In this document: positions 1 to 64,000 of the stretch, piece after piece
Numbering within the stretch: the first letter of the stretch is position 1
Layout of the letters: each line of letters opens with the position of its first letter
NCBI RefSeq assembly: GCF_024256385.1
Contig: NZ_JAMLFW010000002.1
Span: 2,046,001-2,110,000, forward strand
From: Anatilimnocola floriformis
GTDB taxonomy: Bacteria; Planctomycetota; Planctomycetia; Pirellulales; Pirellulaceae
Direction of reading: 5' to 3'
DNA: 64,000 nt
Position numbers and translations under genes: made by a program
Notes under the pieces: model-generated
Database searches by the model: none
The model's input: the letters and a program-made list of their open reading frames with translations, nothing else
What the model was told of the DNA's origin: nothing

Positions 1-43
1 GACGATCTGCGGGGCTCTGAATTCTGGCGAATTCAGCTACTTT

Positions 44-3000
44 TCATTCTTTTGTGAGGGCTTCATCGAGGTTCAGCAGCAAATTGCAAATGGCGGTCAG
101 CGCTGCGTGATCGGCGAGGTTCAGTTTCTCATCACGCTTCGAAGCACCGATGGCGAGCAGTTTTTTAGCGGCTTCTTCATCGGCGTATTTGCTTTGCAGT
201 TGTGCGAGAGCGGCGAGAACGATTTTCAGTTCTTGTGCGCTCGGTTCGCGAGAAAGGAGTTGACGATAGGCGAGTTGCAATCGCTTTTCGGGCGACTCTT
301 CGCTCTTCATCAGTTTCTCCGCCCAGGCCCGCGCGGCTTCGACGTAGGTCACGTCATTGAGGGTGGTGAGCGAATGCAGCGGCGTGTTGGTGCGGTTCGA
401 TTTGACGGAACAAGTTTGCCGATTGGCGACGTCGAAGAAGACGGTCGGACCGACGATGCGTCGCCAGAATTGGTAGAGGCTGCGGCGATAGAGAGCTTCG
501 CCGGTGTCGGGCGTGTAGCGGATGCCGCCGAAGCTCGCTTCTTCCCACACACCGGTCGGCTGATAGCCCTTCACCGGCGGACCGCCCGCTTTATCGACGA
601 GCAATCCGCTGACCGCGAGGGCTTGATCGCGGATCATCCACGACGGCCAGCGTTGGCGTGGCGCGCGAGCCAGCAAACGGTTGGCAGGATCGCGCTCGTT
701 GAGAGCGGGCGTCGACTTCGACGATTGCTGATAAGCGGCCGAGGTGACGATGAGGCGATGGATGTGCTTGACGTTCCAGCGATTGGGCTCGTTTGTGTGC
801 GCGACGGTCGGTTGCGAAACGGTCGGTTCACGGAATTCGCAGGCCAGCCAATCGAGCAACTCGGGATGCGGCGGCCGTTCGCTTTGTACGCCGAAATCTT
901 CGGTAGTTTTTACGAGGCCGGTGCCGAAGAACGATTGCCAGTAGCGGTTGACGACGACTCGCGAAGTGAGCGGATGCTCGGGCGAAACAAGCCAGCGGGC
1001 GAGTGCGAGACGGTTGGCCGGCGCGTCGGCGGGAAGGGGAGGCAGGATCGCTGGCGTGCCGTGGCTGACCTTGGCTTCCGGTTTGTCGTAGGCGCCGCGG
1101 GTGAGAATGAAGGTCTCGCGCGGTTGCGCTCGTTCGCGCATGACCATCGTGCGCGGCAGGCCTTTTTCGAACTTGTCGCGGGCATTGCGGGCTTCGTCCG
1201 ATTGCGTCTGCACGATGAGCCAGGGGGAATGACTGGCGCGGAAATGGTCGCTGAGGAGTTTCTTCTGTTCGGCATTGCGCTGGTCGCGAGAAACTTTCAT
1301 TGCGGCGAGCACTGCTTCCGGAGTCGTTTTCAGCAGTTGAATCGGCGAATCGGTGGCGAGAATTCGAAAATGGCCGAGCGTGTGTTGCCGGCCGAATTGG
1401 AACGAGAGCTTGATGGTGATCGGCTGATCTTTGGCGAATTTCGTCGGCAATTTCAGCGGCAGCGTGAGCGTGTGAATCTTGCCAAAGGCGGGCATTACGG
1501 CCCAGCCGGTGGTGGGATTGGCATCGATCACGCCGCGGGCGGGCCAGCCGTCTTGAGCGAAGTCGGCCGTCGCGGAATCGAACAGCAATGGCTTTTTGGC
1601 TTGGGCGAGCGTGACTTCGGAGAGAACGAAGTTGCCGTTGTCGGCTCGGCCGGGGCCGTTGTTGATCAGCGATTCGTGCGGCAGGGCTTCGAGCTTGAGG
1701 GCTGTGACTGTCAGGTCTTCTGTGGGGCGAAATTCGATTTCGTAGCTGCTTTTATCGGCGTTCGTGCCTTCCGCGAGTATGCTGCCGTCGTCAAGCTTCT
1801 TCAGTGTCACGCCGTCGGTGGCGTTAAGCTCCTTGATTGCGAATGCTTGCCACTTTGGCTCGGCGGGGCCGTCGCCACTGGTGAGATTCTGCTCCCATTC
1901 TTTCTGCAGTTCGGGCAGTTTCTTTTCAAACTCATCGCGGGCGGTCTTGGATTCTTTTTCGGCGGCACGCAGCTTGTCGAGTTCGGTCTGTTGCTCGGGA
2001 GAGGCAAAGCTGAGGATCGGATTGGCGAGGCCGCCGGCATCGTTGCCGCCGCTTTCTTCGATCGAGTTGAAGTAGGCCGACAGCTGGTAATACTCACGCT
2101 GCTTGAGCGGGTCGAACTTGTGATCGTGGCAGCGGCAGCAGTTGAAGGTGAGGCCCATCCAGACCGCGCCGGTCGTTTCGACGCGGTCCTGTACGTAGTC
2201 GACGCGCGACTCCTCGGCGATGCGGCCACCTTCGCCGTTGATCATGTGGTTGCGATGAAAGCCGCTGGCGATCAGTTGCTGCTGAGTCGCATTCGGCAGC
2301 AGATCGCCCGCGAGTTGCTCGATGGTGAACTGGTCGAACGGCTGATTGCGATTGAGGGCTTCGGTCACCTGATCGCGCCAGTACCACATCGCCCGGGTGG
2401 GATCGCCTTGATAGCCATTCGTGTCGGCATAGCGGGCCGCATCGAGCCAGTCCCAAACCATTCGCTCGCCGTATTGCCGCGAGGTAAGAAGGCGGTCGAC
2501 GACTTTTTCGTACGCTTGCGGAGAATCATCTTTCAGAAACGCATCGACTTCGGCGAGCGACGGCGGCAGGCCGGTGAGGTCGAGTGTCACGCGGCGGATG
2601 AGCGTTTCTTTCGGCGCGATCGGCGACGGCTGGAGTTGTTCGCGCTCGAGCCGAGCTAACAGGAATGAGTCGATCGGATTCTTCGGCCAGGCTTTGTTTT
2701 TGACTTCCGGCAGGGCGGGGCGCTGCGGTGTTTCATACGCCCAGTGCTTGCCCCATTTGGCGCCAGCGTCGATCCAACGTTTGACGAGTTCAATTTGCGC
2801 TGCCGTCAGTTTGCGATTCGACTTTGGTGGCGGCATTACTTCGTCGTGATCGCTGCTGATGAGCCGCTGATAGAGTTTGCTATCGGCGCTTTTGCCGGGA
2901 ATGATCACGGCGTCTTCCGTTCGCAGCGCGCCCGCTTCGGTATCGAGTTGCAGATCGGCTTCGCGGGCTTTGGGATCGGGGCCGTGACAATGAAAGCAAT

Positions 3001-3112
3001 TGTCGGAGAGGATCGGCAGGATATCGCGGCTGAAGTTGGGAGCGTCGGCGGAAGCAGAAATGCTGTTGCCGACAACGACCATGGCGACCAAAATTCGCGT
3101 CCAGCGAGACAT
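44..3112 (-). CDS. Secreted DUF1549/DUF1553 planctomycete cytochrome-type protein
   Basis: A 1022-residue exported protein of the large planctomycete PSCyt1-PSD1 family. A signal peptide covers about residues 1-22. A haem-c type CFHCHG motif (C39, C42, H43) starts the N-terminal cytochrome-like domain, which ends near an IDAGAKW motif around residue 115. The DUF1549 domain follows (from PIDSFLLARLEREQL, about 145-350), then a linker with beta-rich carbohydrate-binding-like sequence, then DUF1553 from about 695 (NRYWQSFFGTGLVKTTEDFG) to the C-terminus. Members are thought to act outside the cytoplasm in polysaccharide or redox metabolism, but the reaction is not known. It usually pairs with a DUF1501 gene, which would lie before base 44, outside this window. 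The start codon ATG at 3112 directly gives the signal peptide. Confidence 0.93.
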   Translation of the reverse strand: MSRWTRILVAMVVVGNSISASADAPNFSRDILPILSDNCFHCHGPDPKAREADLQLDTEAGALRTEDAVIIPGKSADSKLYQRLISSDHDEVMPPPKSNRKLTAAQIELVKRWIDAGAKWGKHWAYETPQRPALPEVKNKAWPKNPIDSFLLARLEREQLQPSPIAPKETLIRRVTLDLTGLPPSLAEVDAFLKDDSPQAYEKVVDRLLTSRQYGERMVWDWLDAARYADTNGYQGDPTRAMWYWRDQVTEALNRNQPFDQFTIEQLAGDLLPNATQQQLIASGFHRNHMINGEGGRIAEESRVDYVQDRVETTGAVWMGLTFNCCRCHDHKFDPLKQREYYQLSAYFNSIEESGGNDAGGLANPILSFASPEQQTELDKLRAAEKESKTARDEFEKKLPELQKEWEQNLTSGDGPAEPKWQAFAIKELNATDGVTLKKLDDGSILAEGTNADKSSYEIEFRPTEDLTVTALKLEALPHESLINNGPGRADNGNFVLSEVTLAQAKKPLLFDSATADFAQDGWPARGVIDANPTTGWAVMPAFGKIHTLTLPLKLPTKFAKDQPITIKLSFQFGRQHTLGHFRILATDSPIQLLKTTPEAVLAAMKVSRDQRNAEQKKLLSDHFRASHSPWLIVQTQSDEARNARDKFEKGLPRTMVMRERAQPRETFILTRGAYDKPEAKVSHGTPAILPPLPADAPANRLALARWLVSPEHPLTSRVVVNRYWQSFFGTGLVKTTEDFGVQSERPPHPELLDWLACEFREPTVSQPTVAHTNEPNRWNVKHIHRLIVTSAAYQQSSKSTPALNERDPANRLLARAPRQRWPSWMIRDQALAVSGLLVDKAGGPPVKGYQPTGVWEEASFGGIRYTPDTGEALYRRSLYQFWRRIVGPTVFFDVANRQTCSVKSNRTNTPLHSLTTLNDVTYVEAARAWAEKLMKSEESPEKRLQLAYRQLLSREPSAQELKIVLAALAQLQSKYADEEAAKKLLAIGASKRDEKLNLADHAALTAICNLLLNLDEALTKE

Positions 3113-3181
3113 GTTAGCTCAGCGGTAGGAAGAGGTGAGCAGGAAGGCAGCTCTTACCTTACTCGCTGGACCCCAGCGTTC

Positions 3182-4099
3182 TCAACCCAAATGGTTCGGT
3201 CTTTGGGCCAAGGCGCTGGCCAGCCGTTCTTGCCATTGTTGAGCGTTGCCGAGGATTTGAGGGTATTCCAGCTGAAAATTCTGCCAGTCAACTTCCCATG
3301 TCAGGGGCCAATCGGCGATGGTGCGTCGTCCATAGGGCTGGATCATGATTTGCAGTCGCTCTCGCATGTCGTCGGGCAGTGCATAAGCTTCAGCGAGCAG
3401 CACTGCGTCGTACAGGTCCTTTCCCTGGGCGTAGGCGTCTTCTTCGAGCCACATCAGTTTCCACGCCAGCGACTGCGCGGGACTGGCGGCATAGAGCTGA
3501 ACGGTTTGCTGGTTATGCAACCGAACTTGCGTTGTCACTGGCGGCGTCCACAGTGCTTCGCCAAAGACAAAATCGAGTTGCACGTTGCCGGCTGGCAAGT
3601 CAGGCGCCAGCCAGTTGATCGTGAGGCGTTTTCCGGGGGCGCGCGAATAGATCCAAATGTCATCCTCGGCAAATCGGCCCCAGGTAATTTGCGTGCCGGG
3701 TATCGAATTTGTTTCTTCGATCAATTGCCGGATTGACGCGAGCAGTTCTCGGCCTCGACTATCGTCAGGTGCGATCGATTCGGGCTGCACCACCCAATCC
3801 ATGTCGCCGGGCTCGCGGGCAGAATCGCCAAGATAAGTGCGCAGCAAGCTGCTGCCGCGCAAGACGAGGTTCGAGCCGACGGAGGAATTCGCGACCAGCT
3901 GCAGCCAATGATCGGTGGCCGCACGCCGGGCTGCATACCAACCGGTGCGCATCGCAGGATCGCGAAATTGCGGCTCGCCTTTGCGAAACCCGCAGGGATG
4001 ATGCTGCAAGGCGGGCTCAAAAACATCGGGGCGTTTGACGCGCTCGTCATCCCAAAGCAATTGATAGCCATGGGGATACTTTGAGTATGGTTCCGCCAT
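3182..4099 (-). CDS. AbiEii/DUF1814-like nucleotidyltransferase
   Basis: A 305-residue protein that resembles the AbiEii/AbiGii toxin nucleotidyltransferase family. Visible marks are the NLVLRGSSLLRTYL strand-helix (about 78-90), the GDMDW acidic pair (D99, D101), a third acidic residue in QLDFVFG (D176) and the later LAWKLMWL...KDLYD helix (about 211-231) that is typical of this family. Family members transfer nucleotides and some are toxins that inactivate tRNA; this target is unknown. The start at 4099 is preferred over the upstream ATG at 4120 because AAAGGA lies at normal distance and because it leaves 2 bases after the stop of the gene before it. It is the last gene of the cassette 5347 to 3182, so translation is probably coupled. 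It could also be a housekeeping nucleotidyltransferase of unknown role. Confidence 0.72.
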   Translation of the reverse strand: MAEPYSKYPHGYQLLWDDERVKRPDVFEPALQHHPCGFRKGEPQFRDPAMRTGWYAARRAATDHWLQLVANSSVGSNLVLRGSSLLRTYLGDSAREPGDMDWVVQPESIAPDDSRGRELLASIRQLIEETNSIPGTQITWGRFAEDDIWIYSRAPGKRLTINWLAPDLPAGNVQLDFVFGEALWTPPVTTQVRLHNQQTVQLYAASPAQSLAWKLMWLEEDAYAQGKDLYDAVLLAEAYALPDDMRERLQIMIQPYGRRTIADWPLTWEVDWQNFQLEYPQILGNAQQWQERLASALAQRPNHLG

Positions 4100-4101
4100 A
4101 T

Positions 4102-4728
4102 TTATTCCTTTGAGAGCCAACCGGCGTCGAGCGCCAGATTGCTATCGTAGACCACATACTCTTCTTCCGCTTCCAATAGTTCGTACTCAGCACGCTGCAA
4201 GTCTTGCAGTAGTTGCTGCCACGCGGCGCGTGCTTCGATTTGGCCCATCGTTGAGCAGCGCTGCGTGATAAACCGTTCTTCCAAGCCATCGTCGCGACGT
4301 CGGCGCGCATTGCGCGAGAGATGCGCTCCATGCGGCTGCGTAAATTCTTTCAATGACCGTAAATCTGTTCCCTCGGCCAGCAACAGCTTGAGGTGAAATT
4401 CGAAGTAGCGGTCGGCCGGTTCGCGGATTGCTGCCGCGCAAGTCTGCGGGATGCCCTGCGCGGTTGGCTCGGCTTCGATCTTGACGCGAACGACAGATAA
4501 ACCAGCTTCGGCGAGCGTCGATGTCTCGATTCGAACGTTCGACATCACTTGGGGGAGAGAACCCCGCGCTCTGGCCGTGAGCATCGGTTGCGAGCGATTT
4601 GCGCCGCGCTCGAGCTCGATCCACAGCCATTTCATTCCCATTCGCTCGGCGGTCGCTTGCAGTGCGCTTGGCTCGGTAACCGCCGCCAGCGTGAAGTGAA
4701 TTTCGAAGCTACCAACAATCTCAGTCAT
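4102..4728 (-). CDS. Unrecognised protein, partner of the AbiEii-like gene
   Basis: A 208-residue soluble protein that I cannot assign to a named family. It has strongly patterned blocks that look conserved: SFEIHFTLA at the start, RYFEFHLKLLL (about 118-128), HGAHLSRNARR (about 140-150), ERFITQRC and a C-terminal EEEYVVYDSNLALDAGW. The density of charged and histidine residues in these blocks suggests an enzyme or a nucleic-acid/partner-binding protein. No signal peptide or membrane segment is seen. The ATG at 4728 is preferred; an in-frame start at 4794 would overlap the ORF6N gene by about 55 bases. It lies 10 bases after the ORF6N stop and 2 bases before the nucleotidyltransferase start, so the three genes very likely share one transcript. 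Confidence 0.7.
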   Translation of the reverse strand: MTEIVGSFEIHFTLAAVTEPSALQATAERMGMKWLWIELERGANRSQPMLTARARGSLPQVMSNVRIETSTLAEAGLSVVRVKIEAEPTAQGIPQTCAAAIREPADRYFEFHLKLLLAEGTDLRSLKEFTQPHGAHLSRNARRRRDDGLEERFITQRCSTMGQIEARAAWQQLLQDLQRAEYELLEAEEEYVVYDSNLALDAGWLSKE

Positions 4729-4738
4729 GAGGTTTGAG

Positions 4739-5347
4739 TTACGTCGATGCACCAGCTTGAAAGCCGATGCGAAGTTTTTCCTTCGTCTTGTCATCGGCAG
4801 GGGCCATCATTTGTTGCAGTACTTGGGTGATCGCGCGGATTTGTTCGTCGTGCAGATCGACGGTCTTGGCCAGTTGCTGCAGCTGTTCGACGAACTCACC
4901 CGGAGCGGCGAGGAGCCGGCGCAGCCGCACGAAGGCGCGGACGATTTCAATATTTACCTGCACAGCGCGTGGCGAACGCAAGACGCTGCTGAGCATGGCG
5001 ACGCCATGCTCGGTAAAGACCCAAGGGAGGGTGCGCCGACCACCGCGTGGGTTTTTATTCGACTCTAGTCCCGCGGCTTTAACTTCTTTTGCTGAAGCAG
5101 CTTCTGGTTTTGAAATCACAATTTGTGATTTCAAATCTCTAAGTTCTTGCGAAGTAAGAGTATGCGCAAAATCAGCTGGAAAACGATCGATATTTCGCTG
5201 TACGGCTTGGTTCAACGCAGAAACGGTGACGCCGTACAATTTCGCCAGATCGACATCGAGCATAACTCGTTGCCCACGCATTATATAAATCAACCGACTG
5301 ACACGTTCGACGTCGACTTTCGCGACCGCTGATTTGCGTTTTGCCAT
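4739..5347 (-). CDS. ORF6N domain-containing protein
   Basis: A 202-residue protein with an N-terminal ORF6N domain (about residues 10-105), recognisable from RLIYIMRGQRVMLDVDLAKL, NIDRFPADFAHTLTSQEL and the later FTEHGVAMLSSVLRS. ORF6N is a KilA-N-related DNA-binding domain found in phages and in bacterial accessory genes. The C-terminal part (about 150-190) is a helical segment with QLQQLAKTVDLHDEQI, probably a dimerising coiled coil. It is the first gene of the three-gene cassette and sits 22 bases from a 31-bp dyad, so it is a natural candidate for an autoregulator; that role is inference. Phage-type ancestry is suggested by the domain, but no other phage gene lies nearby. Confidence 0.88.
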   Translation of the reverse strand: MAKRKSAVAKVDVERVSRLIYIMRGQRVMLDVDLAKLYGVTVSALNQAVQRNIDRFPADFAHTLTSQELRDLKSQIVISKPEAASAKEVKAAGLESNKNPRGGRRTLPWVFTEHGVAMLSSVLRSPRAVQVNIEIVRAFVRLRRLLAAPGEFVEQLQQLAKTVDLHDEQIRAITQVLQQMMAPADDKTKEKLRIGFQAGAST

Positions 5348-5369
5348 CGTGATTGACTCTCGGATCTAA

Positions 5370-5400
5370 AACTTGAGGTCGCAAATTGCGATTCCAAGTT
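5370..5400. promoter_or_regulatory. 31-bp dyad upstream of the ORF6N cassette
   Basis: Two nested inverted repeats share one centre near base 5385: the outer arms AACTTG (5370-5375) and CAAGTT (5395-5400), and the inner arms TCGCAA (5379-5384) and TTGCGA (5386-5391), with 3-base spacers on both sides. The dyad lies 23-53 bases before the ATG at 5347 in an AT-rich stretch (5400-5430 is the richest). The geometry fits an operator for a dimeric regulator, possibly the ORF6N protein. No clear -35/-10 pair could be assigned. Confidence 0.55.
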
Positions 5401-5430
5401 TGCAAGATGTTTATTCTTAATAACTTATGT

Positions 5431-7101
5431 TCACCGCCATGGTCGCACTTGCGTTGGATCCACCGTATCGGGCAGCGATGTGTGAGCAGCCGTAGACGAT
5501 GGTGGCGGTGGCGGGGCCATGGCGGGATCGATGAACCACAGCATTCGGCCGAGCAGTCGGAAGTAAAGAAATAGCGGAGTGACGACGAGGACGGCTGCGA
5601 GCGGCGCGACGATCACCGTGCCATAGGCTAAGAGGGACATGCCGCCGGCGCCGACCACGCTGAGGAGTAATGTCTCGAAGGCGAAGGTTATCCAGCCGCT
5701 CCCCGAATGGCGAAAGCTTTGCCAGAAGGTTTGCGATTGCAGCGGCCCTTGCAGCGATTTTTCGAGCAGCATCGGCAACCAAGTGATCGGCAGGAGGAAC
5801 AGCAGCGAAACGAGCACCACGATCCAACCCCAGGCTGTTTCGCCGCCCAGCACCAGGAAATACATCAGGCCGGGCAACACGGCAGCGGCGGCGGCGACGG
5901 CGAGGAACTTTGGATTGCCGGGGGGCAACAGGTTGGGTGGATTGCCGACAAGGGGCCAATCTTCGATGGCGTCGCGGCCGCGAGCGGTATCGCCGACGAT
6001 GGCCATCGCGTGTGCGCCGAGAACGGCCAGCCAAGGAAGGCCGAGGATTGCGGCGAAGAACATGCCTGCCGAACCGCTCGATACTTCGATGGCAGCAATC
6101 GGAATCGCCGCGAGCGCAGTGAGCGCCAACCACCGCGGCAGTGTGCTGGGATAGAGCATGTATTCGAGAATGCCCACAAGAAACGGACTTCGCTCGAAGG
6201 GGGGCCGGCCATTGTCAGCAGGTTCGCTCCACAATTCGTCGCCATAGGTTTCGGCGTGCGTGCGCACGGGCGGAGGCGCTGGCGGTGGAGGTTTGTTGCC
6301 GGGTTTATTCGCAGTGCTTTGGGGCGAGAATTGCGACGGCTGCGGGATGGCAGAACCGGGAACTGGCGAAGCTGGTCGACCAGCGGCCGGCTGCGCACCG
6401 GGATGAGCGGCCTGCGTGGGTGTGACCGTCAACGGCTTCATCGGCAGATCGCCCTCATCATCCTCGGGCGGCTTGGGTCGTTCGATCGGCTCGAACTTCG
6501 GCCGCTCGAAAGTTGGACTCAGGGCAAAGTCTTCGGCATCGTCCATTGATGGCCCGTCGGAGGGCTTTTGCCAATCCTGCTGTTTCGGCGGCCGCACTTC
6601 GTTGGGCGAATGACAATCGTGGCAATTGATCATGCCGCCGATCTGTTCTTCGCGGGCGTAGAGCAAGGATCCGCAGAGAAAGCAATGGAAGCGAAATTCA
6701 GTCGGCTTCGGCGGAGGCTGTTTTTTCTCGGGCTCCTTTTTTGATGCTTTTTCAGCGGGCCGTTCACTGGGTGAAATCGCCGCGGGTTTGGGTGCTGCCA
6801 CCGGCTCGGTGGGATCAACAATCATCGGCCGCGCGAGTTCCTCGTCGGTGGGGACCGTATCGAGCAACGGCTTGAGCACGGCTGGCGCAACCGGCGTTGG
6901 AGGCGCAACTGGCACGTGAGGAGTAGCGGGCTTCGGTGCTGCGACAGGAGTCGCAGCAGGAACGCCCGGAGCAGCTGCAGGAACAGCAGCTTCAGTCGAT
7001 CCCCCAATCGTAAACGGCTGATTGCATTTGGGGCACAAACACTTCGAACCCGCCGGCTGCGCAGGGCGCTTGATCGACTGGCGGCAATTCGGGCATTCCA
7101 T
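5431..7101 (-). CDS. Zinc-ribbon multi-pass membrane protein
   Basis: A 556-residue protein of unknown function. It begins with a zinc ribbon (CPNC near residue 3 and CPKC near 24), followed by a long Ala/Pro-rich linker and a second zinc ribbon (FHCFLCGSLL ... INCHDCHSPNEV, about 150-180). A further Pro-rich disordered stretch leads to about six hydrophobic helices in the last 230 residues (for example GILEYMLYPSTLPRWLALTA, AAAAVLPGLMYFLVLG and VAPLAAVLVVTPLFLYF). This build, cytosolic zinc ribbons plus a membrane domain, is common in planctomycetes. Starts at 7173 (MAELFS) or further upstream are possible; 7101 is chosen because it places the first zinc ribbon at the N-terminus and leaves TACAAT near 7175-7180 as a possible -10 box. 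It is divergent from the carboxypeptidase gene. Confidence 0.75.
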   Translation of the reverse strand: MECPNCRQSIKRPAQPAGSKCLCPKCNQPFTIGGSTEAAVPAAAPGVPAATPVAAPKPATPHVPVAPPTPVAPAVLKPLLDTVPTDEELARPMIVDPTEPVAAPKPAAISPSERPAEKASKKEPEKKQPPPKPTEFRFHCFLCGSLLYAREEQIGGMINCHDCHSPNEVRPPKQQDWQKPSDGPSMDDAEDFALSPTFERPKFEPIERPKPPEDDEGDLPMKPLTVTPTQAAHPGAQPAAGRPASPVPGSAIPQPSQFSPQSTANKPGNKPPPPAPPPVRTHAETYGDELWSEPADNGRPPFERSPFLVGILEYMLYPSTLPRWLALTALAAIPIAAIEVSSGSAGMFFAAILGLPWLAVLGAHAMAIVGDTARGRDAIEDWPLVGNPPNLLPPGNPKFLAVAAAAAVLPGLMYFLVLGGETAWGWIVVLVSLLFLLPITWLPMLLEKSLQGPLQSQTFWQSFRHSGSGWITFAFETLLLSVVGAGGMSLLAYGTVIVAPLAAVLVVTPLFLYFRLLGRMLWFIDPAMAPPPPPSSTAAHTSLPDTVDPTQVRPWR

Positions 7102-7286
7102 CCGATCGGCGGAACTCAAGCGAAAGACCTTCGGCGACGAGGGGCGAGAGAAGAGCGAAAACAGCTCTGCCATTGTACCAAGGCGGCCGCGGGCACGGCG
7201 GGTATTCAGGCGGGCTCGAAAACGTTTACGATTGAGGAATCTTTGCCTTTGAATTTCAGACTGGTTAATCGCAGCCAAAACCACAC

Positions 7287-8798
7287 ATGACAGCTTCCTA
7301 CAACGAACTTTGTTTTCTCGCCCGCGAAGGGGCCCTTATCGAATCGATCGATGCCGTGATCGGTTGGGACGAACGGACCTATATGCCCGAAGCGGCCGGT
7401 GAATATCGGGCTGAGCAGCGGACATATCTTTCCGGCCTCGCCCACCAAAAACGGACGCAGCCGCGGTGGGGTGAGTTGCTGAACGAATTGGCCACGAGTG
7501 ACCTGGCCAAGGATACGCATAGCGACACGGGCACGAATATTCGGCAGATGAAGCGGGAGTACGACAAGCGTTGCAAGCTGCCGCAGAAACTCGTCGAAGA
7601 GCTGACGCGCACGGCAGCGCTCGGCGAGCAGGCGTGGGTCAGAGCTCGTCAGGCCAATGACTTTGCGCAGTTCGAACCGCACCTGACCAAGATGGTCGAC
7701 CTCAAGCGACAGCAAGCAGCGGCGCTCGGTTATGCAGACGTCCCGTACGACGCGCTGCTCGATGATTACGAACCTGCAGCGAAGACCAAGGAAGTCGCCG
7801 CCGTGCTCGGTAAGTTGCGCGAGCAACTCGTGCCGCTCGTGCACGGGATCATGGAAAGTGGCCGGCGGGCGCCGCTGGAAATCATTCAGCGAAAATATCC
7901 GCAGCCCGCGCAAGCCGCTTTTGGCCGCATGGCAGCGACGGCGATCGGTTTTGATTTCAACCGGGGCCGTCTCGATGTAACGCACCACCCCTTTTGCACG
8001 GAACTCGGTCCGAACGACTGCCGCATTCTCACTCGCTACGACGAGAACTTTTTCAACGGCGCGTTCTTTGGCACGCTGCACGAAGCCGGCCACGGAATTT
8101 ACGATCAGGGCCTGCGTACGGAACACTTCGGCACACCGGCCGGGCAATACGTTTCGCTCGGCATTCACGAGTCGCAGTCGCGGATGTGGGAAAACCTGGT
8201 TGCCCGCAGCGAAGCCTTCTGGCAACACTTCTTTCCGCAGTGGCAGCAGCAATTTCCCGAGGCCGCCAGTGGCGTGACCCCGGCGCAGCTCTTCGCCGCG
8301 GTCAATCACGTGCAGCCGTCGCTCATTCGCGTCGAAGCCGATGAGGCGACCTACAACCTGCACATCATTGTTCGCTTCGAGCTCGAGCAAGCACTCCTCA
8401 ACGGCGATCTCGTGGTGAAGGATCTTCCCGGCGCCTGGCGGGAGAAATATCGCGAGTATCTGGGCATCGAGCCGGCGACTGATGCAGAAGGTTGCTTGCA
8501 GGATGTCCATTGGTCGGCGGGGCTGTTCGGTTACTTCCCCACGTACTCGCTCGGCAACTTGTACGCTGCGCAGTTCTTTGAACAAGCCGATGCTGATCTC
8601 GGCGGCTTGAACGACTTGATGCGCCGCGGCGAATTCCTGCGACTGAAGGCCTGGCTGAACGAAAAAATCCACCGCCCGGGGCAATGCTACTCGGCAACGG
8701 AACTGGTGCAGCGCATCACCGGCAAGCCGCTGAGCAGCGACGCCCTGATGCGACATCTGAACAACAAGCTGTTGCCCTTGTACGGCCTGAAGGGCTAA
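7287..8798 (+). CDS. M32 family carboxypeptidase (carboxypeptidase Taq type)
   Basis: A 503-residue cytosolic metallocarboxypeptidase that removes C-terminal amino acids from peptides. The zinc-binding HEAGH motif is at 265-269 within GTLHEAGHGIYDQGL, followed by the family motifs HESQSRMWENLV and the C-terminal YFPTYSLGNLYAAQFFEQA. The N-terminal IDAVIGWDERTYMP also matches M32 enzymes. The length is normal for the family (about 500). The ATG at 7287 gives the full N-terminal domain. It stands alone on its transcript or leads the following redox genes; the gap of 61 bases to the next ATG allows either. Confidence 0.95.
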   Translation: MTASYNELCFLAREGALIESIDAVIGWDERTYMPEAAGEYRAEQRTYLSGLAHQKRTQPRWGELLNELATSDLAKDTHSDTGTNIRQMKREYDKRCKLPQKLVEELTRTAALGEQAWVRARQANDFAQFEPHLTKMVDLKRQQAAALGYADVPYDALLDDYEPAAKTKEVAAVLGKLREQLVPLVHGIMESGRRAPLEIIQRKYPQPAQAAFGRMAATAIGFDFNRGRLDVTHHPFCTELGPNDCRILTRYDENFFNGAFFGTLHEAGHGIYDQGLRTEHFGTPAGQYVSLGIHESQSRMWENLVARSEAFWQHFFPQWQQQFPEAASGVTPAQLFAAVNHVQPSLIRVEADEATYNLHIIVRFELEQALLNGDLVVKDLPGAWREKYREYLGIEPATDAEGCLQDVHWSAGLFGYFPTYSLGNLYAAQFFEQADADLGGLNDLMRRGEFLRLKAWLNEKIHRPGQCYSATELVQRITGKPLSSDALMRHLNNKLLPLYGLKG

Positions 8799-8859
8799 TT
8801 ACGATCAAACCTCCGCTCGACTTCCCACCGCCCATTTCTCTCCACACAAGGATTCAGCC

Positions 8860-9492
8860 ATGCTCGCCTCGCGCCGTTGGCTTGCCTTTGGTTCGTTGCT
8901 CTTGATCTGCCTGTTGACCGGCCCTGCCTTCGCCGGCAAGTACAACAAGGCGCTCAGCGTCGGCGATGCGGCGCCGGAGTTTAAAGGTCTCGAAGATGCC
9001 GACGGCAAGACCTACTCGCTCGCCGATTACAAAGACAAGGACGTTGTCGTGGTCGTTTTCTCCTGCAACACGTGTCCGACGGCCGTCGACTATGAGGATC
9101 GAATTATCGCGCTGACGACGAAGTTTGCGGACAAAGCAGCCGTCGTGATGATTAACTCCAACAAGGTCGAGGGAGACCTGTTGCCGCAACTCGGCGAAAA
9201 AGCGAAGGCCAAGAAGTTCAACTTCCCGTTCGTGCACGATGACGATGCCCAATCGACCGCGAAGGCTTACGGCGCGACGTTCACGCCGGAGTTTTTTGTG
9301 CTGAACAAAGAGCGGAAGGTCGTCTACATGGGTGCCTTCGATGACAAGACGAAAGCGGGAGAAGTAACTGCGCACTACGTCGCCGACGGAATCGCCGCGG
9401 CGCTCGCAGGCAAAGAGCCAGCGGTGACCGAAACCGTCGCTCGCGGCTGCACGGTCCGTTACGTGCGTCAACGCACCAAAAATAGTAAGTAG
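8860..9492 (+). CDS. Secreted thioredoxin-fold (AhpC/TSA-like) protein
   Basis: A 210-residue redoxin-domain protein with a signal peptide (about 1-25, cut after PAFAG). The fold motif VVVVVFSCNTCP carries a CxxC pair (C69, C72), and the later TFTPEFFVLNKERKVVYMGA contains the cis-proline of thioredoxin folds. Related planctomycete proteins are annotated as thioredoxin-family or redoxin proteins and could reduce or oxidise disulfides outside the cytoplasm. The next gene starts 14 bases downstream and encodes a haem-binding protein, so the pair probably forms an operon and may act together in extracytoplasmic electron transfer or cytochrome handling; that link is inference. Confidence 0.88.
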   Translation: MLASRRWLAFGSLLLICLLTGPAFAGKYNKALSVGDAAPEFKGLEDADGKTYSLADYKDKDVVVVVFSCNTCPTAVDYEDRIIALTTKFADKAAVVMINSNKVEGDLLPQLGEKAKAKKFNFPFVHDDDAQSTAKAYGATFTPEFFVLNKERKVVYMGAFDDKTKAGEVTAHYVADGIAAALAGKEPAVTETVARGCTVRYVRQRTKNSK

Positions 9493-9506
9493 AAAAATAA
9501 CCAAAC

Positions 9507-12500
9507 ATGAATCTCCGCCATCTTTACGCCGGCCTGGCCATCCATCTCGCTTTCATCGCCGCTGCAATTGCGCAGCGTGACTTGAAAAACATTCCCGATC
9601 CCGATCCGGAAGAAGAGCGTAAGACTTTCGTTGTGCCGGAAGGTTTTGAAGTCAGCCTGTACGCTGCCGATCCGTTGCTGGCCAAGCCGATTCAGATGAA
9701 CTTCGACGCGCAGGGCCGGTTATGGATCGCCTCGAGCGAGGTCTATCCGCAGATCAAGCCCGGCCAAAAAGCCGTCGATAAGATTCTGGTCATCGAAGAC
9801 AAGGATAAGAACGGCGTCGCCGAAACGACGACTGTTTTCGCCGATGGCTTGCTGATTCCAACGGGTGTGATTCCCGACGATCGTGGCGGTTGCTACGTCG
9901 CCAACAGTACCGAGTTGGTGCATTTTGCCGATACCGACGGCGATTTGAAGCAGGACAAACGCACCGTCATTCTCACCGGCTTCGGCACCGAAGACACGCA
10001 TCATCTGCTGCACACGCTGCGGTGGGGCGTCGACGGTTGCCTCTACATGAATCAGTCGATTTATATCCACTCGCACATTGAAACGCCGTATGGCGTGAAG
10101 CGACTCAACGGCGGCGGCATCTGGCGGTTTCGACCCGAAACGCTCGAGCTCGAGGTGCTGGCCTACGGCTTCGTGAACGCCTGGGGCCATCATCAAGATC
10201 GCTGGGGTCAGTCCTTCGCCACTGACGGCGCTTACGGCGAAGGGATCAACTACGTCTTCCCCGGCTCGGTATTTGTTTCGGCTCCGAACGCGAAGCGGAT
10301 CATGACCGGTTTGAATCCCGGTCAGCCGAAGGAGTGCGGCCTCGAGATCATCGGCGGTCGTCATCTGCCGCCAGAGTGGGACGGCTCGATGATCACGAAC
10401 GACTTTCGTGCCCATCGCGTCTGCCGTTTCACCGTCACCGAGGACGGCAGCGGTTATGCATCGAAGCAAGAAATGGACTTGATCAAAACGCCGCACGTCG
10501 CGTTCAGGCCCATTGATGTGAAGATGGGCCCCGACGGCTGCGTTTACGTCGCCGATTGGTACAACCCAATCATTCAGCACGGCGAAGTCGACTTTCGCGA
10601 TGAGCGCCGCGATCACACGCATGGCCGCATTTGGCGCGTGAAAGCGAAAGGTCGGCAGCTACTCCGAACCGAAACCGCGGCCGATACTTCGACCGAAAAA
10701 CTGCTTGATCAACTCCGCACGCCGGAGGAATGGGTTCGCCAGCATGCCAAGAACATGCTGAAGAACCGCCATTGGTCCGGTACGAGTGTCGCGGAAGCAC
10801 TCGCAAAATGGGTCGCAGCGATTCCAGCCACCGCGACCAACCGCGACGCCCTGCGGCTCGAATCGCTCTGGGTTTATGAATCGATCGATAAGGTGGAGCC
10901 CAAGCTGCTCGGTGAGTTGCTGCAATCGAGCGATCATCGCGTGCGGGCAGCTGCCGTACGGACCGCCGTTCATTGGCAGAAGAAACTTCCTGCCGGTGAA
11001 CTGCTGCAGATCGCGTCGCAGGCCTGCAGTGATGAAAATCCGCGAGTTCGCCTCGAAGGCATCCGCGCTGCCGCCGAAGTGCCTGACTCGCGCGCTGCCG
11101 AAGCGGCGCTAGGTGCGCTCAATCGACCAATGGATCGCTTTCTCGACTTTGCACTGTGGACGACGATGCGCGATCTGAGCGAAGTCTGGTTACCGGCGCT
11201 TAAGGAAGGAAATTTCAACGTCGGCGATGTCAACCAGCTCACGTTCGCGTTGAAGGCAGCTGATTCGCCGGAAGTCGTCGCGCCTCTGTTGACGTTGATC
11301 AAACAAGGCAAGATTCCTGCCGATCGCGTCGAAGGCGTGCTCACGCTTGTGGCTAGCATGGGTGGGCCGAAAGAGCTTGGTGCGGTGTTTGAACTGATTG
11401 TCGCGGGCGACGGTTCCCTTGCCGATGCCAAGAAGGCCGCACTGCTCGATGCCCTGCGCGATACGACGCGGCTACGCAAGATTCAGCCTGCCGGTGATCT
11501 TGCTCGCGTGATTTCGTTGCTGCAATCGCCAGACGAAAAATTGCGCGCCGCAGCCCTGCGAGCAGCCGGTCAGTGGAAGCTCGCCGCAGCTACAGCAGCC
11601 ATCGCTGCTCATGCCGAAGCCGACAATCAACCCGCGGCTGTTCGCCAGGCAGCCATCGAAGCACTTGCGCTTGCTGGCAATTCGAATCAGCAACTCCTCG
11701 CTGCCCTGGCTGGCAAGGGGCGTCCGCTGGCCGATCGTCAGCAGGCGATTGCCGCACTCGCGTCGCTCGACGTGAAGGCCACGGCGGACAGCGCGGTCGT
11801 GCTTTTGGCAGAAGCGCCGGCCGGCCTCGATCCAGTTGCCGCGTTGCAACCTTTGCTCGCTCGCAAGGAGGGAACGGCTGCGCTCACGACAGCGCTCGCC
11901 GAGCAAAAAATCTCCGCCGATGTTGCCAAGCTCGTCATTCGCGCAGCGCAAAGTGCTCCGCAGCCATCGCTGGAACTAATTGCCAGCGTGCAAAAGGCCG
12001 GCGGCCTCGATGCGGCTGGCTGGAAACTCACGCCGGCGTTTTCTGCCGAGCTCGTGACGCTTGCCCGTGAACAAGGGAACGCGCAGCGCGGAGAAGCCAT
12101 CTATCGTTCGGCGCAGCTGCAATGCCTCAAGTGCCACGCCATCGCTGGCGCTGGCGGCGTTGTCGGTCCAGATCTGGTGAGCATCGGCGCGAGTGCTCAG
12201 CCCGACTACATTCTCGAGTCGCTGATTACGCCGGCCGCTAAGGTGAAGGAAGGCTATCACGCGAAACTGGTGCTCGAAGCGAGCGGCCAGGTTTACACCG
12301 GCCTTGTCGTCCGCGACAGCAAGGATGAACTGGTGCTGCGAACGGCAGAAGACAAGCTGATCACGCTCGCCAAGAGCGACATCGAAGGAATCAAGGACAG
12401 CCGATCGCTCATGCCCGATGGCGCGGTCGACTCGCTCACCAAGACCGAGCTCACCGATCTGGTCCGCTTCCTTTCCGAGCTTGGCAAGGTCGGCGGAGAG

Positions 12501-12965
12501 TTCACCGTCGGTCAGCAGCGCGTCGTGCGCCGCTGGCAGGTGCTGGAAAATTCCCCAGCTGCTCAGCAAAAGCTGAGTCGCACGCTCGACGCCGCGGCCA
12601 GCGACGATGCGGCGTTCACCTGGCAGAGCGCTTACAGTCGAGTCGCCGGCGAGTTGCCGCTCGATAACCTGCCGATTCTCAAAACCGAGGCAAAGATCGC
12701 CCGGCCGACGTTACTGCGGGCCCAGCTGGAAGTGAGCACCGCGGGCAAAGTGGCTTGGCAGCTCGAAGATGCGAAGGGTGTGCAAGTTTGGGTCGACGGC
12801 AAATCGCAAGCAATCGCCGACGGCAAATTTGCGCTCGACCTGAAGACCGGCCTGCACACGATCACACTCGCCGTCGATCGTGATACCCATCAATCGCCGG
12901 TTAAGTTGTCGCTAGTAGAAGGTGCTGCGTCGACGGCGAAGGTACAATTGGTAGGTGGGAAATAG
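9507..12965 (+). CDS. PVC-type haem-binding CxxCH protein with HEAT repeats
   Basis: A 1152-residue exported protein. After the signal peptide (about 1-22) comes a beta-propeller membrane-bound dehydrogenase domain (from FVVPEGFEVSLYAADPLLA to about residue 380), with repeated DPDPEEE, DGRLW-like and GPDGCVYVADWYNP blade motifs. A long helical HEAT-like region follows (about 390-830). A cytochrome c domain carries CLKCH at 873-877 with GPDLVSIG and VTPAAKVKEGYH-like context (about 855-990), and a C-terminal beta domain ends the protein. This architecture is typical of planctomycetes and is thought to oxidise sugars or alcohols outside the cytoplasm; the substrate is unknown. It follows the redoxin gene closely. 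Confidence 0.93.
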   Translation: MNLRHLYAGLAIHLAFIAAAIAQRDLKNIPDPDPEEERKTFVVPEGFEVSLYAADPLLAKPIQMNFDAQGRLWIASSEVYPQIKPGQKAVDKILVIEDKDKNGVAETTTVFADGLLIPTGVIPDDRGGCYVANSTELVHFADTDGDLKQDKRTVILTGFGTEDTHHLLHTLRWGVDGCLYMNQSIYIHSHIETPYGVKRLNGGGIWRFRPETLELEVLAYGFVNAWGHHQDRWGQSFATDGAYGEGINYVFPGSVFVSAPNAKRIMTGLNPGQPKECGLEIIGGRHLPPEWDGSMITNDFRAHRVCRFTVTEDGSGYASKQEMDLIKTPHVAFRPIDVKMGPDGCVYVADWYNPIIQHGEVDFRDERRDHTHGRIWRVKAKGRQLLRTETAADTSTEKLLDQLRTPEEWVRQHAKNMLKNRHWSGTSVAEALAKWVAAIPATATNRDALRLESLWVYESIDKVEPKLLGELLQSSDHRVRAAAVRTAVHWQKKLPAGELLQIASQACSDENPRVRLEGIRAAAEVPDSRAAEAALGALNRPMDRFLDFALWTTMRDLSEVWLPALKEGNFNVGDVNQLTFALKAADSPEVVAPLLTLIKQGKIPADRVEGVLTLVASMGGPKELGAVFELIVAGDGSLADAKKAALLDALRDTTRLRKIQPAGDLARVISLLQSPDEKLRAAALRAAGQWKLAAATAAIAAHAEADNQPAAVRQAAIEALALAGNSNQQLLAALAGKGRPLADRQQAIAALASLDVKATADSAVVLLAEAPAGLDPVAALQPLLARKEGTAALTTALAEQKISADVAKLVIRAAQSAPQPSLELIASVQKAGGLDAAGWKLTPAFSAELVTLAREQGNAQRGEAIYRSAQLQCLKCHAIAGAGGVVGPDLVSIGASAQPDYILESLITPAAKVKEGYHAKLVLEASGQVYTGLVVRDSKDELVLRTAEDKLITLAKSDIEGIKDSRSLMPDGAVDSLTKTELTDLVRFLSELGKVGGEFTVGQQRVVRRWQVLENSPAAQQKLSRTLDAAASDDAAFTWQSAYSRVAGELPLDNLPILKTEAKIARPTLLRAQLEVSTAGKVAWQLEDAKGVQVWVDGKSQAIADGKFALDLKTGLHTITLAVDRDTHQSPVKLSLVEGAASTAKVQLVGGK

Positions 12966-13001
12966 CGGCGAGGGATGCGGGCCGGCAGTCGGGGAAAAAT
13001 C

Positions 13002-14162
13002 ATGAGTTCGTTCGAACAAGCTCAACCTGCTTCACGTCCTGCTCACGTTACCGCGGAGAGCACGCAGCGCGATGTGCGTAGCTCCGAGCCGCGCCGTGCT
13101 ATCGGCGGCGGGCCGACGTGGTCGATTTCGACGAAGGAACTCATTGGCCTGTGCCAGCGCGTGGGCCAATCGCTGAAGGCGGGCGTCGAGATTCGTCGCG
13201 TCTGGCAGCAGGAAAGTACGCGGGGCAACGCCACACATCGGCAGCATATCGACTCCATTTTTCGGCACGTCGCAGCCGGCGGCACGGTGGCCGATGCGAT
13301 GCGAGCTTGCGGTGGGTTCTTTCCGCGGCTCACTTGCCAGATGGTCGAGATCGGCGAGAAGACCGGCCAACTCGACGAAGTTCTGCTGAAACTGGCGAAG
13401 TACTACGAGCAGCAAGAGGCGATGAAGCGGTCGTTTTATCTCGGCATCGCCTGGCCGATGCTGCAGCTCGGCGCCGCTACCATAATTATCGCCGCCGTGA
13501 TCTGGATCAGTGGGATGATTGGCAGCTTCATGGGAACGGGCCAAGGGGTCGATATTCTCGGCTTGGGTCTGACCGGCGGTTGGGGCGCGATTTTGTTTTT
13601 ACTTTCGGTCGCGACGGTGGTCGGCGGTGTAGTGCTGGCGATCAACGCACTGTTGCGAGGTTGGTTCGGCGGTGGACCGTTGCGCATGGCGATGCGGTTG
13701 CCGGTGCTCGGCACTTGCTTGGAATCGTTCGCGCTCTCGCGCTTGACGTGGTCGTTTGCCCTGGGACTCGAAAGCGGGATGGACGCTCGGCGCGTCGTCG
13801 AACTCGCGCTGAGTGCGACGCAGAACGCACACTACGAGCAGCATACGGCGGAGATTGTCAGCGGCATTTCGCACGGGCAAACCTTTCACGATTCGTTTGC
13901 GCAGTCGAACGCGTTTCCTTCCGACTTTTTGTTCGCGCTCGAAACGGCTGAGATTGCCGGCGCGACGAGCGAGTCGCTGTTGCGGCTCGCGAAGCAGTAT
14001 GAAGAGAAAGCCCACGAAGCCATGCGCTACGTGACGATGGCTTGCACGGCAGCGACCTTTGCGCTGGTCGCGCTCATCATCATCATGGCCATCGGACGGT
14101 TGGCGATGTTCGTCTTTCAGCCGTACCGTGATGCGATGGATATGATCAACAACGGCGTGTGA
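13002..14162 (+). CDS. Type II secretion system F family protein
   Basis: A 386-residue inner-membrane protein of the GspF/PilC family, the platform protein that helps pilus or pseudopilus assembly. It contains two T2SSF domains (about 45-170 and 240-370). Visible marks are GEKTGQLDEVLLKLAKYYEQQ in the first domain, LPVLGTCLESFALSRLTWSF and LESGMDARRVVELAL in the second, and a C-terminal membrane helix ALVALIIIMAIGRLAMFVFQ. The start at 13002 is preferred over 12975 because GGGGAA lies just upstream and the extra residues look non-coding. No gspE, gspG or other secretion genes are nearby, so it is an orphan; it may serve a type II/IV system encoded elsewhere. Confidence 0.88.
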   Translation: MSSFEQAQPASRPAHVTAESTQRDVRSSEPRRAIGGGPTWSISTKELIGLCQRVGQSLKAGVEIRRVWQQESTRGNATHRQHIDSIFRHVAAGGTVADAMRACGGFFPRLTCQMVEIGEKTGQLDEVLLKLAKYYEQQEAMKRSFYLGIAWPMLQLGAATIIIAAVIWISGMIGSFMGTGQGVDILGLGLTGGWGAILFLLSVATVVGGVVLAINALLRGWFGGGPLRMAMRLPVLGTCLESFALSRLTWSFALGLESGMDARRVVELALSATQNAHYEQHTAEIVSGISHGQTFHDSFAQSNAFPSDFLFALETAEIAGATSESLLRLAKQYEEKAHEAMRYVTMACTAATFALVALIIIMAIGRLAMFVFQPYRDAMDMINNGV

Positions 14163-14171
14163 TCGGCCGAG

Positions 14172-14690
14172 TTATTTCTTTGTTTCGGCTTTGCCCTTTT
14201 GGCCGAACTCGGCGCGGGCGGCAGTCTTTTCTTCTTCGCTCAATTTGCCGTCGCCATCGCGATCGAACCGCTTGAGGAGCAGTTCTTCGCGCTTGCTCAG
14301 TTTTGGAGCAGCGGGCGGGGCCGGCGGTGGCGGTGCGGCAGAGCCCGGACCGGTTTGTGTACCGCCGTTGCCGCGGCCGACCATGTTTGGTTGGCCAGGA
14401 GTGCGGATGCCGTGCTCTTGCATCGCGCGAGTTGCGGCGATTTGTTCTTGAGCATTCAGCCGGCCGTCGCCATCGCGATCAAAGCGTCGCATAATTTCAG
14501 CACGGGCGGCCGCTTGGGCAGCTGCGGCCTGACCGTTGTTCACGGGCTGGCCGAATTGACCATTCGGCACCTGGCCGGGCTGCGGATTGGCGGGCAAGTT
14601 CGGCAGCTGCGGATTGGGTTGTGGATTCTGCGCGCCAGCCACCGAGACCAACATGCCGCAAACCAGAACGAAACCAAAGGCAATCTTCAT
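14172..14690 (-). CDS. Secreted EF-hand protein
   Basis: A 172-residue exported protein with a signal peptide (about 1-20, ending VAGAQ). Two EF-hand calcium loops are visible, RFDRDGDGRLNAQE (about 89-102) and RFDRDGDGKLSEEE (about 145-158), linked by Asn/Pro/Gln-rich and Pro/Ala-rich disordered segments. Such small EF-hand proteins are abundant in planctomycetes and may bind calcium at the cell surface; a specific role is unknown. The ATG at 14690 is preferred over 14705 because GGAGG lies 8 bases upstream. It is convergent with the secretion F gene, only 9 bases apart. Confidence 0.85.
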   Translation of the reverse strand: MKIAFGFVLVCGMLVSVAGAQNPQPNPQLPNLPANPQPGQVPNGQFGQPVNNGQAAAAQAAARAEIMRRFDRDGDGRLNAQEQIAATRAMQEHGIRTPGQPNMVGRGNGGTQTGPGSAAPPPPAPPAAPKLSKREELLLKRFDRDGDGKLSEEEKTAARAEFGQKGKAETKK

Positions 14691-14867
14691 AGCCAACCTC
14701 CGCACCGCTCAAACAATGTTCGCCGAGAGCCGGAGCCCTCGTGTTCAATTCTCGAAACATCTTTCGATCGTAATTCGGCCGCGGCAGAAAGCGAGCATTT
14801 TCCCGCCCGCCGATGCGCTAGTTGCTGCAACCCGCACAAACGGAAGCTTGGCCTCACGGGAATTGCG

Positions 14868-16502
14868 TTACATCACTTCCCGCCGTGCTGCGAGCACGTG
14901 CGTGATGACCGAGCTCATCCGGCCTTCATCGGCGAAGGGAGAGAGGACGTAGGATTTGAGCGCAGAGATCGGTTCGCCGCAGTCCGCCGTGCGGCAGTGG
15001 TCGGTATAGCCGAGGGCGACGCCGCGGCCAGCCATGGCTTCGGCGTGGACGCGTTCGAAGATGCGGCGGTTGAGGTCGTTGTTCTTTTTCAACTGCTCGC
15101 GGAATGATGGATCGTGCTGTTCGCGGTGCTTCACGGCGAAGGTATCGGTCCCTTGTGGATAAGCCCGGAAGAGCGTGACCGGGCCGTGGTTCTGATCGTT
15201 CATCACCGACAGTTCGGGGCGAGCGCCGATCTGCTCGCGCAGCAATTCGGCCATCTCTACCGCATGGCCGATCAGCGTTTGAAATCCCTCGCGACCGAGC
15301 AGCAGCAGATTGGCGAGAGCAGCGAGCACACCGGTTGCGCTGCGTGACGTTTCGAGCGAGAAGAGTCCCGGATGATATTCGCCGGTGTGAAAGAGGTATG
15401 GCGTGGTCGAACGCTGCCGCACGATTTGACTGAAGTCTTCGCGATCGCGCAACATGAACAGCGACGAGATGTACGGCGCGAAACCTGTTTTGTGAAAATC
15501 AATGCCGATGGAATCGGCCAGGTGCAAGTGCTGCATTGCGTTCTGCGTGCCAGCGAGCGCCCGCAGCGTGCGGCCGCGAAAGCCGAGCGGATTGGCCGCG
15601 AAATCGTAACCGTTGAAAACCGACCAGGCCCAGCCGATCACGGCGTCGGCGTGAATGTGCGGACGATAGTCGAGCTTGAGTTCAGCGACGAGTCGTTCGC
15701 GCAGCGCATGTACTCCGGCAAGATCGTCAACGCCGAAGGCATCGGTGGTTCCCATCGTGGCGACGATGGCGGCGATTCGTTCGCCGGCAGCATGGGCAGT
15801 TCGGCAGGCTTGTTCCAAGGCAACCAGATCGATGCCGTTGTCGTCGCGCGCGGCCACTTTGCGCACGCTCTGCTGACCAAGGCCGAGCCAGCCCGCGGCT
15901 GTCGCGCAGGCGTAGTGACTCTGCCGCGAGCAGAGAATGATGGCGGGTTGCTTCAGCCCTTGTTCGAAAACATCGGGCACGGCTTTTTCAAGGCCGATCT
16001 TCACGCCGTACAGCAGCGTGCCGGTGCCGCCGAAGGTGAACAGACCGCCGGCCCGCTGCGGGTCAAAGCCGACCAGATCGGCGATCATCGCGGCCACGCG
16101 AACCTCGGCTTCGGAGCAACCGAGATTGGCTTCGTCGCTGCACAGGTTGGGGTTGTACATCGACGGCAGAACGACGCCGACAATGCTCGCGATCGAGGGA
16201 GTCGCGACAACATTTACCTGGCTGCGAGGATGGCCGAAGATCAACTGGCCGTCGAGACAGTGGACTAGTTCGCTGATGACTTCTTCCAGCGGCCGAGCGC
16301 CCGAGGCAAGCTTTTCGGTCGCCGCCACGTCATAAGCGGCCGGGCGGGGTGTGCCGAGAATTGGGGCCTGGCTCTTCAGCGCGTCGACTCGGTCGAGGGC
16401 TTTGAGAAGGGAGAAAACGACATAGCCGTCGTGCACCGGATTCGAAACCGGCGTGGGAAAGGCTTGCCGCAGTTGCTCGAGGAGCTCTTGGTAGCGCGAC
16501 AT
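14868..16502 (-). CDS. PLP-dependent group II decarboxylase
   Basis: A 544-residue pyridoxal phosphate enzyme of the aspartate/glutamate/aromatic amino-acid decarboxylase fold. The PLP lysine is K338 in SIGIDFHKTGFAPY, the PLP nitrogen aspartate is D286 in HIHADAVIGWAW, and the stacking histidine is H197 in SRQSHYACATAAGWLGL. The GGTGTLLYGVKIGLEKA stretch matches the phosphate-binding loop region. Substrate cannot be fixed from sequence: glutamate, aspartate, diaminobutyrate or aromatic amino acids are possible. The length is slightly above the usual 470-500. A TATAAT-like box lies close to the ATG on the coding strand (16511-16516 region). Gene order gives no pathway hint. Confidence 0.88.
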   Translation of the reverse strand: MSRYQELLEQLRQAFPTPVSNPVHDGYVVFSLLKALDRVDALKSQAPILGTPRPAAYDVAATEKLASGARPLEEVISELVHCLDGQLIFGHPRSQVNVVATPSIASIVGVVLPSMYNPNLCSDEANLGCSEAEVRVAAMIADLVGFDPQRAGGLFTFGGTGTLLYGVKIGLEKAVPDVFEQGLKQPAIILCSRQSHYACATAAGWLGLGQQSVRKVAARDDNGIDLVALEQACRTAHAAGERIAAIVATMGTTDAFGVDDLAGVHALRERLVAELKLDYRPHIHADAVIGWAWSVFNGYDFAANPLGFRGRTLRALAGTQNAMQHLHLADSIGIDFHKTGFAPYISSLFMLRDREDFSQIVRQRSTTPYLFHTGEYHPGLFSLETSRSATGVLAALANLLLLGREGFQTLIGHAVEMAELLREQIGARPELSVMNDQNHGPVTLFRAYPQGTDTFAVKHREQHDPSFREQLKKNNDLNRRIFERVHAEAMAGRGVALGYTDHCRTADCGEPISALKSYVLSPFADEGRMSSVITHVLAARREVM

Positions 16503-16515
16503 GAAAGAATTATAC

Positions 16516-16550
16516 GCCGGAACTCACTCGTGGGAGTTCCGGCTTTTTTT
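16516..16550 (+). terminator. Rho-independent terminator-like hairpin
   Basis: A perfect 10-bp stem, GCCGGAACTC (16516-16525) and GAGTTCCGGC (16534-16543), with an 8-base loop and a run of seven T (16544-16550) on the plus strand. No plus-strand gene ends here (the last one is at 14162), so it would stop antisense transcripts that run against the decarboxylase gene, or it marks the 5' side of that gene. Confidence 0.6.
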
Positions 16551-16570
16551 GCCGACTGATTCGCTGTGTA

Positions 16571-16616
16571 GTCACCACACTCTGCGTGGTGAGAACGCCA
16601 CACGGAGTGTGGCGAC
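16571..16616. repeat. Imperfect inverted repeat between two minus-strand genes
   Basis: Arms GTCACCACACTC (16571-16582) and GAGTGTGGCGAC (16605-16616) pair with one G-T type mismatch, and the inner part (TGCGTGG with CCACACG) can pair partly too. It lies 5 bases after the stop of the charged protein gene and may act as a 3' hairpin. No T run follows on the minus strand, so it is not a classical terminator. Confidence 0.5.
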
Positions 16617-16621
16617 GGCAC

Positions 16622-18223
16622 TTATCGGCGAGGAGGCCGACGGCCGCGATTGCCGCCGCCGCGATGTTCGGGGCGTTCGGAACGCATGCTCATGTTGCCT
16701 TCGATGAGGACGCCGACCGTTTCATTCCAGGTCGGAATCTTCTTGTGGGCATTCCCTTCGCCACCCTCTTCGTCGAGTTCGGCTTGGAGCATTTCATCGA
16801 CTTCGTCGTCCTCGGGGTTCACCGAGCGGCGCGGTTCGCGCTGCGGGCGACGCGACGAGGAAGGCGCGGGACGCTCCTCGACAAATCCGCCTTCAAAGTC
16901 TTCCTCGAGATCCGAATCGTCGGCATCGCGGGCAGGTGCATTGCGATCGGCGCCGCGTGCTGGCGGAGCGGAGCGAGCAGCTTCGGCACCTTCCTCACGA
17001 CGACCGCCTCGGCCGCGGCCACGACGACGGCGACGACGCGGGCCGCGATCCTCGCCATCTTCGCTGTCGCCAGGAGCGCGACGCGCGGGGCGATCTTCGC
17101 CGCGCGGCTCGTCGTGGTGCTCGCTGTCGCCATGTTCGTCATCAACGGGCGCCACTTCGGCGAACTCATCGTCGACGAAGGGTTCTTCGTAAGAGTCGGC
17201 CGGAGCATCGTGTTCGGCGGCACGAGGCGCGTGTTCGCTGCGGGCACCTTCTTCGTCGCGGTGACCACCGCGACGACGGCGACGACGACGGCGGCGAGGT
17301 TCGCCACCTTCTTCGTCGGCAGGCCGGTCAAAACCGAGGCGTTCTTCGCCGGCCGGGGCTTCGTCACCCAGCTCTTCGCGCGAGGGAATGAAATCATCCT
17401 CAAAATGTTCGGCGGCTGGTTCGGCGTGGGTATCGGCTGCCCAGCTTTCGTTCACCCCATCGCCAAAACCACGGCGGGGAGCGCTTTCGCGCGGTTGATT
17501 TTCACGCGAGGGGCTTTCGCGGCGCGGACGGCGGTCGTTTTCTTCACGGCGTCCTTCGGGGCGTTCATCGCGACCACGCGGACGATCGCCGCGGCTGCCG
17601 CGCTCGGATCGTTCGGCAGAAGAGCGCTCGGGGCGGTCATCACGCGAATCGCGGCGACCTTCAGGCCGTTGTTCGCGACCACGCGATTCGTTGCCACGAC
17701 CTTCGCTGCGCGGCTCGGCGCTGCGAGATTCGCCACGATCACGATCGCGGCCACGTTCAGGGCGATCCTGGCGTTCGGGGCGAGGCGTTTCAGCACGGGC
17801 TTCCGCGCGAGCGGGCGGCGCGAACAGATCGGCGGGGAGGTCATCCAGCGGCGGAGGAGCGGGCCGAGCAGGAGCTGGTGCGGCCGGTGGCGGAGGAGGC
17901 GAAAACGCGACTGGAGGTTCAGGAATCGGCTCCGGTTCGGGCTCGGGTTCCGGCTGAGCCACGCTCAAGCCGAGCATGCCAGCGAGCTTGCCCCAGTGGC
18001 CCGAAGTTTTGGCGGGCTTCTTCGCAGCAGGCTTGGCCGGTTCGGCGGCTGGAGCAGCGGCTTCGGGGGCTGCAGCAGTTGCAGCGCTCACGATTGGCGG
18101 CGACGGCACTTCTGCGGCCAATTCGCTAGCGGTTTCGGCCGCGGGCTTTTGTGGCGACGCGGTGGCCAGGCCGATGCTTTCGAGAAGCGAGGACCAGTGA
18201 TCTTTTCGTGGTGTTTCAGCCAT
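16622..18223 (-). CDS. Highly charged disordered protein with Arg-rich blocks
   Basis: A 533-residue protein of unknown function. Most of it is low-complexity: Ala/Pro/Glu-rich at about 15-150, then Arg/Asp/Glu/Ser-rich with two runs of consecutive arginines (near RRRRRRRRRRGGHRDEE and RRRRRRGRGRGGRREE). Two short ordered elements flank the disordered middle: an N-terminal DHWSSLLESIGLA and later HWGKLAGMLGLSV, and a C-terminal KIPTWNETVGVLIEGNMSMR. The last resembles a motif I recall from other planctomycete proteins of unknown function. The Arg/Gly-rich blocks suggest RNA or ribosome binding, by analogy only. The ATG at 18223 (MAETPRKD) is chosen over the longer 18310 start, whose extra residues look non-coding. 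Confidence 0.78.
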   Translation of the reverse strand: MAETPRKDHWSSLLESIGLATASPQKPAAETASELAAEVPSPPIVSAATAAAPEAAAPAAEPAKPAAKKPAKTSGHWGKLAGMLGLSVAQPEPEPEPEPIPEPPVAFSPPPPPAAPAPARPAPPPLDDLPADLFAPPARAEARAETPRPERQDRPERGRDRDRGESRSAEPRSEGRGNESRGREQRPEGRRDSRDDRPERSSAERSERGSRGDRPRGRDERPEGRREENDRRPRRESPSRENQPRESAPRRGFGDGVNESWAADTHAEPAAEHFEDDFIPSREELGDEAPAGEERLGFDRPADEEGGEPRRRRRRRRRGGHRDEEGARSEHAPRAAEHDAPADSYEEPFVDDEFAEVAPVDDEHGDSEHHDEPRGEDRPARRAPGDSEDGEDRGPRRRRRRGRGRGGRREEGAEAARSAPPARGADRNAPARDADDSDLEEDFEGGFVEERPAPSSSRRPQREPRRSVNPEDDEVDEMLQAELDEEGGEGNAHKKIPTWNETVGVLIEGNMSMRSERPEHRGGGNRGRRPPRR

Positions 18224-18342
18224 GCCCGTGATACAGTTCAATAAGGAGAAGACGCAAACAAGCCGTTCAATATAATGGTTAGCTGGCGCGGTGGAAAGTC
18301 GTTTCCTCACTTAATCTTGCGCTTTATCGGTACGCTCGATCC

Positions 18343-19368
18343 ATGTTCCCCAAGTTCTCGTATGGCGGGTTTGGCGTGCTCATTGCAGCCTTGCTGCTGG
18401 CCCGTTTTTCGGCTGCCGCCGAGCCCGAGCGATTCAGCCAGACCCAGCCGCACATGGGCGTGGAGTTCGAAGTCATTGTCTACGCGGTCGATGATTCGGC
18501 GGCGAAAAATGCGATCGCGGCCGCTTTTCAGCGGATTGCCGAGCTCGACAAGAAGCTCAGCGACTACAGCCTGACCAGCGAACTTTCGCTGTTGAGCGGT
18601 GCCTCGCCGACGGCGGAACCGGTAAAGCTAAGCGATGATCTGTTCACGGTACTGCACGCAGCCCAGCTGATGGCGGTTGAGTCGGATGGGGCCTTTGATG
18701 TCACCATCGGCCCACTGACGAAGCTCTGGCGGCGGGCGCGCCGGCAAAAAGAACTGCCTGATGCCGAACTGCTGAAGCAAGCCTTCGCCGCCGTTGGCCA
18801 TCGTAATTTGGTCGTTGATTCGCGGGCAACAACGGCTTTGTTGAAGAAACCTGGCATGCGTCTCGACCTGGGGGCGATCGCCAAGGGATTTGCCGCCGAT
18901 GAAGCCCTCGCCGTGCTGCAGAAGCAAGGATTCAAACAAGCACTGGTCCGCGCGAGCGGCGATATCGCCGCCGGCGAGCCACCGCCGCAGGAATCAGGCT
19001 GGAAGGTCGGTCTCGCGCCGCTCAATCCCGACGATCCGCCGACGGTCTTCGTTTCGCTGCGTAACCAGGCCGTTTCGACCTCGGGTGAAGCGCGGCAGCA
19101 TCTTGTCGTTAACGGCAAGCGATACTCGCACCTGATCGACCCGCGGACCGGTCAGCCCACGACCGGCCGCACAAGCGTCACCGTCATCGGGCCCCGCGGC
19201 ATCGATACCGACAGCCTCGATTCGGCCATTGCGATTCTTGGACCCGAGAAAGGGCTAAAACTCATCGCCGGCCGGAAGGATACGCACGCCTACATCGTTA
19301 CCGCTGATGATGACGGCGGAAATGTGCGGACGCTGATGTCGCCGGGATTTCCGCACGTACAAGATTAA
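18343..19368 (+). CDS. apbE: FAD:protein FMN transferase
   Basis: A 341-residue exported ApbE-family enzyme that covalently attaches FMN to threonine of target flavoproteins such as NqrB, NqrC or RnfG, using FAD. It carries an N-terminal signal peptide (about 1-27). Family motifs are FDVTIGPLTKLWRR, RLDLGAIAKGFAADEAL (FAD/Mg region, about 168-184), TSGEARQHLVVNGKRYSHLID and the Mg-binding DTDSLDSAIAILG near the C-terminus (usual form is TADALATALF). All the main elements are present, so it should be active. No nqr or rnf genes are visible within this window. Confidence 0.93.
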   Translation: MFPKFSYGGFGVLIAALLLARFSAAAEPERFSQTQPHMGVEFEVIVYAVDDSAAKNAIAAAFQRIAELDKKLSDYSLTSELSLLSGASPTAEPVKLSDDLFTVLHAAQLMAVESDGAFDVTIGPLTKLWRRARRQKELPDAELLKQAFAAVGHRNLVVDSRATTALLKKPGMRLDLGAIAKGFAADEALAVLQKQGFKQALVRASGDIAAGEPPPQESGWKVGLAPLNPDDPPTVFVSLRNQAVSTSGEARQHLVVNGKRYSHLIDPRTGQPTTGRTSVTVIGPRGIDTDSLDSAIAILGPEKGLKLIAGRKDTHAYIVTADDDGGNVRTLMSPGFPHVQD

Positions 19369-19407
19369 GGTGGCAAGTAATGAGATCGCCGTTACTTACG
19401 TCGCCGT

Positions 19408-19498
19408 CGTAGGGCGGACCATTGGTCCGTCCAAGACGCGGTACCCGGTTAGGTTTGCTCAACTCGCGCCCCCGAACGGACCAATGGTCCGTCCTACG
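19408..19498. repeat. Inverted repeat of the GGACCATTGGTCC family
   Basis: The left arm (19408-19430) and right arm (19476-19498) are reverse complements with few mismatches: CGTAGGGCGGACC... and ...GGTCCGTCCTACG. Each arm also contains its own 13-base near-palindrome, GGACCATTGGTCC or GGACCAATGGTCC. The same core recurs at 55316-55407. It looks like a REP/MITE-like intergenic element without coding potential, between apbE and metG. Confidence 0.7.
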
Positions 19499-19620
19499 AA
19501 AAGCAACCGGCACAATCTGGGTGTGAACCTGCCGGGAGTGGACGGCCTCCATTACAATTGGCGTCCACGCAGTATTTACGCTGCTGCTGCGCAGTAATTT
19601 ACGCTCGCGAATTGAAAAGG

Positions 19621-21702
19621 ATGAAGTCGTTCGTGAACCACCCCGCTCGCATTCTCGTTACGTCGGCGCTGCCGTATGCCAATGGGCCGATCCACATCGG
19701 GCATCTGGTCGAGTACATCCAGACCGACATTTGGGTCCGCTTTCAAAAGTTGTCGGGCCGCCGCTGCGTTTATGTCTGTGCTGACGATACGCACGGCACG
19801 GCGATCATGATCAGTGCGCGCAAGGCCGGCATTTCCGAAGAAGCGTTCATCGCCCGCGTGAATGAAGAGCACCAGCGCGACTTTGCTGGCTTTCAAATTC
19901 AGTTCGACAACTACGGCAGCACCAACTGCCCCGAGAACCGCGAGCTGTGCGGCATCTTTTGGAAGAAACTGCGCGACGCCGGGCTGATCAAAGAGAAGAG
20001 CATCAACCAGCTCTACGACGTGACGGCAGGGACGTTTCTGGCCGATCGTTTCGTGAAGGGAACCTGCCCAGTTTGCAAATCGCCCAACCAGTACGGCGAT
20101 AATTGCGATAAGTGCACGGCCACCTACACCCCGGCCGATCTCATTGATCCGGTGAGCACGCTCAGCGGCACGAAGCCGGAGATTCGCTCGGCGACGCACC
20201 TATTCGTCGAGCTCGAAAAGTTGCACGGCTTTCTTCACGACTGGACGCAGTCGGGCGAGCACCTGCAGTCGGAAGTGGCCAACTACTTGAAGGGGCACTT
20301 TCTCGGCGACGAGCTGCGCGACTGGGACGTGAGCCGGCCCGCCCCGTACTTCGGCTTTGAAATTCCCGATTCGCCCGGCAACTACTGGTATGTGTGGTTT
20401 GACGCGCCCATCGGGTATATCGCCAGCACCTGGCAATGGTGCAAGACGCACGGCGAGCAGCTGGCCGATTGGTGGCAGTCAGCCGATTGCGAAGTGCATC
20501 ACTTCATCGGCAAGGACATTCAATACTTCCACACGCTCTTTTGGCCCGGCATGCTCAAGACGGCGGGTTACAACCTGCCGGAGCAGGTACACATCCACGG
20601 ATTCTTGACCGTGGGTGGTGAGAAGATGAGCAAGAGCAAAGGAACCTTCGTCCGCGCCGCGACGTTCCTCAAGCATCTCGATCCGGCAGCGCTCCGTTAT
20701 TACTACGCGAGCAAGCTCGGCCCGCGATTGGACGATCTCGATCTGAATCCAGACGAATTCATCGACAAGGTGAATAGCGATCTCGTCGGCAAGGTCGTGA
20801 ACCTCGCCAGCCGGACGGCGAAATTCGTTTTGGAAAAAGGCTTGTCGGAAAAGTATCCCGACGACGGTGGGCTCTTCGCACAAGGAGCTGCAGCCGGCGC
20901 TGCGATTGCCGAGGCGTATCAGAATTGCGACTTTGCTCGCGCGACGCGACTCATCATGGAACTCGCCGATCGGGCCAATCCCTATATCGATACGCAAGCG
21001 CCGTGGAAGCTCGCCAAGGATCCAGCCAAGGCCAGCGATGTGCGCGATGTTTGCACGGTTGGTCTAAATTTGTTCCGGCAACTCGTCGTCTATCTCACGC
21101 CGATTCTGCCGAAGCTGGCCGAAGAAGTCGGTCAGTTGCTGAACGAGCCGATTACCGGTTGGGAGCAGTCGCAACAACCGCTCATTGGCAGCAAGATTCA
21201 ACCGTACGCTCACCTTTTTAAACGAGTCGAGAAGAAAGATTTCGAAGCCATGATCGAAGAAGAAAAAGTTGCGGCTGCGGCCATCGAAGCTGCGAACGCG
21301 CCTGCCAGCACTGCTCCCGCCGCTGCTCCGCAAGACACGGCTGCCGCGCTCGAAGCCGAACCGCTCCTGACCGAACAGATCAGCATCGACGACTTCACGA
21401 AAGTCGACCTGCGCGTGGCCCGCGTGCTCGAAGCCAGCGAAGTGCCGGAAGCCAAGAAGCTGCTCAAGCTCAAGCTGAGCATGGGTGGCGGCGTTGAACG
21501 ACAAGTCTTCGCCGGCATCAAAGCTGCGTACAAGCCGGAACAACTCGTCGGCCGGTTGGTCATCATGGTCGCCAATCTCGCGCCGCGACAAATGAAGTTC
21601 GGTTTAAGTGAAGGGATGGTAACGGCCTGCGGACCTGGTGGCGCGGAAGTGTTTCTGCTCGCGCTCGACGAAGGCGCCACGCCTGGCATGCGCGTGCACT
21701 AG
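19621..21702 (+). CDS. metG: Methionine--tRNA ligase
   Basis: A 693-residue cytosolic enzyme that charges tRNA-Met. The class I signatures are HIGH at 25-28 ([11 protein letters not shown]) and KMSKS at about 335-339. A zinc knuckle with [17 protein letters not shown] (about 144-160) marks the metG1 form. The C-terminal part (about 585-693), starting [19 protein letters not shown], is the OB-fold tRNA-binding domain that dimerises the protein; an Ala-rich linker precedes it. The ATG at 19621 is preferred over an upstream start at 19558 because family members begin a few residues before [12 protein letters not shown]. It is convergent with the CHAT gene. Confidence 0.97.
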
Positions 21703-21722
21703 AACTCGCCGATTGTTGTCCG

Positions 21723-21802
21723 ATCAGCCGCCAGGCGCTAGCCTCCGGCTTCTCACGGTAATTATTGAGAAGAGAGCCGGAGGCTAACGCTCTGCGGCTG
21801 AT
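21723..21802. repeat. Long imperfect inverted repeat between convergent genes
   Basis: Outer arms ATCAGCCG (21723-21730) and CGGCTGAT (21795-21802), middle arms GCTAGCCTCCGGCT and AGCCGGAGGCTAACGC, and inner TTCTC/GAGAA pair across a short AT-rich loop. The gene ends on both sides converge here (metG at 21702, CHAT gene at 21826), so the folded RNA may act as a bidirectional terminator; this function is inference. It may also be a mobile REP-like element. Confidence 0.65.
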
Positions 21803-21825
21803 TTCGTCACTCGCTACTCAGCGGT

Positions 21826-24800
21826 CTAGTTCGCGCCGATTAAAACGAGCGGCGCCCAAAAGTACGGATGTTCGAATTCGCTTTGCTTGCGGAGCGAACG
21901 CTTGGCGTCACGCAGGCACACGCCATAGCTGAACTCAGATTTTTGCCAATCCTTGGCGACGTCGGCGGCGAAGTAGCTGAGGAGCACGGCCGAGGCTTTG
22001 TCGTCGACCAGCCAGTTGTTGGCGACGACGCGCTTGCTGCCAGCGCCGAGGAAGCCGCGCGACAACGACCAAACACCTTCGGCCCGTTGCGTGGGACCGG
22101 CGTTCGTTTGGCAAGCGCTGAGCAAGGCCAATTCGCATTGCGATAAGTCGAGGGAATAGATTTCGGCCAGCGTGAGATAGCCGTCACTCGTGCCGACACT
22201 GCCGTCGGCTGGTTTTGCTAAGGCAAGCGCGCCGAAGAAGTTGCCATTGCGATTATCGACCAGGCCGTGGCAGGCGAAGTGAATCAGCTGTTTGCCGACG
22301 ATCGATTTTCGCACGGCATCTTCGGTCGCTTGCGGGCCGGTTAGTTTCGTTGCGGCAAAACCGACTTTGCCGAGCCATTGGCAGAGCCAGTTCGATTCGA
22401 GTTCGGTGTGCGGCAGATCAGCCAGTTGTCCGCCGGCGGAGCGGAAGCGTTCACCGGCCGTCAGCGAACTGCCACGCGAACTGGCGACCATCGCCGTCAG
22501 GGCTGAGGTCTGCGGCCGGCTGACCGACAGGACGGCTGGCGAGGCAGCCTTGGTCATCGCGGCTGCGTTTCGCCGGAGCGTGGTGAAAACGTTGATCGAA
22601 GGCGTGTAGGTGATCGGTGGGCAGGAATCGAGAGCGAACTTCACTTCGCCTTCATTGTCGGTCACGAGAGCTTCGAACGGACACAGACAGATCGCACCGT
22701 CGGGTACAACGACCCACGATTCATAGCCGTTGGTCAGCAGCTTCTCGCGATACTTCGCGGGCACGAGCACATCCCACAGCACGCGCAGATCGGCATACAA
22801 GCCGCTCGCTTCCTTGCGGTTTTGCAGTTTAAAGAGCATGCCGTCGCGATACTTGTTGGCCGCGCTCCCCAGCATTACTTTTTGAATCGCTTCGTGATGC
22901 AGAATGCCTGCTTTCGTGCCGAGCGCTTGGGCTTGTGTCTCATCAAGTTTCAGTTCGTGCAGTTCGGCCGAGCTGCCATCGATGCACAGAATATAGGAAT
23001 GAGTTTCGCCGGCGAAAAAGACGAGGGCCAATCCTTTTTGGTCGCGCAGCGTTCGCTGAAATTGCCGCAGATGCGTGGTGGAAGTCGAAGCCGACAGCAA
23101 TCGGCGATAGACTTCGCTCGACGTGCGAGCTTCGCGATGAAGGGCATAGAGTTGATCGCGAGTGGCGGAGATTTTCGCGGCGATCGTTTCTTGTTCTTGC
23201 TGGCTGAGCGACGGCGTGAGCTGTTTTTCGAGCCGGGCGATTTCGCTTTGCAGTTGGCTGGTTCGATCGGCGAATTGCTTTTTCTCTTCCGGCGAACGGG
23301 CTGCGAACAAATCGGAGCCGCTGCAGTTGAGCTCGTCGATCAGCGAACGAGCGCGGCAGCGATCGATGACCGTCAGGCACTCATCGAGATCGGCTGCGGC
23401 TCCTTGTTCGAATTGCCACGTTAGCATGCATTCAAAAACTTCAAGACTCTCCTCAAAAGCATCGGCCCGTTCATGTTCGGCGCCGGCGCTACGGACGCGG
23501 ACTTCTTCGGCGCTGTTGATGGCTTTGCGCAGATCGGCGAGAGCTTCGGATTTATTACCTTCTTTGCGGTGGATGCGAGCCCGCAAGAAGTAAGCGTCGA
23601 GCATTGACTTGGGCGAGGCCCGCGTCGATTCGTGAATCTGCAACGCATCGTCGACCAGATCGAGCGCGGCTTCGTCTTTGCCCTGCGCGAGGGCGATTTC
23701 GGCGCGGAACTGCAGAATGTTCGCATACTCGACGTGCAACTTTCCGAGCCGGGAAACAACGAGCTGCTGCGCGACGAGGCATTGTTCTTCGGCTTCGGCG
23801 GGCTTCTTGCTGTTGAGGAGCAGGCCGGCCAGAGACATGCGGGCCGTGGCATGAAAGAGCGATTCCACGCCACGATCCCATTTCGAATAGATGTCGATCG
23901 CCTCACGCAGCAGAGCCGTTGCCTGATCGTAGTTTTTGTCCATGCGCTCGACGTGAGCGAGGGCCTTCAGCGTACTGGCATATTCGGGATGTTTCTTACC
24001 AAACAGGCCGATGATTTCGCGCTGAGCTTCGGCGATCAACTCGCGGGCTTCGGCAATGCGATTGGAGCCAGACAAGATGTTGGCCAAGCCAATCTGAGAG
24101 TTGGTGGCTTCGCCGAGATCGAGTTTTTTAGAAATGGCAATCACCCGGCGATGCATCACTTCGGCTTCGCCCAAGCGTCCTTCTTCTTCGTAGAGCTGCG
24201 CGAGGTTACTAAGGACCAGGCCCATGCCGCGGCTGTCGGGACCCGAGCGCTTTTCGATCAGCGCGAGCAAGGCACGCATCGCGGCTTCGGCTTCGGAACG
24301 ACGGCCGACGTGAAACAAGTTGTGGGCCAGCAGCCGCCGAGCATCGATCAAGTGCGGAGTGGAGGTTTTCTCCAAGATTGCCACCGACCGCTGGGCTGTC
24401 GAGATCGCATTCGCAAAATCTCCAGCCGAGTGATAGGCCTGAATCAGATTCAGCATGCGAATGCCCGCGGTCGTGGAGTTGGCTCCTTCGAGCCGTTCCA
24501 TCACCGCGATGGGTAGCTTGGCGTGCTCGATTGCCTCGTCGTATTTGCCGAGGCCCATCTCGGCATAGCTCAGCACGTGATAGGCGAAGCTCAGGTCTGG
24601 AGAATCTTTCTGCGGCATGACCTGGAGCGCGCCGTTGCTCAGTTTGATCGCCTCGGGATAGCGATTCAAATTGTTCAGGGCGCAGGCTTGTGAAACTGAC
24701 AGGCGAGCCGTCGCGGAATGCTCGGCACCTAGTTCGTGCTCGGCGATCTTGCGGGCAGCGCCGTAGCAGGACTCGGCTCGCTTCATGTCCCAGATTTCAA

Positions 24801-25044
24801 ACGCCAGCTCCCCGACCCATTCCAGCAGTTCCAGTCGTTTTCGCGAATCGCCGAGCTGGCGCACGAGCTCTTCCATCCGCGGCAAGGCCGCCCGGATGTC
24901 CGCTTCGCGGCCGAGGCGTTTGGCCTCGTTGACACGGTCCTCGAACGGCAGGAGAGCTTGCAGAATATCGTTGTCATCAGCGCGGGCTGCGGCGGGCAGA
25001 GCAAAATAGCTAAGCACAGCAAGCAGGAGTGTTGTTCGCCACAT
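21826..25044 (-). CDS. Secreted TPR protein with CHAT protease domain
   Basis: A 1072-residue protein. The N-terminal signal peptide (about 1-22, ARADD) is followed by roughly a dozen tetratricopeptide-like helical repeats (about 30-560), a helical linker with coiled coil (about 570-690), and a C-terminal CHAT domain (about 740-1072). The caspase-like dyad is present: H926 in LIHFACHG and C978 in ALLSACQTNAG. The ending YFWAPLVLIG is typical of CHAT domains. CHAT proteases cleave protein partners that the TPR part or a partner binds; targets are unknown here. The ATG at 25044 is chosen because it gives a signal peptide and a GAGG sequence lies upstream; the longer 25269 start has 75 residues without coding character. 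No protein substrate gene is adjacent, so it is probably a stand-alone gene. Confidence 0.9.
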   Translation of the reverse strand: MWRTTLLLAVLSYFALPAAARADDNDILQALLPFEDRVNEAKRLGREADIRAALPRMEELVRQLGDSRKRLELLEWVGELAFEIWDMKRAESCYGAARKIAEHELGAEHSATARLSVSQACALNNLNRYPEAIKLSNGALQVMPQKDSPDLSFAYHVLSYAEMGLGKYDEAIEHAKLPIAVMERLEGANSTTAGIRMLNLIQAYHSAGDFANAISTAQRSVAILEKTSTPHLIDARRLLAHNLFHVGRRSEAEAAMRALLALIEKRSGPDSRGMGLVLSNLAQLYEEEGRLGEAEVMHRRVIAISKKLDLGEATNSQIGLANILSGSNRIAEARELIAEAQREIIGLFGKKHPEYASTLKALAHVERMDKNYDQATALLREAIDIYSKWDRGVESLFHATARMSLAGLLLNSKKPAEAEEQCLVAQQLVVSRLGKLHVEYANILQFRAEIALAQGKDEAALDLVDDALQIHESTRASPKSMLDAYFLRARIHRKEGNKSEALADLRKAINSAEEVRVRSAGAEHERADAFEESLEVFECMLTWQFEQGAAADLDECLTVIDRCRARSLIDELNCSGSDLFAARSPEEKKQFADRTSQLQSEIARLEKQLTPSLSQQEQETIAAKISATRDQLYALHREARTSSEVYRRLLSASTSTTHLRQFQRTLRDQKGLALVFFAGETHSYILCIDGSSAELHELKLDETQAQALGTKAGILHHEAIQKVMLGSAANKYRDGMLFKLQNRKEASGLYADLRVLWDVLVPAKYREKLLTNGYESWVVVPDGAICLCPFEALVTDNEGEVKFALDSCPPITYTPSINVFTTLRRNAAAMTKAASPAVLSVSRPQTSALTAMVASSRGSSLTAGERFRSAGGQLADLPHTELESNWLCQWLGKVGFAATKLTGPQATEDAVRKSIVGKQLIHFACHGLVDNRNGNFFGALALAKPADGSVGTSDGYLTLAEIYSLDLSQCELALLSACQTNAGPTQRAEGVWSLSRGFLGAGSKRVVANNWLVDDKASAVLLSYFAADVAKDWQKSEFSYGVCLRDAKRSLRKQSEFEHPYFWAPLVLIGAN

Positions 25045-25353
25045 AAGAGCCTCGGGCAGGGATGTGCGCAGATGATGGTTGCCAGACATACAACCAGTAC
25101 GGAGAGGTGTGACACCATTCTCAGGGCCAAAATCGGTGGGTGCAAGAAAAAGCATCGCTCCCTCGTTATGGGTGCGCCCTGGATTGCTGTTTCCGCGCCG
25201 CCAGCATTTTCCTACAGTCCGGTTCTGGGGCACCCGGCCGGCGCGAAAGCCCCCTGACGAATTACCCATTTTCCCTGGTACATTGCAGATTGGCCTCGGT
25301 TTTGCCGGTTCTGCCTTTTGTCCTCGGTCCTATCACATTTGCTGACCCCCTCC

Positions 25354-26265
25354 ATGACTGGTTACTCCCTCACGCACTTGAAGCAGCTCGAAGCGGAGAG
25401 CATTCACATCATCCGCGAGGTTGCTGCCGAGTTCGAAAACCCGGTGATGCTCTATTCGATCGGCAAGGACTCGGCGTGCATGGTCCGCCTGGCCCAGAAG
25501 GCGTTTTATCCCGCCAAACCGCCGTTCCCGCTGATGCACGTCGATACGACGTGGAAGTTTCGCGAGATGTACGCCCTGCGCGACAACTACGTTGCCAAGG
25601 AGCTGGGCCTGAAGCTGATCGTGCACGTCAACGAGGACGGCGTGCGACAAGGGATTAACCCAATTACGCACGGCAGCAAGAAGCACACTGATATCATGAA
25701 AACCGAGGGCTTGAAGCAAGCTCTCAACAAGTATCGCTTCGATGCGGCCTTTGGTGGTGCTCGCCGCGACGAAGAGAAGTCGCGGGCCAAGGAACGAGTC
25801 TTTTCGTTCCGCGATGAATTCCATCGCTGGGACCCGAAGAACCAACGGCCTGAATTGTGGAATCTCTACAACACCAAGGTCAACAAGAACGAAAGTATCC
25901 GCGTCTTCCCGATCTCGAACTGGACCGAACTCGACGTGTGGCAATACATCCACCTCGAGAACATTCCGATCGTGCCGCTGTACTTCGCGAAAGAGCGGCC
26001 CATCGTCTATCGCGATGGCACGATGATCATGGTTGACGACGACCGGCTACCGCTGAAGGAAGGCGAGAAGCCCGAAATGCGCAAAGTGCGATTCCGAACA
26101 CTCGGTTGCTATCCGCTCTCGGGTGCCGTTGATTCGAACGCGACGACGTTGCCGGAGATCATTCAGGAAATGTTGCTAACGACGTTCTCGGAACGCCAAG
26201 GACGTTTGATCGACAGCGATGAAGCGGGGTCGATGGAGAAGAAGAAAAAAGAAGGGTACTTCTAA
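25354..26265 (+). CDS. cysD: Sulfate adenylyltransferase subunit 2
   Basis: A 303-residue cytosolic enzyme that forms adenosine 5'-phosphosulfate from ATP and sulfate, together with the CysN GTPase. The PP-loop signature [14 protein letters not shown] (about 31-44) is present, followed by [31 protein letters not shown] and [21 protein letters not shown], all typical of CysD. The C-terminal [27 protein letters not shown] ends the family-normal sequence. The ATG at 25354 is chosen over an upstream TTG at 25318. The partner gene follows after a 233-base repeat-rich gap. Confidence 0.96.
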
Positions 26266-26280
26266 GCCGTGTGTCCTTAG

Positions 26281-26396
26281 CCACCAGCTTTAGCTGGTGG
26301 GCCCGGCCCTGAGAACGACCGGCTTTAGCCATCTTCGTCAGGTCATGGCTAAAGCCGATTAGTCGAGCATCGCAAACCACCGGCTAAAGCCGGTGG
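26281..26396. repeat. Cluster of three perfect hairpins between cysD and cysN
   Basis: Hairpin 1 is CCACCAGCT/AGCTGGTGG (26281-26300, 9-bp stem, 2-base loop). Hairpin 2 has 13-bp perfect arms CGGCTTTAGCCAT (26320-26332) and ATGGCTAAAGCCG (26345-26357). Hairpin 3 is CCACCGGC/GCCGGTGG around TAAA (26377-26396). All share a GGCTTTAGCC/GGCTAAAGCC-like core, so they are copies or fragments of one REP-like family inserted between two genes that act together. Confidence 0.75.
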
Positions 26397-26498
26397 CGAA
26401 CAAGAAAAACAACAGACAATACTCACCAGCAACGGCGAACCTTTGAAACGACCAGGTTCTCCTATCCACGGAATCTTCGATTTCGAGATTAAATATCC

Positions 26499-28415
26499 AT
26501 GTCGCACCAGTCGGCTTTGATCGCTTCGGACATCAACGAATACCTCGCTCAACATGAGCGCAAGGAGATTTTGCGCTTCATCACCTGCGGATCGGTTGAT
26601 GACGGCAAGAGCACGCTCATCGGCCGGTTGTTCTACGAAGCCAAGATGATCTACGAAGATCAACTCTCGGCGATCACCAAGGACTCGGCCCGCTACGGCA
26701 CGACCGGCGGTGAGCCAGACCTGGCTCTCTTCACCGATGGTTTGCAGGAAGAACGCGAGCAGGGAATCACGATCGACGTCGCCTATCGGTATTTCTCCAC
26801 CGACAAACGCAAATTCATCATCGCCGATACACCGGGGCACAAGCAGTACACTCGCAACATGGCGACCGGCGCCTCGACGGCGGACCTGGCCATTATTTTG
26901 ATCGACGCTCGCCACGGCGTGCTGGAGCAGACCAAGCGGCACTCGTTCATCGTGTCGTTGCTCGGTATCAAGCACATCGTTGTCGCCATCAATAAGATGG
27001 ACATCGTCGACTATAAGCAAGAAGTCTTCGAAAAAATCAAAGCCGATTACACCGAGTTCGCATCGCGGCTTGATTTGCCGCACGTTCACTTCATGCCGAT
27101 CAGCGCGCTGAAAGGCGAGAACGTCGTCGAGCCGAGCAAGTTCATGCCGTGGTACCAGGGCCAGCCCCTCATGCCGTTGCTCGAGACGGTTTATATCGGT
27201 TCCGATCGCAACCTCGAAGATCTCCGTCTGCCGGTGCAACTTGTGCTGCGGCCGAATCTCGATTTCCGCGGTTTCAGCGGCACGATTGCGTCGGGCATCC
27301 TCCGCAAGGGTGACGAAATCATGACGCTGCCGTCGCGCAAGACGAGTCGCGTGAAGAGCATCGTCACGTACGACGGCGAACTCAACGAAGCCTTTGCCCC
27401 GCAGTCGATCACCGTCACGCTCGAAGACGAAATCGACTCGAGCCGCGGCGACATGTTGGTCCGACCCGGCAATGTGCCGCGCGTCGACAACAAATTCGAA
27501 GCCATGGTCGTGTGGATGTCGGAAGGGGCGATGGTTCCCGGCAAGCAGTACCTCTTCAAACAAACGTCGCGCGTGGTCCCCGGCATGGTCGGCACGTTGC
27601 GCTACAAGGTCGATGTCAACACGCTCCACCGCCAAGATGCGCCGACACTTGAGCTCAACGAAATCGGCCGTTGCCAGATCACGCTCTCGCAGCCGATCTG
27701 CTTCGACGCTTACAAACGCAACCGCTCGACCGGTTCGTTCATCGTCATCGATCGTCTGACCAACGCAACCGTCGCAGCAGGGATGATTCTCGATCGCTCG
27801 GGCGATGGCCACAAAGACCATTGGGACGACGAACCAGCTTCGACTCACCTACATGCCGAGAAGAGCAAGGTAACGGAAACTGAACGGGCCAATCGCCTCG
27901 GCCAAAAACCGGCCACCGTGCTGCTCACTGGTTTGACCGGCGCCGGCAAGACGACGATCGCTTACGCCCTCGAACGTCGCTTGTTCGACGAAGGCCGTTC
28001 CGCCGTCGTCCTCGACGGCCAAAACATGCGCCGCGGCATTAGCAAGGACCTCGGTTTCACGGCCAGCGAACGAAGTGAAAATCTCCGCCGCAGCAGCGAA
28101 GTGGCCAAGCTCTTCAACGAATCCGGTGTGATCGTCCTCGCCGCGTTCCTCGCGCCCGAAGAAGCCATCCGCACCAAGGTTGGCGATGCCATCGGCCGCG
28201 ACAAGTTCATCGTGGTCCATCTCGATGCCCCGCTCGAAGTCTGTCGCCAACGCGACACTGAAGGTCACTACGCTCTCGCCGACAAGGGCGAAGTCACGCT
28301 ACCGAACTACGAACCGCCGGTGAAGCCGGATCTGAAGCTAGCGACCGACAAACTGAAGGTCAGCGAATGCGTCGAGAAAATTATGGAGTTGCTGCAAACC
28401 AAAGGATTTATCTAA
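26499..28415 (+). CDS. cysNC: Bifunctional sulfate adenylyltransferase subunit 1/adenylylsulfate kinase
   Basis: A 638-residue fusion protein. The N-terminal CysN part (about 1-435) is a GTPase that drives ATP sulfurylase: Walker [11 protein letters not shown] (30-39), DTPGH (110-114) and NKMD (165-168). The C-terminal CysC part (about 468-638) is APS kinase, with P-loop GLTGAGKTT near 478-486 and [19 protein letters not shown] and [17 protein letters not shown] motifs, making PAPS from APS. Length and order match known CysNC fusions. With cysD it covers sulfate activation up to PAPS; in an organism with many sulfatases this may also serve sulfotransferases, which is inference. Confidence 0.97.
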
Positions 28416-28494
28416 GCGTAGAGTGGGGCGAACGGCATATTTTTGTAATGCGCCCGGACGCCGATCAGGACAACTTTGCTAAGGAGAGCTGGTG

Positions 28495-29226
28495 ATGTCC
28501 CAAGATGCTATTCGCGCAGTCCTTTTTCTTTTGGCGACGCTACTTGTAGCGGCTGAATTGCCCATTGCGGCCGCCACGCCTCCACGTCCGCAACCGGTTC
28601 TTCCGGCAGCACCCGCCGAACCGCTGAACCCAGAAGATACTTCGCTCAAGAAAGTTGCGACAATCAATTGGCAGGTGGGCGGCCACCGTGTCACAGGTCG
28701 AAATAGCGGGATCGTGCAGGCCGTTAATATTCGTGAGTTGCCGCCCCCAGAGCCATCCCCCTTCCCGCGGCCAGCACCTACGAAGTACCAGCTATTTTCC
28801 AAGAAGTTCGATGATCCTGATCTGCTGCGATACAGCAATGGATACGCTTCGGTTGTCGATGAGCAGGTTTTCTCGGACCTCAGAACCGGCAGCGCGCACT
28901 CAGCTAACGAACTCGGCACCAAAGGTTGCGTGATTGGTCGTGTGAAGTTGAAGGAGTTCGACTCGACTGAAGTTGCTCGTTTCCTGCTGAACTCCAGCAT
29001 TATTCAAGCCCACATCCATTTGGAATGCACCGCTGTTGGCAACCACTACAAAGGGGATTCCGGCGACTGGTACGCGCTGCACGGTGAAGCCGCCTTCATG
29101 ACAATGGAGCGGTATGTCAGCAAGTTCGACTTTGGAGTGCATGTGGCGCCAGAAGGAGAAATCCGATTGATCAACTATCGCGATGTCGGCCGGCCCGTGC
29201 CCAAGGACGCGCCGGAACAGAAGTAA
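28495..29226 (+). CDS. Secreted protein of unknown function
   Basis: A 243-residue exported protein that I do not recognise. The signal peptide covers about residues 1-23 and a Pro-rich stretch follows (about 25-95). The rest is soluble, with motifs such as SSIIQAHIHLECTAVGNH and GDSGDWYALHGEAAF. No catalytic signature is visible. The ATG at 28495 is selected because AAGGAG lies 8 bases upstream. It starts 79 bases after cysNC in the same direction, but the gap and the poor relation of the products suggest its own promoter. Confidence 0.7.
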   Translation: MSQDAIRAVLFLLATLLVAAELPIAAATPPRPQPVLPAAPAEPLNPEDTSLKKVATINWQVGGHRVTGRNSGIVQAVNIRELPPPEPSPFPRPAPTKYQLFSKKFDDPDLLRYSNGYASVVDEQVFSDLRTGSAHSANELGTKGCVIGRVKLKEFDSTEVARFLLNSSIIQAHIHLECTAVGNHYKGDSGDWYALHGEAAFMTMERYVSKFDFGVHVAPEGEIRLINYRDVGRPVPKDAPEQK

Positions 29227-29253
29227 TCTCCGAGTCCGAGTTATCAGCGCCTC

Positions 29254-30351
29254 TTAAATCAGCGACAGCGGATTCTCCCGCGTCTTCAGCGGCAAACTCA
29301 CCGGCGCTTTGACACGGTGCGATTCAAACACCGCGCTGATCATTTCGATCGTCGTGCGCCCTTCGTACATGCTGCATTCGGGATGGCGGTCTTCTTCGAT
29401 CGCTTGCAGCAGATCGACGACGGCCATGATGTTGCCGGCATCGAGGCCGCCGTCGGTCATCGTTTCGGCGACGCCGACGCCTTGCGACGTGATGGGTTGC
29501 CACTCGACTTTGCTGCGGCCGGGGGACCAGGCGGGATCGGCGAGGAAACTCGCACTCGGCAGCGAACCGGTCAGGATTTCGACGACGCCCTTGCTGCCGT
29601 AGATCTGCAGGCCGAAGCGGTTGCCGAGGGCGTCGCGCTGGCTGGCGAAGTAGGCCTTCGCGCCGCTGTCGAGGCCGTAGATCGCCGAGACGCTGTCGCC
29701 GGCGAGCGGGCCGATTCCTTCGTTGCCCGGTTTGACGTGTTCCTTGCCGACCGGTTGGCCACCTTCCTCGACGCGGGCAAAGCACCACTTCGGATCGCCG
29801 CCGAAGTAATGGATGAGATTGAACACATGGCTGCCGAGGACCCACAGATCTTCGCCGCCACCGCGTTTGTCTTCCTTGCCGCGGCCGCGAAGTTCGAGCA
29901 GAGTGCCGAGCTTGCCGTCGTCGATCAGGTCCTTAATGACCTGCAGCTTCGGGCTGTACCGCGTTTGATGCGCGAGGGCCAATTTCACATCGGCCTTCTC
30001 GCAAGCCTTGATGATCTCATCGGCCTCGGCAGGCGTGCGGCAGAACGGCTTCTCCATATACATGTGCGCGCCGATCGCCGCAGCGGCGAGGCACATGTCG
30101 CGATGCTGATCAAGCCAGCGAGGGCAAATGGCAACAATGTCGGGCTTCACTTCCGTCAGCATGGTGCGGTAATCGGCAAACGTCTTCGGCGCTTTCAGCC
30201 GCTTCGCTGCAGCTTCGAGCCCCTTCTCGTCGGCATCGGCCACGGCGACGATTTCGGTCTGTGGCACTTTGAACCACACCGTGTCGACGCCGTGCCCCCA
30301 ATTTCCTTTGCCCGTGTGCCCGATCACCGCGACGCGATACGTTTTCGCCAT
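29254..30351 (-). CDS. Gfo/Idh/MocA family oxidoreductase
   Basis: A 365-residue NAD(P)-dependent oxidoreductase of the sugar/inositol dehydrogenase superfamily. The N-terminal Rossmann fold shows a glycine-rich GHTGKGNWGHG (11-21) and IVAVADADEKGLEAAAK. The conserved EKP motif is at 100-102 (YMEKPFCRT), followed by ALAHQTRYSP at about 127-136 where a conserved substrate-binding helix lies. The C-terminal domain is complete. Usual substrates are sugars, inositols or related polyols; no substrate can be inferred here. It is divergent from the acyl-CoA dehydrogenase-like gene, with 76 bases between the two starts. Confidence 0.92.
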   Translation of the reverse strand: MAKTYRVAVIGHTGKGNWGHGVDTVWFKVPQTEIVAVADADEKGLEAAAKRLKAPKTFADYRTMLTEVKPDIVAICPRWLDQHRDMCLAAAAIGAHMYMEKPFCRTPAEADEIIKACEKADVKLALAHQTRYSPKLQVIKDLIDDGKLGTLLELRGRGKEDKRGGGEDLWVLGSHVFNLIHYFGGDPKWCFARVEEGGQPVGKEHVKPGNEGIGPLAGDSVSAIYGLDSGAKAYFASQRDALGNRFGLQIYGSKGVVEILTGSLPSASFLADPAWSPGRSKVEWQPITSQGVGVAETMTDGGLDAGNIMAVVDLLQAIEEDRHPECSMYEGRTTIEMISAVFESHRVKAPVSLPLKTRENPLSLI

Positions 30352-30427
30352 AGTTCACCTGAAAGTGCGAGAGGCTGTGTCAACGCAGCCGAGACAACGC
30401 AGGCAGCATAATGTTACAACTGGCGAA

Positions 30428-31990
30428 ATGAAACGAGATGCAGCCAACTACTCAGCCGATCGGAGCCCGGTTTATCGAATGCTGTGGGGCCCCGTCGAAG
30501 CAGAGCAGCAAGAACTGTTTGCGCCGACGGTGGACGCCGTGCCGCAGCACATCCAGGAAGTAATGGACCGCTCGAGTGAAACGCTTCTCACGTTCCGCGC
30601 GAATGACCAATTGCGTGGCGCCGATGGAAAACACAGCCAACAAGTTATCTCGGCGTTGGGTCTGGCGCGGTACTGGGGTTTGCTCGTCGAACGCGAATTC
30701 GGCGGCAGCCAATGCGAATTGCGACACTTTTTGCCGTTCCTCACGCAAGCTGCAGTCATCGATGCACCGCTCGCCGGACTCGCCGCGGTGCACGGATGCA
30801 TTGGCGCTGTAGATCCATTGCAAGAGTTTGGCAATCGCTCGCAGGCATCGACCTACTTGCCGGATTTGGCAACCGGAACTCGGCTCTCGGCATTTGCTTC
30901 GACCGAGCCAGGCGCCGGCTCGGATCTGCGTGCAATTCAAATGACAGCAGTGAGAACGGCAGACGGCTTCGCGCTCACCGGCCGCAAAGCATTCATCACA
31001 AACCTTGCCCCTGGTCGCACGATTGGCATGCTTTGCAAGCTAGAGGGCCAGGCGGCCGTGTTTGTCTTCACGCTGCCGGATCAAGAGAACGAGCACTTTC
31101 GCTTTATTCCCAACCCACTTCATCCGCTGAAGCGCACACATAACAGCGGCATGGAGTTGAGCAACTTTCCGGTCGAGGCTGTTTCCCTGCTCGCTCCGCC
31201 GGCGGGCAAAGATGGCAGGGCGATTGTCTTTCATGGGCTGAATCGGGGTCGCGCGGCGATCTGCGCTCTTGCGGCGGGACATCTGCGCGTGATACTCGCC
31301 GGCATGATTGCTTGGGCCAAGCAGCGATCGGTGCAAGGAAGAATGTTGGCTGACCTCGAACTGATTCAAGCACGCTGCGGACAAATCGGCGCGCTCATCG
31401 TGGGTTGCGATGCTATGGCGCAGTGGTGCGGCAGTTTGCTCGATGCTGGTTATCGTGGTGAGCTGGAGTGCATCATCGCGAAGGTCTTCGCCAGCGAAGC
31501 TGTGAAACACGCTGCTTTTAACCTGGCCTTGCCGACGCATGGCGGAAGATTTTTTTTGCAAGGTCACGCATCCGGTGACATGGCGTATGACTATCTCGCG
31601 CCGTGCATTTACGAGGGAGAGAATGATCTGCTGCGACTTGCGCTGGTTCACAATCTGGCGAAGTCGCCGCCGCGAAACTTCGGCCGCGCGGGCCGGCTCA
31701 GGATAATTCGCGAACAACTCAAGGCTGGAAAGTTGCGGCAGCCGGAGATGATCGCCGTCAGTCGGCGGATTGAATCGATTGTCGTTTCGACGGTGGCACA
31801 ATCAGCGCTGGCAGCACAACCAGTCGAACTGCGGCCTGCTTATCACTTGCTACACAAGCTGCTCTTCAGCAATTCTTTTTCGGCAGACCATGCTGCTGAA
31901 GAAATCGACCTCGGCCGCCAAGTCATCGAGCATGATCTCTTCCGTCTCGGCGATGCGCCTGCCTTTGCCGATCCGTTGTGTCGCGAATAA
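30428..31990 (+). CDS. Acyl-CoA dehydrogenase family protein
   Basis: A 520-residue flavoprotein of the acyl-CoA dehydrogenase fold. The FAD-binding motif SAFASTEPGAGSDLRAIQ (about 150-167) and the acid/base region YEGENDLLRLAL near residue 400, which corresponds to the YEGTNEI helix of acyl-CoA dehydrogenases, are visible. The glutamate in that helix is the usual catalytic base in many members. The N-terminal domain includes LGLARYWGLLVEREFGGS. The C-terminal 100 residues form an extra helical part seen in longer FadE-like enzymes. The ATG at 30428 is preferred to earlier in-frame starts that overlap the divergent gene. No electron-transfer flavoprotein or beta-oxidation genes are adjacent. 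Confidence 0.85.
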   Translation: MKRDAANYSADRSPVYRMLWGPVEAEQQELFAPTVDAVPQHIQEVMDRSSETLLTFRANDQLRGADGKHSQQVISALGLARYWGLLVEREFGGSQCELRHFLPFLTQAAVIDAPLAGLAAVHGCIGAVDPLQEFGNRSQASTYLPDLATGTRLSAFASTEPGAGSDLRAIQMTAVRTADGFALTGRKAFITNLAPGRTIGMLCKLEGQAAVFVFTLPDQENEHFRFIPNPLHPLKRTHNSGMELSNFPVEAVSLLAPPAGKDGRAIVFHGLNRGRAAICALAAGHLRVILAGMIAWAKQRSVQGRMLADLELIQARCGQIGALIVGCDAMAQWCGSLLDAGYRGELECIIAKVFASEAVKHAAFNLALPTHGGRFFLQGHASGDMAYDYLAPCIYEGENDLLRLALVHNLAKSPPRNFGRAGRLRIIREQLKAGKLRQPEMIAVSRRIESIVVSTVAQSALAAQPVELRPAYHLLHKLLFSNSFSADHAAEEIDLGRQVIEHDLFRLGDAPAFADPLCRE

Positions 31991-32119
31991 TCCGCACCGG
32001 CGGTGAATTTTGCTCACCTGTCGCAATTTCGCAACGTAGAGTTGCCCATCACCGTGAGATGCTGCGCGCAAACGTTCTGCGCTCGGCCTCTCACAACTAA
32101 GTGATGCGGAATCTGCGGC

Positions 32120-32986
32120 ATGATCGTCATCGTCGGTTTTATCATCGTTATCGGTTGCGTTCTCGGCGGCTTTTCCATGGCCGGTGGGCACGTCGGTGCG
32201 CTGTGGCATCCGTCCGAAGTCGTGACCATCGGTGGTGCGGCCCTCGGCGCTCTCGTCGTGATGTCGCCCAAGAAGGTGCTCATCGACCTTGTGAAGGGCT
32301 GCATCGCGTCGCTCAAGGGAAGCCCCTTCGGGAAGAAATCCTACGAAGAGCTGTTCTGTTCGATGTATGAGGTGTTTCGCCTCGTACGCCGCAATGGTTT
32401 GCTTACGCTCGAGTCGCATCTCGCCGATCTGCATCACAGCAGCATCTTTAGCAAATACAAACTCATCTCGCACAACCATCACGTCAGTGAGTTTATTGTC
32501 GGTGCGTTTGCGCCGGTGATGGACGGCAGCGCGACGCCCGAGCGTCTCGCGCAGATGATGGACATGCAACTCGCGAAGATGGAAGAAGAACATCATTACC
32601 CGATCAGCGTGCTGCAGAAGACGGCGGACGGTTTGCCGGGGTTCGGAATCGTGGCGGCGGTGCTCGGTATCGTGATCACGATGGGTCACATCAACGGCCC
32701 AGTGGAAGAGATTGGTCACAAGGTGGGTGCGGCCCTCGTCGGTACGTTCCTCGGGATTTTGCTTTCGTACGGCTTCTTTGCGCCGATGGTGACGAAGCTC
32801 GAATTCATGGGTCACGAAGAACTCGCGTTCTTCAAAACGATCGCCGCGCTCGTGCAAGGATTTGTGAGCGATCTGCCGCCGAAGGTTTGTATGGAAATGG
32901 CTCGTCGTGGTTTGGGCGCCGAAGTGAAGCCGACCGCGGAGCAGATGGAAGCGCTGCTGAAGTCAGTGGAACAAGCAGGCGGGTAG
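32120..32986 (+). CDS. motA: Flagellar motor stator protein MotA
   Basis: A 288-residue inner-membrane protein, the proton- or sodium-conducting stator subunit A. Four membrane helices are visible: about 1-20 (MIVIVGFIIVIGCVLGGFSM), 30-52, 170-192 and 205-228. The cytoplasmic loop between helices 2 and 3 holds the conserved charged residues. Family motifs include GFGIVAAVLGIVITMGHI and GAALVGTFLGILLSYGFFAP. It starts with ATG at 32120. The motB gene follows after 112 bases that hold a long inverted repeat. No other flagellar genes lie in the window. Confidence 0.95.
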   Translation: MIVIVGFIIVIGCVLGGFSMAGGHVGALWHPSEVVTIGGAALGALVVMSPKKVLIDLVKGCIASLKGSPFGKKSYEELFCSMYEVFRLVRRNGLLTLESHLADLHHSSIFSKYKLISHNHHVSEFIVGAFAPVMDGSATPERLAQMMDMQLAKMEEEHHYPISVLQKTADGLPGFGIVAAVLGIVITMGHINGPVEEIGHKVGAALVGTFLGILLSYGFFAPMVTKLEFMGHEELAFFKTIAALVQGFVSDLPPKVCMEMARRGLGAEVKPTAEQMEALLKSVEQAGG

Positions 32987-32996
32987 TTTTGAATCG

Positions 32997-33079
32997 TAGG
33001 GTGGGTCGAAGGTACTCCTGAGGCCCACCTGAACCTCGAATATGGTGGGCCTCGCGGAGTACCGCTCGACCCACCCTAC
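32997..33079. repeat. Very long inverted repeat between motA and motB
   Basis: Arms GTAGGGTGGGTCGA, GGTACTCC and GAGGCCCACC on the left pair with GGTGGGCCTC, GGAGTACC and TCGACCCACCCTAC on the right. Together about 32 base pairs form, with 1-2 base bulges. The stem closes a short loop (TGAACCTCGAATAT). The GTAGGGTGGG core is a widespread REP-like word. In an operon it could reduce or shape motB expression, which is inference. Confidence 0.75.
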
Positions 33080-33098
33080 AAAATGTGAGAACTGAACA

Positions 33099-33851
33099 AT
33101 GGCTGGTGGCGGTGGTGCATGGAAAGTTGCCTACGCGGACTTCGTGACCGCGATGATGGCGTTTTTCATGGTGATGTGGCTCGTCGGTCAAAAGGAAGAC
33201 TTGAAGGAAGCCGTCGCGCATCACTTCAATCATCCCTTTGAAGCCTTTCCAGAAGAGCCCAACGACGATGCGACCGGCGCCGGCGGCCCGCGTTCGGGTA
33301 AGGCTGGCAAAAAGCATTCTGGTTTTGCCCATCGCCTTTCGCCGACGAACAGTCCGACCGATCCCGAAGCGCGCAAACCGAAGATGCTCACTATGCGTGA
33401 AGGACAACGGACCGGCATCGGCACGTTGATTTTCTTCAATCACGCATCGACCAAGCTGAACGACGAAGCCGAAGAGCGGCTCAATCTGCTGTTGCCGCGA
33501 ATCAAAGGCATGCCGCAGAAAATCGAGATTCGAGGGCATGCTTCCCGCCGACCGTTGCCGGCTGCAAGCGAGTTCGACGATGCCTGGCAACTTTCGTATG
33601 CCCGCGCGCTGGCCACGATGAAGTATCTCGAGGAAGGTGGCGTGTCGCTGGAAAATATGCGACTAAGTCAGGGCGGTTCGTACGAGCCCTACACCACTCA
33701 GGTGAAGGAAGAGCAGAAGTACGATCCCAATGATCGCGTCGAAATCATGATGCTCAGCGAGTTCGCCAACGATTTTAAGGGGACAAGCGCGGAACGCGCG
33801 GCTGAAGCTGGCGAAGAGAAACCGCCCGCCGCTGCGCCTGCGGGACATTAG
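33099..33851 (+). CDS. motB: Flagellar motor stator protein MotB
   Basis: A 250-residue inner-membrane protein. The single membrane helix with the ion-channel aspartate D14 lies in WKVAYADFVTAMMAFFMVMW (about 8-27). The C-terminal OmpA-like peptidoglycan-binding domain (about 105-230) contains RGHASRRPLP and NDRVEIMMLSE, the family end motif. A Pro/Ser/Lys-rich linker lies between. With MotA it forms the stator that drives rotation of the flagellum. The very short N-terminus (about 7 residues before the helix) is normal for planctomycete-type MotB. Confidence 0.93.
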   Translation: MAGGGGAWKVAYADFVTAMMAFFMVMWLVGQKEDLKEAVAHHFNHPFEAFPEEPNDDATGAGGPRSGKAGKKHSGFAHRLSPTNSPTDPEARKPKMLTMREGQRTGIGTLIFFNHASTKLNDEAEERLNLLLPRIKGMPQKIEIRGHASRRPLPAASEFDDAWQLSYARALATMKYLEEGGVSLENMRLSQGGSYEPYTTQVKEEQKYDPNDRVEIMMLSEFANDFKGTSAERAAEAGEEKPPAAAPAGH

Positions 33852-33852
33852 C

Positions 33853-34083
33853 TCAGCCGAAGCCCCAATAGCGGGGCCGGAGTTGGCGATCGATCTTTTC
33901 TAGCGGCCAAAAGATCCAAGCCGCGGTGTGCCCGCCGCGACGGTAAGGGACCGCATCGCTCTGCGATGAAATGAGCGCCGTCATCGGATCGACGCAGTAC
34001 AAATAGCTACCGACGTAGGCTGCGAACAGAAGCAGCAACATCAATACGCAGGCGATGACGATGGCAGGACGAGAATTCTCCAT
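33853..34083 (-). CDS. Small membrane protein, paralogue of 59551-59835
   Basis: A 76-residue protein with one hydrophobic segment (about residues 7-28, VIACVLMLLLLFAAYVGSYL) and a polar C-terminus ending in a tryptophan/proline motif, IFWPLEKIDRQLRPRYWG. The second copy of this family at 59551-59835 carries IFWPLEQIDQQIRPEAWM in the same place, so the C-terminus is conserved. Function is unknown. Its stop codon is next to the motB stop (33851), so the two genes converge with a one-base gap. The ATG at 34083 starts directly before the hydrophobic part. Confidence 0.68.
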   Translation of the reverse strand: MENSRPAIVIACVLMLLLLFAAYVGSYLYCVDPMTALISSQSDAVPYRRGGHTAAWIFWPLEKIDRQLRPRYWGFG

Positions 34084-34151
34084 GACGGGAGAATAGCAAC
34101 GCCGCGCGGTGGGAACAAACGGTTGTTACACAAGCGATAATCGCGTAGCGG

Positions 34152-34372
34152 TTACTTCGTCATCTTCTGCAACTGACGAAACTCCAACGGATAATCGGTC
34201 AAGATCGCGTCGACACCAGCAGTTGCGCATTGCGACCAGTTTCCTTTTCCAAGCCGCTGACTTTCGCGCCAGCAATCATCGACTTTTTGCCGGCTTGGCG
34301 GATGCGGGCAATCCGCTCTGCAGTGGGGACGAAGCGGAGATAGACCCAATCGGAGTTCTTATCGGCGAGTCG
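34152..34372 (-). pseudogene. Glycerophosphodiester phosphodiesterase C-terminal remnant
   Basis: Reading on the minus strand, one frame gives NSDWVYLRFVPTAERIAR...GKKSMIAGAKVSGLEKE, and after about 34240-34252 another frame gives NWSQCATAGVDAILTDYPLEF and a stop at 34152. The second half matches the end of GDPD-family phosphodiesterases (GVDAILTDYP). The 5' end of the gene is gone: a stop codon lies at 34373-34375. The shift lies in a GGAAAAGGAAA run. This is a decayed fragment. Confidence 0.6.
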
Positions 34373-34448
34373 CTAGGAAAATTCTTGCGTTGACGAGTGC
34401 GCTGTAGAATACAATCGTCGGAAGAGTTTTTCTGGAGGAGAATGCAAG

Positions 34449-34679
34449 ATGTCATCCTTAATCACCGCTCTTGGCATCGATCGCCTGACTGCAGCCGAAC
34501 AAATGCAACTTGCCCGAGAGCTACTCGATAGCCTGGCGCCGGAAGCCGAATCGCCACCTATACCAGATAGTCAGCGTGCCGAACTGGACCGAAGAGTTGC
34601 GGCCGTCGAAACAAAGACTGCGAAACTGTCCACTTGGGCGGAAGTTGAGGCCCGTGTGCTGGCAAGGATTTCGTCGTGA
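34449..34679 (+). CDS. Addiction-module antitoxin
   Basis: A 76-residue protein of the small RelB/StbD-like unstable antitoxin class (the addiction module protein family). It is rich in Ala, Leu and Glu, with EQMQLARELLDSLAPEAESP (about 18-37), and has a C-terminal helix (SQRAELDRRVAAVETKTAK). It should bind and neutralise the toxin encoded next and repress the operon, by family knowledge. A strong GGAGGAG (34434-34440) lies 8 bases upstream of the ATG at 34449. The stop overlaps the GTG start of the toxin by 4 bases (GTGA), which couples translation. Confidence 0.85.
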   Translation: MSSLITALGIDRLTAAEQMQLARELLDSLAPEAESPPIPDSQRAELDRRVAAVETKTAKLSTWAEVEARVLARISS

Positions 34680-34966
34680 AGCCCATTGAGGTTACCGACG
34701 AGGCTGAAGAGGATTTAGCCGCGGCCGCTATTTGGTACGAAGAGCAAGCCGTTGGTTTGGGCGTGGATTTTGTCATCAAGGCTCGCGAAGCGATTCAACG
34801 GGTTGCAGTGGCGCCGCTTCTCTATCCTCGAGTACACGGCGAAACAAGACGCGCTGGAGTAAAGCGATTCCCTTACGGAGTATTCTATCGCGTCGTTGAT
34901 TTCCAAATCGTCGTGGTCGCGATCTTTCATGATCGTCTTGATCCAACGCTTTGGCAGTTGCGTTGA
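34676..34966 (+). CDS. RelE/ParE family toxin
   Basis: A 96-residue toxin of the RelE/ParE superfamily. Visible marks are VTDEAEEDLAAAAIWYEEQA at the N-terminus, the AREAIQRVAVAPLLYPRV helix and the FPYGVFYRVVDFQIVVVAIFHDRLDP beta-core that is typical of ParE-type members. ParE toxins act on DNA gyrase and RelE toxins cleave ribosome-bound mRNA; which applies cannot be decided here. It starts with GTG at 34676, overlapping the antitoxin stop. Confidence 0.87.
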   Translation: MKPIEVTDEAEEDLAAAAIWYEEQAVGLGVDFVIKAREAIQRVAVAPLLYPRVHGETRRAGVKRFPYGVFYRVVDFQIVVVAIFHDRLDPTLWQLR

Positions 34967-34972
34967 TTGCTT

Positions 34973-36481
34973 CTACGGTTTCGGCGTGAGCGAATCAAAT
35001 TCTGCCACCGTGCCGTCGTCCTTGTACTGCTTGCGCAGTTCTTCGAGTTGTCGCTTGAGATCCGCGACTGTCTGTTCGTAGGCTGGATCCATGTAACGGC
35101 TTTGCATTTCGTTCGGATCTTTTTCCAGGTCGTACAGTTCCCATTCGTTGATCGTGTAGAAGTGGATCAGTTTGTGCTTGTCAGTCCGGATGCCGTAGTG
35201 CGGATGAACGTGGTGTGGCTGAGGGAATTCGTAGTAGTGGTAATAGACACTCTTCCGCCAATCGCTGGGAGTTTTGCCTTCGAGCACTGGCACCAAGCTG
35301 CGGCCTTGCATGTCGGCGGGAATCGGCAGGCCGGCTGCTTCGAGGAATGTCTCTGGATAATCGAGGTTCATCACCAGGTCGGTGTTCACGCTGCCGGGCT
35401 TGATCTTGCCGGGCCAGCGAATGAGGAACGGCGTGCGGAACGATTCTTCGTACATCCAGCGTTTGTCGAACCAACCGTGTTCGCCCAGATACCAACCTTG
35501 GTCGGACGTGTAGATCACGATCGTGTTTTTCGCGAGATCATTGTCGTCGAGATATTTTAAAACGCGGCCTACGTTATCATCCACGGCATCGACGCAGCGA
35601 AGGTAGTCCTTCACGTAGCGCTGAAAGTTCCAGCGAATTAAGTCGTCGCCTTGCGGCTTGGCTTCTTCAAATTTCTTGTTCTCTTCTTCGTAGGCTTTGT
35701 TGAAGATCTCGAGTTGCTTCGGCCCGAGGCCCGCCTGGGTCGTGAGCTTCAAATCGTTAGGCGTCAGATGCTTCGCGATGCTCATCTGATTTTCGCGGGC
35801 CGCGGTGCCGCGACCTTTGTAGTCGTCGAACAGATTCGCCGGTTCGGGGATCGTGACGTCTTTGTATTTATCGAGATAACGCGGCGGCGGCTGCCAGTTG
35901 CGATGCGGCGCTTTGTGCTGATACATCAGCAGAAATGGCTTGTTCTTGTCACGCGTTTTGTCGAGCCATTCGAGAGCCTGGTCGGTGATGATGTCGGTCG
36001 TATAGCCCGTGTGCTTCACCACGCCGTTCGGCGTCTTCATGGCTGGGTTGTAGTACGGTCCTTGCCCTTGCAGGATGCTCCAGTGATCGAAGCCCGTCGG
36101 ATCGGTCACCAGGTGCCACTTGCCGAGCATCGCCGTTTGGTAACCGCCGGCTTGCAGCAACTTGGCGACGGTTTGCTGCGCGCCATTGAACTTCTTCTCG
36201 TTCGTCGTGAAGCCGTTCAAGTGGTTGTACTTGCCGGTGAGAATCGTCGCGCGGGCCGGACCACAAATGCTATTGGTCACAAAGCAGCGATCGAACCGCA
36301 TCCCTTCCTTGGCCAGACGATCAATGTTCGGCGTTTGATTCACCTTGCTGCCGTAGGCACTAATCGCCTGGTAGCCGTGATCGTCCGACATGATGAAGAG
36401 GATGTTGGGGCGCTGCGGCTGTTGCGAATATGCCGCAGACGCACTAATCAGCAGAGCGAAACAAAGGGCGAGCGGGCGCAT
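34973..36481 (-). CDS. Secreted arylsulfatase-like sulfatase
   Basis: A 502-residue exported sulfatase. A signal peptide ends near residue 20. The formylglycine motif CGPAR (73-77, in [14 protein letters not shown]) has the normal C-x-P-x-R order, and [12 protein letters not shown] (about 29-40) holds the metal-binding aspartates; HKAPHRNW and [16 protein letters not shown] are further family blocks. It should remove sulfate esters, probably from polysaccharides, after a formylglycine-generating enzyme matures it. The partner anaerobic or aerobic maturation gene is not in this window. It is convergent with the toxin gene. Confidence 0.94.
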
Positions 36482-36591
36482 GGAAGAGCGCTTTCTGACA
36501 GAAGGAAGGCGAAGTCAGGCAGGAGCGAAGCGATTCGGCCATTGTTGCTGAGCGGCTTGCGGTGGTCAATTTGGCGACGGTTTTTGCCGGA

Positions 36592-37875
36592 CTACGCCGC
36601 GTACTTTACTTCCCCACACACAATCGTGTGCGTCGCGCGGCCGATAACTTCCATCCCAGCGAGCGGTGTGTTGCTGCTCTTTGATTTGAACTGCGTGGGA
36701 TCGATCGTCCAGCGCGTCGTCGGATCTATGATGGTGATGTCGGCATCGGCGCCGATGCGGAGCGTTCCCTTCGAGCCTTTGGTTAACCCCAAGACTTTGG
36801 CTGGGTTGATGGTGAGTTTCGAAAGAGCCGTAGACCAATCGAGATGGCCTGGCTCGATGAGCTGCGTGATGACCAGCGGCAACGTCGTTTCCAAGCTGCT
36901 CATACCGAAGGGGGCGAGGTCGAGCTCTTGCATTTTCTTTTCGGAAGCTCGCGGCGCGTGGCCGGAGGAAATGCAGTCGAGCGTGCCGTGCTTCAGACCG
37001 GCGATGCAGGCCTCGACATGGTCGCGCGAGCGGAGCGGCGGATTCAGCTTGTAGTGCGAATCGAACGAACGAAGCTTTTCGTCGGTCAGCGTGAAGTTGA
37101 TCGCACAAACGCCGGCGGTCAGCTTCACGCCGCGAAGCTTGGTGCGGCGAACGAGCTCGACGCTCACGGAACTGCTGATGTTGAGCAAGTGCAGTCGGCC
37201 GCCGGTGGCTTCGGTCAGGCGGATGTCGCGGCTGGTCATCACGTCTTCGGCTTCGGGTGGCATGCCGGCAAGACCGAGGACCAGCGAAACCTTTCCCTCG
37301 TGCATCACACCACCGCGCGAGAGTTCGATCGACTCCGGATGATGCAGAATTGGCTTGTCGAACATCAAGCTGTATTCGAGCGCCCTCCGCAGCAACTCGC
37401 TGCTTTGGATCGAGTTCAAGCCATCGCTAAATGCCACGGCTCCGGCTTCCGCCAACGAACCGAGCTCGGCGAGTTCTTTTCCTTCGCGATTCTTGCTCAC
37501 GCAGCCAATGACATAGACATTGCAATTGCCAGCACGAACGGCCTTCTGCCGGACGAACTCCACACTCGAGTCGGTGTCGATCGGCGGATCGGTCTCCGGC
37601 AAACAAGCGATGGTCGTGTAACCACCGGCCAGCGCCGCAGCCGTGCCTGACTCGATCGTTTCATCTTCTTCCAGCCCCGGTTCGCGCAGCTGTGTGTGCA
37701 GATCAATCAAACCCGGCGCGACAATCTTGCCGCCGGCATCGATGACTTCGGCGCCGTCCGCGTGGTCGATGTCGTAAGCGATGATCCGTTTGTCTTCGAC
37801 GAGCAACGAAGTAACGCGATCGAGGCCCTGGTCGGGACAAATCAGGCGGCCGTTTTTAATGAGAAGTTTTGGCAT
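36592..37875 (-). CDS. Dihydroorotase homologue with degenerate active site
   Basis: A 427-residue amidohydrolase-fold protein of the class I dihydroorotase family. Where active enzymes have HxH, this one has H60-T-Q62 (LIDLHTQLREPG). The later motif that usually reads CHVS or HVS is LNISSS (N232), and the aspartate of IATDHAP is replaced (ISSGHAP, G305). H178/H179 and N278 of KLNPPLR are kept. It has probably lost zinc binding and catalysis. In Pseudomonas a similar inactive PyrC' supports the aspartate carbamoyltransferase; the pyrB gene lies just upstream here, which fits. A start at 37983 would overlap pyrB; 37875 is preferred because the family starts near KLLIKNGR. Confidence 0.85.
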   Translation of the reverse strand: MPKLLIKNGRLICPDQGLDRVTSLLVEDKRIIAYDIDHADGAEVIDAGGKIVAPGLIDLHTQLREPGLEEDETIESGTAAALAGGYTTIACLPETDPPIDTDSSVEFVRQKAVRAGNCNVYVIGCVSKNREGKELAELGSLAEAGAVAFSDGLNSIQSSELLRRALEYSLMFDKPILHHPESIELSRGGVMHEGKVSLVLGLAGMPPEAEDVMTSRDIRLTEATGGRLHLLNISSSVSVELVRRTKLRGVKLTAGVCAINFTLTDEKLRSFDSHYKLNPPLRSRDHVEACIAGLKHGTLDCISSGHAPRASEKKMQELDLAPFGMSSLETTLPLVITQLIEPGHLDWSTALSKLTINPAKVLGLTKGSKGTLRIGADADITIIDPTTRWTIDPTQFKSKSSNTPLAGMEVIGRATHTIVCGEVKYAA

Positions 37876-37952
37876 TTCGATGTCGTCAGTTTCAATGCCC
37901 GAACAATCGGGCGGGCCCTTGGCCTTTGGATGCTTCGCTGTTTTGATTGGAC

Positions 37953-38915
37953 CTAAACCGCCGCTGCGTTCATTGTCAGCCATAGCACTGCCATGCGCAC
38001 CGCGATGCCATTGGTGACTTGCTCGAGAATGACGCTATGCGGCCCGTCGGCGACGTCGGGCGTAATCTCCACGCCGCGATTAATCGGGCCGGGGGCCATG
38101 ATCAGGATGTCCTGCTTCGCATGCCGCATCCGATCGCGGTTCATGGCATAGAGGAGCGCGTACTCGCGGACGCTGGGGAACGGCCTGGTGTATTGGCGTT
38201 CGAATTGAATGCGGAGCAAGTTGAGCACGTCGCAGCGCTCGATAATATCGTCCAGCCGATACGCCACTTCCACGCCGAATTCTTCCCAGCGGCGCGAGAC
38301 GAGCGTGGCCGGTCCGCAGAGAATGACGTGAGCGCCGAGTTTCTTAAGACCCCAAATGTTCGAGCGGGCAGTGCGACTGTGAGCGATGTCGCCGACGAGG
38401 GCCACCGTCAGTCCTTGCAGACTGCCGCGGCGTTGGCGGATGGTGAGAATATCGAGCAGCCCTTGCGTCGGGTGCTCATGCGGACCGTCGCCGGCGTTCA
38501 CCACCGCACAGTCGACACTCTTGGCAAGCAGGTACGGCGAGCCCGGCGTGCGATGCCGGATGACCATGGCATCGACGTTCATGGCTTCGATGTTCTTCGC
38601 CGTGTCGATGACCGTCTCTCCCTTGGCCGTGCTGCTCCCCGAGGAAGAAAACTCGACGGTATCAGCCCCGAGGCGCCGCGCGGCCAGCGAAAAACTATTC
38701 CGCGTCCGCGTGCTGTTTTCAAAAAAGAGATTGGCCAGCGTCCGGCCGGTGAGGACACTGATTTTGCGGCGGCAATCGTCGGTGGCCGCTTTGAAGCGAT
38801 CGGCGGCGTCGAGGATACAGGTCAATTCCTCGGGCGACAGACTTTCCAAATCAAGCAAATGCCGGCGGGTCCAAACGGCAGGGATCTTCTCAAACTCAGC
38901 CGCGGCGGCAGTCAT
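37953..38915 (-). CDS. pyrB: Aspartate carbamoyltransferase catalytic subunit
   Basis: A 320-residue enzyme that makes N-carbamoyl-aspartate from carbamoyl phosphate and aspartate in pyrimidine synthesis. The carbamoyl phosphate-binding STRTR motif is at 68-72 ([12 protein letters not shown]), and the catalytic [18 protein letters not shown] is present. [12 protein letters not shown] is the next conserved block. It starts at ATG 38915, with GGTGAGG just upstream. The degenerate dihydroorotase homologue follows, with 77 bases between. No regulatory subunit pyrI is seen. Confidence 0.96.
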
Positions 38916-39352
38916 CAAACCTCACCTTTTTGGTGCAGACAGAGATAGTTCGGGCGCACCCGGTGAATAGCCCGGGTATTCCCGGCTCATAACCCGGGTA
39001 CAAAATTGCGAGGATTCTAGCAGCCGACAGCATTCACGCAAGGACGCAGAAATGGCGAATAACGGCTGGCGAAATAGGGGGCGGCGACGAGTTTCGGCTG
39101 GCAATCTCACCGAAAACGTCAAAAACGGGTTTTCCATCCCGCGGACTCCCCCTGACTGACGCCCGATTTGCCAAAATTCTGGCAAATCTTTTTGCGGCCG
39201 GCCGGTTTGCCCGTCATATTGAAGGGGCTACCGTTTGAACCAAATCACCCCTTGGTTCGACTAACAGACCAGTTGCCACGGCGAGTACGCGGTTCTCGTG
39301 CGTGAAAACGGTTCTGGTGCGCGCATTGGATGTTCGTTCGGAGTTACGACTT
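38916..39352. other. Intergenic region between divergent pyrB and export cluster
   Basis: No gene is visible in these 437 bases. Noticeable pieces are a hairpin with CCCGGG arms (38971-38976 and 38993-38998) about 60-80 bases before the pyrB start, a repeated CTGGCGAAAT/CTGGCAAATC-like word, and the dyad at 39237-39258. Promoters of both directions must lie here but no clear pair of hexamers could be named. Confidence 0.5.
39237..39258. promoter_or_regulatory. Inverted repeat upstream of the export cluster
   Basis: GAACCAA (39237-39243) and TTGGTTC (39252-39258) are perfect inverted arms with an 8-base spacer, about 95 bases before the first ATG of the export cluster. It could be an operator or a 5' leader hairpin. 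Function is inference. Confidence 0.4.
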
Positions 39353-41515
39353 ATGTTGCGTTCGACTCGCTGCTGGCTGGCCTTATTTCTGTTGTGTGGA
39401 GCGTCGTCGGTTGGGGCTCAGGATGCCGCGGCTCCGGCAACTCCTCCGGCATCGCCGCCCGCTTCTGGTTCTCAGCCAGCCGAAAATGACCCACTAAAGG
39501 TCACGCCCCTCGGCGTTCGCCAGGCCCGCGTCGAGCGGATGGTGGAAGATCTCGAACGCAAATTCAATCAGCTGGCCCAAGCCCTCGCCAAAGCCGAGCC
39601 GGAACGGGCTCAGCGCTTGGCCGATGCTTTGAAGCAAGCTCAAGCCCTCGGCATCAAGGGACGCATGTCGGCGATCACGCGGCTGCTCGATCAGCAGCAG
39701 CTCGATCCCGCCAAAGCCGAAGAAACGAAGATACTCACCGATCTAAAGGACTTGCTCGCGCTCCTGCTCGACGAAAAGAGCGAAAAGGACAAGAACCTCG
39801 AAGAAGCCAAACGGCTGGAAGAGTGGAAGAAGAATATCGAAGAGATCATCCAGGCGCAAAAGGGTGAGAAACGCGAAGCCGACAAAGTCGCCAATAAAGA
39901 TGACACGCTGAAGTCGCTCGAAGCCAAGATCAAAGCCATCGAAGCCCTCGTTGAACAGCAAAAAGGGGTGATCGCCGGCACCGAAGCCGCCCGTAACGAC
40001 GGCATCCAAGGCCTCGGCAAAATCGCCGCCGAACAAAACAAAGTCCAGCAAGGCACCAAAGCCGTCGCCGAACAAATCGCCAAAGAAGCCGGCGACAAGA
40101 ATGGTGAAGGCAAACCGGGTGAAGGCAAACCGGGTGAAGGCAAACCGGGCGAAGGCAAACCGGGTGAAGGTAAGCCGGGTGAAGGCAAGCCGGGTGAAGG
40201 CGAGCCGGGTGAAGGCAAGCCGGGTGAAGGTAAGCCAGGTGAAGGTAAGCCAGGTGAAGGTAAGCCAGGTGAAGGCCAACCGGGCGGTGGATCACAACCA
40301 CAGCGTCCGCCAGAAGCTGGCGAAAAGCCATTGAAGCAAGCCATGCAAAATCAGCAGCAGGCCGAAGCCAAGCTGCAAGAAGGTAAAGGCAAAGCTGCTC
40401 AACAAGACGAGCAAGCCGCTCTCGAAAACCTGCAGCGGGCGCTCGGCGAATTGAAGAAGGAATCGCAACGCATCGCGTCGCTCCCGCCTGAAGCTTTCGA
40501 AAAGATGGCCGGCAAGCAGGACGACATCAAGAATCAAACGGCCAAGATTCAGGAGAAGATGGAAAAGGGTGAGCAAGGCGGCAGCCAATCGGGTGGACAG
40601 CCCGGCGGTGGCGGCGAAGGTGGTGAATCGGGCGGTGGCGAATCGGGCAAACCCAAGCCCGGTCAGCAGAAAGTTCAGCAAGCTCAGAAGTCGATGCAGC
40701 AAGCCTCGGGCGATCTCCGCAAGCAAGATCCCGCCGATGCCTCACGCAAGCAAGGTAAGGCCATTAAGGATCTGGAAGAAGCTCTGAAGGAAATCGAAGA
40801 GCGTCTCGCCCAACTCCGCGAAGAAACCCAAGTCGAAAAGCTCGCCAAGCTTGAAGCTCGCTTCCGCGAAATGCTGGCGGTGCAAAAGGAGCTGTCGGCC
40901 AAGGCGTTGGTGCTCGACAAGAAGAAGACCGACAACTTGGGCCAGCTCGCTCGCAGCGATCGCAACGCCCTGAAGTCTCTCGGCGAGGATGAACGCGGTC
41001 TGGCCGTGATCAAGCAAGAAGGTCAGCCCGATCGTGTGCCGCTGGCGTTCCGCGCTCAGCAGGCTCTTGAGATCATTCTCGAAGATGGCACGAGCGTGGT
41101 CTTCCCCGATGTGGTGGAACAACTCCGCGATGACCTGATGACGGTCGGCGGTTTGCTCGCCGACAATCTCCGCACCGACAACTACACGCAGACCATGCAG
41201 CGAGAAGTGGAAACCACGCTCGAAGAACTCATCGAAGCGTTGCAAAAAGCTCAGAAGCAAAAGGATGGTGGCGGCGGTGGTGGAGGTGGCGGCGGCGGTG
41301 GTGGCAACGAGCCGCTGTTGCCGGGTTCGGCCGAGCTGAAGTTGCTGCGGGCTGCTCAGCTCCGCGTCAATCGTCGCACCACATCGCTCGAAGCCGCCCG
41401 GCCTGAATCGGGAGAGTTCGACAACGTCCTCAAGCAAGAAGTGCTGAAGGTCAGCGAACGGCAAGCCGACATCGGCGAAATGACCATTCGCATTCTCGAA
41501 CGCAGCGGCAAGTAG
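39353..41515 (+). CDS. Secreted coiled-coil protein with GEGKP repeats
   Basis: A 720-residue exported protein of unknown function and first gene of a six-gene run. The signal peptide covers about residues 1-23 (ending VGAQ). Long charged helices predicted to form coiled coil lie at about 45-235 and 340-490, separated by the Gly/Glu/Lys/Pro block of 12 pentapeptides (bases 40103-40282). Further Gly-rich linkers ([16 protein letters not shown]; later a run of glycines) separate a helical C-terminal domain with [15 protein letters not shown]-like and [13 protein letters not shown] helices. The ATG at 39353 has GGAG upstream at 9 bases. A scaffold or periplasmic spacer function would fit, but this is inference. 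Confidence 0.8.
40103..40282 (+). repeat. Twelve-copy 15-bp in-frame tandem repeat (GEGKP)
   Basis: The unit GGTGAAGGCAAACCG is repeated 12 times. Ten copies encode GEGKP, one GEGEP and one GEGQP. Later copies share GGTGAAGGTAAGCCA almost unchanged, so expansion is recent. The repeat keeps the frame and is prone to length change. Confidence 0.92.
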
Positions 41516-41548
41516 TTTTCACGCTAACCAAACTTTAGGATCGAAAAT

Positions 41549-42610
41549 ATGTCTCGCAATCTTCGCACTTGGTTGGCGCTCGTGCTGCTCGCGCTCGCTG
41601 CTCCCGTGTTCGCGGCCGAAACGACCGATCAATTGCTCGATCGTTTCGTCAGCGAGCTCTCGACTCGCAAAAATCTGCCCGCCGAAGCGGTCAAGCAAGT
41701 CACCGATCTGGTGAAAATCCTCCGGGCCGATTCCGAAGGAAAATCACTCGCGGTTACCGAAGCCCTCCGAGCTCTCGACAAAGATTATCAGCAAGCACTG
41801 ACCGACCTCGGTGATGAAAACCTCGCCGCCGCCCTGCCAGCCCTTGCCAAGCTCTCGGCTTCGGAAGATCCCTGGCTGGCTGCCGATGCAGCGTACTTTC
41901 TCGCTCGCGGTTACTTGATCGGCGAACGCTTTGAAAGCGCCATGCCGCTCCTCGATCAGCTCCGCACCAAGTTGGCCGATCGCTCGCTCCACCAGGGCGA
42001 AGCGCTCTTCCTGCAAGGTGTCGCGCAGATCCAGTTGCTCAAGCACAAAGACGCGATGGCTTCGCTCAACAAGTTCATCAAGGACTATCCCGATGCTCCC
42101 GAGCGGATGCGAGTCGCTGCCGCCCGTCAGGTGGAACAGCTGAAGCTTGTTGAAGAAGGAACCCTCTCGGACGTGCAGCTCCGTATGGACTACAGCCGCC
42201 GTAAGCTCGGCCTTGAAGATACCGGCAAGGACACTCGCGAACAGCAAGATAAAATCATCTCGATGCTCGCCAAGCTCATCAAAGAAGCCGAAGAGAAAGA
42301 ATCGCAAGGCAAGGGGAGCGGCAAACCGATGGGCGAAAAGCAGCCCGGCCAAGGCGAGGGTGGTGAAGGCGAAGGCCAAGGGCAGGGCGAAGGCCAGGGA
42401 CAGGGTGGCAACTCCGGCGGCGGCAGCAAAGGCACCGACGGCGAAGCGGTGAAACGCCTCCATCGTGGCGGCCCACAAAGCCCCTGGAGCCATCTCCGCG
42501 ACAAGGATCGCGATCCGGTCTACAACGCCATTCGCGAAAAGTTTCCCGGCCGTTATCAACAGTTGATCGAGCAATACTACAAGAGCTTTCAGGACGAAAC
42601 CGACGGCTAG
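41549..42610 (+). CDS. Secreted tetratricopeptide-type protein
   Basis: A 353-residue exported protein. Signal peptide about 1-22 (ending VFAAE). The N-terminal half (about 25-225) is helical with TPR-like repeats (for example LPALAKLSASEDPWLAADAAYFLARGYL and EALFLQGVAQIQLLKHKDAM). A Gly/Gln/Glu/Ser-rich linker (about 265-305) precedes a small C-terminal domain with RDPVYNAIREKFPGRYQQLIEQYYK. The last block resembles a motif at the C-terminus of other planctomycete proteins of unknown function. It starts 33 bases after the previous stop and so belongs to the same transcript. Confidence 0.78.
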   Translation: MSRNLRTWLALVLLALAAPVFAAETTDQLLDRFVSELSTRKNLPAEAVKQVTDLVKILRADSEGKSLAVTEALRALDKDYQQALTDLGDENLAAALPALAKLSASEDPWLAADAAYFLARGYLIGERFESAMPLLDQLRTKLADRSLHQGEALFLQGVAQIQLLKHKDAMASLNKFIKDYPDAPERMRVAAARQVEQLKLVEEGTLSDVQLRMDYSRRKLGLEDTGKDTREQQDKIISMLAKLIKEAEEKESQGKGSGKPMGEKQPGQGEGGEGEGQGQGEGQGQGGNSGGGSKGTDGEAVKRLHRGGPQSPWSHLRDKDRDPVYNAIREKFPGRYQQLIEQYYKSFQDETDG

Positions 42611-42675
42611 TCCTTTGTCCGCTGGCTCACACCGCGGTTTATGACTTTAGTCCCACCAGCAAGTACAATAGCGGC

Positions 42676-43923
42676 ATGCAGCGCAACGCACGAACTCGAC
42701 TCGTCTCCCTTGTGCTCCTGTCACAAGTGGTGGTTCTCTTTCTTATCGCAGCATCTGTGGCTCAGGAACAAACTCCTGAGCATCCGCAGATAACATTGCT
42801 CGACGGAAAAACCGTTGCCACGCCGAACCTGAGTGTCGCCGCGGGCGCTGTTTCCGGCACCGACATTCCCGCCGGCACCACGCTCGACGACCTGCAACTG
42901 ATTCAACTGACGGCAGCGCCGGTTCTGCCACCCCTCGAGAAGCCCGCCATCATCGTCGATCTGGTCGGCGGCGGTAGCATCGGCGCCAAGCAAGTCACAC
43001 TGGCTGACGATCAATGCATCATTACCTGGGCCGGTGGCGATCCGCTCAAAGTCTCGATCGATGCCCTCCGCGCCATTCGTTTACAACCGACGATCGACAG
43101 TGAAGAATTCAACAAGTCCCTCGCCGCGCCGGCTGCCGATGTCGATCGCCTGTTCGTGAAGGTCGAAGGCAAAATCGACAGCCTGACGGGCTTGATGAGC
43201 AAATTGACGGAAACCGAAATCTCGCTCGAAATCGACGGTCAGGTTCGCAACTTGCCTCGCGATCGCGTGCTGGGTGTGGTCATCTCTCAAGCCGCTCCGG
43301 AAACACGTTTGCCGCGGTGCACGTTTCATTTGCGCGATGGCTCGGTCCTGGGTGGCGATCTGATTTCCCTGCAAGGAAACAAAGCTCAGGTGCAGGTCGG
43401 CGGCAACAGCCAAATTGCCCTTCCCTGGGATACTGTGCAACGCGTGGTTGTTCGCTCCTCACGCGTGCTGTTCCTTTCCGATCTCAAGCCCACTGCCGTC
43501 AAGCAACAAGCGTTCGTCACTCTCGCTCGACCCTGGCAAAAAGATCGCAGCGTCACCGGCAAGCCGCTGACACTCGGCACACGCGTCTTTGACAAGGGCA
43601 TCGGCGTGCAATCGCACAATGAGTTGACCTTTGATGTCCCCGATGATTTCGACTCGCTGAATGCCACCATCGGCATTGATGCCGACGCGGCCGGCAAGGG
43701 TGACTGCCTCATTGAAGTTATGGTCGATGGCCAGAAACTCCTTTCCGAACGAGTTCGCGGCAACGAGCCGCCGCGCGACATTCAAGTGCCGTTAAAAAAC
43801 GCCCGTGCTAGTTCGCTCGCTGGCACTCGACAAATCACGCTCGTCGTCCTGCCCGGCGCCGATCTCGATCTTGCCGATCATGCCGACTGGGCTCTTGTCC
43901 GCTTGCTGAAGAACAAAAAATGA
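42676..43923 (+). CDS. Secreted NPCBM-domain protein
   Basis: A 415-residue exported protein. The signal peptide (about 1-29) is followed by a beta-rich region (about 30-270) with repeated DGS/GTL-like strands and a C-terminal NPCBM/NEW2-like domain (about 275-413), where GKPLTLGTRVFDKGIGVQSH and IGIDADAAGKG mark the fold. NPCBM domains bind carbohydrates, so the protein may dock on the cell wall or an extracellular polysaccharide. The stop overlaps the start of the next gene (43920 ATG, overlap of 4 bases), which is a sign of coupled translation. Confidence 0.83.
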   Translation: MQRNARTRLVSLVLLSQVVVLFLIAASVAQEQTPEHPQITLLDGKTVATPNLSVAAGAVSGTDIPAGTTLDDLQLIQLTAAPVLPPLEKPAIIVDLVGGGSIGAKQVTLADDQCIITWAGGDPLKVSIDALRAIRLQPTIDSEEFNKSLAAPAADVDRLFVKVEGKIDSLTGLMSKLTETEISLEIDGQVRNLPRDRVLGVVISQAAPETRLPRCTFHLRDGSVLGGDLISLQGNKAQVQVGGNSQIALPWDTVQRVVVRSSRVLFLSDLKPTAVKQQAFVTLARPWQKDRSVTGKPLTLGTRVFDKGIGVQSHNELTFDVPDDFDSLNATIGIDADAAGKGDCLIEVMVDGQKLLSERVRGNEPPRDIQVPLKNARASSLAGTRQITLVVLPGADLDLADHADWALVRLLKNKK

Positions 43924-45965
43924 ACGTCCGCACTTGGTTGCGATGCTTCGTAGCTTTGTTGATTACAGCGTCTTCCACGCTGTCTCCACTAGCAAACGCC
44001 GCCGATGAAGAAATCACGCCGGCCGAACTGGCTGCCATCCGCGCCGCTGAAGAAGCTCGCATCACGGCGATCAGCAATGTTTACGGCTCGGTCGTGGCTA
44101 TCTACGGGAACGATCGCAAAGGTGGCGGCTCGGGCGTGCTCTACGATCCCGCCGGTTACGCCCTGACGAATCACCACGTTGTCGCCGGCGCTGGTGTCGA
44201 TGGCTGGGCCGGTCTCGCCGATGGTTTGCTCTATCGCTGGAAGTTAATCGGCACCGATCCCGGCGGTGACGTCGCCATCATTCAGCTCGAAGCCAAGGAG
44301 AAGGGGAAGAAGTTTCCAATTGCACCCCTCGCCGATTCCGAACGCGTGCGCGTCGGCGACTGGGCGATGGCCATGGGCAATCCGTTTGTCCTCGCCGAAG
44401 ATCAGCGCCCCACGGTCACGCTCGGCATCGTCAGCGGTGTGCATCGCTTTCAAGCCGGCTCGGGCCTGAATCAACTCGTCTACGGCAACTGCATTCAGGT
44501 CGACAGCTCGATCAACCCGGGCAACTCCGGCGGCCCGCTGTTCAACCTGCACGGCGAGGTGATCGGCATCAACGGTCGCGGCAGCTTCGAAGAGCGCGGC
44601 CGCGTCAACGTCGGCCTGGGCTACGCGATCTCGGCCAATCAGGTTCGCAATTTCATTCCTGAGCTCCTCTCCACCAAGCTCGCCCAGCACGGCACGCTCG
44701 ACGCTCAGTTCGCCAATCGACTGGGCGGCGTCATCTGCCAGTCGGTCAATCTCGACTCGCCTGCCGCGAAGGCCGGGCTCGAGCTCAGCGATCGCCTGGT
44801 TTCGTTCGAAGGCGTGAAGATCGCCGACGCCAATCAGTTCACCAACATCGTGTCGACCTATCCTGCCGGCTGGCCGGTGACGTTCACGGTCGAAAAGGAA
44901 GGGAAGAATCAGCGCACGATCACCGTGCGTCTGACTTCACTCCCCTACGAACCGATCGTCAAGGAACAGCCGAAGATCCAGCCGGTTCCCGAAGAAAAGA
45001 AATCCGAAGACAAAAAGCCCGACGATAAAAAACCGGAAGAGAAACCTGCCGAGAAGAAGCCAGAAGAAAAGCCTGCCGAAAAACCAGCGGAACCAACAGC
45101 GGCTCAGGAAGAAAAGAAGAGCGAAGAAAAGAAAGACGAAGAGAAAAAGGAAGAACCGAAAAACGACAAGCCAGCCGACAAGCCCGACGTACCGAAGAAC
45201 CCGATGCCGCAAATCAAGATGCCGCCGGCCAAGCCTGACTTCGGCAAGGCTGGTGAAGTGCGCAATAAGAAGCTGAACGAGACGATCGCCCGCGAATTGG
45301 CTGGATGGTGGCAGGCAACGAGTCGTGAGAGCAGTTCGTCCGAGTCAGACGGCCTCAGCATCGCCAGCGATATTTTCCGCCAACAGGAAAAGGTCGGCAC
45401 GCAATCGATGCACATCAGCTCGGAAGGCGGAATCCTCGTCAGCTATGAGATCGATGGTAAGCAGACACGCGTCGGCTATGACGGCAAAGTCTATTGGCTG
45501 CAGTCTGGCGATAATGCTTCACAGGAAGTGACGACGGCGAAGGCTCATCGCGATCCGCATTTCGCCCAAGCTGTCGTCCTCTGCGGTTTGCTGCAGCCGG
45601 AGATCTGGCAGGCGGCGGGCAAGTTGAGTCTGGCTGGTTCCGACAAAGCAGCCGGCCGTCTCTGCTATCGTCTCGAACTGACCGATGCTGACAGCGAAGA
45701 GCTGTGCGTTTGGCTGAGTGTGGTCAACGAACAACTGCAACCGCAAATCCAACTCGTAAAGACCGGCGTCGGTATTGATGACGACGAGCCGATCGCGAGC
45801 ACAATTTATCGCCAATGGAAACGGGCCGGCAACTACGACCTGCCAACCGAGCGCGTCCTGGTGAGAAAGCTCGCTGAAGTGGAACAGCTGCGGATCGTGA
45901 CGACACAGATCGCGACGCTTTCTCCTGCGAAAGCAATTTTCCAAACGCCGAAGAAAGCCGACTAA
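43920..45965 (+). CDS. Trypsin-like serine protease with PDZ domain
   Basis: A 681-residue exported HtrA/DegP-type serine protease with a C-terminal extension. Signal peptide about 1-27. The catalytic triad is complete: H86 in YALTNHHVVAG, D117 in GGDVAIIQLE and S203 in NPGNSGGPLF. A PDZ domain (about 255-345) follows. A Lys/Glu/Pro-rich linker (about 350-440, repeats of KPEEKPAEK) leads to a C-terminal domain (about 450-681) without known signature. It probably cleaves or binds misfolded or envelope proteins. It overlaps the stop of the previous gene and the next gene starts 2 bases after its stop. Confidence 0.9.
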   Translation: MNVRTWLRCFVALLITASSTLSPLANAADEEITPAELAAIRAAEEARITAISNVYGSVVAIYGNDRKGGGSGVLYDPAGYALTNHHVVAGAGVDGWAGLADGLLYRWKLIGTDPGGDVAIIQLEAKEKGKKFPIAPLADSERVRVGDWAMAMGNPFVLAEDQRPTVTLGIVSGVHRFQAGSGLNQLVYGNCIQVDSSINPGNSGGPLFNLHGEVIGINGRGSFEERGRVNVGLGYAISANQVRNFIPELLSTKLAQHGTLDAQFANRLGGVICQSVNLDSPAAKAGLELSDRLVSFEGVKIADANQFTNIVSTYPAGWPVTFTVEKEGKNQRTITVRLTSLPYEPIVKEQPKIQPVPEEKKSEDKKPDDKKPEEKPAEKKPEEKPAEKPAEPTAAQEEKKSEEKKDEEKKEEPKNDKPADKPDVPKNPMPQIKMPPAKPDFGKAGEVRNKKLNETIARELAGWWQATSRESSSSESDGLSIASDIFRQQEKVGTQSMHISSEGGILVSYEIDGKQTRVGYDGKVYWLQSGDNASQEVTTAKAHRDPHFAQAVVLCGLLQPEIWQAAGKLSLAGSDKAAGRLCYRLELTDADSEELCVWLSVVNEQLQPQIQLVKTGVGIDDDEPIASTIYRQWKRAGNYDLPTERVLVRKLAEVEQLRIVTTQIATLSPAKAIFQTPKKAD

Positions 45966-45967
45966 CC

Positions 45968-46996
45968 ATGAACACTCCTGCAATCAAAACGATTTGCCTG
46001 ATGTTGTCGCTCGTGAGTTTGTCGCTTACATGCGGCAGGCCTACTCGCGCGCAAGAGCCCGACAACGGCCCCTTTGCCGATGCGGTGGCCGCGGCGCAGA
46101 AGCGTGTGGTAAAGATCTACGGCGCGACGATCGGTCGGTCGCCCGGTTATGCGACCGGAATCATTGTTTCGCCTGATGGCCAGATCATTACTGCCACCGG
46201 CGTGCATCTGTCGGAGGGAAGCGTCCGCGTGACGATGCCCGACGGCAGTCAGCAACATGCGGAAGTGGTGCGTCGCAGCAATTCGTTGCAAACCGCGCTG
46301 ATCAAAGTGAGCGTGCCCACACCGGACTTCTTTGCCATTCCGGAGCAACCCGCCGCCAAGAAAGGCGATTGGGTTCTCGCGGTCAGCAATGCATTCAAAG
46401 TGGCTGAAGGGGCCGAACCGCTGAGCGTGAATATCGGCGTCCTTTCGCTCCGTGTGCGTCTCGATGCTCGCCGCGGTTACAACGATTTTCCCTATGAGGA
46501 CGACGTCTTTCTGATCGATGCCATCACGAGCAACCCTGGCGCAGCCGGCGGCGCGGTGGTGAATGCCCAGGGTGAACTTGTCGGCCTTGTTGGCAAAGTG
46601 ATCGAAGGCAAAACAACCGGCACCAGGCTCAATTACGCGGTCCCTGCCGATCTGCTGCAGCGATTCATCCGTGGCGAAGAACCAGCGCCCGCCGTGGTCG
46701 AAAACACCACACCCTCGGGTGGCAAAGGCGAACTCGGCATCCGCCTGTTCGCCCTCGGCGGTCGCAAGAGCCCGGCTTACATCGATCGCGTGTTGCCCGG
46801 CAGCCCTGCTGCCGAAGCGGGCTTCAAGACCGATGATCTGGTCACCTCGATCAACGGCGAAGTGGTCCGTGACTCCGGCGATTTCCGCCGCCTGACCGAA
46901 GCGTTGCAAGCCGGCGTAGACGTCAAAGTGGAAGTGAAGCGAAAGAATGATCTCATCAGCGTGGTGGTGAAGCCCGCAGCGATCAAAGCACCTTAA
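45968..46996 (+). CDS. HtrA-like pseudoprotease with PDZ domain (first)
   Basis: A 342-residue exported protein with the trypsin/PDZ architecture of HtrA but without the triad. At the catalytic serine position the GNSGGP motif is GAAGGA (A193). The usual histidine position is G78 (TATGVHL, with H80 shifted) and the aspartate position is T109. The signal peptide is about 1-28, and the PDZ domain is at about 245-335. Chaperone or scaffold use of the fold is the likely role. It starts 2 bases after the previous gene's stop, so it is made together with the active protease. Confidence 0.88.
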   Translation: MNTPAIKTICLMLSLVSLSLTCGRPTRAQEPDNGPFADAVAAAQKRVVKIYGATIGRSPGYATGIIVSPDGQIITATGVHLSEGSVRVTMPDGSQQHAEVVRRSNSLQTALIKVSVPTPDFFAIPEQPAAKKGDWVLAVSNAFKVAEGAEPLSVNIGVLSLRVRLDARRGYNDFPYEDDVFLIDAITSNPGAAGGAVVNAQGELVGLVGKVIEGKTTGTRLNYAVPADLLQRFIRGEEPAPAVVENTTPSGGKGELGIRLFALGGRKSPAYIDRVLPGSPAAEAGFKTDDLVTSINGEVVRDSGDFRRLTEALQAGVDVKVEVKRKNDLISVVVKPAAIKAP

Positions 46997-47023
46997 AGCA
47001 GGCTCCGTCTGCGGATCAGAACC

Positions 47024-48103
47024 ATGCCGACCAAATATCTCTCGCGTTTGCTGTCGCTCGTCCTCGCCGGCTTGCCGGTCCTTGGCAGCGCTCAGGAAAA
47101 GCCCGCCACCAAAGCTGATCAACTCCAGATCGTCCAAGGCACGCTGCTCGCGCCCAAGGCCTTTCGCGCCGCGGCCAAGCGGGTGCTGCCTTCGATGGTC
47201 ACCATCGAAGGAATCGGCGGTCTGGCTTCAGGCGTTTCGGCGGCCGGCATCCAGGCTCCCGGCGAAGGACCGACGAGCGGCTTGATCATTTCCGCCGACG
47301 GCTACATCGTGACGAGCACTTTCAATTTCATCCGCAAGCCACCGATCATTACCGTGACTCTGGCCAGCGGCGAACGGAAAGTCGCGACGCTGCTCGGCCG
47401 CGACGAAACTCGCAAGATCTGCCTCCTCAAAATCGACGGCATGAATAATCTGCCGGTTCCGACCTGGGCCGAGCGCCAGCAGTTGCGCGTGGGCCAGTGG
47501 ACGGTCGCACTGGGCATTGGTTTCGGCGGCAATGAACCGGCTCTTACGGCGGGAATTATTTCCGCAACCAGTCGCATCGGCGGCAAAGCCGTGCAAACCG
47601 ACGCAAATCTCAGCCCGGCCAACTACGGCGGACCCCTCATCGATCTCGAAGGCCGCGTCATCGGCATCAGCGTGCCGCTAAATCCGCAATCGAAAGAAGA
47701 AGGCTCCGGTGTCGACTGGTACGACTCGGGCATCGGCTTCGCAGTGCCGATCGGCGGCAACGAAAAGATCATCGATGCGTTGAAGGCCGGTAAGACGCTC
47801 CAGCCGCCGTTCCTCGGCGTGCAAAGCGAACCGCGCGGTACTCCGCCCAGCGGCGCTCACGTGCTGCAAGTCGTTCCCAAGTCGCCAGCCGAAGCGGCGG
47901 GGATCAAATCGGGCGATCAGCTGCAAGCCATCGACGGCACCGAGATTCTCGACGTCACGCATTTGCAGTCGGTCATCGCCCGCTATAACGCCGGCGACAA
48001 AGCGACGATCAAGATCGTGCGCGGCGAAGAAAAACTCGAAGTCACCCCCGAGTTCGGAACGCCGCCGGCGCAAGCAAAACCGGCGACGCCAGGCAAAAAG
48101 TAA
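47024..48103 (+). CDS. HtrA-like pseudoprotease with PDZ domain (second)
   Basis: A 359-residue exported protein with the HtrA fold and no triad. At the serine position the motif is ANYGGPL (Y201), the histidine position is F100 (VTSTFNF) and the aspartate position is K131. Signal peptide about 1-23 (ending GSAQ). PDZ domain about 255-345, with PPFLGVQSEPRGTPP before it. It is the last gene of the run and starts 27 bases after the previous stop. The convergent esterase gene ends 7 bases beyond it. Confidence 0.87.
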   Translation: MPTKYLSRLLSLVLAGLPVLGSAQEKPATKADQLQIVQGTLLAPKAFRAAAKRVLPSMVTIEGIGGLASGVSAAGIQAPGEGPTSGLIISADGYIVTSTFNFIRKPPIITVTLASGERKVATLLGRDETRKICLLKIDGMNNLPVPTWAERQQLRVGQWTVALGIGFGGNEPALTAGIISATSRIGGKAVQTDANLSPANYGGPLIDLEGRVIGISVPLNPQSKEEGSGVDWYDSGIGFAVPIGGNEKIIDALKAGKTLQPPFLGVQSEPRGTPPSGAHVLQVVPKSPAEAAGIKSGDQLQAIDGTEILDVTHLQSVIARYNAGDKATIKIVRGEEKLEVTPEFGTPPAQAKPATPGKK

Positions 48104-48110
48104 CCGACGG

Positions 48111-49790
48111 TTAGTCGATGACTTTGAGCTCGAACTTGTGAGCGACGGGCTTTTTGAGCGTGGCGATTTCCTTCTCCTGCTCCGTGATCAGCGGATCGAA
48201 CTGCGGAATCTCGACCGCATTGTTGCCTTGTTCGTGTTTGCGAAAGAGAAACAGGTAAGTCTCGTTCTGAGGCCGATGGCGGTTGAAGAAGAGAGCATTC
48301 TTTTCGGCGATCAGCTGCCGCAATTTTGCGGCGCGAGCAGAATCGAGATCGACTGCCACTGCCGTTCGCCACTGCTGCCCCGTTTTTTTCGCCAGGCTTT
48401 GGCCGTCCAGCTGCAGTTCGTACGTTTTGTTCGGCTGCAGGCCACTGAACGCGAGCGAGCTCGTCAGTTCGGTTGCTCGCCAGATGGCGGAGAAACTGAC
48501 TTCGTCATTGCCGCTCTTCAGGTCGAAGATTTGTGCGCCGGTAGCGCTCAGCGAAGGCCGCGCGATGTCGATTTCGATTTGCACTTTGCCGACGGGCACG
48601 CCGAGTTGCGGTAGCAACTGCTGCGCGACGAGCAGCTCTCCTTCCGCAGTCAGGTGCAAACCATTCTGCGTGAGTCGCGATTTTTTCGCCGCCGAATCGG
48701 GCGCGGCAATGTCATACAAATCGATGAACGGATGTTCGCGCGTCTCCGCAGCTTCCGAAATCACATCGCGATACAGCTTGAGGCTCTCGTTGTATTCCTT
48801 CGCATCCGGCAGCGGATAACCGAGCGACTCGTGCTGGCGGGGACTGAGTAACAGCAGGCGGGCGCCGGTCGCTTCGAGCGAATCGAGCAGTTTGTTCAGG
48901 CCGCGACGGAATTCGTCGATGCCGTTCTCGCCAGCGTAGGCTTCATTCTCGCCGTAGCAAACGATGATGACCGTCGGATTGCACAGAGCGATATCGCTGA
49001 GGAGCCGTTTAAACCCATCCGTCCGGCCGCCGAACACCGCGCGGGCATCGCCCCACACGTTGTCTCCGCCCCAACCGAGATTGCGAAACGTGATATTGCG
49101 GTCAGGAAGTCCCGCAGTGATCATCGCTTCAAGATAGTTGTGTTGTTGCATCCGCTCGAAGAATGCGCTGCCGAGCAGCACGACGCGGTCGCCATCGCGA
49201 AAGTCGAAGAAGCCCAGTTCGCGAGCCCGCGGCTTGTTCGTCAGCGTCGGTTGCTGCGGCGTCTGCACACCGCCGGCTGCTCCCCAAGGTGCGGTCTTCC
49301 CGTACACGCCGAGGACGGTCGCAGGTTCCCACTTGCTGTCGTCGTAGTCGGTGCGGGCCCAATTGCCCCACTGCTTCGTGGTGAATCGCCACTCAGCGTC
49401 AGTGACGATTTCGACCGCCGGTTTGTCTTTTTGTTCGATGCTGGCTTTCACGACGAGCCCGGCTGGATCCTCACCGTCGTTCGTGCCGCGCACAGCGATC
49501 AAGTTTCGTCCTGGGACCAAGAGCGGTGTGATGTCGTACCTGGTGCGAGTTTGCCACGTGGCGCCCGCCCCCACGCTCCGGCCGTTCACGAACAAGTCGA
49601 AGCGATTGTCGGCCGTGATTTCAATCGAGCCTTTGCTCGGCGCGTCGGCGTTGAACCAGCGGCGGAAGTAGACATCACCGGCCGCGGCGCTTTGGTTGGC
49701 GTCCTTGGTCGACCAGATCCAGTTGGGCTCGGCGGCTTGGAGGGGAGCGGCGGCGAGGAGGATGAGAAATGAAAGGGCAAAGTGTTTCAT
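48111..49790 (-). CDS. Secreted SGNH/GDSL-type esterase with carbohydrate-binding N-domain
   Basis: A 559-residue exported protein. The signal peptide (about 1-20) is followed by a beta-jelly-roll domain (about 25-160) like the N-terminal domain of glycoside hydrolase family 2, seen in FDLFVNGRSVGAGATWQTRT. The SGNH-hydrolase-like domain follows (about 200-400): VVLLGSAFFERM in place of the GDS block, NLGWGGDNV (block II with Gly), GENEAYAG (block III with Asn) and LTQNGLHLTAEG with H near 395. The first serine of the GDS block is S in LLGSAFF. It should cleave ester bonds on carbohydrates. The ATG at 49790 gives the signal peptide. Confidence 0.82.
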   Translation of the reverse strand: MKHFALSFLILLAAAPLQAAEPNWIWSTKDANQSAAAGDVYFRRWFNADAPSKGSIEITADNRFDLFVNGRSVGAGATWQTRTRYDITPLLVPGRNLIAVRGTNDGEDPAGLVVKASIEQKDKPAVEIVTDAEWRFTTKQWGNWARTDYDDSKWEPATVLGVYGKTAPWGAAGGVQTPQQPTLTNKPRARELGFFDFRDGDRVVLLGSAFFERMQQHNYLEAMITAGLPDRNITFRNLGWGGDNVWGDARAVFGGRTDGFKRLLSDIALCNPTVIIVCYGENEAYAGENGIDEFRRGLNKLLDSLEATGARLLLLSPRQHESLGYPLPDAKEYNESLKLYRDVISEAAETREHPFIDLYDIAAPDSAAKKSRLTQNGLHLTAEGELLVAQQLLPQLGVPVGKVQIEIDIARPSLSATGAQIFDLKSGNDEVSFSAIWRATELTSSLAFSGLQPNKTYELQLDGQSLAKKTGQQWRTAVAVDLDSARAAKLRQLIAEKNALFFNRHRPQNETYLFLFRKHEQGNNAVEIPQFDPLITEQEKEIATLKKPVAHKFELKVID

Positions 49791-49926
49791 GGTTCGGCGT
49801 TTAAAACGATGCTGTTGCCTCGACTCGCCAAAGCCAAAAACTCGCGGACTCGTTTTGGCAAAGTCGGGTGGACAACCTCGATTCATCGTTCGCGGAGCGA
49901 ACGACGACAATGGGTGACACTCGATT

Positions 49927-51708
49927 CTATTCGAGTCGCCGCACCATTGTGTAATACGCGCCGCGGCTTTTTCCCTCAGCCGTGGTCAGCCAGGTTTGTA
50001 GTTGCACGTGGTCGGTGGGCTTCAGATCCATTTCGATTGTTGCATGATCGGCCCCTTCGGCGATTTTGGCGGTTGCTTCCTGATCGCCGATTTTCACGCG
50101 AGCTTCGCCGGCAGGAATCTTGTAGTCGACTCCCTCCGGCCGCATGCGGAGTTCAAATCGATAGCGGCCTGGCCGATCGACCTTCACTGCCCACCAACCG
50201 TTGACGAAAGGGTTGCCGGCCACGCCGGCCTGGCCGCTTTGATTCCAAGGAGTCGCCGGATCATCTGGATGCCAATCGTGGCAGCAGAGTTCCTGCGCGG
50301 GCGCACCCTTCGCGCCGAGCGGCACGTCGCTGTAGAGATCGAATTTCTGGGAAACGTGCTTCCACCATTGGTCGTATTCGCCGCGCAGTTTTTCGACAAC
50401 CTCGGTGTTCGCGGCCGCGATGTCGTTTTGCTGGGCAGGGTCCTTGGTCATATCGTAGAGCTCTTTGCCATCGACGAGCCGATACTGATCGGTCATCACC
50501 GCGCACTTATGGAGCTTCTGTGGATGCTCCATCCGTTGCGAGTGCACGACGAGCGTCCGCTGCGGCCAACTTTCGGCCTGTTCATGCGTGAGCAGCGGCA
50601 TGAGCGACGTGCCGTCGAGCGGTTCACTTTCCCGTTTCTGAACGGCGGGCGGCAGATTGCACATGGCTTGCAACGTGGGCAGCAAGTCGAAGTGTGCAGT
50701 GAGCTCTTTCACTTCCTGATTGGCGGCAATCGACTTGTTGAACGGCGCCCGAATGAAGCACGAGGTGCGATGACCGCCATCGTATTGCGAGCCCTTTTGT
50801 GCGCGCATGCCGGCGGAATAACCCGGCCACTTGGCCTCTTCGGCTGCGGCCTTTTTCTTCGCGCCGCCCATACCGGGCCGCAGCACGCCCTCGGCTGTAC
50901 CGTTGTCGGTCATGTAAATCACAACGGTGTTCTCGGCGAGCTGCAGGTCGTCGAGCTTCTTCATCAGCCCACCGACGTTCTCGTCGATCTTTTCGATCAT
51001 GCCGTAGAAATTCGCCATCGGCTGTGGCACGCCCTGATCGAGATAAGTCTTCGCGTATTTGGGTTCGATGTTGTACGGCGAGTGCGGCGCATTGGTGGCG
51101 ATGTAGCAGAAGAACGGCTTGTCTTTGTTTTGCTCGATGAACTTCGTCGCCGCGGCGAACCACACATCGGTGCAATAGCCGGTTTGCTTCTCTTTCACAC
51201 CGTTACGCGAATAGGTGTCGTCGAAATAATCGTTCCCCCAATGATCGGGTGTTTGCCCCACGCCGCCGCCACCGCTGAAGAGGGCTTCGTGAAAGCCGCG
51301 CTCGTGCGGGCGATACGGATAGTTATCTCCCAGGTGCCATTTGCCGAACAAGCCGCAGCGGTAACCGGCTTCGGCAAAGTACTGCGGCATGATCTTCTCA
51401 TCGAGCCGCAGAATCGAGCGACCCATGATCGTGTGCCAGACACCCACGCTGCACGAATACTTGCCGGTCATGAGCGCCGAACGTGTTTCTGCACATGTCG
51501 GATCGACATGAAAATTCGTCAGCCGGGTGCTCTGCTTCGCGAGCGCGTCCAGGCTCGGCGTGCGAATCATCGTGTTGCCATTCGCGCCGAGATCGCCATA
51601 GCCTTGATCATCGGTGATGATCAGCACGACGTTGGGAGATTTCGAATTGGCAGGCGGCGCGATCAAGGCGCAGAGAAAAACAGCGAAAATCAAACGCGAA
51701 ACAAACAT
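49927..51708 (-). CDS. Secreted sulfatase with atypical CAETR motif
   Basis: A 593-residue exported sulfatase. The signal peptide ends near residue 22. Metal-binding ITDDQGYGDLG (about 31-41) and further HWGNDYFDD, PFFCYIATNAPHSPY, MTDNGTAEG and TSCFIRAPF blocks are those of active sulfatases. The formylglycine motif reads C72-A-E-T-R76 (DPTCAETRSALMTG): the usual Pro of C-x-P-x-R is Glu. A C-terminal beta-rich domain (about 470-593) looks like a carbohydrate-binding part. The start at 51708 gives the signal peptide and follows the gene for the zinc-ribbon protein by 58 bases. Confidence 0.9.
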   Translation of the reverse strand: MFVSRLIFAVFLCALIAPPANSKSPNVVLIITDDQGYGDLGANGNTMIRTPSLDALAKQSTRLTNFHVDPTCAETRSALMTGKYSCSVGVWHTIMGRSILRLDEKIMPQYFAEAGYRCGLFGKWHLGDNYPYRPHERGFHEALFSGGGGVGQTPDHWGNDYFDDTYSRNGVKEKQTGYCTDVWFAAATKFIEQNKDKPFFCYIATNAPHSPYNIEPKYAKTYLDQGVPQPMANFYGMIEKIDENVGGLMKKLDDLQLAENTVVIYMTDNGTAEGVLRPGMGGAKKKAAAEEAKWPGYSAGMRAQKGSQYDGGHRTSCFIRAPFNKSIAANQEVKELTAHFDLLPTLQAMCNLPPAVQKRESEPLDGTSLMPLLTHEQAESWPQRTLVVHSQRMEHPQKLHKCAVMTDQYRLVDGKELYDMTKDPAQQNDIAAANTEVVEKLRGEYDQWWKHVSQKFDLYSDVPLGAKGAPAQELCCHDWHPDDPATPWNQSGQAGVAGNPFVNGWWAVKVDRPGRYRFELRMRPEGVDYKIPAGEARVKIGDQEATAKIAEGADHATIEMDLKPTDHVQLQTWLTTAEGKSRGAYYTMVRRLE

Positions 51709-51766
51709 GACATACTCGCGGAAAGAATCGATAAGACGACGTGCCGTCAGTATCGGTTTGCGAGTT

Positions 51767-53167
51767 TCAAGGGTCAATCGACTGCGTCAGCAGCCGGCGC
51801 AGTTTTGCGGCGAAGGCCACAACTTGCGACACTGGCTGGCTGGGGTTAGTCGATTTCGGGCCGTTCCAGACGATCAGTCGTCCTGCGACAACTTGGATCG
51901 ACCAATTCGGAGTGGAAGCGAGTAAGTCACGAAACTCCCGACCGAATAAGTGTCGCTGCGTGCCTGCCACGGCGAGCAGGTAGTTGTTCGACCCGCCGGC
52001 ATCGATCGGCGACAGCCGTCCCGGAAACGTCCGTTCCAGGTGCGTCTTCTGATAGCCACTGACATTTGGCGTGACCACAAAATCAGGAACTCGAATCAGC
52101 TCATCCAGATAGTAGGTGAGCAGATAACTTTGCCAGATCTGGGGACGATCGCCGAAGGTCGAGGGCTTGACGATTGTTTGGATAGTCTTGAGCGCAGCAC
52201 CGAACGGCATGTGATCGTTCGGGTCAAAATGATGAGCGTATTCCACCACCAGGAGTTCCTGGCCGTCGATCACTCCCACTGCCAGCAAGTCGACCACAGA
52301 GCGGGCTGATTCCTTCTCGAAGGTGCTGTCCGGTGGTGTGGGACAAATCACGGGAAAGGCTGCATCTCCCAACTCTGCGGGGACGCGGACTGACGGAATG
52401 AACTGCAGGCCCGCCTTCTTTGCCTCGGCTGCCATCAAGCGAATGTGCTTCTGTTGGTAATGACTGTAAATCCCGGAAATGGCGAAAGCTATTCCGCCTC
52501 CGGCCAGAACCGTGCCTGTAACGAACAGGACGATTCCGAAGACGTTGGGGTTTTCTGGCGGATCAAGAGCCAACGCAAAGATAATAAACATGATGAGAAA
52601 GAATCCCACCATGATCCCAGCGCCTCCCAAAGTCCAACCGAGAATGAAGCCCAGGCCGCTTCCGTTGTTGGGGAGTGCACGGCAAGCAAACGCTCGCGAG
52701 CAGGTCGGCACATCGCATCCAAGCGAATTTGGGCAGGCCAAGGGATGGCGAGATTTTTGGCGTTCGAGCGCGACGAAATCTGTGAGCGTTTGAAGCGCGC
52801 GGTCGAAACCATCGTAATTGATGAACCGCGCAGCAGGCCGAAAGTAATCCAACGCCTCCAGCGCGTCCAGCGACGACTCGTCGCGAATCTTGCGCGACTG
52901 TGGCTGTCGGGTGCTGCTGATCTGCGGAAAGCGTGACAGTCGCTCACCGGTCCGCGGAGGAGTTGGAGAATTTGTGTTCTCGGCGAGCGGTGGTGGGGCT
53001 GCAGGCTGATTAACTTCTCGCGGTGGCGGAAGAGGCTTTGTACCCAGCAAGTGCCCATTATCGCCGAGCGTCAGAGGTCGACGGCAGAATGGACAACTGG
53101 TGCGCGGCGTTCCGTTGATGAGAAAGGGAGCAAAAGACTCGCCACACTCACAGACAACACGCGTCAT
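51767..53167 (-). CDS. Zinc-ribbon protein with two membrane helices
   Basis: A 466-residue protein of unknown function. It begins with a CxC...CPFC zinc ribbon (C6, C8 and CPFC near 25), followed by a Pro-rich disordered region (about 45-90). A Cys-rich segment (CPNSLGCDVPTCSRAFACRAL, about 145-165) could bind a second metal. Two hydrophobic helices (about 172-195, FILGWTLGGAGIMVGFFLIM, and about 208-230) precede a soluble C-terminal half with no clear family signature. Similar builds occur in planctomycetes. It lies at the upstream end of the minus-strand set with the sulfatase and esterase. Confidence 0.78.
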   Translation of the reverse strand: MTRVVCECGESFAPFLINGTPRTSCPFCRRPLTLGDNGHLLGTKPLPPPREVNQPAAPPPLAENTNSPTPPRTGERLSRFPQISSTRQPQSRKIRDESSLDALEALDYFRPAARFINYDGFDRALQTLTDFVALERQKSRHPLACPNSLGCDVPTCSRAFACRALPNNGSGLGFILGWTLGGAGIMVGFFLIMFIIFALALDPPENPNVFGIVLFVTGTVLAGGGIAFAISGIYSHYQQKHIRLMAAEAKKAGLQFIPSVRVPAELGDAAFPVICPTPPDSTFEKESARSVVDLLAVGVIDGQELLVVEYAHHFDPNDHMPFGAALKTIQTIVKPSTFGDRPQIWQSYLLTYYLDELIRVPDFVVTPNVSGYQKTHLERTFPGRLSPIDAGGSNNYLLAVAGTQRHLFGREFRDLLASTPNWSIQVVAGRLIVWNGPKSTNPSQPVSQVVAFAAKLRRLLTQSIDP

Positions 53168-53268
53168 CGAGACACTCGAATTTGGCGAATCGGAAACGAT
53201 GGATACCGCTCACATAGTTGAGCAGCATCTGTTTGCCGATTCAATCGAGAGTCGTGGATGGCAGCTGT

Positions 53269-54678
53269 TTAACGCCCAGTGCGAACGACGGCAGAAAGCG
53301 CCGAGCCGGGCTTGGCAAAACGCTCGAGCAGCCCGGGATGGGCCGCGATGTTGAAGAGGACTCGGCTGCATAGCACATTGCCGCGGCCGAGCACGTCGCA
53401 GCGCTGCGACGGATCTTGCGCATAGGTGAGCATCGAGCCGCAGGGATCGAGTTGCCATTGCGCGGCGCGATAGCCGCGGAGCGTGGTGCCGCGCTCGGCA
53501 AACCAGCTGCCAAGGGCGAAGGTGACTTCGGCTTGTTGCGGAGGTTGGTTATCGCCGAGGAAGCGGGCATTGATCGGCAACAGCCCTGCCATGTTCGCCG
53601 TCGTGCCGTTCGGCAAAATCATTTGTCGACAGAGATACGACGCGCCGCTGGCTTCGGCATAAATTCTTCCCCCAGTGCCGGAAAAGCTGCGCAGCGATTG
53701 CATGAGGCAATGATTGCGCGACAGCGCTTCAGCATATCGCTCGGGATGGCCACAGCCGATGTAGACGAGATCGGTCCGCTCGGGAATTTGCTCACTCCGC
53801 AGCGGCGAGAAATCACACAGCGTGGCGCCGGCCCGTTCGAGCGCATCGAGCGCCTCTGGAAAACACCAGCCAAAGGCTTCGTCCTGGGCAATGGCGATGC
53901 GCGTGCGCGGTCCGATAGGCGAGTGAGTACCAATTTCAAATTCGCGCGGCCAGGCAGGCCGCTGCATCAGCTCGCCCATTAGTTGTTCGTCCCAATGGGG
54001 CGAGAGGTGGTCGGCGAGCAAATCAAACAGATCGGCGCTCGGAGGCTGATCGCCATTCCATTGATCAACGAGCTCACGGAGCGACGGCGGCAATTGCAAA
54101 TAGCCGAGCACCGGAATTCGCCAGAGGGCTTCGAGCTCGGTCTGCACGGCCATCGCCTGGCGGATGTTTTCAACGCCGTCGAGCAACAGCGCGTCGACAT
54201 TGACCGGCGGATGCGGCTGACGACAAACTTGCAGCTGACGAACATCGATCATGCCAACGCGGGGCAGATCGAGCCATAGGCAAAGTGTTTCGAAATTTCG
54301 GACCTGCGGACTCTTGGCTCGGCCGCCGGTGCTGCAACCCGACAGCTCGCAGGCGGGGCAGTCACCCGACTCGGCAGCATCGATCAACACGCCGGTTTCG
54401 GCCCGGGCCACGGCTGACGTAAACACGTCACGGCAACGGTCCCGCGGCATCGACCAGCTGTCCAGGTGCCGGGGGCACTTGCCGGTTACGCGCTGCAGGG
54501 CCTGATAGGGGTACGGACAAGCGCGCGACAGGAACGGCACGGGGCGGGCGCCGGCACTGCGGAGGCGGGCCAAGATGGCCCAGATCAGGCCTCGGCACGC
54601 TTGCTGACCACTCTGTCCCGGCAGCACATTCGTGAGCCCCAGGCGAGCAGCGGCGGAACCAGGACGAAGAGCACCCAT
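53269..54678 (-). CDS. Degenerate cobyrinate a,c-diamide synthase-like protein
   Basis: A 469-residue protein with the layout of CbiA/CobB: an N-terminal dethiobiotin-synthetase-like domain and a C-terminal glutamine amidotransferase. The Walker A region reads VLPGQSGQQACRG (about 18-30), with the GxGKT lysine gone. In the amidotransferase domain, the motif YAEC-GG is YAEASG (A343 replaces the catalytic cysteine) and the C-terminal S-x-H-x-H pattern is gone (VLCSRVLFNIAAHPG). RIAIAQDEAFGWCFPEALDALERAGA and LVYIGCGHPERYAEALS are the best matches. It is probably not an active cobyrinate amidase. The start at 54678 is preferred to a TTG at 54789. No cobalamin genes are nearby. Confidence 0.78.
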   Translation of the reverse strand: MGALRPGSAAARLGLTNVLPGQSGQQACRGLIWAILARLRSAGARPVPFLSRACPYPYQALQRVTGKCPRHLDSWSMPRDRCRDVFTSAVARAETGVLIDAAESGDCPACELSGCSTGGRAKSPQVRNFETLCLWLDLPRVGMIDVRQLQVCRQPHPPVNVDALLLDGVENIRQAMAVQTELEALWRIPVLGYLQLPPSLRELVDQWNGDQPPSADLFDLLADHLSPHWDEQLMGELMQRPAWPREFEIGTHSPIGPRTRIAIAQDEAFGWCFPEALDALERAGATLCDFSPLRSEQIPERTDLVYIGCGHPERYAEALSRNHCLMQSLRSFSGTGGRIYAEASGASYLCRQMILPNGTTANMAGLLPINARFLGDNQPPQQAEVTFALGSWFAERGTTLRGYRAAQWQLDPCGSMLTYAQDPSQRCDVLGRGNVLCSRVLFNIAAHPGLLERFAKPGSALSAVVRTGR

Positions 54679-54833
54679 AGCGGAAAATGTTCCAGCGACA
54701 CGAGACGAGCGGGCGGGTGCGCTCGCGAGGCCAAACCAAACCTCGCTGGCTCCATTGTTCGAGGGGGGGGCCAGGGGGTCAAGCGACAAAAAGGCGGGCG
54801 GAATCGAAGAATCTTGTAATTTTGCGCCAAAAA

Positions 54834-55298
54834 CTACCGCCGGCAGTTGGGGCAGATCTGCTGATACCGGCTCACGCCGTCGCGGCGAACTTTAACGACC
54901 ATTGGCGTGCCGCAGTGCTGGCAATAATCGTCCCCCGACAACTGCCCGCCGTTGTCGACCTTGCCCTGGCATTTGGCGCACAGATCCTGGTCGGGAAACA
55001 GTTCGAGGCGCTCAGCGGGAATCTCCGTCCCGCAGTTGGCGCAGGGTTTGCCGCGGCCCCAACCGTCTTCGCTCGGATCGATCGCTTCCGCCGTGTAGCC
55101 CACCTTGCGGCAGTTCGGGCAACGAAGATCTGGCTTCTTGATACGGGCCAGTTCGAGCAGCAGCGCGACGTCGGCTTCTTCCTCGCGCTTGATCATGCCC
55201 AACGAACGAAGCTTGCTGTCGAGCTCCGCCACAGTGCCATCTTCCTGCCAAGAGCAGTAAGGGCAGAACCAACGAATAATGCTGCGGGAAGAAGGCAT
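54834..55298 (-). CDS. Zinc-ribbon protein with DksA/TraR-like C-terminus
   Basis: A 154-residue protein. Three CxxC pairs near the N-terminus (CPYCSW at about 12 and CPNCRK near 62) form a zinc ribbon. A central DksA/TraR-like zinc finger follows, CANCGTEIPAERLELFPDQ...CAKCQ (about 90-115). A last ribbon has CQHCGTPM and CPNCRR at the C-terminus. The set suggests a nucleic-acid or RNA-polymerase binding protein, but this is inference. The ATG at 55298 is preferred to 55379, whose extra residues overlap the inverted repeat. Confidence 0.72.
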   Translation of the reverse strand: MPSSRSIIRWFCPYCSWQEDGTVAELDSKLRSLGMIKREEEADVALLLELARIKKPDLRCPNCRKVGYTAEAIDPSEDGWGRGKPCANCGTEIPAERLELFPDQDLCAKCQGKVDNGGQLSGDDYCQHCGTPMVVKVRRDGVSRYQQICPNCRR

Positions 55299-55315
55299 AG
55301 GAAACTGACTCTTAG

Positions 55316-55407
55316 GTAGGACGGGCGTTTGGTCCGTCTTGATGCCGCAACTGCGCCGGTAGTTACTTAGTACCCGCATCTTGGCCGGACCAATGGTCCG
55401 GCCTACG
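55316..55407. repeat. Inverted repeat of the GGACCATTGGTCC family (second copy)
   Basis: Left arm GTAGGACGGGCGTTTGGTCCGTC (from 55316) and right arm (55384-55407) GCCGGACCAATGGTCCGGCCTAC pair over most of their length. The right arm holds the GGACCAATGGTCC palindrome that also occurs at 19476-19498. It lies between two minus-strand genes. Confidence 0.68.
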
Positions 55408-55416
55408 GTGAGACGA

Positions 55417-55812
55417 TTACTCGCGCCGTGGCGCTGGTTTGATCTTCAGCAGTGCAGCGACGAAATCGCTGAAGTAACCGCGCAGCTCGAAATCGCCTCG
55501 TCCCATCGACCAGAATCGACTGTTCGACGATACCAGCACTCGATACGACTTGCCGTGCTTGAGATTGATGAAGACTTCATACTTCGCTTCCCAGGCGCCG
55601 GCTTCGCTGGCTTCGGGCTGCGTGCGGTAACCGGGAAAGTACGATTCGAGAATGGCCAGCTGCCGTTCCCCTTCCACGCGCAGCGCCGTCGTCTGGCCGT
55701 TGTGGTCGAAGACGATCAAAGCACTGAGGGGCTTTTCGGGCGGCGCATCTTCCGCGCGTCCGACCAAGGGAAGGGCTGCCAACAGGAAAAGCAGAACGGC
55801 GATTCTTAACAT
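55417..55812 (-). CDS. Small secreted protein of unknown function
   Basis: A 131-residue exported protein. Signal peptide about 1-21 (LFLLAALPLVGRAED). The mature part is a compact alpha/beta domain with SALIVFDHNGQTTALRVEGE and KYEVFINLKHGKSYRVLVSS. No signature is recognised. The ATG at 55812 gives the signal peptide; a longer start at 55911 is less likely. It lies after the inverted repeat on the same strand as the zinc-ribbon gene. Confidence 0.65.
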   Translation of the reverse strand: MLRIAVLLFLLAALPLVGRAEDAPPEKPLSALIVFDHNGQTTALRVEGERQLAILESYFPGYRTQPEASEAGAWEAKYEVFINLKHGKSYRVLVSSNSRFWSMGRGDFELRGYFSDFVAALLKIKPAPRRE

Positions 55813-56001
55813 GCGAGTGGCTCCGAGATGACGCTTGCAGTTTATCAAACTTCCCGCCACGCAAGTTCGCCGAGCCTCGCCGGCGAGGCTCGATGCCTTG
55901 CGAACCCGCACAGATCATGCAGAATCAACGAACTGCGTCTTGGCAAATCCTCGCAACTCTGGCTCACGCCGCGGTTTGTGACAGCATAGAAAGTTAGAAC
56001 C

Positions 56002-57462
56002 ATGCCGAATACGGTCGTGATCTTTGGCGCTTCGGGCGATCTCACCAGCCGCAAACTGATTCCCGCGCTGTATCTGTTGCATCAAAAGGGACGGTTGCCG
56101 AAAGAGACTCGCGTCGTCGGCGTCTCGCGCACGCCATTCACGCATGAAGCCTGGCGTGCAGAGCTCGCTGGCACTACAGCCAAGTTCTGCGGCAAGGAAT
56201 TCGACACCAAGAGCTGGGAAGCTTTTGCCGGCAACATCTTTTATCATCGCGGCGACATCGACGATGCGGCCAGCTTTCAATCGCTGAAGACCTTCCTCGA
56301 AACGGAAGTTGAAAACAACGCCCCCGCCAGTCGCTTGTACTATCTTTCAACCAGTCCCACGCTCTACGAAATGGCCATCGGCCAGCTTGGCGCGGCCGGC
56401 ATGGCCGAGGAATCGAAAGGGCTGCGGCGGATCATTATCGAAAAGCCGTTCGGCACGAACCTCGCCACGGCGAAGTCGCTCAACCAAGCCACGCACAAGG
56501 TCTTCAACGAAAAGCAGGTCTACCGCATCGACCACTACCTCGGCAAAGAGACCGTGCAGAATTTGCTCGTGCTCCGGTTTGCCAATTCCATCTTCGAGCC
56601 AATTTGGAATCGTAACTACATTGACCATGTGCAGATCACCGTGGCCGAAGAAGTCGAGGTCGGCAGCCGCGGCGGTTACTACGACAAGGCCGGCGTGCTC
56701 CGCGACATGTTTCAGAATCACCTGCTGCAACTGCTGATGGTCACGGCCATGGAAGCTCCGGCCCGCTACCAGGCCGATTTTATCCGCGATGAAAAGGTGA
56801 AAGTGCTGCGCTCGATTCGGGCGATGCACGGCGCTGAGTTCGCGCAGCATACATTTCGCGGACAGTATGAAGGCTATCGGCAGGCCAAGGATGTGCCCCC
56901 CGAGAGCAACACCGCCACTTTTGCGGCGCTGCGGCTGCACGTCGACAATTGGCGCTGGAACCGCGTGCCGTTTTATCTCCGCAGCGGCAAAGCCATGAGC
57001 TGTCGCACTTCGCAGATCGTCATTCAATTCAAAGAGCCGCCGCAATTGCTCTTCGCCGATGGTCCGCGGACGACGAACATCGACGCCAATAAGCTGGTGA
57101 TTCAAATTCAGCCAGCCGAAGGAATTCAAATTCACTTTCAAACCAAAGTTCCCGACGCCGGTATGCGGCTGCGGACGACCGATTTGAACTTCAGCTTCCA
57201 GCGCGAATACACCGGCGCACTGCCTGACGCTTACCAGCGCCTGCTGCTCGACGCGCTCAACGGCGATGCAAGTCTCTTCGCTCGTAGCGATGAAGTGGAA
57301 CTGGCCTGGGGCATTATCGATCCGATTCTCGCCGCTTGGGAAAGCCCGGCGGCTCCGCCTCTGGAGTTCTACCCCGTCGGCAACTGGGGACCAGAACAAT
57401 CGAACGAATGGATGGAATCGCAAAAGCGAGCCTGGTTCGACGTTTGCCCTGTGTTGCACTAA
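56002..57462 (+). CDS. zwf: Glucose-6-phosphate 1-dehydrogenase
   Basis: A 486-residue cytosolic enzyme that oxidises glucose-6-phosphate to 6-phosphogluconolactone with NADP, the first step of the oxidative pentose phosphate path. The NADP-binding FGASGDLTSRKL (8-19), the EKPFG motif at 147-151 and the active-site RIDHYLGKE (175-183) are present. Length is normal. The neighbouring mgtE follows 75 bases later but is probably a separate unit. Confidence 0.97.
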   Translation: MPNTVVIFGASGDLTSRKLIPALYLLHQKGRLPKETRVVGVSRTPFTHEAWRAELAGTTAKFCGKEFDTKSWEAFAGNIFYHRGDIDDAASFQSLKTFLETEVENNAPASRLYYLSTSPTLYEMAIGQLGAAGMAEESKGLRRIIIEKPFGTNLATAKSLNQATHKVFNEKQVYRIDHYLGKETVQNLLVLRFANSIFEPIWNRNYIDHVQITVAEEVEVGSRGGYYDKAGVLRDMFQNHLLQLLMVTAMEAPARYQADFIRDEKVKVLRSIRAMHGAEFAQHTFRGQYEGYRQAKDVPPESNTATFAALRLHVDNWRWNRVPFYLRSGKAMSCRTSQIVIQFKEPPQLLFADGPRTTNIDANKLVIQIQPAEGIQIHFQTKVPDAGMRLRTTDLNFSFQREYTGALPDAYQRLLLDALNGDASLFARSDEVELAWGIIDPILAAWESPAAPPLEFYPVGNWGPEQSNEWMESQKRAWFDVCPVLH

Positions 57463-57537
57463 GCTGCGGTCGGCTCTCGCAGACGGTTTATTTTCCTCTC
57501 CGCGCAGCAGTAGCGCCCATTTCGTGAGCAGTCAGCC

Positions 57538-58923
57538 ATGTCGAGTCTCGAAAAACTGCTGCTTCCCGAAATTCGTGAACTCATTCACGATAAGGACCTC
57601 GACACCCTGCGTGAGGTCCTCAATCGTTGGCTCCCGGCCGATCTGGGCGACTTGCTCGATGACCTCGGCAACTACGAGGACACGGTTGCCTTTCAGTGCC
57701 TTGAAGCCGAACTCGCCGCACTGACATTCGCGCATCTCACCTGGGCTGCGCAGGATCAGCTGATTCATTGCCTGCCGGAGACGGAGCTCGCGCGCATTCT
57801 GAATGAACTCGCGCCGGACGATCGGACGGCGGTTCTCGAAGGTCGCGATCATGCCGACGTCGAGCGTCTGCTGACGCTACTCAGTCCAGAAAATCAGCGA
57901 GTGTCGCGGTCGCTACTGTCTTACGGCGCGGGAACGGTCGGCCGATTGATGACGCCCGACTTCATTGCCGTGAAAGAAGAGTGGACGATCAGCCAGGTGC
58001 TGGAACATGTTCGCCAAGTCGGCCGAGACAGCGAAACGCTGAATGCGGTCTATGTGTATGACACCGAGCATCATTTGATCGACGATATTCGGATGCGGCA
58101 GATCCTGCTTGCCAATCCCGAATCGCAAGTGCGCTCGCTGATGGATCGGCATTACGTGGCCCTTAACGTAACTGATGCAGAAGCGGCCGCGGTCGAAACG
58201 TTTCGTAAATACGACCGCTCAGTGCTGCCAGTGATCGATCGCCGTGGCGTGTTGCTGGGTGTAGTGACCGTCGATGACGTGCTCGATGTCGCCGAAGAAG
58301 CAGCGACGCGCGACGCTCAAAAATTCGGTGGCTTGGAAGCGCTCGAAGAAGCTTACGTGGCAACGCCCGTACTGCAGCTCGTTCGCAAGCGGGCCACCTG
58401 GCTCATCGTCCTCTTTCTGGGCGAGATGCTCACCGCGTCGGCGATGGGTGTGTTTGAAAGTGAGATCGAAAAGGCGGTTGTGCTCGCGCTGTTTGTTCCG
58501 CTCATCATTTCCAGCGGTGGCAACTCAGGCTCGCAAGCGGCAACTCTCATCGTGCGGGCGATGGCGGTGGGCGAATTGAGACTGCGCGATTGGTGGATGG
58601 TGATGCGCCGCGAGTTGCTCTCGGGCCTGCTGCTCGGTCTCGTCCTGGGGGGCATCGGCTTCGGCCGGATCGCACTTTGGACAGTATTCACGCCGATGTA
58701 CGGACCGCACTGGGCGTTGGTCGGCATCACCGTAGCGATCTCGCTGGTATTCATCGTGCTCTGGGGAACGCTCTCTGGCTCGATGTTGCCGTTTTTGATC
58801 AAGCGGGCCGGCCTCGATCCGGCAACCAGTTCAGCGCCGTTTGTCGCTACGCTTGTCGATGTAACCGGCCTGGTGATTTATTTCAGCGTGGCGATGCTCG
58901 TACTGCGTGGCACACTGCTGTGA
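57538..58923 (+). CDS. mgtE: Magnesium transporter MgtE
   Basis: A 461-residue inner-membrane channel for magnesium. The cytosolic N-domain (about 1-130; repeats like LPETELARILNELAPDDRT) is followed by two CBS domains (about 135-265), the second with YDRSVLPVIDRRGVLLGVVT. The C-terminal membrane domain (about 285-461) has five helices, including LFVPLIISSGGNSGSQAATLIVRA, the family motif of the pore. The CBS domains sense magnesium, by knowledge of the family. Confidence 0.95.
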   Translation: MSSLEKLLLPEIRELIHDKDLDTLREVLNRWLPADLGDLLDDLGNYEDTVAFQCLEAELAALTFAHLTWAAQDQLIHCLPETELARILNELAPDDRTAVLEGRDHADVERLLTLLSPENQRVSRSLLSYGAGTVGRLMTPDFIAVKEEWTISQVLEHVRQVGRDSETLNAVYVYDTEHHLIDDIRMRQILLANPESQVRSLMDRHYVALNVTDAEAAAVETFRKYDRSVLPVIDRRGVLLGVVTVDDVLDVAEEAATRDAQKFGGLEALEEAYVATPVLQLVRKRATWLIVLFLGEMLTASAMGVFESEIEKAVVLALFVPLIISSGGNSGSQAATLIVRAMAVGELRLRDWWMVMRRELLSGLLLGLVLGGIGFGRIALWTVFTPMYGPHWALVGITVAISLVFIVLWGTLSGSMLPFLIKRAGLDPATSSAPFVATLVDVTGLVIYFSVAMLVLRGTLL

Positions 58924-58947
58924 GATGAGGCGTATTCCTCAGTGTGC

Positions 58948-58968
58948 CACTGGCGTCCTTCGCCAGTG
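58948..58968. repeat. Hairpin after mgtE
   Basis: CACTGGCG (58948-58955) and CGCCAGTG (58961-58968) form a perfect 8-bp stem with a TCCTT loop, 24 bases after the mgtE stop. A T-run does not follow, so it is more likely a REP-type element than a terminator. Confidence 0.55.
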
Positions 58969-59078
58969 CTGGCGTTGTGAGGGAACGAAGAATCGCAGCA
59001 CAACATCAGCCACTTCGACTTTTGGCAAGACGCGACCGCTCCAACCAGCGGTAATTTCACTGGAATAATCGCCAACGT

Positions 59079-59492
59079 TCAACTCGGCAGCAACTGCAGT
59101 TCCAGCCGCGGCGCGCGTTTGCGCGTAATCGAAGTCGCCACTTCCGCCCGCAACCAACCCGCCGCTGCACCCAGGGCGTCGAGCACTTCCTGTCGCTCTT
59201 GCTCATCGAGCGGATCATTCGAAGTGAGCAAGACCAGCAACTGCGACTCATTCGGCGCGGGGAGAACTTCGCGCACGTCGAGCGCTTGCAGTCGTTCATT
59301 GACGGCAGTTCCCAAGATCAGCCGCAGCGAATCGCGGACCTGACTGCACAGTTGCCAGGCCTTGCGACGATCGGTCTGTTCGCCGCCCGCCCGCGCCAAG
59401 TGCCGTGGATCAACGCCATCCTCGGGCGAAAGATCTGCGCACAGGGCGCGCAGCTGCCTGCTATTCGGTCGTTTTCGAGAACGTGATGTCAT
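59079..59492 (-). CDS. RbfA-like ribosome-binding factor
   Basis: A 137-residue protein that resembles ribosome-binding factor A, which helps maturation of the 16S rRNA 5' end. The KH-type region is visible in LCSQVRDSLRLILGTAVNERLQAL and VREVLPAPNESQLLVLL, ending with AAAGWLRAEVATSITRKRAPRLELQLLP, which matches the RbfA C-terminal helix-strand. The ATG at 59492 gives 137 residues, close to the usual 110-135. It is not in the usual nusA-infB-rbfA-truB order here. Similarity is moderate and a non-RbfA role is possible. Confidence 0.7.
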   Translation of the reverse strand: MTSRSRKRPNSRQLRALCADLSPEDGVDPRHLARAGGEQTDRRKAWQLCSQVRDSLRLILGTAVNERLQALDVREVLPAPNESQLLVLLTSNDPLDEQERQEVLDALGAAAGWLRAEVATSITRKRAPRLELQLLPS

Positions 59493-59550
59493 ATCCAGAA
59501 AGGAAGCGAATTGCAGCGAAAGGTTCGCGCGGCGCACGGCATTCTGCGGG

Positions 59551-59835
59551 CTACTCAACCATGTGGCGCATCCAAGCTTCCGGCCGAATTTGTTGGTCGA
59601 TCTGTTCGAGCGGCCAAAAGATCTCGTGGCAAGGATGCTCCGACAAGCGATAGTGCTCATCTGGAAAGTGAGACAGCGCAGTTCGCAACTCACCGTCCGC
59701 TTCCCGAAATTGCACGGGCCTGGTGCGACCAGCAGGAACCACCAAGGCCAGATAACTGCCGATGTAGATGACCGGCAGCAATAGCAATGTGATGACGATG
59801 AAGAGCGGCGATCGCGATTCAACCGTTGTACGCAT
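59551..59835 (-). CDS. Small membrane protein, paralogue of 33853-34083
   Basis: A 94-residue protein with one hydrophobic segment (about residues 11-33, LFIVITLLLLPVIYIGSYLA) and a longer polar middle part. It ends in IFWPLEQIDQQIRPEAWM, which aligns with IFWPLEKIDRQLRPRYWG of the first copy. The order of the hydrophobic helix, a short acidic loop and this motif is the same in both. Function is unknown. It ends 58 bases before the RbfA-like gene starts on the same strand. Confidence 0.68.
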   Translation of the reverse strand: MRTTVESRSPLFIVITLLLLPVIYIGSYLALVVPAGRTRPVQFREADGELRTALSHFPDEHYRLSEHPCHEIFWPLEQIDQQIRPEAWMRHMVE

Positions 59836-59906
59836 GATCGACTCATTGTATCGCTCGCGGCTGGCGCGAGCGTGTTATATTCGCGAGCGAGAGTGTTGAA
59901 TTAGAA

Positions 59907-59996
59907 GAAGTTCTGAGTTTTGGGTTCTGTGTTCTGAGGCAGGATGAGGAACTCACTTTGGCAACTCTTGTCTCAAAACTCAGAACTCAGAACTTC
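59907..59996. repeat. Inverted repeat of TTCTGAGTTTTG type
   Basis: GAAGTTCTGAGTTTTG (from 59907) pairs with CAAAACTCAGAACT followed by CAGAACTTC (to 59996). The right arm has a duplicated CAGAACT unit. The middle also holds related words. It lies upstream of the YyaL-type gene and may fold in the 5' leader, ending 17 bases before its ATG. Confidence 0.6.
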
Positions 59997-60013
59997 TCCC
60001 CCGGTACTTCGCC

Positions 60014-62077
<2,064 letters not shown>

Positions 62078-62105
62078 GTCAGGCACTTCAGGGCTTGGCC
62101 TACGC

Positions 62106-63185
62106 TTACTTCCCAAAGCGTTTTTGCAACTGCACGAGTTGAATCTCGCGATCGCTCAAATCGCCGATCGGATTGAACGCGAGTGGCTTGCCGAAGAGGA
62201 CGCTGAGGTGGTTTGTAGCATCGACGCGGACATCCAGATTGTCATGCCGCAGCAACGCGAGCCAAGCACAGCGATCATCGACCATCCAAGCCGCGACACG
62301 TTGTGGCGAGTCGGTCGAGAGATCGGCCAGGCCCTGGCAAATGTCTTGAATGCGAGCTGCTTGCTCGGGCGTCAGACTTTTGCGGTCGAGTCGTTGCAAC
62401 CAGGCCACCACGCCTTGTCCCGCGGCTCGTAGTCGCCGGTCGGCAAGTTGACGTTCTTGAAAATCATCGCTGTTCAACTGCGCCACCCAATCTCGCCATT
62501 GGGCTCGTTCGGTCAGCACATCGCGGCCGGCCTGGCTGCGCAGTTCCTGCAGAATGCCATTCGAGAGTTCCTTCAGTTGCCAGTGAGGACGCAATGTTTC
62601 CAGCAGTGGAAAGAGTGTTTCTTCGCACAGTTGCGGTTGCGCGAGCGACAGGTGCCACAGCGTGGCAGCCGTGTATGTTTGCGGTGAATCGCGGCCGATG
62701 GTCAGCGTAATCGGCCCGCGAAACGGTTGCGAGAATTTCAGATCGGCCGACGGGCTGCTGCCGGTGCGGGTCAGCGTGATCCGCTGTTGATCATCGAGAT
62801 CCAGCTTGATCTGCCGTTCGGTTTGATTGTCTTCGTAATGTAGCAGCAGCGTTTCGGTTTGCAGTTGCACCGACAGTTGCTCATAAGGCAACTCGTTCGG
62901 CTCGCCGACCTGCACGATGCGACTTTGGCCGCAGCGATGGCCCAGCATGGCAATGCGCCCGCCGACGATTTCCATTCGCACCCAAGCCATTCGCGAAATG
63001 AGATTTCGCTCCGGCTTGCGCTCGCTGGACTTGTTGTTGCTCGTCGAAGTCGCCGAGGCGGGCGAATCCTGAGCCGTGGCCCGCTGTGTTGCGTGGAGCA
63101 ATACGAGCGTGGCAAAGAAGATTGTCGCCGGGCAGAGTCTCAAAGAGATGCTGCCGCGCGCGATGTCGGTAGAACTTCCCCTCAT
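62106..63185 (-). CDS. Secreted protein of unknown function
   Basis: A 359-residue exported protein. The signal peptide (about 1-38) is long and starts after a polar stretch. The N-terminal half is beta-rich (about 65-180). The C-terminal half (about 230-345) is helical, with LNSDDFQERQLADRRLRAAG, which resembles a HEAT-like block that planctomycete membrane-associated proteins often contain. No enzyme signature is visible. The ATG at 63185 has a GGGGG stretch upstream. It is convergent with the YyaL-type gene, 28 bases apart. Confidence 0.72.
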   Translation of the reverse strand: MRGSSTDIARGSISLRLCPATIFFATLVLLHATQRATAQDSPASATSTSNNKSSERKPERNLISRMAWVRMEIVGGRIAMLGHRCGQSRIVQVGEPNELPYEQLSVQLQTETLLLHYEDNQTERQIKLDLDDQQRITLTRTGSSPSADLKFSQPFRGPITLTIGRDSPQTYTAATLWHLSLAQPQLCEETLFPLLETLRPHWQLKELSNGILQELRSQAGRDVLTERAQWRDWVAQLNSDDFQERQLADRRLRAAGQGVVAWLQRLDRKSLTPEQAARIQDICQGLADLSTDSPQRVAAWMVDDRCAWLALLRHDNLDVRVDATNHLSVLFGKPLAFNPIGDLSDREIQLVQLQKRFGK

Positions 63186-63606
63186 GGCGAACCCCCATGC
63201 TTCGTGCAGTTCACGAGTGTGGAGAGGAAGTGAAAACTGGCTTGAATGCTGCGGATCGGCGAAATCCGTTCGCCAATCTCAGTCGAGCTGCGGCGTCATG
63301 GTTGTGCAGGCTGCCCCTTCATCGCCCAACAATCGCGGGGTAACCGGTTATCTGACTTATCGAGATTCTTGAGCTTTGGCTCAAGAGCAAGATGAAGTTT
63401 CGGACAACATTTCACCAAGCTTTTCGCAACCAACAAGATACGAGCCTAATAACCGCTAGCGTCGATGGCAAGAGCGGCCTGATGGTTCGTAATGCTACGG
63501 AAACGCGACGTTATGCGAAGGGAAAGGTGACCGCCGTTACCCCTTTTCTGCGGCTGCGCGATCGGCGAAGAGCAGCAGCACTTGCGGAAAATACTTTTGC
63601 CACAAC
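63186..63606. other. Gene-poor region between two minus-strand genes
   Basis: No reliable gene is visible in these 421 bases. It holds a perfect 8-bp hairpin, TCTTGAGC (63367-63374) and GCTCAAGA (63379-63386), with a TTTG loop. A 94-codon plus-strand frame (63392-63676) runs antisense into the DUF1080 gene and has no family signature, so it is not called. The promoter of the 62106-63185 gene should lie here. Confidence 0.5.
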
Positions 63607-64000
63607 CTACGGCAGCTCTTTGATGCGAATGTTCTTAAACTCCACCGGCGAGCCTTCAGACTCCAGGCAGAGATAACCGCTGGCCGGCGTGATGTCTTTG
63701 CCGCCCGAGACTTGTTCGCCGTTGACCGAGAGTTTAATCACGCCGTCGATCGCGCTGATGTGATAATGATTCCACTCGGGCGTTCCTTTGCTCAGGTTCT
63801 TCGTGGGAAAGCTCCGCTGACCGTTTGGCGAAACCGGCGGGAACGGCGTCATCTTGGCGCGACCGACCGGGAACACATCGCCATTGGTGGTGAACCAATC
63901 GGGCTTCTTCTTGGTGCTCTTCTCATATTGCTCGGCATAACCATGATCGAGCACCTGCACTTCAATCCCTTGCGGCAGCGCGCCGGGCTTCAGTCCCTCG
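63607..64000 (-). CDS. DUF1080 (3-keto-disaccharide hydrolase-like) protein, partial
   Basis: The C-terminal 130 codons of a gene that continues beyond the window; the 5' end is cut. The pattern EGTPEWNHYHISAIDGVIKLSVNG (approximate) and SGYLCLESEGSPVEFKNIRIKEL near the C-terminus is that of DUF1080, a concanavalin-like beta-sandwich domain frequent in planctomycete exported proteins that act on glycosides. The frame stays open to base 64000 without a stop. Catalytic residues lie partly outside the window. Confidence 0.85.
   Translation of the reverse strand, partial: EGLKPGALPQGIEVQVLDHGYAEQYEKSTKKKPDWFTTNGDVFPVGRAKMTPFPPVSPNGQRSFPTKNLSKGTPEWNHYHISAIDGVIKLSVNGEQVSGGKDITPASGYLCLESEGSPVEFKNIRIKELP

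Follow-up and report, generated by a model that had tools for sequence, protein, structure and literature searches.

The locus lies in Anatilimnocola floriformis (Pirellulaceae), within a window of 64,000 nucleotides, the whole stretch of DNA that was analysed (contig NZ_JAMLFW010000002.1, positions 2,046,001 to 2,110,000; plain coordinates below count from the first nucleotide of this window). It encodes three consecutive proteins with a trypsin-like domain and a PDZ domain, here called A, B and C, preceded by three further genes, f2, f3 and f1.

39302 to 41515, plus strand: f2, 737 aa, low-complexity and coiled as judged by eye from the sequence
41549 to 42610, plus strand: f3, 353 aa, weak TPR match in Pfam (24.8 bits against a cut-off of 26.3)
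42676 to 43923, plus strand: f1, 415 aa, NPCBM domain in Pfam, overlapping the start of A by 4 nt
43920 to 45965, plus strand: A, HtrA-like protease, 681 aa (ORF list and Pfam)
45968 to 46996, plus strand: B, pseudoprotease, 342 aa (ORF list and Pfam)
47024 to 48103, plus strand: C, pseudoprotease, 359 aa (ORF list and Pfam)

Only 2 nt separate the stop of A from the start of B, and 27 nt separate B from C; the open reading frames and lengths of B and C are as an earlier sequence-only reading of this DNA had given them. Because f2, f3 and f1 lie upstream on the same strand and f1 runs into the start of A, the genes f2-f3-f1-A-B-C likely form one six-gene operon. No Pfam family matches f2. Beside the triplet in 60 regions from related genomes (L069-L128, described below), the f1, f2 and f3 families recur in 54, 46 and 47 regions, respectively, and all three also recur outside the class. 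The f2 protein contains a repeat run, and its paralogue in the same genome has GEQKPGEQKP-type repeats in the corresponding region. Elsewhere in the window, the minus strand at 21826-25269 carries an ORF of 1147 aa with what by eye look like TPR repeats and, after them, a CHAT-type peptidase domain.

All three proteins match Pfam Trypsin_2 and then PDZ_2: A with E 4.2e-30 and 2.8e-10 (PDZ at residues 262-332), B with 3.1e-16 and 1.5e-13 (256-335), and C with 9.6e-23 and 6.5e-15 (262-341). B and C have therefore kept their PDZ domains, as had been claimed, and neither matches any family other than trypsin and PDZ at E<=0.001. Judged by eye, the N-termini of A, B and C resemble Sec signal peptides. 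The catalytic triad is complete in A (H86, D117, S203), and alignment to A and to Escherichia coli DegS places the corresponding residues of B and C as follows.

46199 to 46201, plus strand: codon of G78 in B, at the catalytic His position
46289 to 46291, plus strand: codon of Q108 in B, at the catalytic Asp position
46544 to 46546, plus strand: codon of A193 in B, at the catalytic Ser position
47321 to 47323, plus strand: codon of F100 in C, at the catalytic His position
47414 to 47416, plus strand: codon of K131 in C, at the catalytic Asp position
47624 to 47626, plus strand: codon of Y201 in C, at the catalytic Ser position

Eight of the nine triad residues quoted in the sequence-only reading are right; for the Asp position of B it named T109, the codon after Q108 and one residue off. 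By its triad and trypsin-like-PDZ architecture A is an HtrA (S1C)-type protease, with activity and a trimeric form predicted, while B and C, judged by alignment and predicted structure, are proteins of the HtrA fold with a PDZ domain and no catalytic triad.

We collected the corresponding domains from the window and the loci L069-L208, L267-L284 and L297-L304, and merged identical domains before counting (A, 147 to 131; B, 159 to 146; C, 157 to 144). The triad is intact in all 126 fully readable A domains (five of the 131 rows are cut), in none of the 146 B domains and in none of the 144 C domains. The replacements are alike from genome to genome. In B, the His position is held by Ser in 87 and Gly in 50 of 146, with other residues in the rest and His in none of the 145 readable rows; the Asp position is Glu in 65 and Asp in 23; and Ser is retained at the nucleophile position in ten. 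Of the 144 C domains, 142 have Tyr where the catalytic Ser would be, and the His position is Phe in 125 and Tyr in ten. The 60 regions L069-L128 were fetched around B and C matches from 54 of 60 related genomes (G006, G015, G035, G036, G038 and G052 were left out) and, being picked for those matches, are no random sample; 57 of them contain A, B and C side by side as separate ORFs. The exceptions are L080, where A and B are fused, L107, which has A and B without C, and L128, which has C alone; a contig end truncates A in L085 and L088. Between the window and a genome of the same genus (G001), Ka/Ks is 0.092 for A, 0.071 for B and 0.090 for C, values that are rough since synonymous sites, at a pS of about 0.7, approach saturation.

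By these counts, the losses in B and C are old and fixed. A tandem of three HtrA-like genes, two of them without a triad, could in principle reflect sequencing error or decay after duplication, and both had to be considered. Sequencing error is rejected because the homologues of B and C equally lack the triad, and decay because the frames are open across many genomes, the replacements are alike and Ka/Ks is low; we regard the chance that either accounts for the losses as negligible. Both outcomes named in the sequence-only reading as fatal to it, homologues with a restored triad and errors in the sequence, were thus looked for and not found, and the alignment of homologues that it proposed shows the substitutions kept. 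The recurrence of the trio in many planctomycete relatives, at times with two members joined in a single protein, suggests that the dead copies are functional partners and not wreckage.

The same counts bear on whether B or C could be enzymes with a different set of catalytic residues. In favour of this, B often has an acidic residue at the Asp position, and the oxyanion-hole Gly193 is present in B in all 145 readable rows. Against this, B has lost its His throughout and nearly always its Ser, C has Tyr in place of Ser almost without exception, and His is absent from the columns that are invariant or almost so in B (25 rows) and C (26 rows). We consider catalysis of another kind very improbable.

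The age of the lineages was addressed with a quick tree of 95 rows, including six other HtrA proteins of the same genome, with SH-aLRT as its only support: A (27 rows) is separated with support of 99, B (31 rows) with 100 and C (31 rows) with 100, and the six other HtrA proteins fall apart from them. Two rows in B and C, both from L127, are long. As each of A, B and C occupies one side of a well-supported branch, the tree argues for two old pseudoprotease lineages, and a recent local duplication of A as the source of B and C is rejected. The proposal that the two copies diverged independently accordingly stands in a deep sense, B and C being separate clades, but not in the sense of recent local copies of A. 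Within each of the three clades the rows of the window type and those of a second, main type separate, which suggests that the three genes were passed on or duplicated as one unit.

The B family is present in 149 of 198 sampled genomes of the class (profile match, E<=1e-35), in single copy in all but six. The family coded f21 contributes no genome to the 149, and C matches in it reach 9e-51 at best, a value that ordinary HtrA proteins attain as well. Outside the class, represented by 187 of the 199 genomes of a phylum sample, B occurs in 21 (E<=1e-50), and C occurs in all 21 (E<=1e-69). Two more of these genomes, G466 and G291, have C without B; in G466 the contig ends beside C. In G291, the region L333:3117-6205 holds an intact A-like ORF followed by two divergent C-like ORFs (triads NNT and RGF), which may represent an early or a separate form of the triplet. 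A further set of 25 loci (L300-L304, also in the main pool, and L315-L334, of which L320 and L334 belong to the class) gave the same picture: the triad is intact in 23 of 24 A domains, the other lacking the His column, and in none of 23 B domains, and Tyr occupies the Ser position of C in 23 of 26; the remaining three are a fragment and both C-like ORFs of L333. L334 has A and B with no C within 8 kb. By the labels of 80 contigs with relatives (Pirellulaceae, Mariniblastus, Thermoguttaceae and some bins labelled Phycisphaeraceae), the group that carries the triplet is the Planctomycetota; two labels are odd, one bin being called Candidatus Nealsonbacteria and one only 'bacterium'.

The genome of A. 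floriformis itself contains a second triplet, of the other type (G000:C1:1533780-1537574). Its C protein is longer than that of the window, with a second PDZ domain and a tail with weak matches to esterase families. Upstream lie genes for a MoxR AAA protein, a DUF58 protein and a BatA-type double-anchor protein, together with one for a large protein that matches ThuA and VWA weakly; the MoxR AAA, DUF58 and BatA-type genes are not beside the window copy, where only f2, f3 and f1 precede A. Pfam Trypsin_2 has 27 matches in this genome (L293-L295 yielded no row in the triad census), and among 22 trypsin-like ORFs with a readable triad, 16 are intact and six are not. Four of the six belong to the two triplets, as their B and C members. 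Trypsin-like ORFs without an intact triad also occur at L289 (G000:C2:720600-724600), adjoining an intact one, and at L296 (G000:C4:127000-129700).

The most direct indication of how the three proteins relate comes from natural fusions. A and B form a single ORF on six distinct contigs (L172, L138, L174, L193, L315 and L316); L080 and L172 are one contig, as their lengths and ORFs agree. In this L080/L172 fusion the tail of A is retained and B begins at residue 36, without its N-terminal signal region, which marks a true fusion and not a missed stop codon. In the B tree L193 is placed apart from L138 and L174, suggesting at least two A-B fusion events. B and C form a single ORF on three contigs (L166:8612-10960, L170:8879-10972 and L171:2785-4920), and these three make up one clade. 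No A was found beside them in the fetched flanks of the three loci, one of which has only 2.8 kb upstream; the neighbours on either side, named by eye, are a sulfatase-like gene and a DUF1549/1553-like gene. Since B is fused now with one neighbour and now with the other, a physical partnership of the three proteins is plausible, and the fusions, the best evidence here, point to A, B and C touching one another.

A predicted structure of the B-C fusion, made from an alignment of the three fusions plus B rows in which the C half rests on three rows, has a pTM of 0.49, with no confident packing of the halves. Each half separately resembles known HtrA structures: the B half matches 2rce (Z 24.0, rmsd 3.0, 192 aligned) and the C half 3sti (Z 23.8, rmsd 2.7, 176 aligned). 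As there is no nearby A, the B-C proteins may act without an adjacent A. This fits a different reading, in which B and C are PDZ chaperones or scaffolds on an HtrA fold that hold unfolded or envelope peptides and share an operon and a compartment with A without binding it. The PDZ domains of both proteins and their predicted fold would suit such a role, and so would the B-C fusions; the A-B fusions on six contigs speak against it, as does a feature of C to which we return below. We think this reading unlikely, though with a real chance of being right.

Two extra domains bear on the possible task of the trio. The first is at the end of A.

45243 to 45962, plus strand: last 240 residues of A, predicted LolA/LolB-like fold (pLDDT 90.8, pTM 0.88)

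The predicted structure of this tail matches 3bk5 (Z 15.2, rmsd 4.1, 197 aligned), 3buu (Z 13.7, rmsd 4.3, 203 aligned), LolA 1iwl (Z 11.7, rmsd 3.8, 164 aligned), LolB 1iwm (Z 9.4, rmsd 4.9, 159 aligned) and RseB 3m4w (Z 6.9, rmsd 5.2, 159 aligned, a Z that may mean only a common arrangement). By this prediction the tail probably binds lipid or a lipoprotein. A LolA/LolB-like fold, here predicted, is an unusual companion of an HtrA protease. When the C-terminal domain of A is compared between its two types, hhalign gives E 2.2e-4 at a probability of 45 percent, which is suggestive only. The second domain belongs to C, which in clusters of the main type is longer than in the window: behind a second PDZ domain, 84 of 144 C proteins (for example L069:6770-8746) carry an extra tail with weak matches to PHB-depolymerase and Peptidase_S9. 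At the nucleophile position of this tail Ser is found in one of the 84, so that it looks like an alpha/beta-hydrolase domain without its Ser, which would make the long C a double pseudoenzyme. Together, the LolA-like tail of A and the MoxR/Bat-type run of the paralogue make it likely that the job of the trio is the surveillance or processing of envelope proteins.

We aligned the three proteins to DegS of E. coli K-12, whose T167 and Q191 we take to be the equivalents of the DegP activation residues. Two codons of C are of interest here.

47573 to 47575, plus strand: codon of R184 in C, aligned with DegS R178 in loop L3
47594 to 47596, plus strand: codon of Q191 in C, aligned with DegS Q191

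Passages of PMC5666011 state that in HtrA trimers a conserved L3 Arg (DegS R178, DegP R187, HTRA1 R302) extends to loop LD of the neighbouring subunit and that Thr176, Arg187 and Gln200 of DegP serve activation between subunits; loop L3 of one subunit, through this Arg and with the Gln, signals to loop LD of the next (PMC5666011 and PMC11252331, in part). All 128 readable rows of A have the L3 Arg and all 130 readable rows the Gln, and C has both in 144 of 144, having lost Gly193 in 141 of 144. B has the Arg in 15 of 146, the window protein among them, and the Gln in none of 145, mostly with Val, Leu or Ile instead. The further 25 loci agree, with the Arg in 23 of 24 A, 25 of 25 readable C and six of 23 B, and the Gln in 24 of 24, 24 of 25 and none of 23, respectively. 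Ser or Thr occupies the LD position T167 in each of 27 A rows, in 30 of 31 B rows and in ten of 31 C rows, but in only 13 of 23 B rows of the 25-locus set.

Sender residues would do nothing for a dead subunit itself, which makes C look like a dedicated activator; when kept senders are paired with kept receivers, just one of the two cyclic orders fits, C to A to B to C. The trio could thus form an obligate HtrA heterotrimer of 1:1:1 composition, with a relay that runs one way and in which C activates A. C, its own LD changed, would send through its kept Arg and Gln to A; A, keeping both sender and receiver, would act on B, whose LD retains Ser or Thr; and B, with its Gln lost and its Arg mostly lost, would face the changed receiver of C at one interface. 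In this full form the proposal is speculative, and we hold it to be rather unlikely.

The kept Arg and Gln of C also weigh on the alternatives. They would be needless in a free scaffold. Another possibility is that B and C serve solely to inhibit A, diluting or locking it as inactive subunits until a signal frees it; a fold, an operon and fusions common to all three proteins are what such inhibitors would show, and the loss of Gly193 would fix C as an inactive subunit. A permanent A-B fusion would nevertheless be odd for a releasable inhibitor, and the L3 Arg and Gln of C fit activation better, which makes dedicated inhibition quite improbable in our view.

A pseudoprotease partnered with an active HtrA is of a kind already known from MamE and MamO of magnetotactic bacteria, where, as here, an active HtrA is encoded with an HtrA-type pseudoprotease (PMC4794232, in passages of that report). 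According to the same passages, MamO is inactive yet required for MamE proteolysis and acts on MamE without a physical interaction being detected there. Its substituted Gly193 and bulky residue in loop L1 resemble C, which has mostly lost Gly193 and has Tyr for Ser. The trio differs in comprising two ancient pseudoprotease lineages rather than one, and in that fusions with the active enzyme occur naturally. B and C score 39.9 and 36.2 bits against the NCBIfam MamO model, whose cut-off is 800, and, unlike MamO, they have no Pfam match to its transporter domain. A surface di-histidine metal site of the MamO type may be absent from B and C, as none of their conserved columns listed is a His. DegS, DegP, DegQ and HTRA1 share the protease-PDZ architecture and fold but are trimers, or multiples of trimers, of one active chain, whereas two of the three subunits proposed here lack the triad; the residues by which one subunit activates another in those homotrimers are present in A and also in the non-catalytic C. 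In mixed HTRA1 trimers a dead subunit restores a defective one (PMC11252331, in part), an effect like the one inferred for the trio, although there the subunits are engineered variants of one gene and here the dead ones are separate conserved genes. The paralogue cluster resembles MoxR/Bat-type operons in its MoxR AAA, DUF58 and BatA-type genes, which the window copy, with only f2, f3 and f1, does not. We know of no Bat operon that carries a protease triplet. A 2008 survey of 91 prokaryote genomes counts 42 inactive serine protease homologues (PMC2605481), and many PDZ proteins are noted for planctomycetes in another report (PMC6411480); among the literature titles listed we found neither a planctomycete HtrA triplet nor a conserved three-lineage set with natural fusions.

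On balance, we favour the reading of a single envelope HtrA hetero-oligomer, with A as its active subunit and B and C as its two inactive ones. In its simplest form this would be an HtrA trimer with one each of A, B and C, in which A alone would cut, and B and C would supply PDZ peptide-binding sites and interface loops that decide when and on what A acts. The triad counts, the co-occurrence of the genes, the fusions, the low Ka/Ks, the kept Arg and Gln of C and the precedents of MamO and HTRA1 support it. Counting against it are the low pTM of the fusion model, the B-C fusions without A, the absence of C in L107 and L334, the ability of MamO to work without a detected interaction and the roughness of Ka/Ks. 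The observations beneath it are the triad losses and their fixation, the gene order, the fusions and the Ka/Ks, with the folds as predictions; export, complex formation, stoichiometry, activation and substrate are what we infer. The suggestion in the sequence-only reading that the two pseudoenzymes regulate or hold the active protease gains from the co-conserved triplet, the fusions, the low Ka/Ks and the fixed replacements, with the correction that the losses are ancient and not local; its finding of two pseudoproteases is real, and older and wider than could be seen from the window.

Work on activation between HtrA subunits has relied on trimers built from a single kind of chain, in which it takes engineering to part the sender loops from the receiver loops. 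If the hetero-oligomer is real, these roles would be split over three genes, allowing a direct test of switching from subunit to subunit, and a function would be in hand for a gene set found in most sampled genomes of a large class (149 of 198 for B). It would also place an older and more complex case alongside MamO.
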